64,000 nucleotides of DNA, from assembly GCA_024637295.1 (NCBI GenBank), contig JAGXFL010000002.1, forward strand, positions 1-64,000. Reading direction: 5' to 3'. The stretch is from Sulfuricurvum sp. Lineage in GTDB: Bacteria; Campylobacterota; Campylobacteria; Campylobacterales; Sulfurimonadaceae. The notes below the pieces were generated by a model that was not told the DNA's origin, searched no databases, and was given only the letters and a program-made list of their open reading frames with translations. Positions 1 through 64,000 of this stretch are shown piece by piece (within the stretch, counting starts at the first letter, position 1; every line of letters begins with the position of its first letter). Made by a program: the position numbers and the translations under genes.

Positions 1-13
1 CGTACAATTTGGC

Positions 14-19
14 TATAAT
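14..19 (+). promoter_or_regulatory. Putative -10 element (TATAAT) upstream of the ferredoxin-like gene
   Basis: ggcTATAATaccgcc about 55 nt upstream of the ATG at 74. Confidence 0.5.
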
Positions 20-73
20 ACCGCCATTATTTTGCGGTATTACTGCACACACACTATTAGAAGGAGCGTTACG

Positions 74-448
74 ATGGGTATTCCTCAACCGGCGTTTTAT
101 ATTTTTAAATGCGAACAGGCTTCCCCTCCCGGTATGCCAAAACCAAGTTGTGTTAATCCTCAGACACAGGATTTATTTCAACATTTGGCACAGACGTTGA
201 TGCAAAAAGGAATTATTGGTACCGTACAGCCAATTCGTACATCGTGTATGAACCGTTGTAATGTAGGTCCGATTATGCTTGTAGAGCCTGGTCATGTAAT
301 GTATTCAGGCCTAACCAAAGAGAAAATCAATGAAATTATTGATCGTCATATTGTTGGCGGTGAAGTCGTGCAAGAGTATGTTATTCCTGCTGAATTATGG
401 GATGATTCAATCAGCCCTGAAGCCATGATGAAACAGATGGGGCGCTAA
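74..448 (+). CDS. Small (2Fe-2S) ferredoxin domain-containing protein
   Basis: ORF 32-448; ATG at 74 preceded by aaggag RBS; Cys pattern CEQ...C...SCMNRCNVGP typical of thioredoxin-like 2Fe-2S ferredoxins. Confidence 0.8.
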   Translation: MGIPQPAFYIFKCEQASPPGMPKPSCVNPQTQDLFQHLAQTLMQKGIIGTVQPIRTSCMNRCNVGPIMLVEPGHVMYSGLTKEKINEIIDRHIVGGEVVQEYVIPAELWDDSISPEAMMKQMGR

Positions 449-451
449 GAT

Positions 452-817
452 ATGTTAATCGAGATGCTTTACAGCAAAATCCATCGTGCCACGGTGACCG
501 ACGCTAATCTTAATTACGTTGGTTCGATTACAGTCGATGAAGAACTTCTCGAAGCTTCAAAAATGCGTGTGGGGCAAAAAGTAGAGATTCTTAATATCAA
601 CAACGGTGAGCGATTTTCGACTTATATCATCCTCGGCGAGCGCGGACAGCGTGACGTTTGTCTCAATGGAGCAGCTGCACGAAAGGTTCACAAAGGGGAC
701 AAGATTATTATTGTTGCGTATGCGACTTATAATGATAAAGAGCTTGAAAGTTATAAACCAACTGTGGTGTTGGTCGATGATGATAATGCGATTACCGACA
801 TAATAGAAAAGATATAA
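452..817 (+). CDS. panD: Aspartate 1-decarboxylase
   Basis: [35 protein letters not shown] self-cleavage site YVGSIT. Confidence 0.97.
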
Positions 818-859
818 GCCTCAATATGTTAAACTTTCACTAAAAAATAGTGGGGATGT

Positions 860-1552
860 ATGGAGCAGTTTGAAGCGTATTTATTGGCACATTTGCCAAT
901 AGCGCCTAGTTTTCATCCTAACTACGAAGCTGCACTTCATCAAATGCTTACAGGTGGCGGGAAACGATTTCGTCCGGCACTCTTACTTGGCGTTGTCCAA
1001 GCGTACAATCCGCTTCTCATTAAAAATGCCTATAGCGTTGCATTTGCTGTTGAACTTCTGCATACGTATTCTCTTATTCACGATGATTTACCGTCTATGG
1101 ACAACGCCGATCTCAGACGAGGTGTACCAACTCTCCATAAAACCTACAGTGAGGTGACTGCTATTTTGGCAGGTGATGCACTGAATACCTACGCTTTTGA
1201 AGTATTGTCCAATGCCTCTTTAAGTGATAAGGTGATTGTTAAACTCATTCGCGAACTTTCCCATAACGGAGGATTGAACGGTATGGTTTTGGGTCAAGCG
1301 AGTGATTGTTATTTTGAAAATACTCCGCTTGGCTTAGAGCAAATAAAAATGCTTCATATCCATAAGACGGGTAAGCTCATCGCAGCATCGCTAAAAATGG
1401 GGGCGATTATTGTAGGACGTGATGATATTGCACAAGAGCTTTATGATTTTGGAATTGATTTAGGCTTGTTATTTCAAATCCAAGATGATATTTTGGATGT
1501 GACTCAAGACTCTATGAGTGCCGGAAAAACAACCAACAATGATGAAGCGTAA
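860..1552 (+). pseudogene. ispA: Polyprenyl (geranyl/farnesyl) diphosphate synthase, truncated by an in-frame TAA; homologous frame continues to 1708
   Basis: DDLPSMD and DDILD motifs; TAA at 1550-1552 followed in the same frame by NSFVTLLGLKKSMEEANTLASKLT...HYINRHKE* ending 1706-1708. Confidence 0.8.
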
Positions 1553-1711
1553 AATAGTTTTGTAACACTTTTAGGATTAAAAAAATCGATGGAAGAAGCC
1601 AATACATTGGCGTCAAAACTAACGCTTCAAATGGAAAGTTTTGATGAGAATTTACAACGTGAATTGTCACCAACACTTACCCACTACATTAACCGACATA
1701 AGGAATAAATA

Positions 1712-3628
1712 ATGAGCAATGCAATGCTCCAAAAAATGGCAGATACAATTCGATTTTTAGCAGCTGATATGGTACAACAAGCAAACTCCGGTCATCCGGG
1801 TGCGCCGATGGGACTTGCCGATATTGCGGTTGTATTATCAGAATATATGGTACACAATCCGCGTAATCCGAAATGGTTAAACCGAGACCGTCTGGTATTT
1901 TCAGGCGGACATGCTACGGGATTGATTTATTCACTCTATCACCTTTGGGGATATGGGTTAGAGGTAGACGATTTGAAACAGTTTCGTCAAATGGGCTCTC
2001 TTACTCCGGGGCATCCGGAGTATGGTCATACGGCGGGAATCGAGATTACAACGGGTCCTTTGGGACAGGGGATTGCAAATGCGGTCGGATTTGCGATGGC
2101 ATCAAAATTTGTAGGGCATAAAGTAAACTCTGAAACCGCAAGTATGATTGACCATACCGTTTATTGTTTGTGTGGAGACGGTGATCTTGAAGAAGGTATC
2201 AGTTATGAAGCGTGTTCGATCGCAGGGCATATGGGTCTTGATAATTTGATACTGATTTATGATTCAAATTGCATTACGATCGAGGGGTCTACGGAACTTA
2301 GTTTAAGCGAAAATATCCGTGATCGTTTTGAATCTCAAAATTGGGCCGTCCTTGAGATCGATGGGCATAATTTTGATGAGATTGACGGGGCATTTACTCA
2401 GGCCAAAACGATTTCTCGTCCTGTTCTCATTATCGCGAATACAGTTATTGCCAAAGGGGGCGATAAGATGGAAGGGTCGCATCATGCACATGGTGCACCG
2501 TTAGGTCACGATGTGATCAAAGTGGCGAAGAGTGCGGCTGGTTTTGATCCGGAAGCTACTTTCGCGGTAGATGCTGATGTGCTAGAGCGTTTTCGTTGTG
2601 GGATTGAAAAAGGGGACTTGGCAGAGCGTGAATGGAATCATCGTCTCAAAGAGTTGCCATTGATGGAGCAAAATGAAGCGTATGAACAGCTTCTTAACCC
2701 TGATTTTAGCCGAATTGCTTGGCCTACATTTGAAAAAGCCGATGCCACTCGTAATACGAATGGTGTGATTCTCAATGCCATTGCCAAAGCAATCCCAGGG
2801 TTTTTGGGAGGATCAGCGGATTTGGCTCCGTCAAATAAAACGGAACTTGTCAATATGGGCGAATTTCCAAAAGGAAAAAATATCCATTTTGGGATTCGTG
2901 AACACGCAATGGCATCGATTACCAATGCGATGGCATTGTATGGACCGATTCTTCCGTTTAGTGCGACATTCTTTGTCTTTAGCGATTATCTTAAACCCTC
3001 TGCACGTATTGCAGCGCTTGCCGGAATTCAACAGTTCTTTATTTGGACTCATGACAGTATCGGTGTGGGTGAAGACGGTCCTACTCATCAGCCGATTGAA
3101 CATTTAAGCCAATTTCGTGCATTACCGAATTTTTACGTCTATCGTCCGGCAGATGGTACGGAAAATGTCAAATCATGGCAAAAAGCATTGACGATGAAAA
3201 ATTCTCCGAGTGCATTTGTCTGTTCACGTCAAAATCTTCCTGTGTTATCAGCACCTATTTTGGGCGATGTTGAAAATGGGGGTTATTTGCTTATTGAAGA
3301 AGCAAATGCAACGGTTACGTTAATGGCTTCCGGATCTGAAGTTTCCCTTGCCATTGAGACGGCAAAAGAATTACGTGAGCGTGGATTGATCGCCAATATT
3401 GTGAGTGTACCGTGTTTTGATTTATTGCTTGAGCAATCTCAAAGCTACATCGATTCGATTATCAAGCCAAGTACAAAAAAAGTAGCGATTGAAGCGGCAC
3501 GTGGATTAGAGTGGTACCGATTTGCGGATACAGTGATTGCTATGGAGAGTTTTGGTGCGAGTGCTCCGGCGGATCAGCTCTTTAAACATTTTGGATTTAC
3601 TGCAGATGCGATTGCGTCTAAAATTTGA
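1712..3628 (+). CDS. tkt: Transketolase
   Basis: MLQKMADTIRFLAADMVQQANSGHPGAPMGLADIA; full length. Confidence 0.98.
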   Translation: MSNAMLQKMADTIRFLAADMVQQANSGHPGAPMGLADIAVVLSEYMVHNPRNPKWLNRDRLVFSGGHATGLIYSLYHLWGYGLEVDDLKQFRQMGSLTPGHPEYGHTAGIEITTGPLGQGIANAVGFAMASKFVGHKVNSETASMIDHTVYCLCGDGDLEEGISYEACSIAGHMGLDNLILIYDSNCITIEGSTELSLSENIRDRFESQNWAVLEIDGHNFDEIDGAFTQAKTISRPVLIIANTVIAKGGDKMEGSHHAHGAPLGHDVIKVAKSAAGFDPEATFAVDADVLERFRCGIEKGDLAEREWNHRLKELPLMEQNEAYEQLLNPDFSRIAWPTFEKADATRNTNGVILNAIAKAIPGFLGGSADLAPSNKTELVNMGEFPKGKNIHFGIREHAMASITNAMALYGPILPFSATFFVFSDYLKPSARIAALAGIQQFFIWTHDSIGVGEDGPTHQPIEHLSQFRALPNFYVYRPADGTENVKSWQKALTMKNSPSAFVCSRQNLPVLSAPILGDVENGGYLLIEEANATVTLMASGSEVSLAIETAKELRERGLIANIVSVPCFDLLLEQSQSYIDSIIKPSTKKVAIEAARGLEWYRFADTVIAMESFGASAPADQLFKHFGFTADAIASKI

Positions 3629-4380
3629 TGACAGATTCTCCTGAATATTTAGCCAAACGTGCGTTTTTTGATTCGCTTATTACTCTTTATGGACGTAATG
3701 TTGCGGTAGAGATACTGCGAGATTCAAGTGTAAAAGTTCATAAGCTTCATCTTTCTAAAAGTAATCGTACCGATGAGACCATCGAAGAGATACTCACTTT
3801 GGCAGAAGCTCGCGGTATTGAGATTAAATACCATACCAAAGATGCTCTTTCTCGAATTTCAAAAAATAGCTCCCAAGATCAAGGGGTGGCGTTGGATGTA
3901 GAAGCGCAAAACTATCGAAATGCCCAATCTATCTCGAATGATTTTCCAAATAATTTTCGATTGTTGGCCCTGGATGGGATTAATAATCCTGCAAATTTAG
4001 GGATGATTATCCGTTCGTGTGCGGCAAGTTGTATTGATGGAATTATCTTGCCTAAACGAAACAGTACAAAGCTCTCTCCCCTTGTGATGAAAGCGAGTGC
4101 GGGGACACTGTTTAAAATCCCTATTTACTATTGTGAGACGTTGAGTGATGTTTTACCTCTGAAAAATGCAAGCGTCATTACACTCTCTTCGCATGCAAAG
4201 GCTGATATCTATTCCCTTAAAATCCCATCACGTGCTATTTTTGTGTTGGGAAATGAAAGTGAGGGAGTCAGTCGTGAAATCGAAGAACTCTCAACCTTGC
4301 GTGTCTCTATCCCGATGCATCGCGGTGTGGAATCTCTCAATGTTGCTATTACCGCAGGAATTGTCTGTTTTCTGCAGTGA
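3628..4380 (+). CDS. TrmH/SpoU-family RNA 2'-O-methyltransferase
   Basis: LLALDGINNPANLGMIIRSCAA ... FVLGNESEGVS ... IPMHRGVESLNVAITAGI motifs; ATG overlaps tkt stop. Confidence 0.9.
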   Translation: MTDSPEYLAKRAFFDSLITLYGRNVAVEILRDSSVKVHKLHLSKSNRTDETIEEILTLAEARGIEIKYHTKDALSRISKNSSQDQGVALDVEAQNYRNAQSISNDFPNNFRLLALDGINNPANLGMIIRSCAASCIDGIILPKRNSTKLSPLVMKASAGTLFKIPIYYCETLSDVLPLKNASVITLSSHAKADIYSLKIPSRAIFVLGNESEGVSREIEELSTLRVSIPMHRGVESLNVAITAGIVCFLQ

Positions 4381-5255
4381 AGTTTTTTCGCGCCTACATC
4401 GAAATTACCAATATTTGCGGGTTGGCATGCAGTTTTTGTCCCCCCAAAGAGCAGCCATCTTCTACGATGAGCTTGACCTTTTTTGAATCGATTTTGGTTC
4501 AGTTGCGAGAATATACCGATGAGATAGCCTTGCACGTTATGGGTGACCCAATGGTGTTGTCAAATCTTGGTGATTATCTCGAGTGTGCTCACGTATTAGG
4601 TTTTAAGGTCATGATTACCACGAGTGGTTTTTATCTTGATGAGCATCGTCGATCCGTTCTTTTTCACCCTTCCATCCGACAAGTCAATATTTCGCTCAAC
4701 AGTTTTAATAAAAATAGTGTTGCTCGAAGTTTTGAAGCCTATTTAGAGCCAATATTAGCATTATGTGATGAGAAGCTGACCCAAAAAAGCGATTTTTTTA
4801 TCAATTTACGGCTGTGGAATCTCGATGAAATTCACAGTGAATCAGAGTTTAATGAGCCACTTTTCACAATACTTGAAAAGCACTTTGAAGTTGAATCACT
4901 TGCCGCAAATGTAAGCGGTGAACGCCAATCGATACGTTTGGCTTCCAAAATACTTCTCCACTTTGACCGCTATTTTCAATGGCCAAGCCTTAAAAATGAG
5001 GCTGTAGGCGATGGCTATTGTCATGGTTTGAGTAAACAAATCGCTATTTTAGCCGATGGACGAGTCGTCCCTTGTTGTTTGGATGGAGAAGGTGTGATGG
5101 AACTTGGTAACCTGCATGCAACAAATTTGGGTAAAATTCTATCATCCAAACGTTCTTGTGATATTGTGAGTGGATTTACACATCATGTTGCACATGAAGA
5201 ATTATGTCAGAAATGCAGTTATAAAGAACGATTTAATAAAGAGGTATTGTCATGA
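4377..5255 (+). CDS. Radical SAM / SPASM domain protein
   Basis: CGLACSFCPPKE cluster (CxxxCxxC) plus C-terminal Cys-rich SPASM-like region; GTG start overlaps upstream stop. Confidence 0.85.
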   Translation: MKFFRAYIEITNICGLACSFCPPKEQPSSTMSLTFFESILVQLREYTDEIALHVMGDPMVLSNLGDYLECAHVLGFKVMITTSGFYLDEHRRSVLFHPSIRQVNISLNSFNKNSVARSFEAYLEPILALCDEKLTQKSDFFINLRLWNLDEIHSESEFNEPLFTILEKHFEVESLAANVSGERQSIRLASKILLHFDRYFQWPSLKNEAVGDGYCHGLSKQIAILADGRVVPCCLDGEGVMELGNLHATNLGKILSSKRSCDIVSGFTHHVAHEELCQKCSYKERFNKEVLS

Positions 5256-6205
5256 TTAAATGTTTTGTAAAAAACGAAAACGCTATCGCGCTTATTGATA
5301 CTATGTCAGAGCTTGATGGGGACAATATCGACAAAGTGATTTGGATTGATATGTTGATGCCAACCTATGATGAGATTGTTTTTATCGAAAATACCTTTGA
5401 CATTAAATTCCCGACCAAACAAGAGACTGAAGAGATTGAGATCAGTTCGCGTTACTGGGAAGAGAATGACCGCATCGAGATTAATAGCTTTTTCCTGATT
5501 AATGCCGCTCAAAATTCGCATAATGAAACCGTATCGTTTATCCTCTATAAAAACCTTCTCATCTCTATTCGTTATACATCGCTTTACACTTTTGATGAGT
5601 TTAACCGGAAATTTTTTGCCGCACCCAAACAATTTGAGAGCGGTTATGATATTTTTTGTCAAATTTTGGATATTCGAATCGATGCGGATGCAGACGTAAT
5701 TGAAAAACTCTCACGTGATATTACACGTCTTCGTAAACACGTCTTTACGGACTATACCAATGATGACGAAGAGATATTGGAACGTATTTCATCGTTAGAA
5801 GATTTGAACATGCAGCTGCGTGAAAATCTTAATGACAAACAACGTATTTTGAGCTCTTTTTTAAAATCAACAAAGTATAAAGCTGCTTTAAAAAATGATG
5901 TCGCCATTATGTTAAAAGACATTAAATCATTGATTGATTATACCGATTTTAATTTTGAGAGACTCGAATATCTCCAAAATATTTTCGTAGGGCTTTTGAG
6001 TATTGAGCAAAACAAAGTTATTAAAATATTTGCCATTATGAACGTTATTTTCTTGCCGCCGACATTGATTGCAAGTATTTATGGGATGAATTTTGATTTT
6101 ATGCCTGAATTACAATGGGATTATGGTTATTTGGTATCAATCTTTTTGATGGTTTGCTCATCCGTACTTCCTCTTTACCTTTTCAAGCGTAAAGGGTGGA
6201 TTTAA
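5252..6205 (+). CDS. corA: CorA-type magnesium/divalent cation transporter
   Basis: C-terminal YGMNFDFMPELQWDYGY (GMN motif) and two TM segments. Confidence 0.93.
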   Translation: MIKCFVKNENAIALIDTMSELDGDNIDKVIWIDMLMPTYDEIVFIENTFDIKFPTKQETEEIEISSRYWEENDRIEINSFFLINAAQNSHNETVSFILYKNLLISIRYTSLYTFDEFNRKFFAAPKQFESGYDIFCQILDIRIDADADVIEKLSRDITRLRKHVFTDYTNDDEEILERISSLEDLNMQLRENLNDKQRILSSFLKSTKYKAALKNDVAIMLKDIKSLIDYTDFNFERLEYLQNIFVGLLSIEQNKVIKIFAIMNVIFLPPTLIASIYGMNFDFMPELQWDYGYLVSIFLMVCSSVLPLYLFKRKGWI

Positions 6206-6253
6206 TGAGTGTAGGTGCAATGATTTTAATATTAACCACCAAAGGATACCCAC

Positions 6254-7402
6254 TTGGATAGGCGAATTCGCTATTTTATAGAAGATTATTGGGATATTTT
6301 TGTAGGAATATTCTCTCTTGCATTTGCATTCTACGCTCATCATCAAGGCGAGGGAACTCTCGCAACACTTGCATCTGCTATTGCTATTGCTGCTCTTTCT
6401 CTTACCGTTGCAGAGGTTGCCGACATCCTCTCAGAACGCCTCCATGAACCCTATGGCAGCTTCGTACTTACTTTTAGTGCGGTCATTGTTGAAATTATCC
6501 TCTTGTACATTATTTTGTTAGAAGTACGCCATTCACCTGAAGTGCTTGAAACGGTCAAAGGGGGGATTATTTCTGCAGTCATTGTTGATTTAAATGTACT
6601 GCTTGGTCTTTCTGTTTTTTTAGGTGGACTTGCTTTTACTCAGCAGCAGCATAACAAAGAGACTTCCAGTGCCTACAGTACCGTTTTATTTGTTGCGTCA
6701 TCGGCACTTTTAGTACCGGGACTGTTAACTCATACCGATCATGGTATCGAGTCTTTGACGCAGGTGAGTCATTTGATTGCCGGCGTACTGATGTTCTTTT
6801 ATCTTATCATTTTTATTTTTCAAACACGTACGCATACCCATTTTTTCAAAGCGACTGCTCGAAGCCGTTTTTTTCGCCTTAAACGAAAGATTCAAGAGAG
6901 TGAAGGCGAAATAGATGAAAATGATTCAAGTGACTATATTTTCGAGCATCTCAGTACGGTGATGAATTTTATTGTTATTTTTGTTTTGATTGGGATGATT
7001 GCTTTCGGGGCAGAAATTTTCGCTGGACATGGGGTAAAAATTGCGCGTGAATACGGAATATCAGCAGGTTTGGCAGGATTGGTTATTGCCATTATCAGTG
7101 TATCACCCGAAATATTTACGGCAGTACGTGCAGCTCGAAACGACCAAATTCAACGGGTTGTCAATATTGCTATGGGAGCGTCTACGGTATCGATTATTTT
7201 AACGGTTCCGATTTTAATGATGTTGGCGTATTTTTCGGGAATCAATCTTACTTTAGATTTCAATCCGCTTCAAATCGGAGCGTTACTGCTAACAATCATA
7301 TTGGTATGGAAAACGACCGAAGAGGGCGAAACCAACTATTTTGAAGGGGCATCGCATCTGATGTTCTTTATCAGCTACGCGATAATTGCCGCATACTACT
7401 AA
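6254..7402 (+). CDS. Calcium/proton (cation) antiporter, Cax/ChaA-like
   Basis: Multi-TM protein with ALSLTVAEVADILSERLHEPYGSFVLTFSAVIVEI repeat motifs; TTG start with aaagga RBS. Confidence 0.8.
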   Translation: MDRRIRYFIEDYWDIFVGIFSLAFAFYAHHQGEGTLATLASAIAIAALSLTVAEVADILSERLHEPYGSFVLTFSAVIVEIILLYIILLEVRHSPEVLETVKGGIISAVIVDLNVLLGLSVFLGGLAFTQQQHNKETSSAYSTVLFVASSALLVPGLLTHTDHGIESLTQVSHLIAGVLMFFYLIIFIFQTRTHTHFFKATARSRFFRLKRKIQESEGEIDENDSSDYIFEHLSTVMNFIVIFVLIGMIAFGAEIFAGHGVKIAREYGISAGLAGLVIAIISVSPEIFTAVRAARNDQIQRVVNIAMGASTVSIILTVPILMMLAYFSGINLTLDFNPLQIGALLLTIILVWKTTEEGETNYFEGASHLMFFISYAIIAAYY

Positions 7403-7405
7403 GCC

Positions 7406-8143
7406 ATGATTATTCTATTTGCACCCAGCGAAGGAAAACAAGAAGGGGGAATGCTTCCTCCTCTTTGTGAATCTTCATTGATTTTTCCCCAATATTATTC
7501 TAAACGTCTTGAGATAATGGAGCGTTATCAAAAAGTCGTTCGTCAAGGGTGCAACGAAGCTCTTGAAGCCCTTTTTGGCATTAAAGATACCCGTGAGTTC
7601 GAACGCTACAAAATTGCTTTTCATGAAGCTCCCACCATGAAAGCAGTGCTGCGCTACAATGGGGTAGCATACGATTATCTAAACTATCCCACCCTTTTGC
7701 GTGAAGCTCAGAATTATATTGACACCCATGTTATCCTTTTCTCTAATTTATTTGGTCCGATTAAAGCAGGGGATGCAATCCCTGATTATAAACTTAAGCA
7801 AGGAGCTTTGATAGAGGGGCTTGCTTGCGAAAAATTTTATAAAGAGCATTTTACTGATCCGCTGGATGCAATTATTGACAATCAGGAGATATTAGATTTA
7901 CGTGCAGGGTTTTATGACAAATTTTATATCCCCAAAAATCCAATTACTACATTGAAGTTTTTAAAAGAGGGTAAAGTGGTAAGTCATTGGGCAAAAGCGT
8001 ATCGAGGGGTTGTATTGCGCGCAGCAGCTACGCATCAAGTCCAGAGTGTAGAGGAATTTTTAGCATTGAATATTGAGGGGTTGGTTTTGAGTGAAATAAT
8101 TCAAACCAAGAAGAAAAAAGAGATTATTTACAATATTGTTTAA
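7406..8143 (+). CDS. yaaA: Peroxide stress protein YaaA family
   Basis: MIILFAPSEGKQ ... YNGVAYDYLNY ... LFSNLFGPIKAGDAIPDYKLKQG. Confidence 0.88.
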   Translation: MIILFAPSEGKQEGGMLPPLCESSLIFPQYYSKRLEIMERYQKVVRQGCNEALEALFGIKDTREFERYKIAFHEAPTMKAVLRYNGVAYDYLNYPTLLREAQNYIDTHVILFSNLFGPIKAGDAIPDYKLKQGALIEGLACEKFYKEHFTDPLDAIIDNQEILDLRAGFYDKFYIPKNPITTLKFLKEGKVVSHWAKAYRGVVLRAAATHQVQSVEEFLALNIEGLVLSEIIQTKKKKEIIYNIV

Positions 8144-8160
8144 TTTCTTTTGAATTGCCC

Positions 8161-8189
8161 TTGACTTATTGATAAAAAGAAACTATAAT
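8161..8189 (+). promoter_or_regulatory. Sigma70 promoter of the tRNA cluster (TTGACT-17-TATAAT)
   Basis: TTGACT 8161-8166, 17 nt spacer, TATAAT 8184-8189, about 20 nt before tRNA-Thr. Confidence 0.85.
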
Positions 8190-8209
8190 TTCAGCTCCAT
8201 TTCGCCAAT

Positions 8210-8286
8210 GCCGGCATAGCTCAGTTGGCTAGAGCAGCTGATTTGTAATCAGCAGGCCCGGGGTTCAAGTCCTCGTGCCGGCACCA
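8210..8286 (+). tRNA. tRNA-Thr (TGT), CCA encoded
   Basis: Cloverleaf: acceptor GCCGGCA/TGCCGGC, anticodon loop TTTGTAA, GGTTCAAGT T-loop. Confidence 0.97.
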
Positions 8287-8340
8287 TTGAACGAAATCGG
8301 AATGCGTTAAATTTATCAGTGTTAGACCAGATTAGGCCGT

Positions 8341-8426
<86 letters not shown>

Positions 8427-8431
8427 TGTAT

Positions 8432-8508
<77 letters not shown>

Positions 8509-8605
8509 CTGGGAGCTGAAGTACAATTTCATAAAACTACTTCAAAATTACCTAAAACCGTAAAATAGTTTTTAAGCTTCCAAATACAAATATATCATTG
8601 TTTAT

Positions 8606-8680
<75 letters not shown>

Positions 8681-8730
8681 GCAATAATTTGTAATTTTTT
8701 GAAAGCTTGAAAGCTATTTCAGCTGTTTTT

Positions 8731-8739
8731 TGGTATAAT
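8731..8739 (+). promoter_or_regulatory. Extended -10 promoter (TGGTATAAT) upstream of tuf
   Basis: TGnTATAAT at 8731-8739, 37 nt before the tuf ATG. Confidence 0.65.
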
Positions 8740-8775
8740 TCCAAATTCATTTTCAATATTAAGTCGGAGGACACT

Positions 8776-9975
8776 ATGGCAAAAGAAAAGTTTACACGTA
8801 CTAAACCACACTGTAACATCGGTACTATCGGTCACGTTGACCACGGTAAAACTACGTTGACAGCAGCAATTACCGCTGTTTTGGCAACTAAAACTGGTGC
8901 AAAATTTATGGACTACGATCAAATCGATAACGCTCCAGAAGAGCGCGAGCGCGGAATCACGATCGCTACTTCACACGTTGAGTACGAAACAGAAAATCGT
9001 CACTATGCACACGTTGACTGTCCTGGACACGCCGACTATGTTAAGAACATGATTACGGGTGCTGCTCAAATGGACGGCGCTATTCTTGTTGTTTCTGCAG
9101 CAGATGGCCCAATGCCACAAACACGTGAGCACATCCTTCTTTCTCGTCAAGTTGGTGTACCATACATCGTTGTTTTCATGAACAAAGAAGATTTGGTTGA
9201 TGATGAAGAGCTTCTTGAGCTCGTTGAGATGGAAATCCGTGAACTTCTTGATATGTACGATTTCCCAGGTGACGATACTCCAATCGTAGCTGGATCTGCA
9301 TACCAAGCGCTTGAAGAAGCGAAAAAAGGTATCATCGGTGACTGGGCTGCTAAGATCATCAAATTGATGGATGAAGTAGACCGTTATATTCCTCAGCCAG
9401 AGCGTGAAGTTGATAAAGATTTCTTGATGCCTGTAGAGGACGTTTTCTCTATCTCTGGTCGTGGAACCGTTGTTACTGGTCGTATCGAGCGTGGTACTAT
9501 CAAAATCGGTGAAACTATCGAAATCGTTGGTATCCGTGATACACAAACAACTACCGTAACGGGTGTTGAAATGTTCCGTAAAGAAATGGAAATGGGTGAA
9601 GCAGGCGATAACTGCGGAATCTTGCTTCGTGGTACTAAGAAAGAAGATGTTGAGCGTGGTCAAGTTCTTTGTAAGCCTAAATCAATCAATCCTCACACAA
9701 AATTTGAGGCAGAGATTTACGTATTGAGCAAAGAAGAGGGTGGACGTCATACTCCATTCTTTAACGGTTACCGCCCACAGTTCTATGTTCGTACTACTGA
9801 CTGTACTGGTGCAATCACTTTGCAAGAAGGTACTGAAATGGTTATGCCAGGCGATAACGTTAAAATTTTCGCTGAGTTGATTCACCCGATCGCTATGGAA
9901 GAGGGAACTCGTTTCGCTATCCGTGAGGGTGGACGTACTGTCGGTGCAGGTGTTGTTTCTAAAATCCTTGCATAA
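8776..9975 (+). CDS. tuf: Elongation factor Tu
   Basis: [36 protein letters not shown] 8776 after ggagg RBS. Confidence 0.99.
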
Positions 9976-10012
9976 TTTTACCCGACCCTAGGGTCGGAAC
10001 ATAAGGTTTAAC

Positions 10013-10165
10013 ATGCGCGAAAATATACATTTAGCTTGTGAAAAGTGCACACGTCGTAACTATCACATCACTAAGAATAAAAAAACTCATACTGAGAAGT
10101 TCTCAGCAAACAAATTTTGTAAATTCTGCCGTGAGCATACTGTTCACAAAGAAGCAAAACTTTAA
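10013..10165 (+). CDS. rpmG: 50S ribosomal protein L33 (zinc-ribbon form)
   Basis: Read by hand (below ORF cutoff): MRENIHLACEKCTRRNYHITKNKKTHTEKFSANKFCKFCREHTVHKEAKL*. Confidence 0.95.
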   Translation: MRENIHLACEKCTRRNYHITKNKKTHTEKFSANKFCKFCREHTVHKEAKL

Positions 10166-10189
10166 GTTGTCCCCTTCGGGGATTTTTAT

Positions 10190-10265
10190 AGGTCAGTAGC
10201 TCCAATGGTAGAGCGCCGGATTCCAAATCCGATGGTTGCGGGTTCGAATCCCCCCTGGCCTGCCA
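10190..10265 (+). tRNA. tRNA-Trp (CCA), CCA encoded
   Basis: Acceptor AGGTCAG/CTGGCCT, anticodon loop TTCCAAA. Confidence 0.95.
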
Positions 10266-10329
10266 CTAGCATTTTAAACTAATGATGCTTTCGGGCTTTA
10301 TTCGTTGGAAATGTCCTAAGGATCATGGT

Positions 10330-10515
10330 ATGAAAAACAGTGTAAGTAATTATTTCAGATCTGCAAAGCTGGAGTTGGCAAAAGTTATTTTTCCAACAAA
10401 GCCGCAAGTAAAACAAGCATTTATTGCGGTTATAGTAGTTGTAACGTTTGTCGTTCTTTTCTTGGCATTGGTTGACTTTACTATGTCATCATTATTATCA
10501 GCAATTTTGGGTTAA
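10330..10515 (+). CDS. secE: Preprotein translocase subunit SecE
   Basis: MKNSVSNYFRSAKLELAKVIFPTKPQVKQAFIAVIVVVTF; position between tRNA-Trp and nusG. Confidence 0.93.
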   Translation: MKNSVSNYFRSAKLELAKVIFPTKPQVKQAFIAVIVVVTFVVLFLALVDFTMSSLLSAILG

Positions 10516-10524
10516 GGAAAAAAT

Positions 10525-11055
10525 ATGGCACACCGTTGGTACTCGATTCAAACTTATGCCGGTAGCGAACGCAGTGTAAAAGCTGCAATCGAAAACATTA
10601 TTGCTGAGAATCATCTTGAAGAAGTGATTACGGAAGTCATCGTCCCTACGGAAGATGTTATTGAAGTAAAAAATGGTAAGAAAAAAATTACTGAGCGCTC
10701 ACTTTACTCTGGATATGTATTTGCTAACATGGATTTGAGTGTTGATTTGCAACACAGAATCCAATCGTTGCCAAGAGTAGCAGGATTTATCGGTGAGGGC
10801 AGTAAGCCAACCCCGTTGAGCGATAACGATATTAACGTTATCTTGGACCGTGTAGCTAATCGTGCTGCTCCTAAACCAAAAGTCTATTTTGACAATGGTG
10901 AGATGGTCCGTATCGTCGATGGTCCGTTTGCAAATTTTACGGGTACTGTTGATGAATATGATCTTGAGCATGGTACGTTGAAATTGAACGTTTCTATCTT
11001 CGGGCGTAGTACCCCGGTTGATATATCGTATACACAAGTCGAAAAAATAATTTAA
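10525..11055 (+). CDS. nusG: Transcription termination/antitermination protein NusG
   Basis: MAHRWYSIQTYAGSERSVK ... KOW domain. Confidence 0.98.
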   Translation: MAHRWYSIQTYAGSERSVKAAIENIIAENHLEEVITEVIVPTEDVIEVKNGKKKITERSLYSGYVFANMDLSVDLQHRIQSLPRVAGFIGEGSKPTPLSDNDINVILDRVANRAAPKPKVYFDNGEMVRIVDGPFANFTGTVDEYDLEHGTLKLNVSIFGRSTPVDISYTQVEKII

Positions 11056-11076
11056 TCTCAAAAAAAGGAAGCACAA

Positions 11077-11502
11077 ATGGCAAAGAAAATTACGGGTTAC
11101 ATTAAGTTACAAGTTCAAGCTGGCGCGGCTAATCCGGCTCCACCGGTAGGCCCTGCACTTGGTCAACGTGGTGTTAACATCATGGAATTTTGTAAGGCGT
11201 TTAACGAGCGTACAAAAGATAAGGCAGGTTTTAAACTACCTGTTGTTATCACTGTATATGCAGATAAAACGTTTTCATTCATCACAAAACAGCCCCCGGC
11301 ATCTGCTCTTATCATGAAAGCAGCTGGTCTTAAAAAAGGGACTGACAATGCATTGAAAAACAAAGTGGGTAAAATCACTAAGGCTCAATTGATGGAAATC
11401 GTTAAGCAAAAAATGCAGGATATGAATACAGATGATGTTGAAGCAGCTGCTGCAACTATTTCTGGTTCAGCACGTTCAATGGGTGTTGACATAGTCGACT
11501 AA
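11077..11502 (+). CDS. rplK: 50S ribosomal protein L11
   Basis: [43 protein letters not shown]. Confidence 0.99.
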
Positions 11503-11567
11503 ACGAATACCTCTTCGACCGCAAAGAGACTAAATTATGCGGCAGATTCTATTTACGGAGAATTACC

Positions 11568-12263
11568 ATGGCAGGAAAACGCTATAAATTACTAAGTGAA
11601 AAAATTGATTTGACAAAAAGCTACAGTGTAGCGGATGCATCAGTTTTTTTACAAGAACTTAAATCTGCAAAATTTGACGAAACCGTCGAAATTGCACTTA
11701 ACCTAAATGTTGATCCTCGTCACGCTGACCAGATGATCCGTGGCGCTGTTGTGCTTCCTCACGGTACGGGTAAAGTGGTTCGCGTTGCAGTATTTGCAAA
11801 AGGTGCTAAAGCTGATGAAGCAAAAGCTGCCGGTGCTGACATTGTTGGTGCTGAAGAGCTTGTAGATATGATTAAAGCTGGCGATATGCCATTTGATATC
11901 GTTGTTGCTGCACCAGATTGTATGGGGCTTGTTGGTCAAGTTGGTCGTATCCTTGGGCCAAAAGGTATGATGCCTAACCCTAAAACAGGTACTGTTACTG
12001 CTGACATCGCTAAGGCTGTTTCCAATGTTAAAGGCGGACAAGTTAATTTCCGTGTTGACAAAAAAGGAAACATCCATGCGGGTGTTGGTAAAGTAAGTTT
12101 TGACGCTGCTAAAATTGAAGAAAATATCAAAGCATTCGTCGGTGCTATCAATCGTGCAAAACCTTCGACTGCAAAGGGCCGTTATATCAAAAATGCGGCA
12201 CTTTCATTGACAATGAGCCCGGCAGTTAAATTTGATATTCAAGAGCTTCTTGACATTCGTTAA
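11568..12263 (+). CDS. rplA: 50S ribosomal protein L1
   Basis: Full-length L1: [13 protein letters not shown] ... [15 protein letters not shown]. Confidence 0.99.
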
Positions 12264-12269
12264 TTAACT

Positions 12270-12389
12270 TTTTACATACCTCCTCTTTGTAGAGGAGTAA
12301 TTTATCTTATGGACTTAAGACAGTAGGGGGCGCAAGCCTTAATCAGATCTTTCTGCCCCGCTTGAAGTTGTGTCTGGAAAGGAGAAACG
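12270..12389 (+). promoter_or_regulatory. Putative L10 leader (rplJL autoregulatory mRNA structure)
   Basis: Position between rplA and rplJ; ~120 nt non-coding with stem-forming GC-rich blocks (aggggGCgcaagcc...ctgccccgctt). Confidence 0.55.
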
Positions 12390-12869
12390 ATGAACAAAAC
12401 ACAAAAATCAGAGATAGTTAATACTCTTACTCAAGAGTTTAAATCAGCTGCTGCTGTAGTAATGTGTGATTACCGTGGGCTTACTGTATCCGATCTAGAA
12501 GAATTACGTAAGATCGCTCGCGCTAAAGAGACAAAAGTTCAAGTGGTTAAAAATACGCTTGCTTCTATTGCTTTGGCGAATGCAGATATGACGGGTATCA
12601 CGATTACTGATACCAATATTTTTGTTTGGGGTGAAGATTCGATTGCTGCTGCAAAAACTGTAGTAGAGTTTGCAAAAGCAAAAGAAAAATTTGCAATTCG
12701 TACGGCTTACATCGATGGTCAAGCTGCTGATGAGAAAAAAGTACGTGCATTTGCAACACTTCCTGGTCGCGAAGAATTGCTTGGTATGTTGGCATCTGTT
12801 TGGATGGGTCCAGTACGCAATTTCACAATCGGTCTCGATGCGCTTAAGCGTCAAAAAGAAGCAGCTTAA
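12390..12869 (+). CDS. rplJ: 50S ribosomal protein L10
   Basis: MNKTQKSEIVNTLTQEFKSAAAVVMCDYRGLTV. Confidence 0.98.
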   Translation: MNKTQKSEIVNTLTQEFKSAAAVVMCDYRGLTVSDLEELRKIARAKETKVQVVKNTLASIALANADMTGITITDTNIFVWGEDSIAAAKTVVEFAKAKEKFAIRTAYIDGQAADEKKVRAFATLPGREELLGMLASVWMGPVRNFTIGLDALKRQKEAA

Positions 12870-12931
12870 TCGCTGTTTTAATATAACGCCGAATTTAATA
12901 TCGGCATAAAAAAATAATTTAGGAGAATACA

Positions 12932-13300
12932 ATGGCTGTTACAAAACAAGACGTTCTTGAGTTTATCTCAAACCTTTCTGTCCTTGAGCTTTCTGAGCTT
13001 GTAAAAGAATTCGAAGAAAAATTCGGAGTATCTGCTCAACCTGTTGCGGTTGCTGGTGGTGCTGTTGTAGCTGAAGCTGCAGAAGAAAAAACTGAGTTCG
13101 ATGTTATCCTTAAAGACGCTGGTGAAAAGAAAATCAACGTTATTAAAGTAGTACGTGCACTTACTGGTCTTGGTCTTAAAGAGGCAAAAGACGCTGTTGA
13201 TGGAGCACCTACAACACTAAAAGAAGGCATCAATAAAGAAGATGCTGAAGCCGCTAAAAAAGAGCTTGAAGAAGCTGGCGCAGTAGTAGAAATCAAATAA
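12932..13300 (+). CDS. rplL: 50S ribosomal protein L7/L12
   Basis: [38 protein letters not shown]. Confidence 0.99.
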
Positions 13301-13468
13301 TCACATGCTGATTGGAGGGCTTGCCCTCCGTTGAATTCCAGGGCACTTTTCCGAGTTGATTTTTTCATTTTGGAAAAGTGCCCATACGTCGTTATATGGT
13401 TGAGGAGACTCAACCTGATGGACATTGCATTTATCATCCCTCTGGGATAACAAACTTGATTGAGGTAG

Positions 13469-22118
<8,650 letters not shown>

Positions 22119-22119
22119 G

Positions 22120-22139
22120 TTTTTGGCTTCGGCCAAAAA
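22120..22139 (+). terminator. Intrinsic (bidirectional-looking) terminator after rpoC
   Basis: TTTTTGGC-TTCG-GCCAAAAA perfect hairpin immediately after the rpoC stop. Confidence 0.75.
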
Positions 22140-22211
22140 TTATAATAGTATCTTTCTTACTTCTTCAATTAAAACTTCCTTAAAATAAGCTATATTTAAT
22201 CAAAAAACAGG

Positions 22212-22217
22212 TATAAT
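22212..22217 (+). promoter_or_regulatory. Putative -10 element for rpsL-rpsG-fusA
   Basis: caggTATAATtgcgcg, 69 nt upstream of the rpsL ATG. Confidence 0.6.
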
Positions 22218-22285
22218 TGCGCGTTTATTAGTCCCCTATGGGTGGACTAAAATTCTACTGGAACATTTCAAAACAAGGAGATTGT

Positions 22286-22666
22286 ATGCCAACAATCAAC
22301 CAGCTTATTCGTAAAGAGCGACAAGCGGTAGTGAAAAAATCAAAATCACCCGCTTTGGTGTCATGCCCACAACGTCGTGGTGTATGTACTCGTGTATATA
22401 CTACAACCCCAAAGAAACCTAACTCGGCACTTCGTAAAGTTGCTAAAGTTCGTTTGACTTCAGGGTTTGAAGTTATTAGTTATATCGGTGGTGAGGGTCA
22501 CAACTTGCAAGAGCACTCTATCGTTCTTGTTCGTGGTGGTCGTGTTAAAGACTTACCAGGGGTAAAATACCATATCGTTCGTGGTGCTCTTGATGCTGCG
22601 GGTGTTAAAGACCGTAAAGTATCTCGTTCTAAATACGGAACGAAAAAAGCTAAGGTTAAAAAATAA
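22286..22666 (+). CDS. rpsL: 30S ribosomal protein S12
   Basis: [57 protein letters not shown]. Confidence 0.99.
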
Positions 22667-22714
22667 TCATTTAACCCGACAAGATTCGGTTTATGATGAC
22701 CGTTTTTTGAGTAA

Positions 22715-23206
<492 letters not shown>

Positions 23207-23281
23207 GCTTTTTTATAACCTTTCGGTAACCTCTTTTGGTTACCATTCTCCCAATAAAAACTACTTTTTAAGGCTATTATC

Positions 23282-25366
23282 ATGGCAAGATCCCACAAAC
23301 TAGAAGACGTTAGAAATATCGGTATTGCTGCACACATTGATGCGGGTAAGACTACTACGACTGAACGTATTTTGTTCTACACAGGTGTTTCACACAAGAT
23401 TGGTGAAGTTCACGAAGGTGCTGCGACTATGGACTGGATGGAGCAAGAGCAAGAGCGTGGTATCACGATTACTTCTGCTGCGACAACTTGTGAATGGAAC
23501 GGTAAGCAAATCAATATTATTGATACTCCGGGCCACGTTGACTTTACTATTGAAGTTGAGCGTTCTATGCGTGTACTTGATGGTGCTGTAGCCGTTTTCT
23601 GTGCAGTTGGTGGTGTTCAGCCACAATCTGAGACAGTATGGCGTCAAGCTAACCGTTATGGTGTTCCACGTATGGTTTTCGTTAACAAAATGGACCGTAC
23701 CGGTGCTGATTTTTATAACGTTGAAGAACAAATTCGTCTTCGTCTTAAAGCAAATCCAATCGCTATTCAGTTGCCAATCGGTGCTGAAGATGGTTTTAAA
23801 GGGATTGTTGATCTCGTTAAGATGAAAGCTATCCTTTGGGATGATGATGCTGCAATGGGTTCAAACTATCATGAAGCAGAAATCCCTGCGGATATGGTAG
23901 AAAAAGCGAATCAATACCGTGCACAAATGATGGAAGCGGCTGCTGAGGGCGACGATACTTTGATGGAGAAATTCTTCGAAGAGGGTGAGCTTACGAACGA
24001 AGAGATCATGCGCGGGATCAAAGCTGGATGTCTTAAGATGGAAATCATCCCAATGACATGTGGTACTGCGTTTAAAAACAAAGGGGTTCAGACTCTTTTG
24101 GATGCGGTTGTCGATTATCTTCCATCTCCTCTTGAAGTTGCTGCAATTACAGGAACAAAAGAAGACGATGAAGAAGTTGAAGTAGCTGTTGAATCACGTG
24201 ATGATGCTCCATTCGCCGGTCTTGCATTTAAAATCATGACCGATCCGTTCGTAGGTCAATTGACATTCGTACGTGTATATCGCGGTGTTCTTGAATCTGG
24301 TACGTATGCTTACAACACCATCAAAGGTAAAAAAGAGCGTATCGGACGTATCGTTAAGATGCACGCTAACAAGCGTGAAGAGATCAAAGAATTGTATGCC
24401 GGTGAAATCGGTGCGGTTGTTGGTCTTAAAGATACAACAACAGGGGATACGTTATGTTCAGAAGATGATCGTCTCATTTTGGAGCGTATGCACTTTCCAG
24501 AGCCGGTTATCTCGGTTGCGGTTGAGCCTAAAACGAAACCTGACCAAGAAAAAATGGGTATTGCTCTTGCAAAACTTGCAGCAGAGGATCCTTCTTTCCG
24601 TGTTCACACAGACGAAGAAACAGGTCAAACGATCATCTCTGGTATGGGTGAGCTTCACCTAGAGATTCTTGTTGACCGTATGTTCCGTGAGTTTAAAGTT
24701 GAAGCGGAAGTTGGTGCTCCACAAGTTGCTTACCGTGAGTCGATTCGTGCGGAAGTCAAACAAGAGTACAAATACGCAAAACAATCAGGTGGACGTGGAC
24801 AATTTGGTCACGTTTATCTCATCGTTAAGCCAGGCGAGCCTGGTACTGGTTATACTTTCCACAACGAAATCAAAGGTGGGGTTATTCCAAAAGAATACGT
24901 TCCTGCCGTTGAAAAAGGGTGTAAAGAGGCAATGCAAAAAGGTGTTCTCGCAGGTTACCCGATCGAAGACATCGAAGTTACTTTGTATGACGGTTCATAC
25001 CATGAGGTTGACTCCTCTGAGATGGCATTTAAATTGGCTGCATCTATGGGATTCAAAGAGGCTTGCCGTAAAGCAAACCCTGCAATCCTTGAGCCAATGA
25101 TGAAAGTTGAAGTAGAAGTACCTGAAAACTTCATGGGTGACGTCATCGGCGACCTTAACCGTCGTCGTGGACAAGTTAACAACATGGGTGACCGTTCTGG
25201 TAACAAAATTGTTGATGCGTTTGTTCCATTGTCAGAAATGTTTGGTTATTCAACGGATCTTCGTTCTGCTACCCAAGGACGTGCAAGTTATTCTATGGAA
25301 TTCGATCACTATGCTGAAGTTCCACGTAACGTTGCTGAAGAGATCATCAAAAAGCGTAACAGCTAA
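23282..25366 (+). CDS. fusA: Elongation factor G
   Basis: [29 protein letters not shown]; 694 aa. Confidence 0.99.
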
Positions 25367-25599
25367 GAGATTTTCTCTCCTCTGCCCTTCGGGGCATTTT
25401 CCTCTTTTTACCCTTCTAAATTTTTATTTATATTTTTAATACTTCAAAAAAATTAGCTTTAAAGCAACAATATTATAAAGTAGAGTGAGATTATTCAATA
25501 AATTTCGTAAAGGTTTAAAAATGAAAAAAAATGAAAGTTCATTTACTTTAGGCGTTGCATTAAGTTCAGATTTTTTCAGACAGCTAATAAAGTAAAATA

Positions 25600-27114
25600 G
25601 TGAAAATCAGCTTACTCCTTTTATTTATTCTTTACCCATTATTTGCCTTTGATATATCTGGCGATTATTCTGGACTTTATCGTTATTATGACCAGAATAG
25701 AAATAGTGAAATCGGAAATTTCACTATTCAAATTAAACACAATGGCAACAAGATCAAGGGAGTAATAAAAGAGCCTAGAACTACATTTGGACCCAATGAG
25801 ACTTATTTATATTCTGATTTTGAAGGTGAAATAATTGGAAATGAAAATAATTTTGAAATTAAATTGACAAAGCAATACCGCTATAATCAAAATCATTTGG
25901 TTAATTATCACGGTAATTATAAAATTACAAATGGAGAAGTTGCTGGTGAATGGAATATAGGTGCCTACAAGGGTGACTTTAAAATATTTGGCATAAATTC
26001 TCAAGAAGAAGTTGATTTAGAAGCCCCAAAAATTCTAATCACAAAACCTTTTGTAGAATTGATAGGGAATAACTCTATGCGGGCATTAAAAATTATAAAA
26101 ATAAACACATTGGAAATTGAAGGTATTGTTTCTGATAATATTGCCATAGATTCTGTTCTTATAAATGGCGTAAAAGCGCAGCTAAAAAAACCATCAGAAG
26201 AAGAGCAGTCTATGATTATTGGCAAGAGTATGAAGTTTTTTTTATTGCTTGATCAAAATTTGTTAACAACGCAATATCATGTTGAAGTGACTGATATTAA
26301 TGGCAATAAAAATGCATTTACATTTGTTGTTGATAGAAGTAATACGTCTAATATAAAAACTGATAATATTATTTCGGAGAAAAATAAAAATAAAATTGCT
26401 GTTTTAATAGGTATAAATACATATTTGTATTGGCCTGGTCTTGAATTTTCCGTGAATGATGCCAATGCAATGGAAAGTTATTTAAAAAAGCATGGGTATA
26501 GAATAATTAAGCTTTTAAATCAAGAGGCTACGCGGGCAAATATATTAAAAACAATCGGATACAGCGTTCCTAATACAGTTAATGAAAATGATTCGGTACT
26601 TATATATTTTGCAGGACATGGTCATACAGAAAGTTTGATAGATGGAAATAAAGAAGGCTATATTATTCCAGTTGATGCTAACACAGAAGATCCATTTTTA
26701 TCAGCAATATCTATGCAACAACTAAAGAGTATCGTTAATCGAACAAAAGCAAAACATATACTTTTTTTAATGGATTCTTGTTATTCAGGTATGGGTTTTA
26801 CAAGATCAGCAGGTATCTCCAAAAATGACAATGAATATATTCGTAAAGTATCGTCGTATCGCGCTGTTCAAATGATAACAGCTGGTGGCATGAATGAACA
26901 AGTATTGGAAGAAAAAGGTCATGGTGTATTTACGCAAGCACTACTTGATGGATTAAGCGGGAAGGCTGATTTTGATAAAGATGGATTTATTACTGGAAGC
27001 GAGCTTGGTACTTTCATAAAACCTGAAGTAACGCGTAAATCAAATAATAAGCAAACTCCAAATTTTGGTAGATTTGAGGGAGAAGGAGAATTTATTTTTA
27101 ATACTCAATTTTAG
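25600..27114 (+). CDS. Secreted caspase family (peptidase C14-like) protein with EF-hand-like loop
   Basis: GTG start; signal peptide MKISLLLLFILYPLFAF; catalytic dyad motifs LIYFAGHGH and ILFLMDSCYSG; DFDKDGFITGSE loop. Confidence 0.85.
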   Translation: MKISLLLLFILYPLFAFDISGDYSGLYRYYDQNRNSEIGNFTIQIKHNGNKIKGVIKEPRTTFGPNETYLYSDFEGEIIGNENNFEIKLTKQYRYNQNHLVNYHGNYKITNGEVAGEWNIGAYKGDFKIFGINSQEEVDLEAPKILITKPFVELIGNNSMRALKIIKINTLEIEGIVSDNIAIDSVLINGVKAQLKKPSEEEQSMIIGKSMKFFLLLDQNLLTTQYHVEVTDINGNKNAFTFVVDRSNTSNIKTDNIISEKNKNKIAVLIGINTYLYWPGLEFSVNDANAMESYLKKHGYRIIKLLNQEATRANILKTIGYSVPNTVNENDSVLIYFAGHGHTESLIDGNKEGYIIPVDANTEDPFLSAISMQQLKSIVNRTKAKHILFLMDSCYSGMGFTRSAGISKNDNEYIRKVSSYRAVQMITAGGMNEQVLEEKGHGVFTQALLDGLSGKADFDKDGFITGSELGTFIKPEVTRKSNNKQTPNFGRFEGEGEFIFNTQF

Positions 27115-27289
27115 CATACCTAAATCTATATTCCAACAAACTTGTTGATGCCTTTGGCTTCGCTAACCGCTAAGGCACTAAAGCTTGCCTCTTTATGAGG
27201 CAGATTCATCTTCCCCCTTTTTATTAATATCCCTCTTAGTATTCCTCATCTAGAATAGATAATATTATCTTATATTTTATGTGGAGATT

Positions 27290-27736
27290 ATGATGGAAAA
27301 AATCTTAGCGCTTCGTGGGCGTGTCTATCCGACAGACTTAAATCACATGGGTGGCGTATTTGGCGGATGGATTATGGGTAAGATGGACAAAGCGGCATCC
27401 ATTACAGTGGAAGGGCTGGTCATTGGTCAAGCGGCAACGGTATTCGTAACCGACCTTCATTTTAAAGAGCCGGTCAAAAATGGGGATATATTTACCATTT
27501 ACACTACGGTGGATTCTATTGGACGTACGTCGATACGCATTCATGTTGATTTCCATGTACGACGCCGTGAAAGCAATTGCGAGTGTAGTGTTGTTGATGC
27601 CATATTTACCTTTGTCACCGTCGATGAGGCACATAATAAGATACCTGTCTTAGATGTACTTCGGCACGATGTTGAGCCTGAGATACGGGCAATGGCCCAA
27701 GAAGGTGCTAAGCATCCTCGTTACGCTAAAAAATAG
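27290..27736 (+). CDS. Acyl-CoA thioesterase (hotdog fold)
   Basis: RVYPTDLNHMGGVFGGWIMGKMDKAASI... hotdog thioesterase signature. Confidence 0.88.
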   Translation: MMEKILALRGRVYPTDLNHMGGVFGGWIMGKMDKAASITVEGLVIGQAATVFVTDLHFKEPVKNGDIFTIYTTVDSIGRTSIRIHVDFHVRRRESNCECSVVDAIFTFVTVDEAHNKIPVLDVLRHDVEPEIRAMAQEGAKHPRYAKK

Positions 27737-28661
27737 TGTGTCCGCTGTATCGGATGAAAAGTTCTAAGGCCATTGTCCCTATGAGTGAATTGCCGTGATG
27801 GTTGAGTGATGGCGAATAAACGGCAATACTCATGACATTGGGAACTATGGCGACTATTCCTCCTCCTACTCCGCTTTTCCCCGGTAAACCGATTTTATAG
27901 GCAAACTCACCTGAAGCATCGTAATGCCCGCATGTCAGCATCAGTGCATTGATCCGTTTGGCATGCTCGGCAGAAAGCAATTTATTATTAGTAACAGGGT
28001 CTACTCCATGATTTGCCAAGTGGAGCATGCAACGCGATAATTGAATGGTATTGGCACATATCGAACATGCATTAAAATAGGTATGCAGCACATTATCTAT
28101 TTCATTAGTGATGTTTCCGAAACTTTTCATCAAATGGGCAAGAGCATAGTTTCGAAAACCGCTTTGGCGTTCTGATAACGCTATTTGGGTATCAATGTGA
28201 ATTGAAAAATTGTCACTGGAATTTTGAAAATACTGCAATATGGATTGATCAGCATTGTCTCCAAAGTGGGAAGTAAGCATGTCTGCAATAACAATAGCTC
28301 CTGGATTAATGAAGGGATTACGAGGAATCCCATTTTCGTATTCAAGTTGTATGAGGGAGTTAAATGGATTTCCGGAGGGTTCGACATTAACACGACTTAG
28401 AATACTTTCCTCAAACAAGCTCAATGCCATCTCATACATAAATACTTTTGAAATACTTTGAATGGAAAAGGGCTTATCACTTAAGCCGGTATGAAAAGAT
28501 TCTCCGTTGATTAGATGAAGCGACATGGCAAAATCGTGCGGATCGGCAGAAGCTAAGGCAGGGATATAAGAGGCTACTTTGCCTTGACCAAGATGCGGGG
28601 TGATATCAGATCGGATTTGTTCGAGTATGGCTTGGTAGTCCATGAAATCACTTTGTGTCAA
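27726..28661 (-). CDS. glsA: Glutaminase
   Basis: SVQSISKVF-like FSIQSISKVFMYEMAL, EPSGNPFNSLIQLEYENGIPRNPFINPGAI, GKSGVGGGIVAIVP motifs. Confidence 0.95.
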   Translation of the reverse strand: MTQSDFMDYQAILEQIRSDITPHLGQGKVASYIPALASADPHDFAMSLHLINGESFHTGLSDKPFSIQSISKVFMYEMALSLFEESILSRVNVEPSGNPFNSLIQLEYENGIPRNPFINPGAIVIADMLTSHFGDNADQSILQYFQNSSDNFSIHIDTQIALSERQSGFRNYALAHLMKSFGNITNEIDNVLHTYFNACSICANTIQLSRCMLHLANHGVDPVTNNKLLSAEHAKRINALMLTCGHYDASGEFAYKIGLPGKSGVGGGIVAIVPNVMSIAVYSPSLNHHGNSLIGTMALELFIRYSGHTIF

Positions 28662-28689
28662 TTTTTTTTATTATAACCAACTGTATCCA

Positions 28690-28775
28690 GACTTTGCCAT
28701 ATTGGCATATCCGTTTCTTCGGGTCTGCCTTGTAACTGGCTTTATAAGTGAGGTTGAGAATTATCTCAGACATGC
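28690..28775 (-). pseudogene. Decayed fragment of a bpt 3' end (second copy)
   Basis: Minus strand reads LQGRPEETDMPIWQS in one frame and LNLTYKAS in another, matching Bpt C-terminus LSLSYKAD...[17 protein letters not shown]; shared blocks ccatattgg and tcttcgggtctRccttgYaa. Confidence 0.8.
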
Positions 28776-29360
28776 ATCAAGTGATCGCTTGAATTGTATT
28801 GGTACAACAATACCATTTTGTTCATGGATAATACCATATAGACCATCTTTTAACACACACCAATTACCATTTTCGAGTCTTTCAATCTCATGATAGATGA
28901 GATCAATAATTTTCTCTCCTTTTTCATCAATCACTCCTTTCAATGTATTCAATACAACTATGGCTCTGCTATTTTTAAAATCACCAGCTTGGCTATATAT
29001 TGGCACAATAATTTCATTACCTTGTTCATCAATGTATCCCCAAAGATTTTTTTTCATAATTTTTGCACGGCCCGAATAAAAATGCCAAGCTCTATCATAA
29101 ATACAAGGTGTTATCTCTTTTGAACTTTCTACTGATATAAAGCCATACTTATTTTCTCGTTTTACTACACATGCTCCTTCGGATGCAGTCCAAACATTGT
29201 CATAATCGCAAGGTATAACTTCGTGACCATCTGTATTAATTGCTCCTAATAATAAAATTTGCATTTCACGACCATTGATAAGTTTTATGCACTTCTTTCC
29301 AACAATAGCTATTCCCTCAACAAAAGCATATTTTGCATCATAAAATATATTTTTCATCAA
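28761..29360 (-). CDS. WG-repeat-containing protein
   Basis: Repeats: NKYGFISVESSKEITPCIYDRA, NLWGYIDEQGNEIIVPIYSQA, TLKGVIDEKGEKIIDLIYHEI, GLYGIIHEQNGIVVPIQF. Confidence 0.82.
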   Translation of the reverse strand: MMKNIFYDAKYAFVEGIAIVGKKCIKLINGREMQILLLGAINTDGHEVIPCDYDNVWTASEGACVVKRENKYGFISVESSKEITPCIYDRAWHFYSGRAKIMKKNLWGYIDEQGNEIIVPIYSQAGDFKNSRAIVVLNTLKGVIDEKGEKIIDLIYHEIERLENGNWCVLKDGLYGIIHEQNGIVVPIQFKRSLDACLR

Positions 29361-30799
29361 GTGTTCTTTCTTTTCATGAACTTAATTACTAAGTTCAAAC
29401 TGCGTTCAATGTATTTACTGCTTTCTAGACCGCGTAGCCTACTAATACACATCATGATGGGAATAGTTCGTTTTTGTGCCTCTCTAAAAACAAATAAGTC
29501 ACGCTTTATCAGCCCTTTTTGAGAAATACATAGATGTCCAAATGGATCATCTTTTAATACGTTGCCTCCTGCATTGTAAAAAATGATGTCAGGTTTAACT
29601 TCATTAATTAAATTTGGTAAGTATTCATATAGTAATTGTAAATATAATTCATCACCGGTATAGGATTTGAGGCCTATTAAAGTGAAGTGTTTATCGGTTT
29701 TTAGTAAATACTCTTCATCGAATTTTGTAAAAGTATTATGCAAATCAAGAACATAAAAGTTATCCATTTCTTTTGCAAATGAGATGACACCATCCCCGCA
29801 GAGTGCATCTAAATCAATATAGAGGATTTTAATATCAGGGTTGTTTTGACGCAAATGATGGGTGGCAATCGCATAATCATTAAAAAAATTCATATTTTCC
29901 CCTCTATCTCGATGAGCACGATGGAATCCTCCGCCAAGGTTAATAGCCCAACCGCTTTTGAGTGCAAGTTGCGCGGCATGAACAGTTCCTCTGCACATAG
30001 CTCTAGCAGCATCAATAAGGTTTTCATTTATCATGTAAGCAGTGATAAGGGGTGGAATAGAAAATTGTGTTATTCCTTCAATAACACTTTTGTCATGCCG
30101 TAACGATGCAAGATATGTCGGAGAATGGAAGACTTCAAGTTCATTGTCTGACATAATTTTAATATCCATACGTAACATCTCTTTATATGCAGAAATAGTA
30201 ATACGACCACGATGGTAAGCATTGATGATTGGATGAGTTTTTTTAATAGGGTCTGGATAAATATCCCTAAACACATCTTCAATATACATATTATAGTTAT
30301 GTGAAGTCAGTACATGGCGGGCTGGTAAAACAGGAGAGATAAATACATTACTCGGAGTATCAACACAGTATTCATATCTAGGAATAATATCAAAGTAAAT
30401 ATGCTGGATTGAAGCAATCTCGTCCAAAGTAGCACCTATATGGCTATAAAGGCAGTGATAAAGCCAACAATGGTGTTCTCCTTTCATCGGATGTTCTTCA
30501 CGAAATCTAAATTCGTTGTTATTATCACCATCGGCAAAATGATGAGTATATATTTTTGGTTCTGATGAAATTCCATTTAACCGCTCATTCATTGTGAAAA
30601 GCGGATAACCCGTCTCATCTGAACCATAACATTGAATTTCAACCTTCATTTCATAATCGCGTATTCCATCCACATTACCAGCAAGCTCTTTTTGAAGATT
30701 GGAATCAAGCCGAATAGCAGTCTGTACAATGCGTTTTTCAATAGCGGCGAGTTCTGTATTGATTACTTTTAGCCGCTCGATAAGTTTTGAGTCAATCAT
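29357..30799 (-). CDS. Class IV histone deacetylase-like (HDAC11-like) protein, apparent pseudoenzyme, with N-terminal extension
   Basis: WAINLGGGFHRAHRDRG, YIDLDALCGDGV, FYNAGGNVLKDDPFGHLCISQKGLIKRD match the HDAC fold motifs but zinc-ligand/catalytic positions differ. Confidence 0.75.
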   Translation of the reverse strand: MIDSKLIERLKVINTELAAIEKRIVQTAIRLDSNLQKELAGNVDGIRDYEMKVEIQCYGSDETGYPLFTMNERLNGISSEPKIYTHHFADGDNNNEFRFREEHPMKGEHHCWLYHCLYSHIGATLDEIASIQHIYFDIIPRYEYCVDTPSNVFISPVLPARHVLTSHNYNMYIEDVFRDIYPDPIKKTHPIINAYHRGRITISAYKEMLRMDIKIMSDNELEVFHSPTYLASLRHDKSVIEGITQFSIPPLITAYMINENLIDAARAMCRGTVHAAQLALKSGWAINLGGGFHRAHRDRGENMNFFNDYAIATHHLRQNNPDIKILYIDLDALCGDGVISFAKEMDNFYVLDLHNTFTKFDEEYLLKTDKHFTLIGLKSYTGDELYLQLLYEYLPNLINEVKPDIIFYNAGGNVLKDDPFGHLCISQKGLIKRDLFVFREAQKRTIPIMMCISRLRGLESSKYIERSLNLVIKFMKRKNT

Positions 30800-30842
30800 G
30801 ATAAGTTCCTTATTTTGATAAAAACATCATAGATTACAATGA

Positions 30843-30857
30843 AGACAAATAATGTCC
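30843..30857. promoter_or_regulatory. Palindromic operator-like site 1 (AGACAAATAATGTCC)
   Basis: GACA-N5-TGTC inverted repeat in the divergent intergenic region; matches site 2 at 12/15 positions. Confidence 0.5.
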
Positions 30858-30916
30858 ACAATATGTTTTATACTTCTTTTGATACAATAAACACAACTAA
30901 ACAGCAGGAATTTTAA

Positions 30917-31810
30917 ATGGAGTTATATAGACATAGAATGATTGAAGAAAATGGGCATAGTCAATTTTTAGTAGAACTATTAAACGATAAGAGAATTCTT
31001 GAATTTTTTTTAGAAGTTATTGATTCCAATATTGAATTTGTTTCAGACATAAAAATTACTTTTGAAGAGCAAGCAGATACTATAGAAGCAAAGGGAAGAA
31101 TTGATATATTTCTCACGGATGGAACAAATGCATTATTGATTGAAAATAAGATAAATGCTAATGACCAACCAAAACAGCTTGAGCGTTATAATGATTGGGC
31201 TACAGACAGTAATCTTAATTTTGAGCTTTATTATCTCAGCCCATATGGTAGTAATCCTTCAGCAGAAGGACTTGGAAAATTAAAAAATGACCAGATTAAA
31301 ATTATTTCATATTCTGAGCATATTAGAGATTGGCTAAAAAAGTGTTTGAATGAAGATGATCAAAAACAAAATGCGATAGAAGACTATCTTAGCCGATGGG
31401 ATAAATATTTTGTTAATGATTGGAGTAATGAAGATAATCAATTATATGATTTTTTTAAAGCAGTAAGTTTGATTAATCTAACAAATTTTGAACTTGAATA
31501 TGTTGACGAACCGCTCAATAAATCCCATATTCCCCACATCGTAAAAGGAAGTTTTCATCTAAATTTTGCACATCAAGGAAAAGATATAAAACTTATATAT
31601 GATAAAAATGAAAATGACATTTTTGTGAGAATGAATGCTGATGATTTTGAAGCATCTGTATTAAAACAAGATGGTTGGGAAAAATCAGGTCAGTTTTATG
31701 ATTATGTTATTTATAACATTGAAAGTATTACCGAAGAAAAATTTCCTTTTACGGTCACTATTAATAACTTCATCGATAATATCAATAAAGCATTTCGGCA
31801 TATTATTTGA
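30917..31810 (+). CDS. PD-(D/E)XK nuclease family protein
   Basis: NGHSQFLVELLND ... GRIDIFLTDGTNALLIENKINANDQPKQLERYNDW (D...ExK core). Confidence 0.78.
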   Translation: MELYRHRMIEENGHSQFLVELLNDKRILEFFLEVIDSNIEFVSDIKITFEEQADTIEAKGRIDIFLTDGTNALLIENKINANDQPKQLERYNDWATDSNLNFELYYLSPYGSNPSAEGLGKLKNDQIKIISYSEHIRDWLKKCLNEDDQKQNAIEDYLSRWDKYFVNDWSNEDNQLYDFFKAVSLINLTNFELEYVDEPLNKSHIPHIVKGSFHLNFAHQGKDIKLIYDKNENDIFVRMNADDFEASVLKQDGWEKSGQFYDYVIYNIESITEEKFPFTVTINNFIDNINKAFRHII

Positions 31811-31842
31811 ACAAAAATTTTACTTAACGGATAGGAACTTTG

Positions 31843-32289
31843 ATGCCAAAAGCCATGTATGTTATCGAACAATATGCTGCAACTGTACGGAAGAAAGATA
31901 CATTTTGGATGGTCTTTAATCGAATCTACAATAATATTCATGCGTTCAAGTTGGAAGCAATAGATGAAATACGAGATAAATATCTTCAATCAAACGAAAC
32001 AGATGAAAATGCAAGAGAAGAATTTTTGACGTTTATGAGAGACTATTTCCCCGAAGTAGCTCTTGTAGAAGTAGGTGATTTAGTCTCCACTGACATGATT
32101 GTTTGGCCTTATTTGGGAAGTATTGCGATTGATGCTGATGTCGGAAGTGACGTTTATATTGCGTTATGTGAAAAATACGGTGATCCATATCAAGACCCTA
32201 TTGCCAATCATTCCTGTTTATGGCTAATGCCACTTGATGATGCGTTAGCATTATGGAAAGAACGAGAACAGAGCTGGAAAAATCTATGA
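31843..32289 (+). CDS. Hypothetical protein
   Basis: ORF with ATG at 31843; operon position between nuclease and WYL regulator. Confidence 0.7.
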   Translation: MPKAMYVIEQYAATVRKKDTFWMVFNRIYNNIHAFKLEAIDEIRDKYLQSNETDENAREEFLTFMRDYFPEVALVEVGDLVSTDMIVWPYLGSIAIDADVGSDVYIALCEKYGDPYQDPIANHSCLWLMPLDDALALWKEREQSWKNL

Positions 32290-32314
32290 CATATCACAAG
32301 ATTAGAGGACAATA

Positions 32315-33253
32315 ATGGCGATTTTAGCCGAAAATGGATTACGTGGCAATCCCCTTCAGCACAAACGCCATGCTGAGATATTGGAGCGATTGGATAACGG
32401 TGAAGAACTTTCTATTAGTCAATTAGCCAAAGAATGGGATGTCGCACAAAAAACTATCCAACGTGATTTTGACAAACTTAAACAAATGTATCCGAATAAG
32501 GTAGAGCGTAGTGAGGATAAGAAACGCTACCGAAAGCCTATAAGCAGATGCGCCCAAAATGAAGGAGATATGGTTCTAGAAATGCTGGAGAGCATGGCAA
32601 AAGATATTGGAGTGGATTTTTATAAAAAAGCGCATCCACTTCTTAAACGTTTACAACGTCAAATTAAATCTCCATTTTATACTCGTCTTGATGTCGAAGA
32701 TATCGGTAGTAAGTTTGATATTGTAATGAGTTTGGAAAAAGCAATTGATCTTAAGCGAGAAGTAACGCTCTTTTATATCCCTTATGGCGAAAAAGAACCC
32801 AACGAGTACACCAATGTCCAACCAATCAAAGTAATCGTTTATGAAGGTTTCTGGTATCTTTTGGCACAGCACGGTAAATACACAAAAAAGTTCTATCTAA
32901 AAGCAGTACACAGCTGTGAACTTACAGATACTAGGTTTAAGCATAATCCTAAAATTATTGATAGCCTTGAAAACTCTATCAATGTATGGTTCTCTGCAAC
33001 AGAAGAGCCTTATGACGTGATCCTTTGGGTTGATCCAGAGGTGGTGACTTATTTTGAGCGAAAGCCGATTGCAAAACATCAAAAACTGTATAAAAAAAGT
33101 GACGGCAGCGCTGAGATGGTGCTAAAAATCACGAGTGAACAAGAAATCTATCCAATATTGAAGTTTTGGATGCCGACATTACGTGTTATTGAACCGGCAT
33201 GGATACAGGAAAAATTTAAGGAGATGTTGACGCAGTATTTGAATGAGTCATAG
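32315..33253 (+). CDS. WYL domain-containing transcriptional regulator
   Basis: N-terminal HTH (LSISQLAKEWDVAQKTIQRDFDKLKQMYP), WYL core EGFWYLLAQHGKYTKKFYLKAVHSCELTD. Confidence 0.88.
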   Translation: MAILAENGLRGNPLQHKRHAEILERLDNGEELSISQLAKEWDVAQKTIQRDFDKLKQMYPNKVERSEDKKRYRKPISRCAQNEGDMVLEMLESMAKDIGVDFYKKAHPLLKRLQRQIKSPFYTRLDVEDIGSKFDIVMSLEKAIDLKREVTLFYIPYGEKEPNEYTNVQPIKVIVYEGFWYLLAQHGKYTKKFYLKAVHSCELTDTRFKHNPKIIDSLENSINVWFSATEEPYDVILWVDPEVVTYFERKPIAKHQKLYKKSDGSAEMVLKITSEQEIYPILKFWMPTLRVIEPAWIQEKFKEMLTQYLNES

Positions 33254-33284
33254 TATTATGAATAAATTTAATTTATTTTAAGGT

Positions 33285-33299
33285 AGACATAATATGTCC
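33285..33299. promoter_or_regulatory. Palindromic operator-like site 2 (AGACATAATATGTCC)
   Basis: GACATA-A-TATGTC inverted repeat 44 nt before the ATG at 33343; matches site 1. Confidence 0.5.
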
Positions 33300-33342
33300 T
33301 ATTAAAACGACACAATAGTAAATCTTAAATCAGGATACTATT

Positions 33343-33657
33343 ATGCAACAATGTGAGACTCGTATATATCATCCATGTCTTTTAAAAATTTTTAGTCAAG
33401 AACAGCTAGATAAACTATCAGAACATTCAATCTGTAATATTAACAAAGATGATCAAATTTATGTTTTATTTTCCTTAATGGATTTTGGAAGTTTTGAAAT
33501 TTATTATGATGGTGAAGCAGAAAAACTAAAGAGTCCAATTATCTATGTTAAGTTTGATGAAACAGAGAAGGGAACTCGTCTGAATAGTGAGGAGTTTTGG
33601 GAACTATATATTAAAAGTAAACCGAATGATTGTGAGTGTATCCGTGTTGATCTCTAA
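33343..33657 (+). CDS. Hypothetical protein
   Basis: 104 aa ORF directly preceding and contiguous with the cREC gene. Confidence 0.6.
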   Translation: MQQCETRIYHPCLLKIFSQEQLDKLSEHSICNINKDDQIYVLFSLMDFGSFEIYYDGEAEKLKSPIIYVKFDETEKGTRLNSEEFWELYIKSKPNDCECIRVDL

Positions 33658-33658
33658 C

Positions 33659-33991
33659 GTGTACTATCAATCATGGAAGCTCTATGTCGATGATATCCGT
33701 ACACCAGATGATAAGACATTTAATGTCGCTCGTACTGTTGCAGAAGCACAAATTCTAATACGACAGCAGGGTGTCCCTGAATTTATATCGTTTGATCATG
33801 ATTTAGGTGTTGATGAGATGGGAAAACTTTTTCCAACTGGATATGATCTCGCAAAATGGATCGTTGAAATGGACATGGATGCTGTTCTTACTTTGCCAAA
33901 TGAATTTGACTTCACAGTACATTCTAAAAACCCTGTAGGTGCTGAAAATATTAGATCGTATCTCAATAATTATTTGGTATTCAAAGGATAA
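33659..33991 (+). CDS. Cyclic-phosphate processing receiver domain (cREC)-like protein
   Basis: GTG start in ORF 33587-33991; LYVDDIRTP ... EFISFDHDLGVDEMG ... FPTGYDLAKWIVEMD ... FTVHSKNPVGAENI. Confidence 0.75.
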   Translation: MYYQSWKLYVDDIRTPDDKTFNVARTVAEAQILIRQQGVPEFISFDHDLGVDEMGKLFPTGYDLAKWIVEMDMDAVLTLPNEFDFTVHSKNPVGAENIRSYLNNYLVFKG

Positions 33992-34013
33992 TTTTCTGAG
34001 AAGCTATAAAAAT

Positions 34014-34331
34014 CTATTCAATTTCAGCAATGATGCTATCAAGTACTGCTTCATCAATACTTTCCATCACGGATTTATCGTAAATAATCAAAAATGTCAC
34101 AGATTCATCGGTGATAGTGTAGTAATAGGTGCGATAGCCACCGCTTTTTCCTTTGGATTTATCGCTGTTTTTGATACGAGCTTTGAAGATGTTTTTACGG
34201 ATAGCTATAGCGTGAGTATGTTCATTTTCAAAGGATGCCATAAAAGCTATCAAATCTTCTTTGAGATGACGGTATTTTTTGGATAATCGTTTTACATCTT
34301 TGTCAAATTCAGAAAGGGTATTAAATTTCAT
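34014..34331 (-). CDS. RelE/ParE-superfamily mRNA interferase-type toxin
   Basis: MKFNTLSEFDKDVKRLSKKYRHLKEDL ... KGKSGGYRTYYYTITDESVTFLIIYDKS. Confidence 0.8.
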   Translation of the reverse strand: MKFNTLSEFDKDVKRLSKKYRHLKEDLIAFMASFENEHTHAIAIRKNIFKARIKNSDKSKGKSGGYRTYYYTITDESVTFLIIYDKSVMESIDEAVLDSIIAEIE

Positions 34332-34524
34332 TCAACAAATCACTGATTGGACGTGCTTCACCACGTTTCATTTCATCAAGTGCTTTGGCAACTTTTTGTG
34401 CAATTTTTTCTTCAGAAGAAATTTTTGGCTCAAGTATCTTAACTTCTTTTTTTGGGAGTTGTCGTAAAAAATACATCACGTGTTCAGCGACAGAATCGGA
34501 CATTTGCAGTGTAACTGTTTGCAT
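34321..34524 (-). CDS. Cognate antitoxin (small, upstream of and overlapping toxin)
   Basis: 67 aa ORF, 11 nt overlap with the toxin gene, antitoxin-first order. Confidence 0.75.
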   Translation of the reverse strand: MQTVTLQMSDSVAEHVMYFLRQLPKKEVKILEPKISSEEKIAQKVAKALDEMKRGEARPISDLLNEI

Positions 34525-34554
34525 ATTTGCTCCTTTTGTTTTTAAAATTATAAC

Positions 34555-35289
34555 TTATTTACTCCATATTGGAGTTTCATTCTCTTCGGGTCTACCTTGC
34601 AATTGCAATGAGGGCTGATAATCGGCCTTGTATGACAAGCTGAGACATTCTTGTACATAATAGCCAAGATAGATCCATCGCAGACCCAGACGCTTTGCAA
34701 GGGCTATTTGCTCCAATAAAGTGTACTTCCCCAACGAAAAGTTTTTTTGCTGGGGATCATAATAGCAATAGACGGAGGATATGCCATCGGGCAGTATATC
34801 GATCAAATCAACAGCTATGAGTTTGTCATTTTGAAAATAGAGGATTTCATATCCAAAGTCGCCATGACCATGAACAAATGAGGAGTAATAGTTTTTTGGA
34901 TCGGCTTTTGGGGTTTCCCAATCACGTGTATGGTGTTTGTAAGCATGGTAGCGGTAAAAAAGTTCCAGATGTTCAGTCGTCATCGTAGGATGGCGGATGA
35001 TGGTGTGGCGGTTTTGGTTTTTTCGTAAGATTCGGCGCTCTGATTTACTATAGGTATAGTTTTCTACATCGATTTTGAGGCTTTCACAGGAGCGGCAATC
35101 TTGGCAGATAGGACGAAAATACATGGACCCGAATCGTCGCCAGCCGCGAAGTATGAGAGCTTCACACTGTTCTTTCGTACACTCTTGGATAACTTTATAA
35201 TGGATGGTTTGGGTGTTTCCGGGGATATAAGAGCATGCTTCGTGCAAAGCACACTCTTTGAGAATGGTATTGGGGTTATTCGTCGTCAT
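34555..35289 (-). CDS. bpt: Aspartate/glutamate leucyl(arginyl)-tRNA-protein transferase
   Basis: [57 protein letters not shown]. Confidence 0.93.
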
Positions 35290-36385
35290 CTTTTCGGTTA
35301 AGGGCGATGAGTACCCCCTCGATCAATTCGTCGATATCACCATCTAAGATGGTGCTGATGTTTGAATACGGGATACCTGAACGGGTATCTTTGACTTGCT
35401 GATAGGGTGCGAGGACATAGGAACGGATTTGATGTCCCCATCCGTTTTCACTTTTTTCGACACCGTCAACAGCCGCTTTTTGTTTAGCCAATTCAAGATC
35501 GTAGAGGCGTGATTTGAGCATTTTAAATGCCGTTGCTTTATTTTTGTGTTGACTTCGGTCGTTTTGGCACTGTACTACGATGCCCGTAGGGATGTGGGTA
35601 ATACGGATAGCCGATTCGGTTTTATTGACGTGTTGTCCGCCTGCGCCGGACGCTCGATAGGTATCGATGCGGATATCACGATCTTCGATCTCAATATCGA
35701 TATCATCGTCCAGTTCAGGAGAAACGAGAACAGAGGTGAAGCTGGTGTGGCGTTTTGCCGCGGAGTCATAAGGACTGATACGCACTAAACGGTGAATACC
35801 GTTTTCATTTTTGAGGTATCCGTATACATTGACCCCTTTGATTAGGATGGCGGCGTCTTTTATCCCTGCTTCTTCACCGGATTGGTAGTCGAGCATCTCA
35901 ACGGTAAAATCATGGCGCTCAGCCCAACGGGTGTACATACGCAGCAGCATCGAAGCCCAGTCCTGAGACTCGGTTCCTCCAGCTCCTGGGTGGATAGTGA
36001 CGATAGCATTATGTGCATCATGCTCACCGCTTAGGAGGACTTCTACTTCCATGATTTTTACTTCATTTTCAAGCTTAGGTGCATCATCGAAAAGGGATTC
36101 GATGGTCTCTTCATCATTTTCGTCTTTTGCCATTTCGTACAAATCGACAGCATCACCTAGAATATTAAAGGTTTTAGTGTATTTGCCTAGTCGACGTTCT
36201 AGTTGAGTTTTTTCTTTTTGAACGATACCGGCGTTAGAAGCATCATTCCAAAACCCATCGCTGTTTTCAAGAGCTTCTATTTCGCTTAGGCGGGCTGTAA
36301 TCTCTTTTGGGCGGACAACATCTGTGACGTTTTGCATCTTAATCGTCAATGTTTTCAATAATTCGGTATATTCGTAATGATCCAT
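35276..36385 (-). CDS. prfB: Peptide chain release factor 2
   Basis: [13 protein letters not shown] start inside ORF 35276-36583; GGQ motif [25 protein letters not shown]. Confidence 0.97.
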
Positions 36386-36443
36386 AAAGGAATGTCCTCT
36401 AACTGTATTATAATTGTGATTATATTGCATAGAGGCTAAAACG

Positions 36444-37265
36444 ATGATTATCGCACGTACGGCAGTGGAATTAAGAGCTGCTTTGGATTCTAAAATAGGA
36501 TCAATAGGATTTGTACCGACAATGGGAGCGCTGCATATTGGGCATCGAACACTTATTGAAAAAGCAAGAGAGAGCAATGACATTGTCGTAGTATCTATCT
36601 TTGTTAATCCGACACAATTTTTGGCCGGTGAGGATTTGAGTAAATATCCCCGACGTGAAGAAGCAGATTTTAAAATTTGCGAATTAAGCGGTGTTGATAT
36701 TTTGTTTTATCCAGAGGTGAATACGATGTACGGAAGCGATGAGGTGAGTGTTAAAGCCCCCGATGTTCGAGGATATATTCTGGAAGGGGCTATTCGACCC
36801 GGTCATTTTGATGGCGTTTTAAGTGTGGTGATAAAGCTGTTAAATTTAGTGGGTGCTACGCGGGCGTATTTTGGGAAAAAAGATGCGCAGCAGTTGGCTC
36901 TTATTACGCAAATGGTAGAGAACTTTTTTATGAATGTTGAGATTGTGGCGGTGGATACCGTACGGGAGAGTGATGGATTAGCCCTTTCAAGCCGTAATGT
37001 CTATCTGAGTCACGAAGATCGCATTGAGGCTCTCAAGCTCTCTGCTTCATTGAAGCACTCTACTCATCTTGTCATGCAAGGGGTGAGAGAAAGTAACGAA
37101 ATTATAAAAGTCATGTTGGATATTTTGGAACCTTTGAATGTTGAATATGTGGCCATCGTTAATCGTCGTTTTGAAGCGATCGATGAGGTAATTATCGGGG
37201 ATACGATTGTATTGGTTGCAGCACGAGTGGGATCGACACGTTTGATTGATAACGTATGGATGTAA
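36444..37265 (+). CDS. panC: Pantothenate synthetase
   Basis: [22 protein letters not shown] ... [10 protein letters not shown] ... [10 protein letters not shown]. Confidence 0.97.
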
Positions 37266-37266
37266 G

Positions 37267-37809
37267 ATGAAGCAGTTTTTAGTTTTGATGGCAATCTTGG
37301 GATTGCTAAGCGGATGTGCTCCAAAAATGGGGAAAGATGTCCTTATCGAGCCCTCGGGCCATTTACGATGGGAAAATACAAAAAGTGAAGTCGTGCTTGG
37401 GATATTGTCTCTGCTGGGAGGATCCACAAAAGCTGAGCCTATACGCATCGCAACGGATGTAACCATCACGAACCGATGGCACAGTGAACTAAAGCTTAAA
37501 TCGTTTACTTATGCTCTGGTTGAAGGGACAAAAACACTGGCAACTGGATCGGCCTGTATTAATGGGGGAAAAGTATTTGGTGTAGCTTCCAATACACAGC
37601 GTATTTTGCCGCTTATTCTTGAGATAGATCCAAAAGCCATTACGATGGAGCGTATCATGGCTATCTTGCAGGAAAAAAACAAAATGACCCTTAAGGGAGA
37701 AGCAATTGTCGAGATATGGGGGATGGAATACCGTTACACATTTAGCAAAGATGCGACACTCTTAATCAGTAAAGCACTTAATGCAGTAACTAAAAGAGAA
37801 ATGATTTAA
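37267..37809 (+). CDS. Predicted lipoprotein
   Basis: MKQFLVLMAILGLLSGCAPKM lipobox LSGC. Confidence 0.75.
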   Translation: MKQFLVLMAILGLLSGCAPKMGKDVLIEPSGHLRWENTKSEVVLGILSLLGGSTKAEPIRIATDVTITNRWHSELKLKSFTYALVEGTKTLATGSACINGGKVFGVASNTQRILPLILEIDPKAITMERIMAILQEKNKMTLKGEAIVEIWGMEYRYTFSKDATLLISKALNAVTKREMI

Positions 37810-39602
37810 TGGTGCTCGACTGTCGGAGTATCATGTGATGCGGCAACGGCTCTTGGATCAAGTTGAAGGTATTTTTCTTCTACCATCGCATCAACAATCG
37901 CTTTGAAAACAGGTACAGCCGTTACCGAAGCAAAATAAACAGTACGTGGATCAATTACCATGATCCCGATTGTATAGGTGTGTTTTGTATCGTTGGCAAA
38001 ACCGATAAATGAAGTGTGATAGCTGTTAACGTATCCGCCGTGTTTTGCAATGTGGGCAGTTCCTGTCTTTCCACCCACTTCTAATCCCGGAGTCCTCGCT
38101 AAGGTTCCTGTCCCTTCATTAACGGTCTTGATCAAAATCTGTTTCATCCGTTCTGCAGTCGCAGGAGCGATGACTTGTACCGGATTTTGAACTTGCATCG
38201 GTCTGGAAACACCTTTTTCATCAATAAGTGCATCGACAATCATTGGATTGACAAGTTTTCCTCCGTTATTAAAAACATTGAAGGCTTTGACCAGCTGCAT
38301 AGCATTAGCTCGCATTCCATATCCATACGATGTGATGGCTTTGTACAGGTAATTATTGAGTTGTGCACTGCTTGGGATAGAGCCTCGTTTCTCATAAGGA
38401 AGATCGGTTCCGCTGAAATGGGTAAAGCCAAAACGTTTTAACCCTTCGGTAAATTCGGTTCCATTGAGTTTTTGTCCCAATTGGGCAATACCGATGTTGG
38501 AGGAGTGGACAATAACGTCTTCAGCACTGATCATTTGAAACGCGTGTTCATCGACGATCATTTTTCGACCTAATTGATAGCGTCCGTTATGCCCGTTGAC
38601 CATATCATAAGGATTGATAAGGTGGCGGTCAAGCAGCAATGCAAAGATGATCGGTTTGATAACGGAACCGGGTTCATAACTGTATTCGATGGCATTGGCA
38701 TTGAGGGAGGGATAGTCTTGTACTCGAATATGGCTGGGGTCAAATCGGTTTGAACTAGCCAATGCAATGACTTTTCCGGTTTTGGATTCCATGACAGTGG
38801 CGATGATCTCATCGGCTTGCAGATTGTTTTTGATTCGATCGGTGATCGCTTCTACACGGGTTTGAAGAGCAATTGGGATATTAAGTTTAACATCAAATCC
38901 GTTGATCTGCGATTTGACAGAACTTTGTTTGTTTAAAATCAAATAACCATTGACATCCCGCATCGCTCTTTGACTTTTGTTTTGTTGGGGATTGAGTTCC
39001 TCATCAAAATATTTTTCTAACCCTTTGATCCCATAGATGCGTGTATAACCGTCTTCTTCCATCTTTCTAGGATAGCCAATGAGTGGTGTTAGCAGTTTTT
39101 TGTAGGGATACTCACGTGCTTCACCGCTTTCGATGATGTTTAAGCCCTGAAGGACACGTTGCCCGTTTGGCAGTTCATATTCGATGAATACCTTGAGTTT
39201 TCGCAATTCAAAGGCCAGTGTTTTGAGGTACATTGCTTCTTTTGGACCGATGTGATAACTCAACGTTACTGAACCCTTGCGTGTACGAAGACGCTGGCGT
39301 ATCTCCTCAGGATCGATGCCGCTATAAATACTGAAAAGCTGGATAAAAAGCTCTCGTTTGTCGGGATCGATATTTTTGGTGTTAACGACTGCTTTGTAGA
39401 GTTTTTGGGTAGCGGTGATATGAAATCCATCCGCACTGATGATATTTCCACGCTGAGCTTTGGCAGTCTCTTCAGAGTAAATGGAGGGAATGTCGCGCTT
39501 ATGAACGGCGGTATAAAACATGACAGCTAAAAAGATGCCAAAGCCCATCAATAGGACGAGAAAAAGTGCTAATATTTTTTTGGATTTATTGGAATGGCGC
39601 AT
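37806..39602 (-). CDS. ftsI: FtsI/PBP2-type peptidoglycan D,D-transpeptidase
   Basis: VHSSNIGIAQ (SxN), YEPGSVIKP (SxxK), GGKTGTAH (KTG); single N-terminal TM. Confidence 0.92.
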   Translation of the reverse strand: MRHSNKSKKILALFLVLLMGFGIFLAVMFYTAVHKRDIPSIYSEETAKAQRGNIISADGFHITATQKLYKAVVNTKNIDPDKRELFIQLFSIYSGIDPEEIRQRLRTRKGSVTLSYHIGPKEAMYLKTLAFELRKLKVFIEYELPNGQRVLQGLNIIESGEAREYPYKKLLTPLIGYPRKMEEDGYTRIYGIKGLEKYFDEELNPQQNKSQRAMRDVNGYLILNKQSSVKSQINGFDVKLNIPIALQTRVEAITDRIKNNLQADEIIATVMESKTGKVIALASSNRFDPSHIRVQDYPSLNANAIEYSYEPGSVIKPIIFALLLDRHLINPYDMVNGHNGRYQLGRKMIVDEHAFQMISAEDVIVHSSNIGIAQLGQKLNGTEFTEGLKRFGFTHFSGTDLPYEKRGSIPSSAQLNNYLYKAITSYGYGMRANAMQLVKAFNVFNNGGKLVNPMIVDALIDEKGVSRPMQVQNPVQVIAPATAERMKQILIKTVNEGTGTLARTPGLEVGGKTGTAHIAKHGGYVNSYHTSFIGFANDTKHTYTIGIMVIDPRTVYFASVTAVPVFKAIVDAMVEEKYLQLDPRAVAASHDTPTVEHH

Positions 39603-39621
39603 GACGTTTGAATTCAGCGCA

Positions 39622-39924
39622 TTACATTTGGGTTCGAGTGATCTCTTTGTATGCATTGAGTGCTTTATTACGCACTTCAAGCATCAATTTCATACTGATT
39701 TCGGCTTTATCAATGGCAATGGCCGCTTGATGCAGATCTTTGACGGAGCCTGTCGCGATGTCACTCATCGCTTTCTCGCCCTGAACTTGCATCTCATTGA
39801 CATTACCAAGGGCATTTTTAAGCTCCTGGGCAAAGTCTGTTGTGCTTTCCTGAGCGGAAGTCGTCCCTTTTGCCTTGAATAAGTCGGCAGTAGAAAGAGA
39901 TTTAATAGAGGTTAAATCTTGCAT
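39622..39924 (-). CDS. fliE: Flagellar hook-basal body protein FliE
   Basis: C-terminal ISMKLMLEVRNKALNAYKEITRTQM. Confidence 0.95.
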   Translation of the reverse strand: MQDLTSIKSLSTADLFKAKGTTSAQESTTDFAQELKNALGNVNEMQVQGEKAMSDIATGSVKDLHQAAIAIDKAEISMKLMLEVRNKALNAYKEITRTQM

Positions 39925-39941
39925 AATGGTTAGTCCTTAGG

Positions 39942-40436
39942 TTATGCTTGCAAGATGCTGATCGCACCGCTAGCCATATTTTTGGCGCTCTCAAACGCGG
40001 CTACGTTCGCTTGATATGAGCGTGTTGCTTCTACTAAATCGGCCATTTCGATGACAGGATTAATATTTGGGTATGCAACATACCCTTTTGCGTCCGCATC
40101 GGGATGGCTAGGATCGTATTTCATGTTCGGCGCTTTATCGTCACGAGCAATTTTATCAACGACCACACTCATGATTGCTGGGTTAGGTTTAAGTCCAGCA
40201 AGCCCTTCTTTGAGGGGATCTGAATAGCCCAAAGCAGATGTTTGGTGCTCAAGTGCCTGATTATAGACGGTATTGAAATCCATGGCTTTAAAAACAACTT
40301 CTTGACGGCGGTAGGGGCCACCCTCAGCGGTACGGGTAGTCTGAGCATTGGCGATATTGGAACTTATCGTATTTACACGAACACGCTGTGCTGAAAGACC
40401 GTAACCGCTGATATCAAAACTGTCTAAAAATGCCAT
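39942..40436 (-). CDS. flgC: Flagellar basal-body rod protein FlgC
   Basis: SGYGLSAQRVRVNTISSNIANAQTTRTAEGGPYRRQEVVF. Confidence 0.97.
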   Translation of the reverse strand: MAFLDSFDISGYGLSAQRVRVNTISSNIANAQTTRTAEGGPYRRQEVVFKAMDFNTVYNQALEHQTSALGYSDPLKEGLAGLKPNPAIMSVVVDKIARDDKAPNMKYDPSHPDADAKGYVAYPNINPVIEMADLVEATRSYQANVAAFESAKNMASGAISILQA

Positions 40437-40446
40437 TGTCTAATCC

Positions 40447-40878
40447 TTACGATGTCTTGCTGGAAGCATCGATGACGCTTTTAAACAAGGCAGAGTCTTT
40501 TTTGAGTGCCGCGGTGAGTGCATTAAACATCGTAGAGTTTTTAGCCATCTCCGAACTCTCAACATCCAAATCTACACTGTTACCGTCGTTGCGGGCCATA
40601 TGACCGTCACGGAAAAAAGTAGTAGCTCTGGTATCGGTTGTGTTTGAAAACCCGTTTAGATGCGCACCGTTGGTGTGCGTCATTTGGAGCTCTTGCCCTT
40701 TTAGAGCGAAAATATCAGCACTTTTTTGAGCAAGTGCTTCTTCAAAACGGATGTCTCTAGGACGATAAAAAGGGGTATCGGCATTGGCAATATTGCTGGC
40801 GATCATGTCCTGACGTGCTGCACGATAGTCCATCGCACTCGTCATAAGTTCATGTGCTCGTGAGATATTGATGCCCAT
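40447..40878 (-). CDS. flgB: Flagellar basal-body rod protein FlgB
   Basis: Start MGINISRAHELMTSAMDYRAARQDMIASNIANADTPFYRPRDI. Confidence 0.96.
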   Translation of the reverse strand: MGINISRAHELMTSAMDYRAARQDMIASNIANADTPFYRPRDIRFEEALAQKSADIFALKGQELQMTHTNGAHLNGFSNTTDTRATTFFRDGHMARNDGNSVDLDVESSEMAKNSTMFNALTAALKKDSALFKSVIDASSKTS

Positions 40879-40910
40879 TGTGTCCCCTTTCTTTATATTC
40901 CTTACCTTCA

Positions 40911-40926
40911 AGCAAAATACATTCCA
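40911..40926 (-). promoter_or_regulatory. Sigma54 (RpoN) promoter of flgBC-fliE
   Basis: Minus strand TGGAATGTATTTTGCT: GG-N10-GC spacing with TTGC -12 box, ~33 nt before the flgB ATG. Confidence 0.75.
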
Positions 40927-40999
40927 TATTTGCTTTATTGGCTCTTTAATGTGAGGCAAGCTATACTACTACAAAATTATACACCAAACAAGTCAAAAG

Positions 41000-42178
41000 A
41001 TGCCCGATAAAAAATTATTTATTTTAACCACTATTCTTATTACCGTTGGAATAATTTGTTCTTACACCCTGACAGCCTATGCTGTCGTTTTGTTTGACTA
41101 CAATGCATTTCACTTCGTTTTTCGTGAGCTTTTGATTGCTATTATTTCTATTTTATTGATGTGGATGATCGCTCAACTTGATCCGGATGTCTGGCTTCAC
41201 CCACTGGGATTGACGATGTTTTGGGGAGGCATTGCACTCATGCTTGTGATGCCGTTTCTCCCCTCTTTTTTGGTGAGTGAAGTAGGCGGTGCGAAGCGGT
41301 GGATCAAGATTATGGGGTTGTCGATAGCTCCGGTTGAATTTTTTAAAATCGGTTTTGTCTATTTTCTGGCATGGAGTTTTTCCCGTAAACTAGGGCATCA
41401 CGGTGGTATGGGTGTACGAGAAGAGTTTAAACGTTTTTTACCGTATGCGGCACTTTTTATTTTGGTCATGTTTTTGATCGCTATTGTTCAAAATGATTTA
41501 GGGCAAGTGGTTGTTTTGTCGTTGACGCTGGCGTTTATGCTCTTTTTTGCTGGGAGCAGTTTTCGCTTTTTCCTTAGTTTGATTGGGGGTGCTGTTTTCT
41601 TCTTCCTTTTGTTTATTGCTATGGCACCGCACCGTATTAAACGTATTCTTTCATGGTGGGCATCAGCGCAAAGTACGATACTCGCTTTTTTCCCCGAATC
41701 GATAGCCAAACATCTGCGCATCGCTAACGGTGAAGAAGCCTATCAGATAGGTCACTCGCTCAACGCAATTCATAACGGTGGGATTTTAGGAACGGGTTTG
41801 GGAAACGGTACGTTTAAACTTGGTTTTTTGAGTGAAGTACATACCGATTTTGTCCTTGCCGGTATCGCAGAAGAGTTTGGATTTATCGGGGTATTTGCAG
41901 TGACGATGCTCTTTATTTTGATATTGCATCGTCTCTTTAAGATTGCCAACCGTTCGAGGGATGATACTGACTACTTGTTTAGTCTGGGAGTTGGATTGCT
42001 GATTACGTTTGCGTTTATGATCAATGCATACGGAATCAGCGGATTGACACCTATCAAAGGGATATCGGTTCCGTTGCTCAGTTATGGGGGATCAGCGATG
42101 TTGGCTTCGAGTGTCGCGATTGGTATGGTATTGATGATCTCCAAAAAAATAAAGCCCAAATCAGGAGAAGATCAATGA
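41000..42178 (+). CDS. ftsW: FtsW/RodA/SpoVE-family peptidoglycan polymerase
   Basis: Multi-TM SEDS protein; VSEVGGAKRWIKIMGLSIAPVEFFKIGFV ... GISVPLLSYGGSAMLA. Confidence 0.92.
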   Translation: MPDKKLFILTTILITVGIICSYTLTAYAVVLFDYNAFHFVFRELLIAIISILLMWMIAQLDPDVWLHPLGLTMFWGGIALMLVMPFLPSFLVSEVGGAKRWIKIMGLSIAPVEFFKIGFVYFLAWSFSRKLGHHGGMGVREEFKRFLPYAALFILVMFLIAIVQNDLGQVVVLSLTLAFMLFFAGSSFRFFLSLIGGAVFFFLLFIAMAPHRIKRILSWWASAQSTILAFFPESIAKHLRIANGEEAYQIGHSLNAIHNGGILGTGLGNGTFKLGFLSEVHTDFVLAGIAEEFGFIGVFAVTMLFILILHRLFKIANRSRDDTDYLFSLGVGLLITFAFMINAYGISGLTPIKGISVPLLSYGGSAMLASSVAIGMVLMISKKIKPKSGEDQ

Positions 42179-43197
42179 CATTTGTTTTCACGGGAGGCGG
42201 TACAGGTGGACATCTGGTTATTGCCCTTTCGCTTGCTCAAGCCGCAAGTGTACGCGGACATAAAGTCATTTTTATCGGTTCGATGAGCGGGCAAGATCGA
42301 CAATGGTTTGAACACAGCACTGTTTTTGGAGAGACTTATTTTTTAAATACGACGGGTGTGGTCAATAAAAAAGGGTTGGCAAAACTGGGTGCAGTGTGGA
42401 AGATTCTCAAAGCCGTGGTCGAATCACGACGCCTTATCAAGAGGTTGAATGCCGATGCGGTTGTAAGTGTCGGAGGGTTCTCCGCAGCCCCTGCAGCTAT
42501 TGCGGCTGTTACGATGAAATGCCCGCTATACATACATGAACAAAATGCGATAACCGGAAAACTCAATGCTCTTTTACGTCCTTATGCCGCAGGATATTTC
42601 AGCTCGTATGAAACAGGAGAAAGGCATTGCGATTACCCTGTCAATGAACTCTATTTTCAACATGCACGAATTCGAACAGAGGTAAAAACCATTATCTTCT
42701 TGGGCGGCTCTCAGGGAGCTAAATTCATCAATGACCTTGCACTCGAAATTTCCCCTTGGCTAAGTGAAAAAGGGATTTCGATACTCCATCAATGCGGAAC
42801 AGCAGAAGAGGAACGGGTTCGTGCTGCATATCGCGAACTAGGAATTGATGCGGAAGTCTATGGATTTACGACCCAGATAGCCCAGCTTATAGAGCGCAGT
42901 GATTTTGCGGTAAGCAGATCAGGAGCAAGTACATTATGGGAATTATGCGCGGCACGTGTCCCTGCATTTTATATCCCTTTCCCTTATGCAGCAGCGGATC
43001 ATCAGTTTCATAATGCGCGCTATATCGTGGAACATAATGTAGGATGGTGTGAGCGTCAGACTGAAGGGATATTAGAAAAGCTTCAAGAGGCGATTAGCAG
43101 TGATATACAGCCAAAAAGTGAAGCGTTGGGACGTTTGATCGCTGCAAACGGTGCACAACATATTATTGATAAAGTTGAAAAAGGGTGTAAGACTTAG
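42175..43197 (+). CDS. murG: UDP-GlcNAc:lipid II N-acetylglucosaminyltransferase
   Basis: FTGGGTGGHLVIALSLAQ ... IFLGGSQGAKFIND ... RSGASTLWELCAARVPAFYIPFPYAAADHQ. Confidence 0.97.
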   Translation: MTFVFTGGGTGGHLVIALSLAQAASVRGHKVIFIGSMSGQDRQWFEHSTVFGETYFLNTTGVVNKKGLAKLGAVWKILKAVVESRRLIKRLNADAVVSVGGFSAAPAAIAAVTMKCPLYIHEQNAITGKLNALLRPYAAGYFSSYETGERHCDYPVNELYFQHARIRTEVKTIIFLGGSQGAKFINDLALEISPWLSEKGISILHQCGTAEEERVRAAYRELGIDAEVYGFTTQIAQLIERSDFAVSRSGASTLWELCAARVPAFYIPFPYAAADHQFHNARYIVEHNVGWCERQTEGILEKLQEAISSDIQPKSEALGRLIAANGAQHIIDKVEKGCKT

Positions 43198-43235
43198 GGA
43201 TTATACGTAATAGTGCCTGTTTCGATCTCCATCAT

Positions 43236-44474
43236 CTACCCGGATATATCTACGAGATGCCACATCGGCAGGAAAATCCCTAATGCCAATACCAATACAA
43301 AACCCGCAATAGCAGCGATTAGTATGGGCTCTATCATCGTTGCGATATTGTCTACGATATAGGCATATCGGTTATTGTATACTTGATTCACTTTTCCCAG
43401 CATTTTGCCCAATGATCCGCTGCTCTCACCCGCTTTGATCATCTGTAATATCATCCCCTCAAATTGACCGGTTTCGGAAAATCCTTGAGCCAACGATCGA
43501 CCGTCTTCGATGGCAAGGGCTATTTTTTGCAGTTCTTGTTTCATGTAGCTGTTCTCAACAATACCCAAAGCGATATGCAAGGATTCTAAAATTGGGACTC
43601 CTGCTTCACTCAAAACGTTAAAAAGATAGATAAAACGCCCGATCATAGCGTAATACGTCACTTTACCTACGATGAAAATCTTCAAAAAATATTGGTCAGT
43701 TATGAGTCGAAGCTGCGAATTTTTGGAATAAGCATAACTAAAAAGTGTAGACAGTAGGATAGCTCCGGCAACGATATACGGACCATAGACTCTGAGTGCA
43801 TATTCGCTCCACAGCAGAAGTTTGGTCGGGAGAGGGAGTTCCATACCCGATTGTTCGAAAAACGCTTGAAATTGAGGCACCACAAATGTGATGACAACCG
43901 TAAAGGCGATTCCCATCGCAAAGATGATAAAGAGAGGATAGCGAGTCGCTTTTTTTAGCATTTGACGGTTGGTGTAGATTTGTTGAATGATCGCGGAGAG
44001 TTTGGCGATCGCAATACTAAGGGTTCCGGTTTGTTCCCCTAGACTAAACATGGAGATGGAAAGTACGCCAAGTTGAGGACTAAAACGTGCCAGTGAAGCA
44101 CTAAGGCTCTGCCCGCTTTCAATATCATTGAGCACTTCAGCAAAAATGGCACGTATCATGGGGTCCGCTGTATCGGAGATACTTTCGGCAAGACACATAT
44201 TGATGGGCATCCCGGCATCAAGCATGGTTCCCACTTGATCTAAAAAAGCGATGTACGGTTCGTCTTTGACACGTCTATTTTTGATAGGATCGGTGAAGCG
44301 GCTTTTAAAACGTTCGATTTTGAGGGAAAACGGTTCGGATATTTCACGTATACCCAAAGCAACTCCCAAATGGAGATCTTGAAATTTTTTTAAGGCATCT
44401 ATTTTATGGGTTGCTTCGAGATTGATGCTTCCTTTGCGTTTCCCTGATTTGTAGCGTACTTGAAAAAATTTCAC
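43236..44474 (-). CDS. Type II secretion/type IV pilus inner-membrane platform protein (GspF/MshG-like)
   Basis: GspF domain duplications; MLDAGMPINMCLAE, LSEAGVPILESLHIALGIVENSYMKQELQ. Confidence 0.9.
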   Translation of the reverse strand: MKFFQVRYKSGKRKGSINLEATHKIDALKKFQDLHLGVALGIREISEPFSLKIERFKSRFTDPIKNRRVKDEPYIAFLDQVGTMLDAGMPINMCLAESISDTADPMIRAIFAEVLNDIESGQSLSASLARFSPQLGVLSISMFSLGEQTGTLSIAIAKLSAIIQQIYTNRQMLKKATRYPLFIIFAMGIAFTVVITFVVPQFQAFFEQSGMELPLPTKLLLWSEYALRVYGPYIVAGAILLSTLFSYAYSKNSQLRLITDQYFLKIFIVGKVTYYAMIGRFIYLFNVLSEAGVPILESLHIALGIVENSYMKQELQKIALAIEDGRSLAQGFSETGQFEGMILQMIKAGESSGSLGKMLGKVNQVYNNRYAYIVDNIATMIEPILIAAIAGFVLVLALGIFLPMWHLVDISG

Positions 44475-46150
44475 CTAAAGTTCCCGGGTGACCCGCAACA
44501 CTTCATCCAGTGTGGTAATGCCGTGTAGAGCTTTTTTAATACCATCAACGATCATAGGCTCATATCCCGTATGTTCTTGTGCGTAGCGTGCAATATCGTA
44601 TTTGGAGGCTTCGTCTGCTACCATCTTGGAGACTGTTTCGTCAAGAACCAGAATCTCGGAGATCAATAATCGGCCGCTGTACCCGGTTTGGGAACATTTA
44701 GGACATCCTGATCCTGCATAAAATTTTTCATTTTCTCCGACCCAGTTAGCGACACGTCGCAAAAGGTTTTTGTGGGGTTAGCCTCTGTTTTACACTCTTG
44801 GCAAATCTTGCGTACCAATCGTTGAGCGACAATGCCGACGAGGGAATCGGCAACGAGATACGATTGAAGTCCCATTTGGACCATCCGTCCAATGGCACTT
44901 GGTGCATCGTTAGTGTGCAGTGTGGAGAAAACGAGATGCCCCGTAAGAGATGCCTGAACAGCAGAGTTAAGTGTTTCAAAATCACGTATTTCTCCGATGA
45001 GGATAATATCGGGGTCTTGACGTAAAAAAGATTTAAGGGCTTCTTGAAATCCGAATCCAACTCGATCATTGACCTGTACTTGCTGTACCAGTGGAAGCTG
45101 ATATTCGATGGGATCTTCAATGGTCATGACTTTGTTTTCAATACTTTTGATCTCATTGAGTGCAGCATACAGTGTGGTTGTTTTTCCACTTCCCGTAGGA
45201 CCGGTTATTAGGACGATTCCAAAGGGCGAGTGGATGATTGCGTTAAAAAGCTCTAGGTTTTTATCTTCAAACCCTAGCTGATGAAGGTTTAGCAGTATTT
45301 TTTGTTGATCGAGGATACGCATGACGATCGATTCGCCAAAAAGTGTCGGAGTGCTGGAAACACGAAAGTCATATTTTCCGCTTTCGATGTCAAGGCTGAA
45401 CCGCCCGTCTTGCGCTTTACGGCGCTCGGAGATATCGAGATTGCCTAACAGTTTAATACGTGATGCTAATGCCGTGTAAATATCCAGATCAAACACAAAG
45501 GTCTCTTGAAGCAAACCATCAACGCGGGTACGTACGGACATTCCATCTTGCTCAGGCTCGATGTGTAAATCACTGGCACGTCGCAGGATCCCGTCTTTGA
45601 TGATGAGGCGAATAAGCTGCATGACCGCGCTGGAATCGGAATCATTGCTCTTACTTCCTTCATTGTTCATCTCACGTTTGACTTCCAATGCGATCGTTTT
45701 TGTCTTTTTAATAATCTCTAAGCGTTGAAAGATATGTTTGATGTCATCACTGAAGGCGAGAAAGATTTTGATCGGTTTGGTGGCAATGTTGCGTTCGAGA
45801 TTTTCGAGAGCATCATAGTTTAGCGGATCGGAGGTTGCCACATAGATGTAGTCTTCATCTTCTTTAAACGGGATCGCATCGGCATTGAGAAGAAGGGGCA
45901 TGGAATATTTCCCCAAAGAGGAAAAATCAATCTTTTGACCGTAGAGATCAATAAAGTCAATATTGAGCTGTTTTGAGAGGACAATGGCCATCTCTTTGTT
46001 GGATACAAACCCTTCTTGAACGAGTGTCTCTCCCAGTTTTTTTGAGAATACAGCACTTTTTTGTTTTTCCAGTGCTTGAGAGAGTTGAGCTGCGGTTATG
46101 AGCCCCTCTTGTACCAGGAGATCCCCTAGACGTACCTGTTGGCGTATCAT
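44475..46150 (-). pseudogene. Type II secretion/type IV pilus assembly ATPase (GspE/MshE-like), split by a frameshift near 44774-44780
   Basis: ORF 44663-46150 carries Walker A GPTGSGKTTTLYAAL and CQEC; ORF 44475-44762 carries the missing C-terminus with CPKC; frames join by +1 nt at an ACCCCAC run. Confidence 0.88.
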
Positions 46151-46151
46151 G

Positions 46152-46808
46152 CTATCTCCATGACTTTATGAGATCGGCGGCGGCTTTAGAATCTTTGTAA
46201 TTTAAAAAGAGTTCCAATACCCCAATAGCTTCATTTTTCTTGCCTTGGGCATAATAGGACTTTGCATACAACAGCCATGCTTCTTCAGCTTCACGGTTCA
46301 TCTGATTGGCTTTTTTAGCCCATACAGCGGCTTGTACATAGTCTTCTTTTACATAAAGGTCACGGGCTATTGCTAAAGCAGTTTCAAATTTTGGAGCTCG
46401 TTGATACATTTGTTCCGGGCTCACAGGATTGGAAGAGGCGTTGCTCACTTCCAAAAGTCGGTTGCTTTTGACTGGAGGTGTCACACTTGCTGGAGTCGGT
46501 GTAATTGGGGTAGGTAACACTGTCACAGGGGCCGCTGGAGGTGTGACTGCTACTTTATTTGAGACAGTTTGAGAAATGATTACAGAAGGGAGCGTCTTAT
46601 TCTCTTCTTTTGGTGTTTGCACGGTTACGGCTGGAACAGGCTTTACGGTTACGTTGATCGGTTGTGAGGATGTTTGCCACTGGTAGTAGCTAAAAACTCC
46701 AAGAACAACGAGGACGATGGAGCTAAGGACGCGTAGGGCGATTCGCAGGACTCTCTTGAGTGCACGCGTTTTGCATTGTTGTAATAAACTGTCAAAATCA
46801 TTAATCAT
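46152..46808 (-). CDS. TPR-like pilus accessory protein (MshN-like position)
   Basis: N-terminal TM, proline-rich linker, C-terminal TPR-like helices AEEAWLLYAKSYYAQGKKNEAIGVLELFLNYKDSKAAADLI. Confidence 0.65.
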   Translation of the reverse strand: MINDFDSLLQQCKTRALKRVLRIALRVLSSIVLVVLGVFSYYQWQTSSQPINVTVKPVPAVTVQTPKEENKTLPSVIISQTVSNKVAVTPPAAPVTVLPTPITPTPASVTPPVKSNRLLEVSNASSNPVSPEQMYQRAPKFETALAIARDLYVKEDYVQAAVWAKKANQMNREAEEAWLLYAKSYYAQGKKNEAIGVLELFLNYKDSKAAADLIKSWR

Positions 46809-47604
46809 GAAGCAGCTCCGAGCTCATCGCTGCCATCGTAATGATGCACGATGAAGGACGTAAAAATTTGACTCGATTATGGGTATTGGTATAGTGCAGT
46901 AAATGGAACATATGATATAAGATCTTTTTAAAATTACGGAAATTTCCGTGACTGTATTTATGCGCTTTGGTAATGAGCTTGAGATTGAGTTCATTGCCAA
47001 GTTGAGAAAATTCGATGCGGGATAGCTCTCGGTCGAGGTAGTTTTTACATTCCATGACACCCAGCGGTTTGAGTTGGATGATATGATGGGGACGGCTTTT
47101 AAAATGGGGAGAACGTAAAATATTTTCCCCTTCACTTTGGTGCATGGCCAGTAAAAACCAAAATGCTTTGCTGTCACTAAGTATTCGGACAAATTCTCTC
47201 ATCTCGGTACTCAGCAGCTGCGCTTCATCCAGCATGATGATGTGCTTACTATCACGGTAAAGATTGGTTGCTTCAAAGCGAAACTTTTCTATGTCATCGC
47301 CATGACACTCGATCCCCTTATGTGCCAGCAGTTTTTTCAAGAGGTCAAGAGGAGTCAGAAAAGGGGTTTCTATGAGGAGGATATCCAACTCACTGTCCCA
47401 TTGGGCTTTGAGATGATGCAAGAGAAAACTTTTGCCGCTTCCCGGTTCGCCCAGCAAAAAGATCAATTGCCGAAACGTCGTTTTAAGCAGATGGTCGATT
47501 TTTTCGATAGCGCTTAAGGCACTCTGACCTTCAAAATAATCCAGAGTATCTCGTCGCTCTTCAAAACGGTTAGCTGCTTCTAGCCACTGTGACATATTAA
47601 TCAA
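46801..47604 (-). CDS. AAA ATPase, ExeA/MshM-like
   Basis: Walker A LLGEPGSGKSFLLHHL, Walker B HIIMLDEAQLL. Confidence 0.85.
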   Translation of the reverse strand: MINMSQWLEAANRFEERRDTLDYFEGQSALSAIEKIDHLLKTTFRQLIFLLGEPGSGKSFLLHHLKAQWDSELDILLIETPFLTPLDLLKKLLAHKGIECHGDDIEKFRFEATNLYRDSKHIIMLDEAQLLSTEMREFVRILSDSKAFWFLLAMHQSEGENILRSPHFKSRPHHIIQLKPLGVMECKNYLDRELSRIEFSQLGNELNLKLITKAHKYSHGNFRNFKKILYHMFHLLHYTNTHNRVKFLRPSSCIITMAAMSSELLHD

Positions 47605-49105
47605 ACCGCTTCATGATACTGTCATCGATGGTTGGAAAGACGTCTTTTTTGATCAATGTCGGTGTCAGAAGGATGAAGAGTTCACTTTTGCGTGTCACAT
47701 CCGTCTTGTTATGAAATAACCAGCCAAGACCCGGAATATCCCCTAAAAGAGGGATTTTGGTGTCGTTATGAAAGTTCTTTTTTTCGATGAGACCACCGAT
47801 GAGGACTTTTTGGGAATCTTTGACTTTGACGATGGAGGTCATTTGTTTGACACGGGTATCGGGAGGCATCACACGATTTGCGTTGGTCGTCGCTGCTGAT
47901 GAGGTGCTCAGCTCCGAATCGGTCAACAGCTCGCTGGTAACAGGATTGATCCGCATGATGATGTAGCCGTCTTCGGTTACTTCGGGAACAATATTAAGGG
48001 TAAGCCCGACAAAAACAGACCCCAGTGTCTTGGTTGTGGTTGCCGCTGTTTGTGTGTTGGCGCTTGCGATCGCTCCGTTTTCGTATAAATAACTCAACTG
48101 CTGCCCGACATTGATCACTGCGGGCTGATTGCTCAAAGTCAACACTTTTGGATTGGAAAGGACTTCCACATCTCCGTACTTTTTGAGAAAATCGATGAGT
48201 CCTTTGGGATTAAACTTGACTCCAAAAGAATAGAGGGGGGCGACAGCGCCCGCTTTATTAAGTCCGTTGCCGTAGTTACCAAGTGCAAGGCTAAATTCGC
48301 TCCAGTTCACCCCTATGGAGCTGTAGTCGTTGTAGGTAAGCTCGATGAGGTGTGCTTCGATCATCACTTGTGAATGCATCCGCTTCTTGAGTGCTGCGAT
48401 GTACTGTTCTATCTCATGCAGTTGACGTTTGGTTCCGGATACGGTTATGCTGGTTGCATCGCGGTTGATGAGGGTTTTGTTATAGGCTTCATTGTAGTCT
48501 TCATCGATTTTGAGAATCTCTTGGATATGGTTTTGCAATTGATCCCAGAAAGTAAAATTAGAGGTGGCTGTAACGGTGGTCATATCGCTGTTAGACCCGC
48601 CACCTCCCGTTGCACCATTACCTCCGGCAGTTCCCGTTGTCCCTCCAGTGGTTGTTCCATTTGTCCCTGTTGCAGTGGTTCCAGTAGTACTTCCGCCGCC
48701 GGAACCGACACTGATCGATTTACTTGATGAGGTTGTCAATGTCTCTAGATTGATGTAGTCGACGTTGTAGGTCACGGTGTTATAGTAAGAGACTCTAAGC
48801 ATTGCGTTGTTGGGATTATAGTCGTAAAAGAGGTTGTGTTCGTCAAAAATAAATGTCAAAAGTTCAGGAAGGGTGTAATCGCGGATATTGACCATGTCTA
48901 GTGGTTGAGAGAGACGGTCACGGGCCCGTTTATCTTCAAACACAACACTGATATTGCACGTTTGCGTCACATCGCGCAACAGATCCATCAGGGTAAGCGA
49001 TGCTCCGTTGTTTTGATACGCATTGAGGCTGAAGCGTTTAGTAGAACACTCATTCGCATAAAGGATCCCTGCCATAAGGATAAAAAGAAATAATAGTTTT
49101 TTCAT
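47597..49105 (-). CDS. Secretin (MshL/PilQ/GspD-like)
   Basis: Signal peptide; VEVLSNPKVLTLSNQPAVINVGQQL ... VLIGGLIEKKNFHNDTKIPLLGDIPGLGWLF ... LFILLTPTLI. Confidence 0.92.
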   Translation of the reverse strand: MKKLLFLFILMAGILYANECSTKRFSLNAYQNNGASLTLMDLLRDVTQTCNISVVFEDKRARDRLSQPLDMVNIRDYTLPELLTFIFDEHNLFYDYNPNNAMLRVSYYNTVTYNVDYINLETLTTSSSKSISVGSGGGSTTGTTATGTNGTTTGGTTGTAGGNGATGGGGSNSDMTTVTATSNFTFWDQLQNHIQEILKIDEDYNEAYNKTLINRDATSITVSGTKRQLHEIEQYIAALKKRMHSQVMIEAHLIELTYNDYSSIGVNWSEFSLALGNYGNGLNKAGAVAPLYSFGVKFNPKGLIDFLKKYGDVEVLSNPKVLTLSNQPAVINVGQQLSYLYENGAIASANTQTAATTTKTLGSVFVGLTLNIVPEVTEDGYIIMRINPVTSELLTDSELSTSSAATTNANRVMPPDTRVKQMTSIVKVKDSQKVLIGGLIEKKNFHNDTKIPLLGDIPGLGWLFHNKTDVTRKSELFILLTPTLIKKDVFPTIDDSIMKRFD

Positions 49106-49461
49106 GGTGCTTCCTTCATCTTCAAGAAGCGTTGTTGATTTCCTACTCCTAAAATAGTGAGGCGGTTCCCTTCTTTGAGTGCTACAAAATCAGATTGAAT
49201 TGAGGTGATTTGTTGTGTATTGACGGTATCACCAACTTTATACCATCGACCATTTATGAAGGCTTTATTGTTCATTACTGCAGTAACAACAGTTGGGGTG
49301 AACATAGGAGCATCTAAAAGCGGCGGAAGCGGCAGTAATAATTGTGCAGATTTTTGGACGGTTTTCATTGTGTGCATTTTTTGAAACGGATCATACATTT
49401 GGGCATGTAAAAAGGTCGTGAATGGAAGTGTTAATGCGCAAAAAGCGATCAATGATTTCAC
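49102..49461 (-). CDS. Small periplasmic pilus biogenesis protein (MshK-like)
   Basis: Signal peptide; AFINGRWYKVGDTVNTQQITSIQSDFVALKEG, typical of MshK/GspC-like small proteins. Confidence 0.6.
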   Translation of the reverse strand: MKSLIAFCALTLPFTTFLHAQMYDPFQKMHTMKTVQKSAQLLLPLPPLLDAPMFTPTVVTAVMNNKAFINGRWYKVGDTVNTQQITSIQSDFVALKEGNRLTILGVGNQQRFLKMKEAP

Positions 49462-50087
49462 AGTGCTACTCCCATGTATTTAACAGTCATTTCAAATGAG
49501 GGTTTCTCTTCATTTGAACGGATGACGACATTCTCAACCTCTACAAGCGATTTTTGTTCCTCAATGAATGCTAAGAACGCGGCAATGGATCGGAAGTTAC
49601 CGCTTCCTGTGATTTTGAGTGCTTTGTATTGCTTTACTTTTCCGTAAAAATCTTTGTCGGTATCATCGGATTGCATCGATTGGATTTTTAGCCCCAGAGA
49701 GACAGAACGTTCCAGTAGTCGATCTAAGATAGTGGCGTATTGGCGGTTATCAAACAGCAATCCTTGGGATTGTGACATCTGCAGTGTCAAGATCTCTTTT
49801 TGGGATGCCAAATCAGTAATTTGGGCTTCACCTTTGAGTAATGCTTTGTTGATATGGGCAATTTTGGCTTGATACGCCTGCGGTGAGTTCTGAGTTATTT
49901 TAGTTTCTAATGCACTGGTCTCTTCTTGTAAACTGGAAAGTTCATCGATCATATCGGAGGTAAAAAACATCCAGCTCATCAGTATCAGGCTCAAAGCGAT
50001 AACGATATAGATAAACCAGCGCTGCATCGGCTCATAGGCTTCAAGCTGTTCGTCCAATGCAGTTAGCTGGTCATCAAACGGATTCAT
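49458..50087 (-). CDS. PilO/MshJ-like inner-membrane pilus protein
   Basis: Single TM then coiled coil; overlapping operon position. Confidence 0.6.
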   Translation of the reverse strand: MNPFDDQLTALDEQLEAYEPMQRWFIYIVIALSLILMSWMFFTSDMIDELSSLQEETSALETKITQNSPQAYQAKIAHINKALLKGEAQITDLASQKEILTLQMSQSQGLLFDNRQYATILDRLLERSVSLGLKIQSMQSDDTDKDFYGKVKQYKALKITGSGNFRSIAAFLAFIEEQKSLVEVENVVIRSNEEKPSFEMTVKYMGVAL

Positions 50088-51544
50088 CGTGTTACCTTTA
50101 CAACGGCATTGTACATTTTGTCATCCAGAGCAATTTCATGGGTTTGCACATTTTGATAACCTCTTACATACAGTCCGCGCATGAGTTTCGCAATATCATC
50201 GCGTTTTTGGTAGGCAGAAATAACGTGCAAGGAGATCTCTTTAGAACCATTTTGCTCGATCATCAGTGTTCCAAGGCCGTAACGTCCAAGTTCAGATGTG
50301 ACGTCAATGAGCATCTCTTGACGTTTCAGGTGCATTTGTTCAATTAGTTGAGCTGTCTCTTGTGCTGCCTCAATGGAGGCGATCTCTTGTTTGAGAACTT
50401 GGGAATTTTTTTCTTGGTCGGCAAGCCGTTTTTTTTGCTCTTTGAGTGTATTTGCAAGGGTTGAGGTCTCTTTTTCCATCTGTGCCAATGTCATAGACAA
50501 CTCTTCTTTACGTGTTTCTTCACTGGCAATGGTCCATGCAAGTGCTAGTGGTACACCCAAAGCAATGAGTAAAGAAATTCCCATGATGGCGAGAAATTTT
50601 CCACTTTCGCGTTTGTACCATTGTTCTTTTCGCTCGAACGAGGAGAGGTTGAGCGGCTTTTTCCCAATTTGGTGCGAAATGTAGTGTGCACACAGCAGAT
50701 CATGGAGTTTTTCGGGCGAACCCTGCGGTACAGCCAGTGAGGTAATGGTAAGCCCATTGATGCCGTATGCCTCAAAAACGGTTTCCAGTCCGGGAATCGT
50801 ATTGCCCTCAAAATCGAGATAGACGTGATCAATACCGGTGAGTCCGAAAAGACCACGTTTATGATTGATGGTATGAACCAATCGCTCTACGTTGCGGGCT
50901 ATACGATCTTGGATAAGGACGAATTTGGCAAACTCTTCAGGGGGATAGTTCTCGTCGATGACGCCGCGCTGGGATAAAAAAGATTTGAGTTTTGGCAGAT
51001 CCAAACCGGTTTCTACGGCGATAGAAGTTAGGGTATCGATGCTTCGGTGGGCGATATATTTGCCGTTTTGATAGATTGCACCGTAAGACTCCTCTTCTCC
51101 AAAATAGATAAAAAGATCATTTTTAGGTTCTAGGGTGTCGTATTGTGATTCGTAGATTAAAAATCCCGGAGTGATGAGATCGATGACGTTTGTACTTTTG
51201 AGTGCTGTCGAGAAATAATCGGCAGCTTTGGTTTGAGATAGGGCAAAAACTTCACACAAATAGCTCTCTTCAGTCGCTAGATTGTGCCGTATAAAATCGA
51301 TGGTATACTCTTCGTCACTGTTGAGGTTTCCCTCTTCAAACATCCGAATTTCAACATGTATTACTTGCTCTTCTGGGCTTAGGTGGTTGGGGATTTTGAG
51401 TGTGTGGATGTTTAACAGGGATAAGGGGATAATACCGCCTGCAAAAAGTTCTTTGTAGTCATGGGCAGTGCTAGGAGAAAAAGTTCCGTTGTTGTAAGTA
51501 GAAACATGCTCATGCTCTACAAAAAGAATCTTATCGTGGGTCAT
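50084..51544 (-). CDS. PilM/PilN-like (MshI-like) pilus biogenesis protein
   Basis: Large cytoplasmic N-terminus, TM near FLAIMGISLLIALGVPLALAW, coiled coil; operon position. Confidence 0.55.
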   Translation of the reverse strand: MTHDKILFVEHEHVSTYNNGTFSPSTAHDYKELFAGGIIPLSLLNIHTLKIPNHLSPEEQVIHVEIRMFEEGNLNSDEEYTIDFIRHNLATEESYLCEVFALSQTKAADYFSTALKSTNVIDLITPGFLIYESQYDTLEPKNDLFIYFGEEESYGAIYQNGKYIAHRSIDTLTSIAVETGLDLPKLKSFLSQRGVIDENYPPEEFAKFVLIQDRIARNVERLVHTINHKRGLFGLTGIDHVYLDFEGNTIPGLETVFEAYGINGLTITSLAVPQGSPEKLHDLLCAHYISHQIGKKPLNLSSFERKEQWYKRESGKFLAIMGISLLIALGVPLALAWTIASEETRKEELSMTLAQMEKETSTLANTLKEQKKRLADQEKNSQVLKQEIASIEAAQETAQLIEQMHLKRQEMLIDVTSELGRYGLGTLMIEQNGSKEISLHVISAYQKRDDIAKLMRGLYVRGYQNVQTHEIALDDKMYNAVVKVTR

Positions 51545-51576
51545 AGATCTGCTTTATTAACTGTAAATATTGTCAC

Positions 51577-52023
51577 TTAATTGTTACACCCGATTATAGC
51601 ATATCCACTTTGTTTATAGAGGGTAATAGTGCTGGATTGTGTATCCTTGGCAAAGGTGATGTTGATATCTGAAGCAAAAAGGGTAGGTAAAGCAGTTGAA
51701 TTGCCATCGTGCGGTCGCCCAAGAGCGTCAAAACAGACTGTAGCAATGTTGGCCGTAATGGTATTGGATTTGATCTCATAAGCAGGAGACTTATTGTCCG
51801 ATAAGGCCTCTTTAGTCAGTGTGATACACCCCCCATCAACCCCCAATCCATTAGGACTTTGATAGGATAGTGCCCGGTATCGGGCTTCTTTGAGTTTAAG
51901 TAGGGTGTATTGGGCATCAGCTCGGGTGACATCAGAGCGGTAGAGGTAAAAAGCAATACCGGTGAGTACGCCGATGAGTATTAGGACGAAGATGAGTTCG
52001 AGTAAGGTAAAGGCTTTTCTCAT
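51577..52023 (-). CDS. Type IV pilin/pseudopilin (prepilin N-methylation motif)
   Basis: MRKAFTLLELIFVLILIGVLTGIAFYLYRSD. Confidence 0.85.
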   Translation of the reverse strand: MRKAFTLLELIFVLILIGVLTGIAFYLYRSDVTRADAQYTLLKLKEARYRALSYQSPNGLGVDGGCITLTKEALSDNKSPAYEIKSNTITANIATVCFDALGRPHDGNSTALPTLFASDINITFAKDTQSSTITLYKQSGYAIIGCNN

Positions 52024-52457
52024 GGGCGTTGCAAACTCCTTCGTTCAAGTCGTATGGGGTGGAGGATTTTGGGATGGCTGGCGTTGGTTTCGACAACGAT
52101 ATCCATGGTTATGATCCCATTGGATTCTTCGGACTGTATGGGGGTACTTAATGTACCTACGCAAGCAGTTCCATCGGCTAAATAGTAGCGCTGTACGGTT
52201 ATTTGAGCTGTAAATCGGCTATCGGACGAGGTGATGTTAAGATCACGTAAGCACCCTTGCGCTGCACGGTTATGGCCGCTAATTTGTAAAAGTGCCGCTT
52301 CGGTGGCACTTTGCATAAACAGTTCTGCCTGCTCACGGGTATAGCTGTCGGCATAATGCTGGACGTTGATCGACGCATATTTTAAGGTGAGTGTGGCGAT
52401 GCCACTTAAGACAAGGATGATCATCAGTGCTTGAGGAAGACCAAAAGCGGTACGCAT
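52020..52457 (-). CDS. PilX-like minor pilin candidate
   Basis: N-terminal hydrophobic helix MRTAFGLPQALMIILVLSGIATLTLKYAS, operon position. Confidence 0.55.
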   Translation of the reverse strand: MRTAFGLPQALMIILVLSGIATLTLKYASINVQHYADSYTREQAELFMQSATEAALLQISGHNRAAQGCLRDLNITSSDSRFTAQITVQRYYLADGTACVGTLSTPIQSEESNGIITMDIVVETNASHPKILHPIRLERRSLQRP

Positions 52458-53290
52458 TAGAAGACCACCTTTTGTTTGGAGACGTGTACGGGAGTGGAAC
52501 TGCCTCGGATGGTACGGTTTGCATCCACAGAGAGCCGAATCGTACCGTTAAGGATTTGGGCACGAAAAGCGTTGATATCGGTTGCCAATACGGCTACATC
52601 CCCATTGCAGTAGTTCTCACCTTTCCATGGACGGTAATTGTAAAAAAGAAGCAGTGTGTTGTCATTTAATCCGGCAACGTTAGCGCATGCGGCATTTTGT
52701 TTTCGGGTGACGGCATACGCTGAATCGGTCAGATTGTATTTTTCATAAATGGTTGTGGGCAGGGTGCCTGTGAGGGTAATGGTATTGAGGGGACTGGTAG
52801 TGATATTGTATTCATTGGCAGTACCTTCATCAAACGCACCTGAAAAAATGAGGGCCATATTAGAGAGAGTAAACGATGTTCCCCATTTCTCTTTTTGGGT
52901 TTGCAATACATTTGCAAGGTCAGTATCAGGGGTGTATAGGTTAGGCTTAAGTGATCGGTTCATATCGATAAATCCACTGTAATTCGCAGCTAAATAACTC
53001 TCGGAAGCTAGTCCATACCATTGGATTACGGTTTTTCCGGTGGTCGTTTCATCAAAAGGGAGACAATCATTTTCGTTCGTGCATGCTTTTAAGAACATCG
53101 GCGCACGGTCATAGAGCAAGGAAGCTATTTGGTCCAAAGCACTTTGGGAGTCCAGAGAGAGGGTGCTAAGGGCTTTAGCTTTTTCACTGCGCAATGTTAT
53201 GGCTTCAAGTGCCTTGAACATACCGATAGCAAGAATACCGGTGATGGCGATGGTCAAGATGATCTCGATGAGGGTATAGCCGCGTCGCAC
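52457..53290 (-). CDS. Type IV prepilin-like protein
   Basis: GTG start at 53290; (M)RRGYTLIEIILTIAITGILAIGMFKALEAI. Confidence 0.8.
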   Translation of the reverse strand: MRRGYTLIEIILTIAITGILAIGMFKALEAITLRSEKAKALSTLSLDSQSALDQIASLLYDRAPMFLKACTNENDCLPFDETTTGKTVIQWYGLASESYLAANYSGFIDMNRSLKPNLYTPDTDLANVLQTQKEKWGTSFTLSNMALIFSGAFDEGTANEYNITTSPLNTITLTGTLPTTIYEKYNLTDSAYAVTRKQNAACANVAGLNDNTLLLFYNYRPWKGENYCNGDVAVLATDINAFRAQILNGTIRLSVDANRTIRGSSTPVHVSKQKVVF

Positions 53291-53291
53291 G

Positions 53292-53939
53292 TCACCAGCT
53301 CCGCGAATTGAGATGAATTTGCCCGATGTTAAAGGCATGGTATTGGAGTGCGGCAATGCATCCTCCCAATTTGTTGTCGCTATGATAACCGACATTGACC
53401 ACAATATATTTAGTGTTGGTGGTTGTCGCGGCACTTGCATTGACATCACCCAATACAACGGCACTTCCAGCAAGAGGATCAGTGACATATCGGACCGTCG
53501 GGGTCAGCGTATAGAGCAACTTTCCATGACTGCGAGAGCAGTTATTGTCCGCATTAATAGAAGCGACGTAGTCATCGATGTCGTTGATATCGGTATCTTC
53601 CAACCCTAAAGCAGTGGCATTGTAATCGACTCCAAGGGGTTCAATGCAGTTGCGCCCGCCGATAAAACCGCCGATACGGTAACCGCTCGTTGTATTGCAG
53701 TCATAAGCACTGTTGCCTGCTGTGACTTGCAGGATTTGGTCATGTTGGGTGTTGTTATTGTCCCAAGGAAGGTTGACGATTGCCCCCATGAGGGCTACTG
53801 CATTGTACATCGCCTCTTCTTGCTGGGCCGTTTTTGAGGTTTGGTTCATGGCATGTATCAGTTTTGGGATGACGGTAAATACGATGGCAATAATCACCAT
53901 AGTAAAAATAAGTTCAATCAGAGTCAAAGCGCGTCTCAT
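53292..53939 (-). CDS. Type IV prepilin-like protein
   Basis: MRRALTLIELIFTMVIIAIVFTVIPKLIHAMN. Confidence 0.85.
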   Translation of the reverse strand: MRRALTLIELIFTMVIIAIVFTVIPKLIHAMNQTSKTAQQEEAMYNAVALMGAIVNLPWDNNNTQHDQILQVTAGNSAYDCNTTSGYRIGGFIGGRNCIEPLGVDYNATALGLEDTDINDIDDYVASINADNNCSRSHGKLLYTLTPTVRYVTDPLAGSAVVLGDVNASAATTTNTKYIVVNVGYHSDNKLGGCIAALQYHAFNIGQIHLNSRSW

Positions 53940-56473
53940 CGAAATACCTTTACCCCTTTTTTGATGATGGTTTTAGCAGGGGAAAGGTCAAAGTCGGAAC
54001 CTTGGAACGTACCGCTGTTGACACCGTTGAAATTGCCCGATGAGGTACCGAAAAACTGGTAGTCAAAACAAGGGTGCTGGAGACACGTAGTACCGCTGTT
54101 AAAATCATAGTTATTGAGCGTAGAATACCATAGCCATGAGGGGATAGCCAAATGGATGAGGGCATGGGAAATAGCATCAGGATTGTTGATGAGAATGAGA
54201 TGCTGACCATTGGAAGGAGCAGTGGATGAATTGATAGTGATGGTAGAGGATGTTCCTGTTTTAGTTGTGGATGTATAGTCATCTCCGTTTAGAATCGAAC
54301 CTTGACTTAAGAGGCTATGATTCATATTTCGATACCAATATAAGACATTTTGGGGCATACCACTGACATAGCTCGTAGGGGTGCGACTATAGATCTCAAG
54401 TTCGATAGGGTTAGGAGCTGTGGATTGATCGGTTTTGATGTCATAAGCACGGGCTCGGCCAAAAAGAAAGGTAGTTTTTCCAGTAGGGAGAGTTGTTCCG
54501 ATAACACTATCAGTGTTATTGACATCTGCTGAGGTAAGGTTAAAATCAAAAGGATTGAGAGGTTTGGAGCTGTTGCGGTCAAAATTAAAGGTTACTTTTG
54601 GAAGCGCACTGCCTTGGGTAAACTTGCTTTCGGAGAAAGAAAGTGATATTGGATTACTTGAAGAGATATTGGCATCGAGTGCGTTGAGATTATCGTGATA
54701 GAGGATTTTACTCAAGGGGGATGGAACAGTTGAATGTGGAAGACTCAGAGATATTGTTTTAGCAAAACAGCCGGAGGTATAGTTTTTGGTGACATTGCCG
54801 TCACTGTTTTTGGCAGTGATGTTGATATCTATGCTAGAGGACATGGCCAAATCGGTCGAAAGATAGGTGAACGCTCCACCATTTATATTAGATAGAGTTG
54901 CATTAATGTCGAAATGGTCTGGAATAATGGTGATGGATAGGTTGGTCTCGATGTTACATCCGACCAAACCTTGAAGATTTTGCGATGTCGTGCTGCTGTT
55001 ACTGAGACAATCACTAGCCTGGTCAATAGTTGTCCAATTGAAATCTTTGACATTGAGATAGATGGCTCCTGCATCCGTTGCTTTCATTTTGGTGGTATTA
55101 GCATCGTTGATAAAAATGAGAGATGTCCCTGTGTTAGAGGTTATAAAACCACTGGAGATTGGACAGTTTGCATTGGATGCTTGAAGAGCTGTGCTCACAT
55201 TTGCCGTTCCGTTGTAACCACCGCCGCTATTGATTGCACCAACCGATAAATCAAAAGCGGATGCTTTGATGGAGGATCCAGGAGAGGTTATGGTGAACGA
55301 TGATGGGCGTACTGCCATACTGTCTGTCGAACAATAGTATTCACCGGAGCTGGTTTTGAGCATCAGTCGAATATTGGAGAATGCTTTTGTGCTATTGAGG
55401 CTGTTGAGGGTGATTGTTCTGACGGAGTCATTGATGTCAGCTCCAGAAACACTTGACCATAACTGTAGGTTTGGTGAGGTGATAGCGCAAGCATCCGCAG
55501 CATTAATGGCGTAGACATTGGTGATCTTTTTGTTTGGAAATAAACCAGCATCTATACAAGTCGCAGTGACATTAAGATCAAAAGACTGCTGAGCAATACG
55601 CGTTTGGAGTTTGTGCGCAGAGCTTAATGGATGGTAAAGCTCATATTGAAAACTGGTGCAATAAGTGACAGGAGGTACACTGCATCCTAATGAGTCGATA
55701 ACAGCATTTTGCACCGTTGCACTGTAATCAAATGTTGTATTGTTACCGACCGTTACGCTACCAGCAGATAAAATCGCTCCTTGAACATTATTGTTGTTTC
55801 CCATCTGGATAGTGGTATTGGAAAATGGGGAATAGATAGTACCACTAAATGTCAGCGTTTGCTGCGTGCCATTATTCCCATTCCCTATTTGCATCTCAAC
55901 TCCGCTATAAAGGTAAATGATCATATTTTGAACATTTCCGTTCGCATTGATACCAATTTCATTTCCCCCTTGAAAAGAGGTCATGATAAAAATACGTACA
56001 GGACCTGAGGGACTAACGGTAATAAAAGTATTATTATCCATCGTGAGTTTTTCGATGTAGTAATCCCCGGGTGCCAGTTGAGCTGTTGCATTATTTTTAG
56101 AAAGAATAAGTTCTTTGATATAGTAATTCCCTGCAGAAAAGGCGGTTGTGAGATTATTTTGATCGATTTGAATAGTGCCATAGCTTCCTGGAGTCACTGC
56201 AGCTTGATTAGTGAGATTAATGGTTCCAGTGGCTGGAAATGTAGCGGGAGAGAAAGGTGGAAATGTAGGATGAACGGTAGTAACGGTACCCGTAGGGGTA
56301 GGTGTGGTTCCGTTTGTTCCTGTAATGGTATTATTGTTGATAATCGAGTTATTGCCATACGTAAAACCGGTACCACCAATAACTCCATATCCAGCGAGTG
56401 TATTATAATCACTGCACGTCGTTGCAAAGCTATAGGTTAGAAATAAAAATAATACATAAATTATTTTTTTCAT
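53936..56473 (-). CDS. Large secreted pilus-associated protein, MshQ-like (DUF6701-like region)
   Basis: Signal peptide; 845 aa; MAVRPSSFTITSPGSSIKASAFDLSVGA and C-terminal region typical of MshQ; N-terminal Asn/Gly-rich repeats. Confidence 0.65.
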   Translation of the reverse strand: MKKIIYVLFLFLTYSFATTCSDYNTLAGYGVIGGTGFTYGNNSIINNNTITGTNGTTPTPTGTVTTVHPTFPPFSPATFPATGTINLTNQAAVTPGSYGTIQIDQNNLTTAFSAGNYYIKELILSKNNATAQLAPGDYYIEKLTMDNNTFITVSPSGPVRIFIMTSFQGGNEIGINANGNVQNMIIYLYSGVEMQIGNGNNGTQQTLTFSGTIYSPFSNTTIQMGNNNNVQGAILSAGSVTVGNNTTFDYSATVQNAVIDSLGCSVPPVTYCTSFQYELYHPLSSAHKLQTRIAQQSFDLNVTATCIDAGLFPNKKITNVYAINAADACAITSPNLQLWSSVSGADINDSVRTITLNSLNSTKAFSNIRLMLKTSSGEYYCSTDSMAVRPSSFTITSPGSSIKASAFDLSVGAINSGGGYNGTANVSTALQASNANCPISSGFITSNTGTSLIFINDANTTKMKATDAGAIYLNVKDFNWTTIDQASDCLSNSSTTSQNLQGLVGCNIETNLSITIIPDHFDINATLSNINGGAFTYLSTDLAMSSSIDINITAKNSDGNVTKNYTSGCFAKTISLSLPHSTVPSPLSKILYHDNLNALDANISSSNPISLSFSESKFTQGSALPKVTFNFDRNSSKPLNPFDFNLTSADVNNTDSVIGTTLPTGKTTFLFGRARAYDIKTDQSTAPNPIELEIYSRTPTSYVSGMPQNVLYWYRNMNHSLLSQGSILNGDDYTSTTKTGTSSTITINSSTAPSNGQHLILINNPDAISHALIHLAIPSWLWYSTLNNYDFNSGTTCLQHPCFDYQFFGTSSGNFNGVNSGTFQGSDFDLSPAKTIIKKGVKVFR

Positions 56474-56476
56474 TGT

Positions 56477-56977
56477 TTAGGGCGTGTTATGCAGTTTAAA
56501 TGTCCCCGACACAGCATTATATTCCCAGTAGTCATTTCCATCGGGTTTACCGGCATTGTCAGGACTTTTAGCTTTGGCGCCACCGTTGCTGGCAGGGCCA
56601 TAGTATCGGGGAGGAGTAAAACTGTCGTTGCGTGACCAATCCCCATTGTCGGCATTTTTGAGAATATTTGTAAAAGGATTAGTGGTATCGCCTATTTCTG
56701 AAGCCATCGGGTATCCAGTGGTATTGAATTCTAAGCTTGCGCTTGCCGTATCCTGATCATTTCCCCACTTAAAAGTGCACGTACTGGTAATCCAATCCCC
56801 ATGTGTTGCTTCAATGGCGCTTTGGACAGAGGAAGCAGTGGCAAGTTCAGAGGCGATTTTGGAGTTGTCCGCGAGATTTTTGAATTTTGGGATCGCTACC
56901 GAGGTGAGTACCCCGATAATGACGATGACGAAGATGAGCTCTATGAGTGTGAAGCCATGTGGATAGTGAGACTTCAT
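56477..56977 (-). CDS. Type IV prepilin-like protein
   Basis: HGFTLIELIFVIVIIGVLTSVAIPKFKNLADNSK. Confidence 0.9.
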   Translation of the reverse strand: MKSHYPHGFTLIELIFVIVIIGVLTSVAIPKFKNLADNSKIASELATASSVQSAIEATHGDWITSTCTFKWGNDQDTASASLEFNTTGYPMASEIGDTTNPFTNILKNADNGDWSRNDSFTPPRYYGPASNGGAKAKSPDNAGKPDGNDYWEYNAVSGTFKLHNTP

Positions 56978-56996
56978 GCTGCGCTCATTTTTGAGG

Positions 56997-57461
56997 TTAG
57001 AATGTTAACGTTTCATTAAGATCATTGCCAGTCGTAGTATCGGTTGATGTATGACATTTTGTTTGGCTTGTCGTATCTTTGAATCCGTCACAGTGAATAG
57101 CATAGTTGACGTTTCTATTAGCTGCACTGAAACTAATTACAGCAACATGATCTGTTGGTTTTGCTGCGTCTATATAGGTATATGTTCCGGCACCTGCTGC
57201 CGCTGTATAGGTCCACCCTTTTCCTTTGAGAGAAACAAGTGTGCTAAGATTTAAATCAGATACATTGGCATCTTCTAGATCCAAATGGTTGACCGCAGCA
57301 TTAGCTGCACTTGACGCTCCATCGATCGTCGTCTTGAGAACATTTTTGACTTCGGCATTTTGTTTGAGATTTTGATACTGAGGAATGGCAACGGCTGCCA
57401 ATACACCAATAATAACAATAGTAAAGATAAGTTCGATAAGGGTAAATGCACTTCGTTTCAT
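56997..57461 (-). CDS. Type IV prepilin-like protein (candidate major pilin)
   Basis: MKRSAFTLIELIFTIVIIGVLAAVAIPQYQNLKQNAE; first gene of the operon. Confidence 0.9.
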   Translation of the reverse strand: MKRSAFTLIELIFTIVIIGVLAAVAIPQYQNLKQNAEVKNVLKTTIDGASSAANAAVNHLDLEDANVSDLNLSTLVSLKGKGWTYTAAAGAGTYTYIDAAKPTDHVAVISFSAANRNVNYAIHCDGFKDTTSQTKCHTSTDTTTGNDLNETLTF

Positions 57462-57564
57462 AAAAAAACTCCTCAGGTAAATTACATCATCGTATTATAG
57501 ATGTCTTATGTAACATTATCGTCACATTTGACTTAATCTTTAATGACCTCAAAGCGCTTTTTGC

Positions 57565-57570
57565 TATAAT
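57565..57570 (+). promoter_or_regulatory. Putative -10 element for leuA
   Basis: ttgcTATAATcccatc, 59 nt before the leuA ATG. Confidence 0.5.
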
Positions 57571-57629
57571 CCCATCACTTATTGTCCCCAGCAAGAGACA
57601 ATGAGAAGAGAAATTCCAAGGAAACCAGC

Positions 57630-59297
57630 ATGAAAAACATGTCTACGGGCAAATATCGCCCTTATCCACAAGTTGATTTGCCAAACCGCGTTTGGCCTAC
57701 CAAAACCATCACACACGCCCCTATTTGGTGTAGTGTCGATCTTCGCGACGGAAACCAAGCGTTGATCACTCCGATGAACTTGGATCAAAAGCTTTCTCTT
57801 TTCAACCTCTTGCTGAAACTCGGATTTAAACACATCGAGGTGGGATTTCCATCAGCGTCTAAAGTAGAGTTTGACTTTTTACGCACACTGGTGGAACAAA
57901 ATCTTATTCCTGATGACGTCACGGTACAGGTCTTGGTGCAAGCACGAGAGCATTTGATCGACAAAACCTTTGAAGCATTGGCGGGTGTTAAAAAAGCAAC
58001 GGTGCATCTGTATAACTCTACTTCCACGGCACAGCGCAAGATCGTCTTTGGCAAAGAACAAGATGAGATCATCGCGTTGGCACTCGAGGGTGTTGAGATG
58101 GTCAAAGCACGTGCAGCCAAACATGAGGGAGAGATCTTTTTGGAGTACTCTCCTGAGAGTTTTACGGGGACAGAACTGGAGTATGCGGCACGTATTTGTA
58201 ATGCGGTGACCGATGCGTGGGGGATCAGTGCGACGCGTAACGTCGTGATAAACCTTCCCGCAACCGTAGAGATGGCAACGCCAAACGTTTATGCCGATCA
58301 GATCGAGTGGATGAGTCGTCACCTTACTAATCGTGAACATGTCTTGATCTCAACGCATACCCATAACGACCGTGGAACCTCGGTAGCAGCAACAGAGCTT
58401 GCCCTTCTTGCGGGTGCGGATCGTGTTGAGGGGACGTTGCTCTCAAACGGTGAGCGTACGGGGAATGTGGATATCATCACCTTGGCACTCAATATGTATA
58501 CCCAAGGTGTTGACCCGCAACTCGATTTCAGCGATTTGGAAACCGTGGTACGCATCGTCGAAGAGTGTACCGATATGAAAACCCATGAGCGCCATCCATA
58601 TGTGGGTGAACTCGTTTATACGGCGTTTTCAGGTTCTCACCAAGACGCGATTAAAAAAGGGATGGAGTATCAGCGCTCCAAAGAAGATTCGTTTTGGGAA
58701 GTGCCGTATTTGCCGATCGATCCTGCGGACGTAGGGCGTAATTATGAGGGGATTATTCGTATCAATTCCCAATCGGGCAAAGGGGGAGTGGCGTATGTAC
58801 TTGAAGATACCTTCGGTTACGCCCTTCCTAAAAAGATGCATCCAGAGATCGGGAAGATTGTTCAAAAAGTGACTGATGAAGCGGGACGGGAATTAACCGC
58901 AGAGGAGATCTTGAATATTTTCGAAACGACTTATTTCGGTGAGCCTCATGATATTGAGTTTGTCGATTATTCGGTGATCTCGGAAAGTGCCAAAGAACAC
59001 TCGGCAAAATGTGTTTTGGAATATACGCATAATGGTAAAACGATTAAGAGTGAGGGGCAGGGGAATGGTCCCATCGATGCATGTAAAAATGCGCTGATGG
59101 TGGAATACTCTCACGGTTTTAAAATCCTCTCGTACAGTGAACACTCACGCGGGGAACTTTCCAGCGCCGAAGCGGTAGCGTACATCGAGATACAAACGGA
59201 TACTCAAGAAAAGTTCTTCGGTGTCGGATGCGATAACGATATTACGGTCGCATCTATCAAAGCGATGTTTAGTGCGCTGAACAGAGCATTTTCTTAG
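57630..59297 (+). CDS. leuA: 2-isopropylmalate synthase (long form)
   Basis: WPTKTITHAPIWCSVDLRDGNQALITPMN; ATG at 57630 after aagga. Confidence 0.97.
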   Translation: MKNMSTGKYRPYPQVDLPNRVWPTKTITHAPIWCSVDLRDGNQALITPMNLDQKLSLFNLLLKLGFKHIEVGFPSASKVEFDFLRTLVEQNLIPDDVTVQVLVQAREHLIDKTFEALAGVKKATVHLYNSTSTAQRKIVFGKEQDEIIALALEGVEMVKARAAKHEGEIFLEYSPESFTGTELEYAARICNAVTDAWGISATRNVVINLPATVEMATPNVYADQIEWMSRHLTNREHVLISTHTHNDRGTSVAATELALLAGADRVEGTLLSNGERTGNVDIITLALNMYTQGVDPQLDFSDLETVVRIVEECTDMKTHERHPYVGELVYTAFSGSHQDAIKKGMEYQRSKEDSFWEVPYLPIDPADVGRNYEGIIRINSQSGKGGVAYVLEDTFGYALPKKMHPEIGKIVQKVTDEAGRELTAEEILNIFETTYFGEPHDIEFVDYSVISESAKEHSAKCVLEYTHNGKTIKSEGQGNGPIDACKNALMVEYSHGFKILSYSEHSRGELSSAEAVAYIEIQTDTQEKFFGVGCDNDITVASIKAMFSALNRAFS

Positions 59298-59302
59298 TCG
59301 TT

Positions 59303-59322
59303 ATTCCCGCGAAGGCGGGAAT
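59303..59322. repeat. Palindromic element ATTCCCGC-GAAG-GCGGGAAT, possibly acting as terminator
   Basis: Perfect 8 bp arms, 4 nt loop, 5 nt after the leuA stop. Confidence 0.7.
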
Positions 59323-59406
59323 TTATCTTCTCTTTCCTTTCTAATTTCTTTAATTAAACCCTTCTTCGCTATAATCGCGACAATTTTACCCAAATGAGAG
59401 TAACCC

Positions 59407-61959
59407 ATGATGGATGTACGCGAAGCTTTTTTAGCCTTTTTTGAATCAAAACAACACGATCGAGCAGCAAGCTCCCCTCTGGTTCCTGAGGATGCAACAC
59501 TGCTCTTTACCAATGCCGGTATGGTTCCGTTTAAGTCTGTTTTCACGGGCGAGATTCCTGCTCCAAGCAATCCTAGAGCAACCAGTTCACAAACGTGTCT
59601 GCGTGCGGGTGGGAAACATAATGATTTGGAAAACGTCGGTCACACGGCACGCCATCATACGTTTTTCGAGATGCTTGGGAATTTCAGCTTTGGGGATTAT
59701 TTCAAAGAAGAGGCGATTGCCTACGCGTGGGAGTTTATTACGCAAGTGATGAAATTGCCTGTCGATAAACTTTGGGTAACGGTTCATGAGAGCGATGATG
59801 AGGCTGAAGAGATGTGGAAAAAACACATCTCTGCTGATCGTATCATGCGTTTGGGGGACAAAGACAACTTTTGGCAAATGGGCGATACGGGTCCATGCGG
59901 TCCGTGTTCGGAGATTTTTGTTGATCAGGGTGCGGAACATTTTAATGGCCCAGAAGATTATATGGGGGGCGATGGGGATCGTTTCTTGGAAATCTGGAAC
60001 CTCGTCTTTATGCAGTATGAGCGTAATGCAAAAGGGGAACTCAAGCCGTTGCCAAAACCCTCTATTGATACGGGGATGGGATTGGAGCGTGCGGTTGCGG
60101 TTTTGGAGGGGGTTCGTAGTAACTATGACTCAAGCCTCTTTATGCCGATCATCCGCAAAGTAGAAGCCCTTATTGGCAAACCGTATGATTATGCAAGCGG
60201 CGCATCGTACCGTGTTATTGCCGATCATATCCGTACGGTTACCTTTTTGCTAGCGCAAGGGACAAACTTCTCCAATGAGGGACGTGGCTATGTCCTTCGC
60301 CGAATCCTTCGTCGTGCGGTGCGCCATGGGTATCTACTTGGATTTACCAAACCGTTTATGTTTGAAATCGCCGATACCGTAGCACAGCTTATGGGGAAAC
60401 AATATCCGTACATTGTGGAAAAATTGAGTGTCTTAAAAGAGCAGATCATGCTGGAAGAGGAGCGTTTTTTCAAAACCATCGCTTCGGGTATTGAACTGTT
60501 TAACGAAGAGCTCAAAAATACCAAAGCAACCTTCAGTGGTGAAGTGGCGTTTAAACTCTACGATACCTTCGGATTCCCTCTGGATTTGACCGAGGACATG
60601 CTTAAAGAGAAACATCTTGCGCTAGACACCGATACATTTGAGGCTCTTATGAAAGAGCAGCGAACCCGAGCAAAAGCGGCATGGAAAGGTTCAGGGGATG
60701 CAGCCGTCGAGGGTGATTTTAAAGCGCTTCTCGAAACTTTTGGGGTCAATGCCTTTATCGGTTATGGTTACACGAAAGCTCCTGTAAAAATCCAAGCGCT
60801 CTTGAGCGAGAGTTTTCAACGTGTTGAATCACTGCATGCATGCCAAAAAGGGTGGGTGCTTCTCGAAGAGACCCCTTTTTATGCACTAAGCGGCGGACAA
60901 GCAGGAGATATAGGTGTTTTGAGCGGTAAAGCAACCGTTTTGGATACCCAAAAATTTCATGGCTTAAACCTCTCGCACATTGAAACGGACGCAACGATCT
61001 GTGTGGGTGAAACGGTGGAAGCGATTGTGGATCTTTCACGCAACGAAATCGCTAAACATCACTCAGCTACGCATCTGTTGCATGCGGCACTTTATGAGCT
61101 GTTAGGCGAGCACATCTCTCAAGCGGGTTCGCTTGTAGAGCATAATCGTTTGCGTTTTGATTTCTCTCACCCAAAAGCGATGAGCCATGAAGAGATAGCC
61201 CTCGTAGAAGAGCGTGTGAATCAGCATATTTTTCATGCACTGAGCGGTGTCACCAAAGAGATGAGTATCGATGAGGCTAAAAAGAGCGGTGCGAAAGCGC
61301 AGTTCGGCGAAAAATACGGCGATCGTGTCCGTGTCGTTGATTTTGGTGGTGCATCGGTCGAGTTTTGCGGTGGTACGCACGTCGAGAACACAGCGCTCAT
61401 CGGTACGTTTATCATCACCAAAGAAAGCGGTGTGAGCGCGGGTGTGCGCCGTATCGAAGCGGTATGCGGAAATGCTGCGTACAATGTGTTCAAATCACAG
61501 CGCCATTTACTCGAAGAAGTGGAAAGTTCGGTCAAAAATCGTGATGTCCTCGCAGGGATAGAGCGTCTCAAAGAGCAGGTCAAAACACTCAAGCATGAAA
61601 TGGCTTCTTTGGCATCTGCATCCAAAGAAGAGTTAAGTGTGACGATGATGGGCAATACCGCCGTTGTAGTAGCCCAATTAGGAGCAGGAGACATCAAGGA
61701 ACGTATTGATGAGCTTAAGAACGAGCACGAGTCGGTAGCTGTAATGTTGTTCCAAGTCAAAGACGATAAAGTGTTGCTCGCAAGCGGTGTCAAAAATGCA
61801 AACGCAAAAGCAGGAGACTGGATCAAGACAATCGCCCCGATATTGGGCGGTGGTGGCGGCGGTCGTCCTGATTTTGCACAAGCAGGCGGGAAAGACCCTA
61901 GTAAAATAGGCGAAGCCAAAGAGGCCGCGATTGTCTATATCACAAAGGAACTAGCATGA
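59407..61959 (+). CDS. alaS: Alanyl-tRNA synthetase
   Basis: [23 protein letters not shown] ... [20 protein letters not shown]. Confidence 0.99.
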
Positions 61960-62492
61960 AAGAATTTTTAGTACAGACGTTTTCGGATTATCGCACGACG
62001 ATTATCTTTTTACACATTATCAGTGCCGTTATTTGGGTAGGTGGGATGATCACGATGCGTTTTGCCGCGCATGCGTCATGCAGTATGATCGAAGATCCAA
62101 AGATGCGAATGCAACGTGCAACACATGCACTTAACCGCCTTTTTAATCTTGCATGGCCAGCAGCAACGGTATTGATTATCACGGCTATTTTAATGGCAGT
62201 TGGTCTTGGTTTTCGTGAAGCAGCGGTAGATGCAAGCGGAAATGTTATCGATGCCTACGCGATGAGTCTGTATCAGACAGTCCACATCAAAGAGGCAATT
62301 TGGATCGTTATGGTGATCAATTTGGGTGCTATGATGTATCGACGAAGTCAAGCTGCCAAAGCATTGGCGGAAGATAATTTGGCACGCGCTAAAGCCATGC
62401 TCACCCCGATTGCTCAATACATGGTTCCCGTGAACATTGCATTGGGACTTATTGCTATTTTTATGGGCGTGGTTCTTCGTAACGCCTATTAA
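61956..62492 (+). CDS. CopD-like integral membrane protein
   Basis: Four TM-like helices, [20 protein letters not shown]. Confidence 0.6.
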
Positions 62493-63040
62493 TGTTACGC
62501 TTAGCCTCTTCTTCCATCACCCGTGCGCAGCTTTTGAGTGCGGCGGGTATCCCCTTTATTCAAGAATCCATCGATTTTGACGAAGATTCGATTGTCTCTT
62601 CTTGCCCTAAAAACTTTGTCTATCAAGCTACATTGGGAAAATACCGTGTCAATTTTGAAAAATTCGGTTGTGCTGATTACCCTCTCCTCGTTGCCGATAC
62701 CGTCGTAACCGCACAGGGAAAAATATTGCGCAAAGCCAAAGATGAAGCGGATGCGCGTGCTATTTTGGCCACACAAAGCGGCAGTGAAGTCTCCATTATC
62801 ACATGTATGATTTACAAAACACCACGACTCGAACTCCTCGATATCTCTTCAACCCGTTATTTTTTCGACTCCTTTGACCCTGATGCTGTGGAAGCTTATA
62901 TCCAAAGTGGTGAATGGCGCGGAAAAGCGGGAGCGTGCATGGTGGAGGGGTTTTGTAAATCGTATATACGTGAAGTTCGAGGCTATGAGAGTACGGCTAT
63001 GGGACTCTCTGTCGAAATTTTGAAGCCGTTTTTAGCATGA
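62492..63040 (+). CDS. maf: Maf-family nucleotide pyrophosphatase
   Basis: LRLASSSITRAQLL ... PLLVADTVVTAQGKILRKAKDEADARAIL. Confidence 0.93.
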   Translation: MLRLASSSITRAQLLSAAGIPFIQESIDFDEDSIVSSCPKNFVYQATLGKYRVNFEKFGCADYPLLVADTVVTAQGKILRKAKDEADARAILATQSGSEVSIITCMIYKTPRLELLDISSTRYFFDSFDPDAVEAYIQSGEWRGKAGACMVEGFCKSYIREVRGYESTAMGLSVEILKPFLA

Positions 63041-64000
63041 AGAATCCTTACGAAAACGAGCTCAAAGCGCTAAAGCGTTCAGGGCGTTACCGAGAGCGTC
63101 ATTTGGTTGATGAGACGTTGTTGGATGGTGCTTCTAACGATTATTTAGGGTTAGCACATCTAAAAGAATTGCATGACAAAGCATACGAAACATTGAGTTC
63201 GTATACGTTTCATGCTCCCAAATCTTCGATGCTGGTCAACGGCTACCATCCCATCCATCAACATTTTGAGCGTGCGTTGTGTGACGCCAATGGTTTTGAA
63301 GCGGGGATTGTGATGGGGAGCGGATTTAACGCCAATATTGGCCTTATCGAATCCCTTGCACGCAAAGGGGATTTGCTCTTGATGGATGAGTCGTATCATG
63401 CAAGCGGTGTGATGGCGACGCGTATGTGCGATGCAAGAGTCGAATTTTTTACCCATAATGATGCGATGGCATTAGAGCAAGCTCTTCAAAAGGCAACCGA
63501 AAAACGGATTATTGTTGCAGTAGAGGGGATCTATTCGATGAGCGGGGATAAACTCACCCGTGAAATTCTGGAAGTGTGTGAACGTCATGATGTTTTGGTG
63601 ATCCTCGATGAAGCACACAGCAGTGGGGTGATCGGTAAAAATCTGATGGGGATTCTCGACTATTATGATATTAAACCGACCCACAATATGATCAAAATGG
63701 GGACGCTAGGCAAAGCCTACGGGAGTTTTGGGGCGTATGTTCTTTCGTCATCACACATCAGTGACTATCTCATTAATCGGGCTAAAAATGTCATTTATGC
63801 GACAGCTCCTTCTTTGTATGATACGGCATTGGCGCATCATGCCCTTGAATACATACAAATGAATGTACAGCAGTTAACAGAGGCGATTACAGCACGTCAG
63901 CGTATCGTGAAAGATGTACTTGGGATTGCTATGGATGGCTTGATTGTTCCTATAGAAATTGGGGATAATGTTCGTGTGATGGAACTCCAAAAATCCTTGA
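63037..64000 (+). CDS. bioF: 8-amino-7-oxononanoate synthase (BioF family, partial, runs off the window)
   Basis: Read by hand: MKNPYENELKALKRSGRYRERHLVDETLLDGASNDYLGLAHL... VILDEAHSSGVIG ... HNMIKMGTLGKAYGSFGAYV; open at window end. Confidence 0.88.
   Translation, partial: MKNPYENELKALKRSGRYRERHLVDETLLDGASNDYLGLAHLKELHDKAYETLSSYTFHAPKSSMLVNGYHPIHQHFERALCDANGFEAGIVMGSGFNANIGLIESLARKGDLLLMDESYHASGVMATRMCDARVEFFTHNDAMALEQALQKATEKRIIVAVEGIYSMSGDKLTREILEVCERHDVLVILDEAHSSGVIGKNLMGILDYYDIKPTHNMIKMGTLGKAYGSFGAYVLSSSHISDYLINRAKNVIYATAPSLYDTALAHHALEYIQMNVQQLTEAITARQRIVKDVLGIAMDGLIVPIEIGDNVRVMELQKSL

Follow-up and report, generated by a model that had tools for sequence, protein, structure and literature searches.

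A WYL-linked palindromic promoter element in a Sulfuricurvum island suggests a DriD/PafBC-like activator of variable defence cargo

What is the role of the two matching palindromes that flank a WYL regulator gene in this Sulfuricurvum genome? In the window, that is, the whole stretch of 64,000 nucleotides that was analysed, their placement against predicted -10 boxes makes both of them promoter parts, TGTCC being near -26 and RGACA near -36. From the computed sites, their spacing, orientation and covariation with WYL clades we infer physical binding, and the WYL regulator encoded next to the two palindromes almost certainly docks at them. By analogy with characterized systems, this regulator is probably a DriD/PafBC-like activator of variable defence cargo, perhaps triggered by single-stranded DNA, in a family in which no LexA was found over the cut-off in 61 genomes (partial matches covered its C-terminal part only). 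Three transcription units, HDAC-WG, nuclease-hyp149-WYL and hyp104-cREC, plausibly form one regulon, as site 1 is flanked by a -10 in either direction, like other divergent promoters.

The genes concerned occupy an insertion of about 5.9 kb (28662-34554), as relatives lack the block between glutaminase and bpt: in L150 and L151 the thioesterase and glutaminase genes are directly followed by bpt and prfB, and several other relatives have fusA or other genes 5' of bpt and none of the island block. On the minus strand lies an HDAC-like gene (PF00850; 29357-30799), overlapped by a WG-repeat protein gene (28761-29360, minus strand) with which it forms one unit. In the HDAC-like protein, DLDALCGDG replaces the DxDxHHGDG of active HDACs, and as a zinc ligand is seemingly lost, the protein is, on this reading of its sequence, probably an inactive deacetylase. 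The plus strand encodes a PD-(D/E)XK nuclease (30917-31810; PDDEXK_4, PADLOC candidate PDC-S26), the hypothetical protein hyp149 (31840-32289), whose homologues stand behind an equal promoter element in L033 and L079, and the WYL transcription factor (32315-33253; wHTH-WYL-WCX), the predicted reader of both sites. These are followed on the same strand by the hypothetical protein hyp104 (33343-33657), with a homologue paired with cREC in L034, and the cREC receiver-like protein (PF20274; 33650-33991), with homologues in L034 and L079. No BREX or CBASS core family was found among ten proteins of the region; from the gene families and the island's behaviour as an insertion we infer an anti-phage defence function. 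At the right end of the insertion, on the opposite strand, a RelE-like toxin is encoded together with a small likely partner (34014-34524), and no WYL-type element was seen at this pair. A caspase-like protein (Peptidase_C14; 25600-27114) is encoded near the island, outside the inserted block.

Site 1, AGACAAATAATGTCC (30843-30857, plus strand), is located in the 117 bp that separate the HDAC-like gene from the divergent nuclease gene, and site 2, AGACATAATATGTCC (33285-33299, plus strand), follows the WYL stop codon (33253) and precedes the start of hyp104 (33343), the first gene of the hyp104-cREC pair. The first-pass annotation had given exactly these positions, and it was also right that both 15-mers are intergenic, agree at 12 of 15 positions and share a GACA-N5-TGTC architecture, both being AGACA-N5-TGTCC. 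A third palindrome, AGACATTTAATGTCG (33714-33728, plus strand; GACA-N5-TGTC from 33715), which that annotation did not list, is coding, within the cREC frame, and has no -10 at the usual distance; it was rejected as a site and is probably due to chance.

The predicted -10 box of the nuclease-hyp149-WYL unit, TATACT (30869-30874, plus strand), is 11 nt past the TGTCC of site 1, and that of the HDAC-WG unit, TATGAT (30826-30831, minus strand), lies 11 nt off the other end, which would make site 1 the centre of a bidirectional promoter. The same mirrored arrangement, with a -10 also 11 nt on the opposite side, is found in the divergent pairs of L032/L033 (AAA+ gene), L078, L080 and L144. At site 2, a weak candidate, CACAAT (33311-33316, plus strand; four of six positions as in TATAAT), is placed 11 nt past TGTCC, ahead of the hyp104-cREC unit. 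This geometry extends to relatives. Among sites of two WYL clades, A and B, that were not picked by their -10, TANNNT stands 11 or 12 nt past TGTC at 13 of 17 in clade A (P = 5e-10); at 17 of 27 clade-B sites the distance is exactly 12 nt (P = 3e-15). The background is about 6% per offset. All strict clade-A sites are oriented with AGACA before TGTCC toward a start codon that follows a ribosome-binding-like sequence, and four clade-A WYL genes (L031, L032, L033, L037) have the element in their own promoter, with the shorter spacing. If the predicted -10 hexamers are numbered -12 to -7, TGTCC occupies -28 to -24 and AGACA -38 to -34. TAGACA, which resembles TTGACA, was considered as a -35 and discarded, as its distance to the -10 would then be 21 bp. 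Some clade-B sites (L027-L030) lie 3' of the WYL gene's own -10.

The WYL protein has the Pfam domains HTH_DeoR, WYL and WCX in this order, all above cut-off, and the helices and strands of its structure model match these domains (mean pLDDT 81.7; pTM 0.54, a low global confidence). A single-sequence search of solved structures yielded no match, and profile and fold searches placed DriD first, PafBC second and CapW and BrxR lower; DriD is thus the best solved relative by profile and fold, yet at only 15-18% identity. The locus has one WYL gene, and just one further copy was found in the genome, on another contig and 30% identical.

Close homologues (43-85% identity) occur in Sulfuricurvum, Sulfurimonas and other genera of the family. 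For comparison, clade A comprised eight loci, the query locus and those of seven other genomes, and clade B, a separate clade at 31-41% identity, 23 loci. Conservation of the element with the WYL gene, proposed as a check by the first-pass annotation, is complete in this clade-A set: [AG]GACA-N5-TGTCC is present within about 1.5 kb at all eight loci, versus none of the 23 in clade B (Fisher 1.3e-7). The first impression that clade B is devoid of sites was ruled out by its own, wider version, GACA-N6-TGTC, of which there are 27 in 16 of the 23 loci and a single one in clade A. Hardly any spacers of 2-4 or 7-10 occur in either clade. Thus, spacer length tracks the WYL protein, N5 in clade A and N6 in clade B. 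The separation is not absolute, as both N5 and N6 sites occur in larger stretches of several clades, some of them beside a second WYL gene; read from these loci, the spacer code is one of N5 and N6 with a clade preference near the WYL gene. At the clade-B loci L009-L030 (for example L009 2454 and L022 2928), the distance from TGTC to the -10 is also 12 nt, as in a second regulon of like design. In L036, a stop codon interrupts a clade-A WYL gene (9375-10320) that has no site nearby; a composite of element and -10 (L084 8436) is located 18 kb from it on the same contig. A scan of viral contigs found no relative, and a plasmid search returned distant WYLs only (27-35%).

Could the palindromes have arisen by chance in AT-rich DNA? 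The bare GACA-N5-TGTC is indeed common, with four occurrences in the window versus 0.89 expected and 36 in the 2.17 Mb genome versus 12 for the reversed control in a pattern search. However, the genome-wide scan for the motif that had been suggested finds the strict AGACA-N5-TGTCC just five times, and sites 1 and 2 are the only matches outside long open reading frames, the remaining three being within such frames and without a -10 behind them. Together with the conservation and the -10 phase in other genomes, this makes coincidence exceedingly improbable, and it is the comparative result, all close-WYL loci versus none of the other clade, that decides the matter. Alternatively, a different protein, be it a sigma factor or an unrelated regulator, might read the element and have the WYL gene merely as one of its targets, in keeping with the element's presence at many non-WYL genes and with composite matches that are distant from any recognised WYL. 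This we hold to be very unlikely, as the N5/N6 spacer changes with the WYL clade and the core is that of the DriD operator. Moreover, of 31 matches to the element plus -10 in 151 genomes, 22 are within 20 kb of a WYL gene, versus 0.3 expected; outside the query clade these numbers are 9 of 17 versus 0.17.

If the WYL protein is the reader, it could still act as a repressor, as the first-pass annotation had assumed by analogy with BrxR and CapW: an unliganded dimer on -38 to -24 would block RNA polymerase, and infection or damage would derepress the three units jointly. The defence-linked WYLs so far tested, BrxR and CapW, do repress, and the proposed Acinetobacter repressor BrxR, whose site extends from -51 to -27 and has 5 nt between its half-sites, covers the -35 (PMC9122589). 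Near-consensus -10 boxes at many sites also count in favour of a repressor, and a WYL gene inside its own regulated unit, together with toxic-looking cargo, is compatible with repression too; the weak -10 of site 2 and the clade-B sites 3' of a WYL gene's own -10 have likewise to be counted among the difficulties of an activator. However, a free-standing repressor operator needs neither fixed phase nor direction, and so the fixed 11/12-bp phase and uniform direction, which several WYL clades and a large number of unrelated promoters share, do not support the repressor analogy. The sites of the CBASS repressor CapW overlap the -10 (PMC9122588) and R-BOX1 of the BREX repressor BrxR is just 3' of it (PMC9122601), and the closest structures are those of activators. 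While the assignment of the sites to a WYL regulon therefore stands, as their presence and spacer follow the clade, repression appears unlikely, and activation is favoured by the fixed phase and direction, the layout shared with DriD, PafBC and SiwR and the fold ranking. The further proposal that one WYL regulator coordinates three units is plausible, given the promoter anatomy at both sites and the lack of the whole block in relatives.

How would such an activator work? The promoter code RGACA-N5-TGTCC-N10/11-TANNNT would house the WYL binding sites. By analogy, a ligand in the WYL domain, perhaps single-stranded DNA, could activate a WYL dimer, which on the dyad would compensate for the missing -35 and recruit or stabilise RNA polymerase on the -10, like DriD and PafBC. 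Site 1 would then fire in both directions, into HDAC-WG on one side and nuclease-hyp149-WYL on the other, and as the WYL gene is part of its own activated unit, a positive feedback loop would result. With site 2 driving hyp104-cREC, all three units of the inserted island could be switched on together.

In relatives, the genes behind or beside the elements encode Sir2, 5'-nucleotidase, ExoX-like exonuclease, GmrSD and AAA+ proteins, and further cargo comprises NT5C, kinase-like, PcfJ, DUF2779 and cREC proteins. WYL loci in another family of the order encode HDAC-like, PDDEXK_4 and metallophosphatase proteins, and the HDAC-like, nuclease and WYL genes thus recur together outside the genus. At L135 (7855) and L136 (13652), from another family, a separate AGACA-N6-TGTCT stands at the HDAC-like gene, followed after 11 nt by TAATAT and adjoined by an N5 element of opposite orientation. 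In L143 (8210-10570), DarT, a macro-domain protein and a WYL regulator are encoded in one operon behind AGACATTATATGTCC-N11-TACAAT; L140 has ADP-ribosylglycohydrolase cargo, and in L145 (8533) the element, with TATAAT at 11 nt, is 5' of a gene set that includes Cas_TM1802. The mobile-element-like loci L088 and L099, with a very divergent WYL (24-25%), carry the N5 element, and in L088 it stands 5' of a single-strand binding protein gene, which is suggestive for a regulator that senses single-stranded DNA. Recurrent families behind these promoters (L033 16456-17052, L037 592-2782, L086 2241-2984), of which the tested ones are without a Pfam match, are candidates for new defence families.

In a phylum-wide sample, the composite element was found in 41 of 397 genomes, some with clusters of two or three, and a WYL gene at 7 of 12 loci fetched, which suggests that the WYL-element design recurs across Campylobacterota. 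For the motif matches in L138, L139, L141 and L142, the stretch retrieved contains no WYL gene, and they may be due to chance or to another system; in L138 and L139, from another family, the element is 5' of repeated paralogous genes. A bolder scenario, which we put forward tentatively, is that Campylobacterota carry a portable SOS-like switch, in which WYL activators and a constant element, a DriD-type dyad at the PafBC -26 position, would turn on a whole defence repertoire upon DNA damage or the appearance of phage single-stranded DNA. Its cargo, borne on islands and mobile elements, would change freely, from HDAC-like, nuclease, Sir2 and DarT-macro domain to ADP-ribosylglycohydrolase, GmrSD, cREC and Cas genes. 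For a lineage without LexA, this would be a candidate damage response. The analysis provides a searchable, precise promoter code for a WYL-controlled defence regulon, usable to find co-regulated, as yet unnamed defence genes, and argues that some defence-linked WYLs activate rather than repress.

In uniting the DriD dyad with the PafBC -26 spacing, a single element combines two activator signatures that were described separately. DriD of Caulobacter is a WYL activator of the SOS-independent DNA-damage response that is triggered by single-stranded DNA; its target, ATACGAC-N7-GTCGTAT, is bound asymmetrically, overlaps the -35 and keeps the same distance to the -10 from promoter to promoter (PMC12340889). 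The DriD oligonucleotide ATACGACAGTAACTGTCGTAT has the same GACA-N5-TGTC core that is present in all clade-A loci, and overlap with the -35 at a constant distance from the -10 (for DriD, the comparison extends to the constancy of this distance), asymmetric use of a near-palindrome and several promoters are common to both. In contrast to DriD, the flanks here are A/G..C instead of ATAC..GTAT, the targets are defence-type islands, and many -10 boxes are near consensus. The PafBC motif TGTCGG-N10-TANNNT is equivalent to TGTC-N12-TANNNT (PMC8151990), PafB reading the -26 element while PafC holds sigma (PMC11804915). TGTC likewise lies exactly 12 nt 5' of TANNNT here, or 11 in some WYL genes' own promoters, and the PafBC regulon, too, is LexA-independent (PMC8151990, PMC11804915). 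However, PafBC, which acts by sigma adaptation, is a mycobacterial heterodimer and needs polymerase to bind DNA, whereas a single WYL gene is found here, and PafBC promoters are not described as requiring a GACA partner half-site. SiwR, a mycobacterial WYL activator, needs the -26 region for activation (PMC10693628) and shares a palindrome between the -35 and -10 of the regulated operon, but this palindrome has 19 bp, conserves GGA at -26 and serves one neighbouring operon. With BrxR and CapW, our locus has in common a WYL regulator in a defence locus, inverted repeats and, for BrxR, more than one site per island; their half-sites, however, are 10-11 bp long, their profile and fold match to our protein is weaker, and, Acinetobacter BrxR excepted, their sites lie at or 3' of the -10, whereas the site described here, by its predicted -10, is at about -38 to -24.
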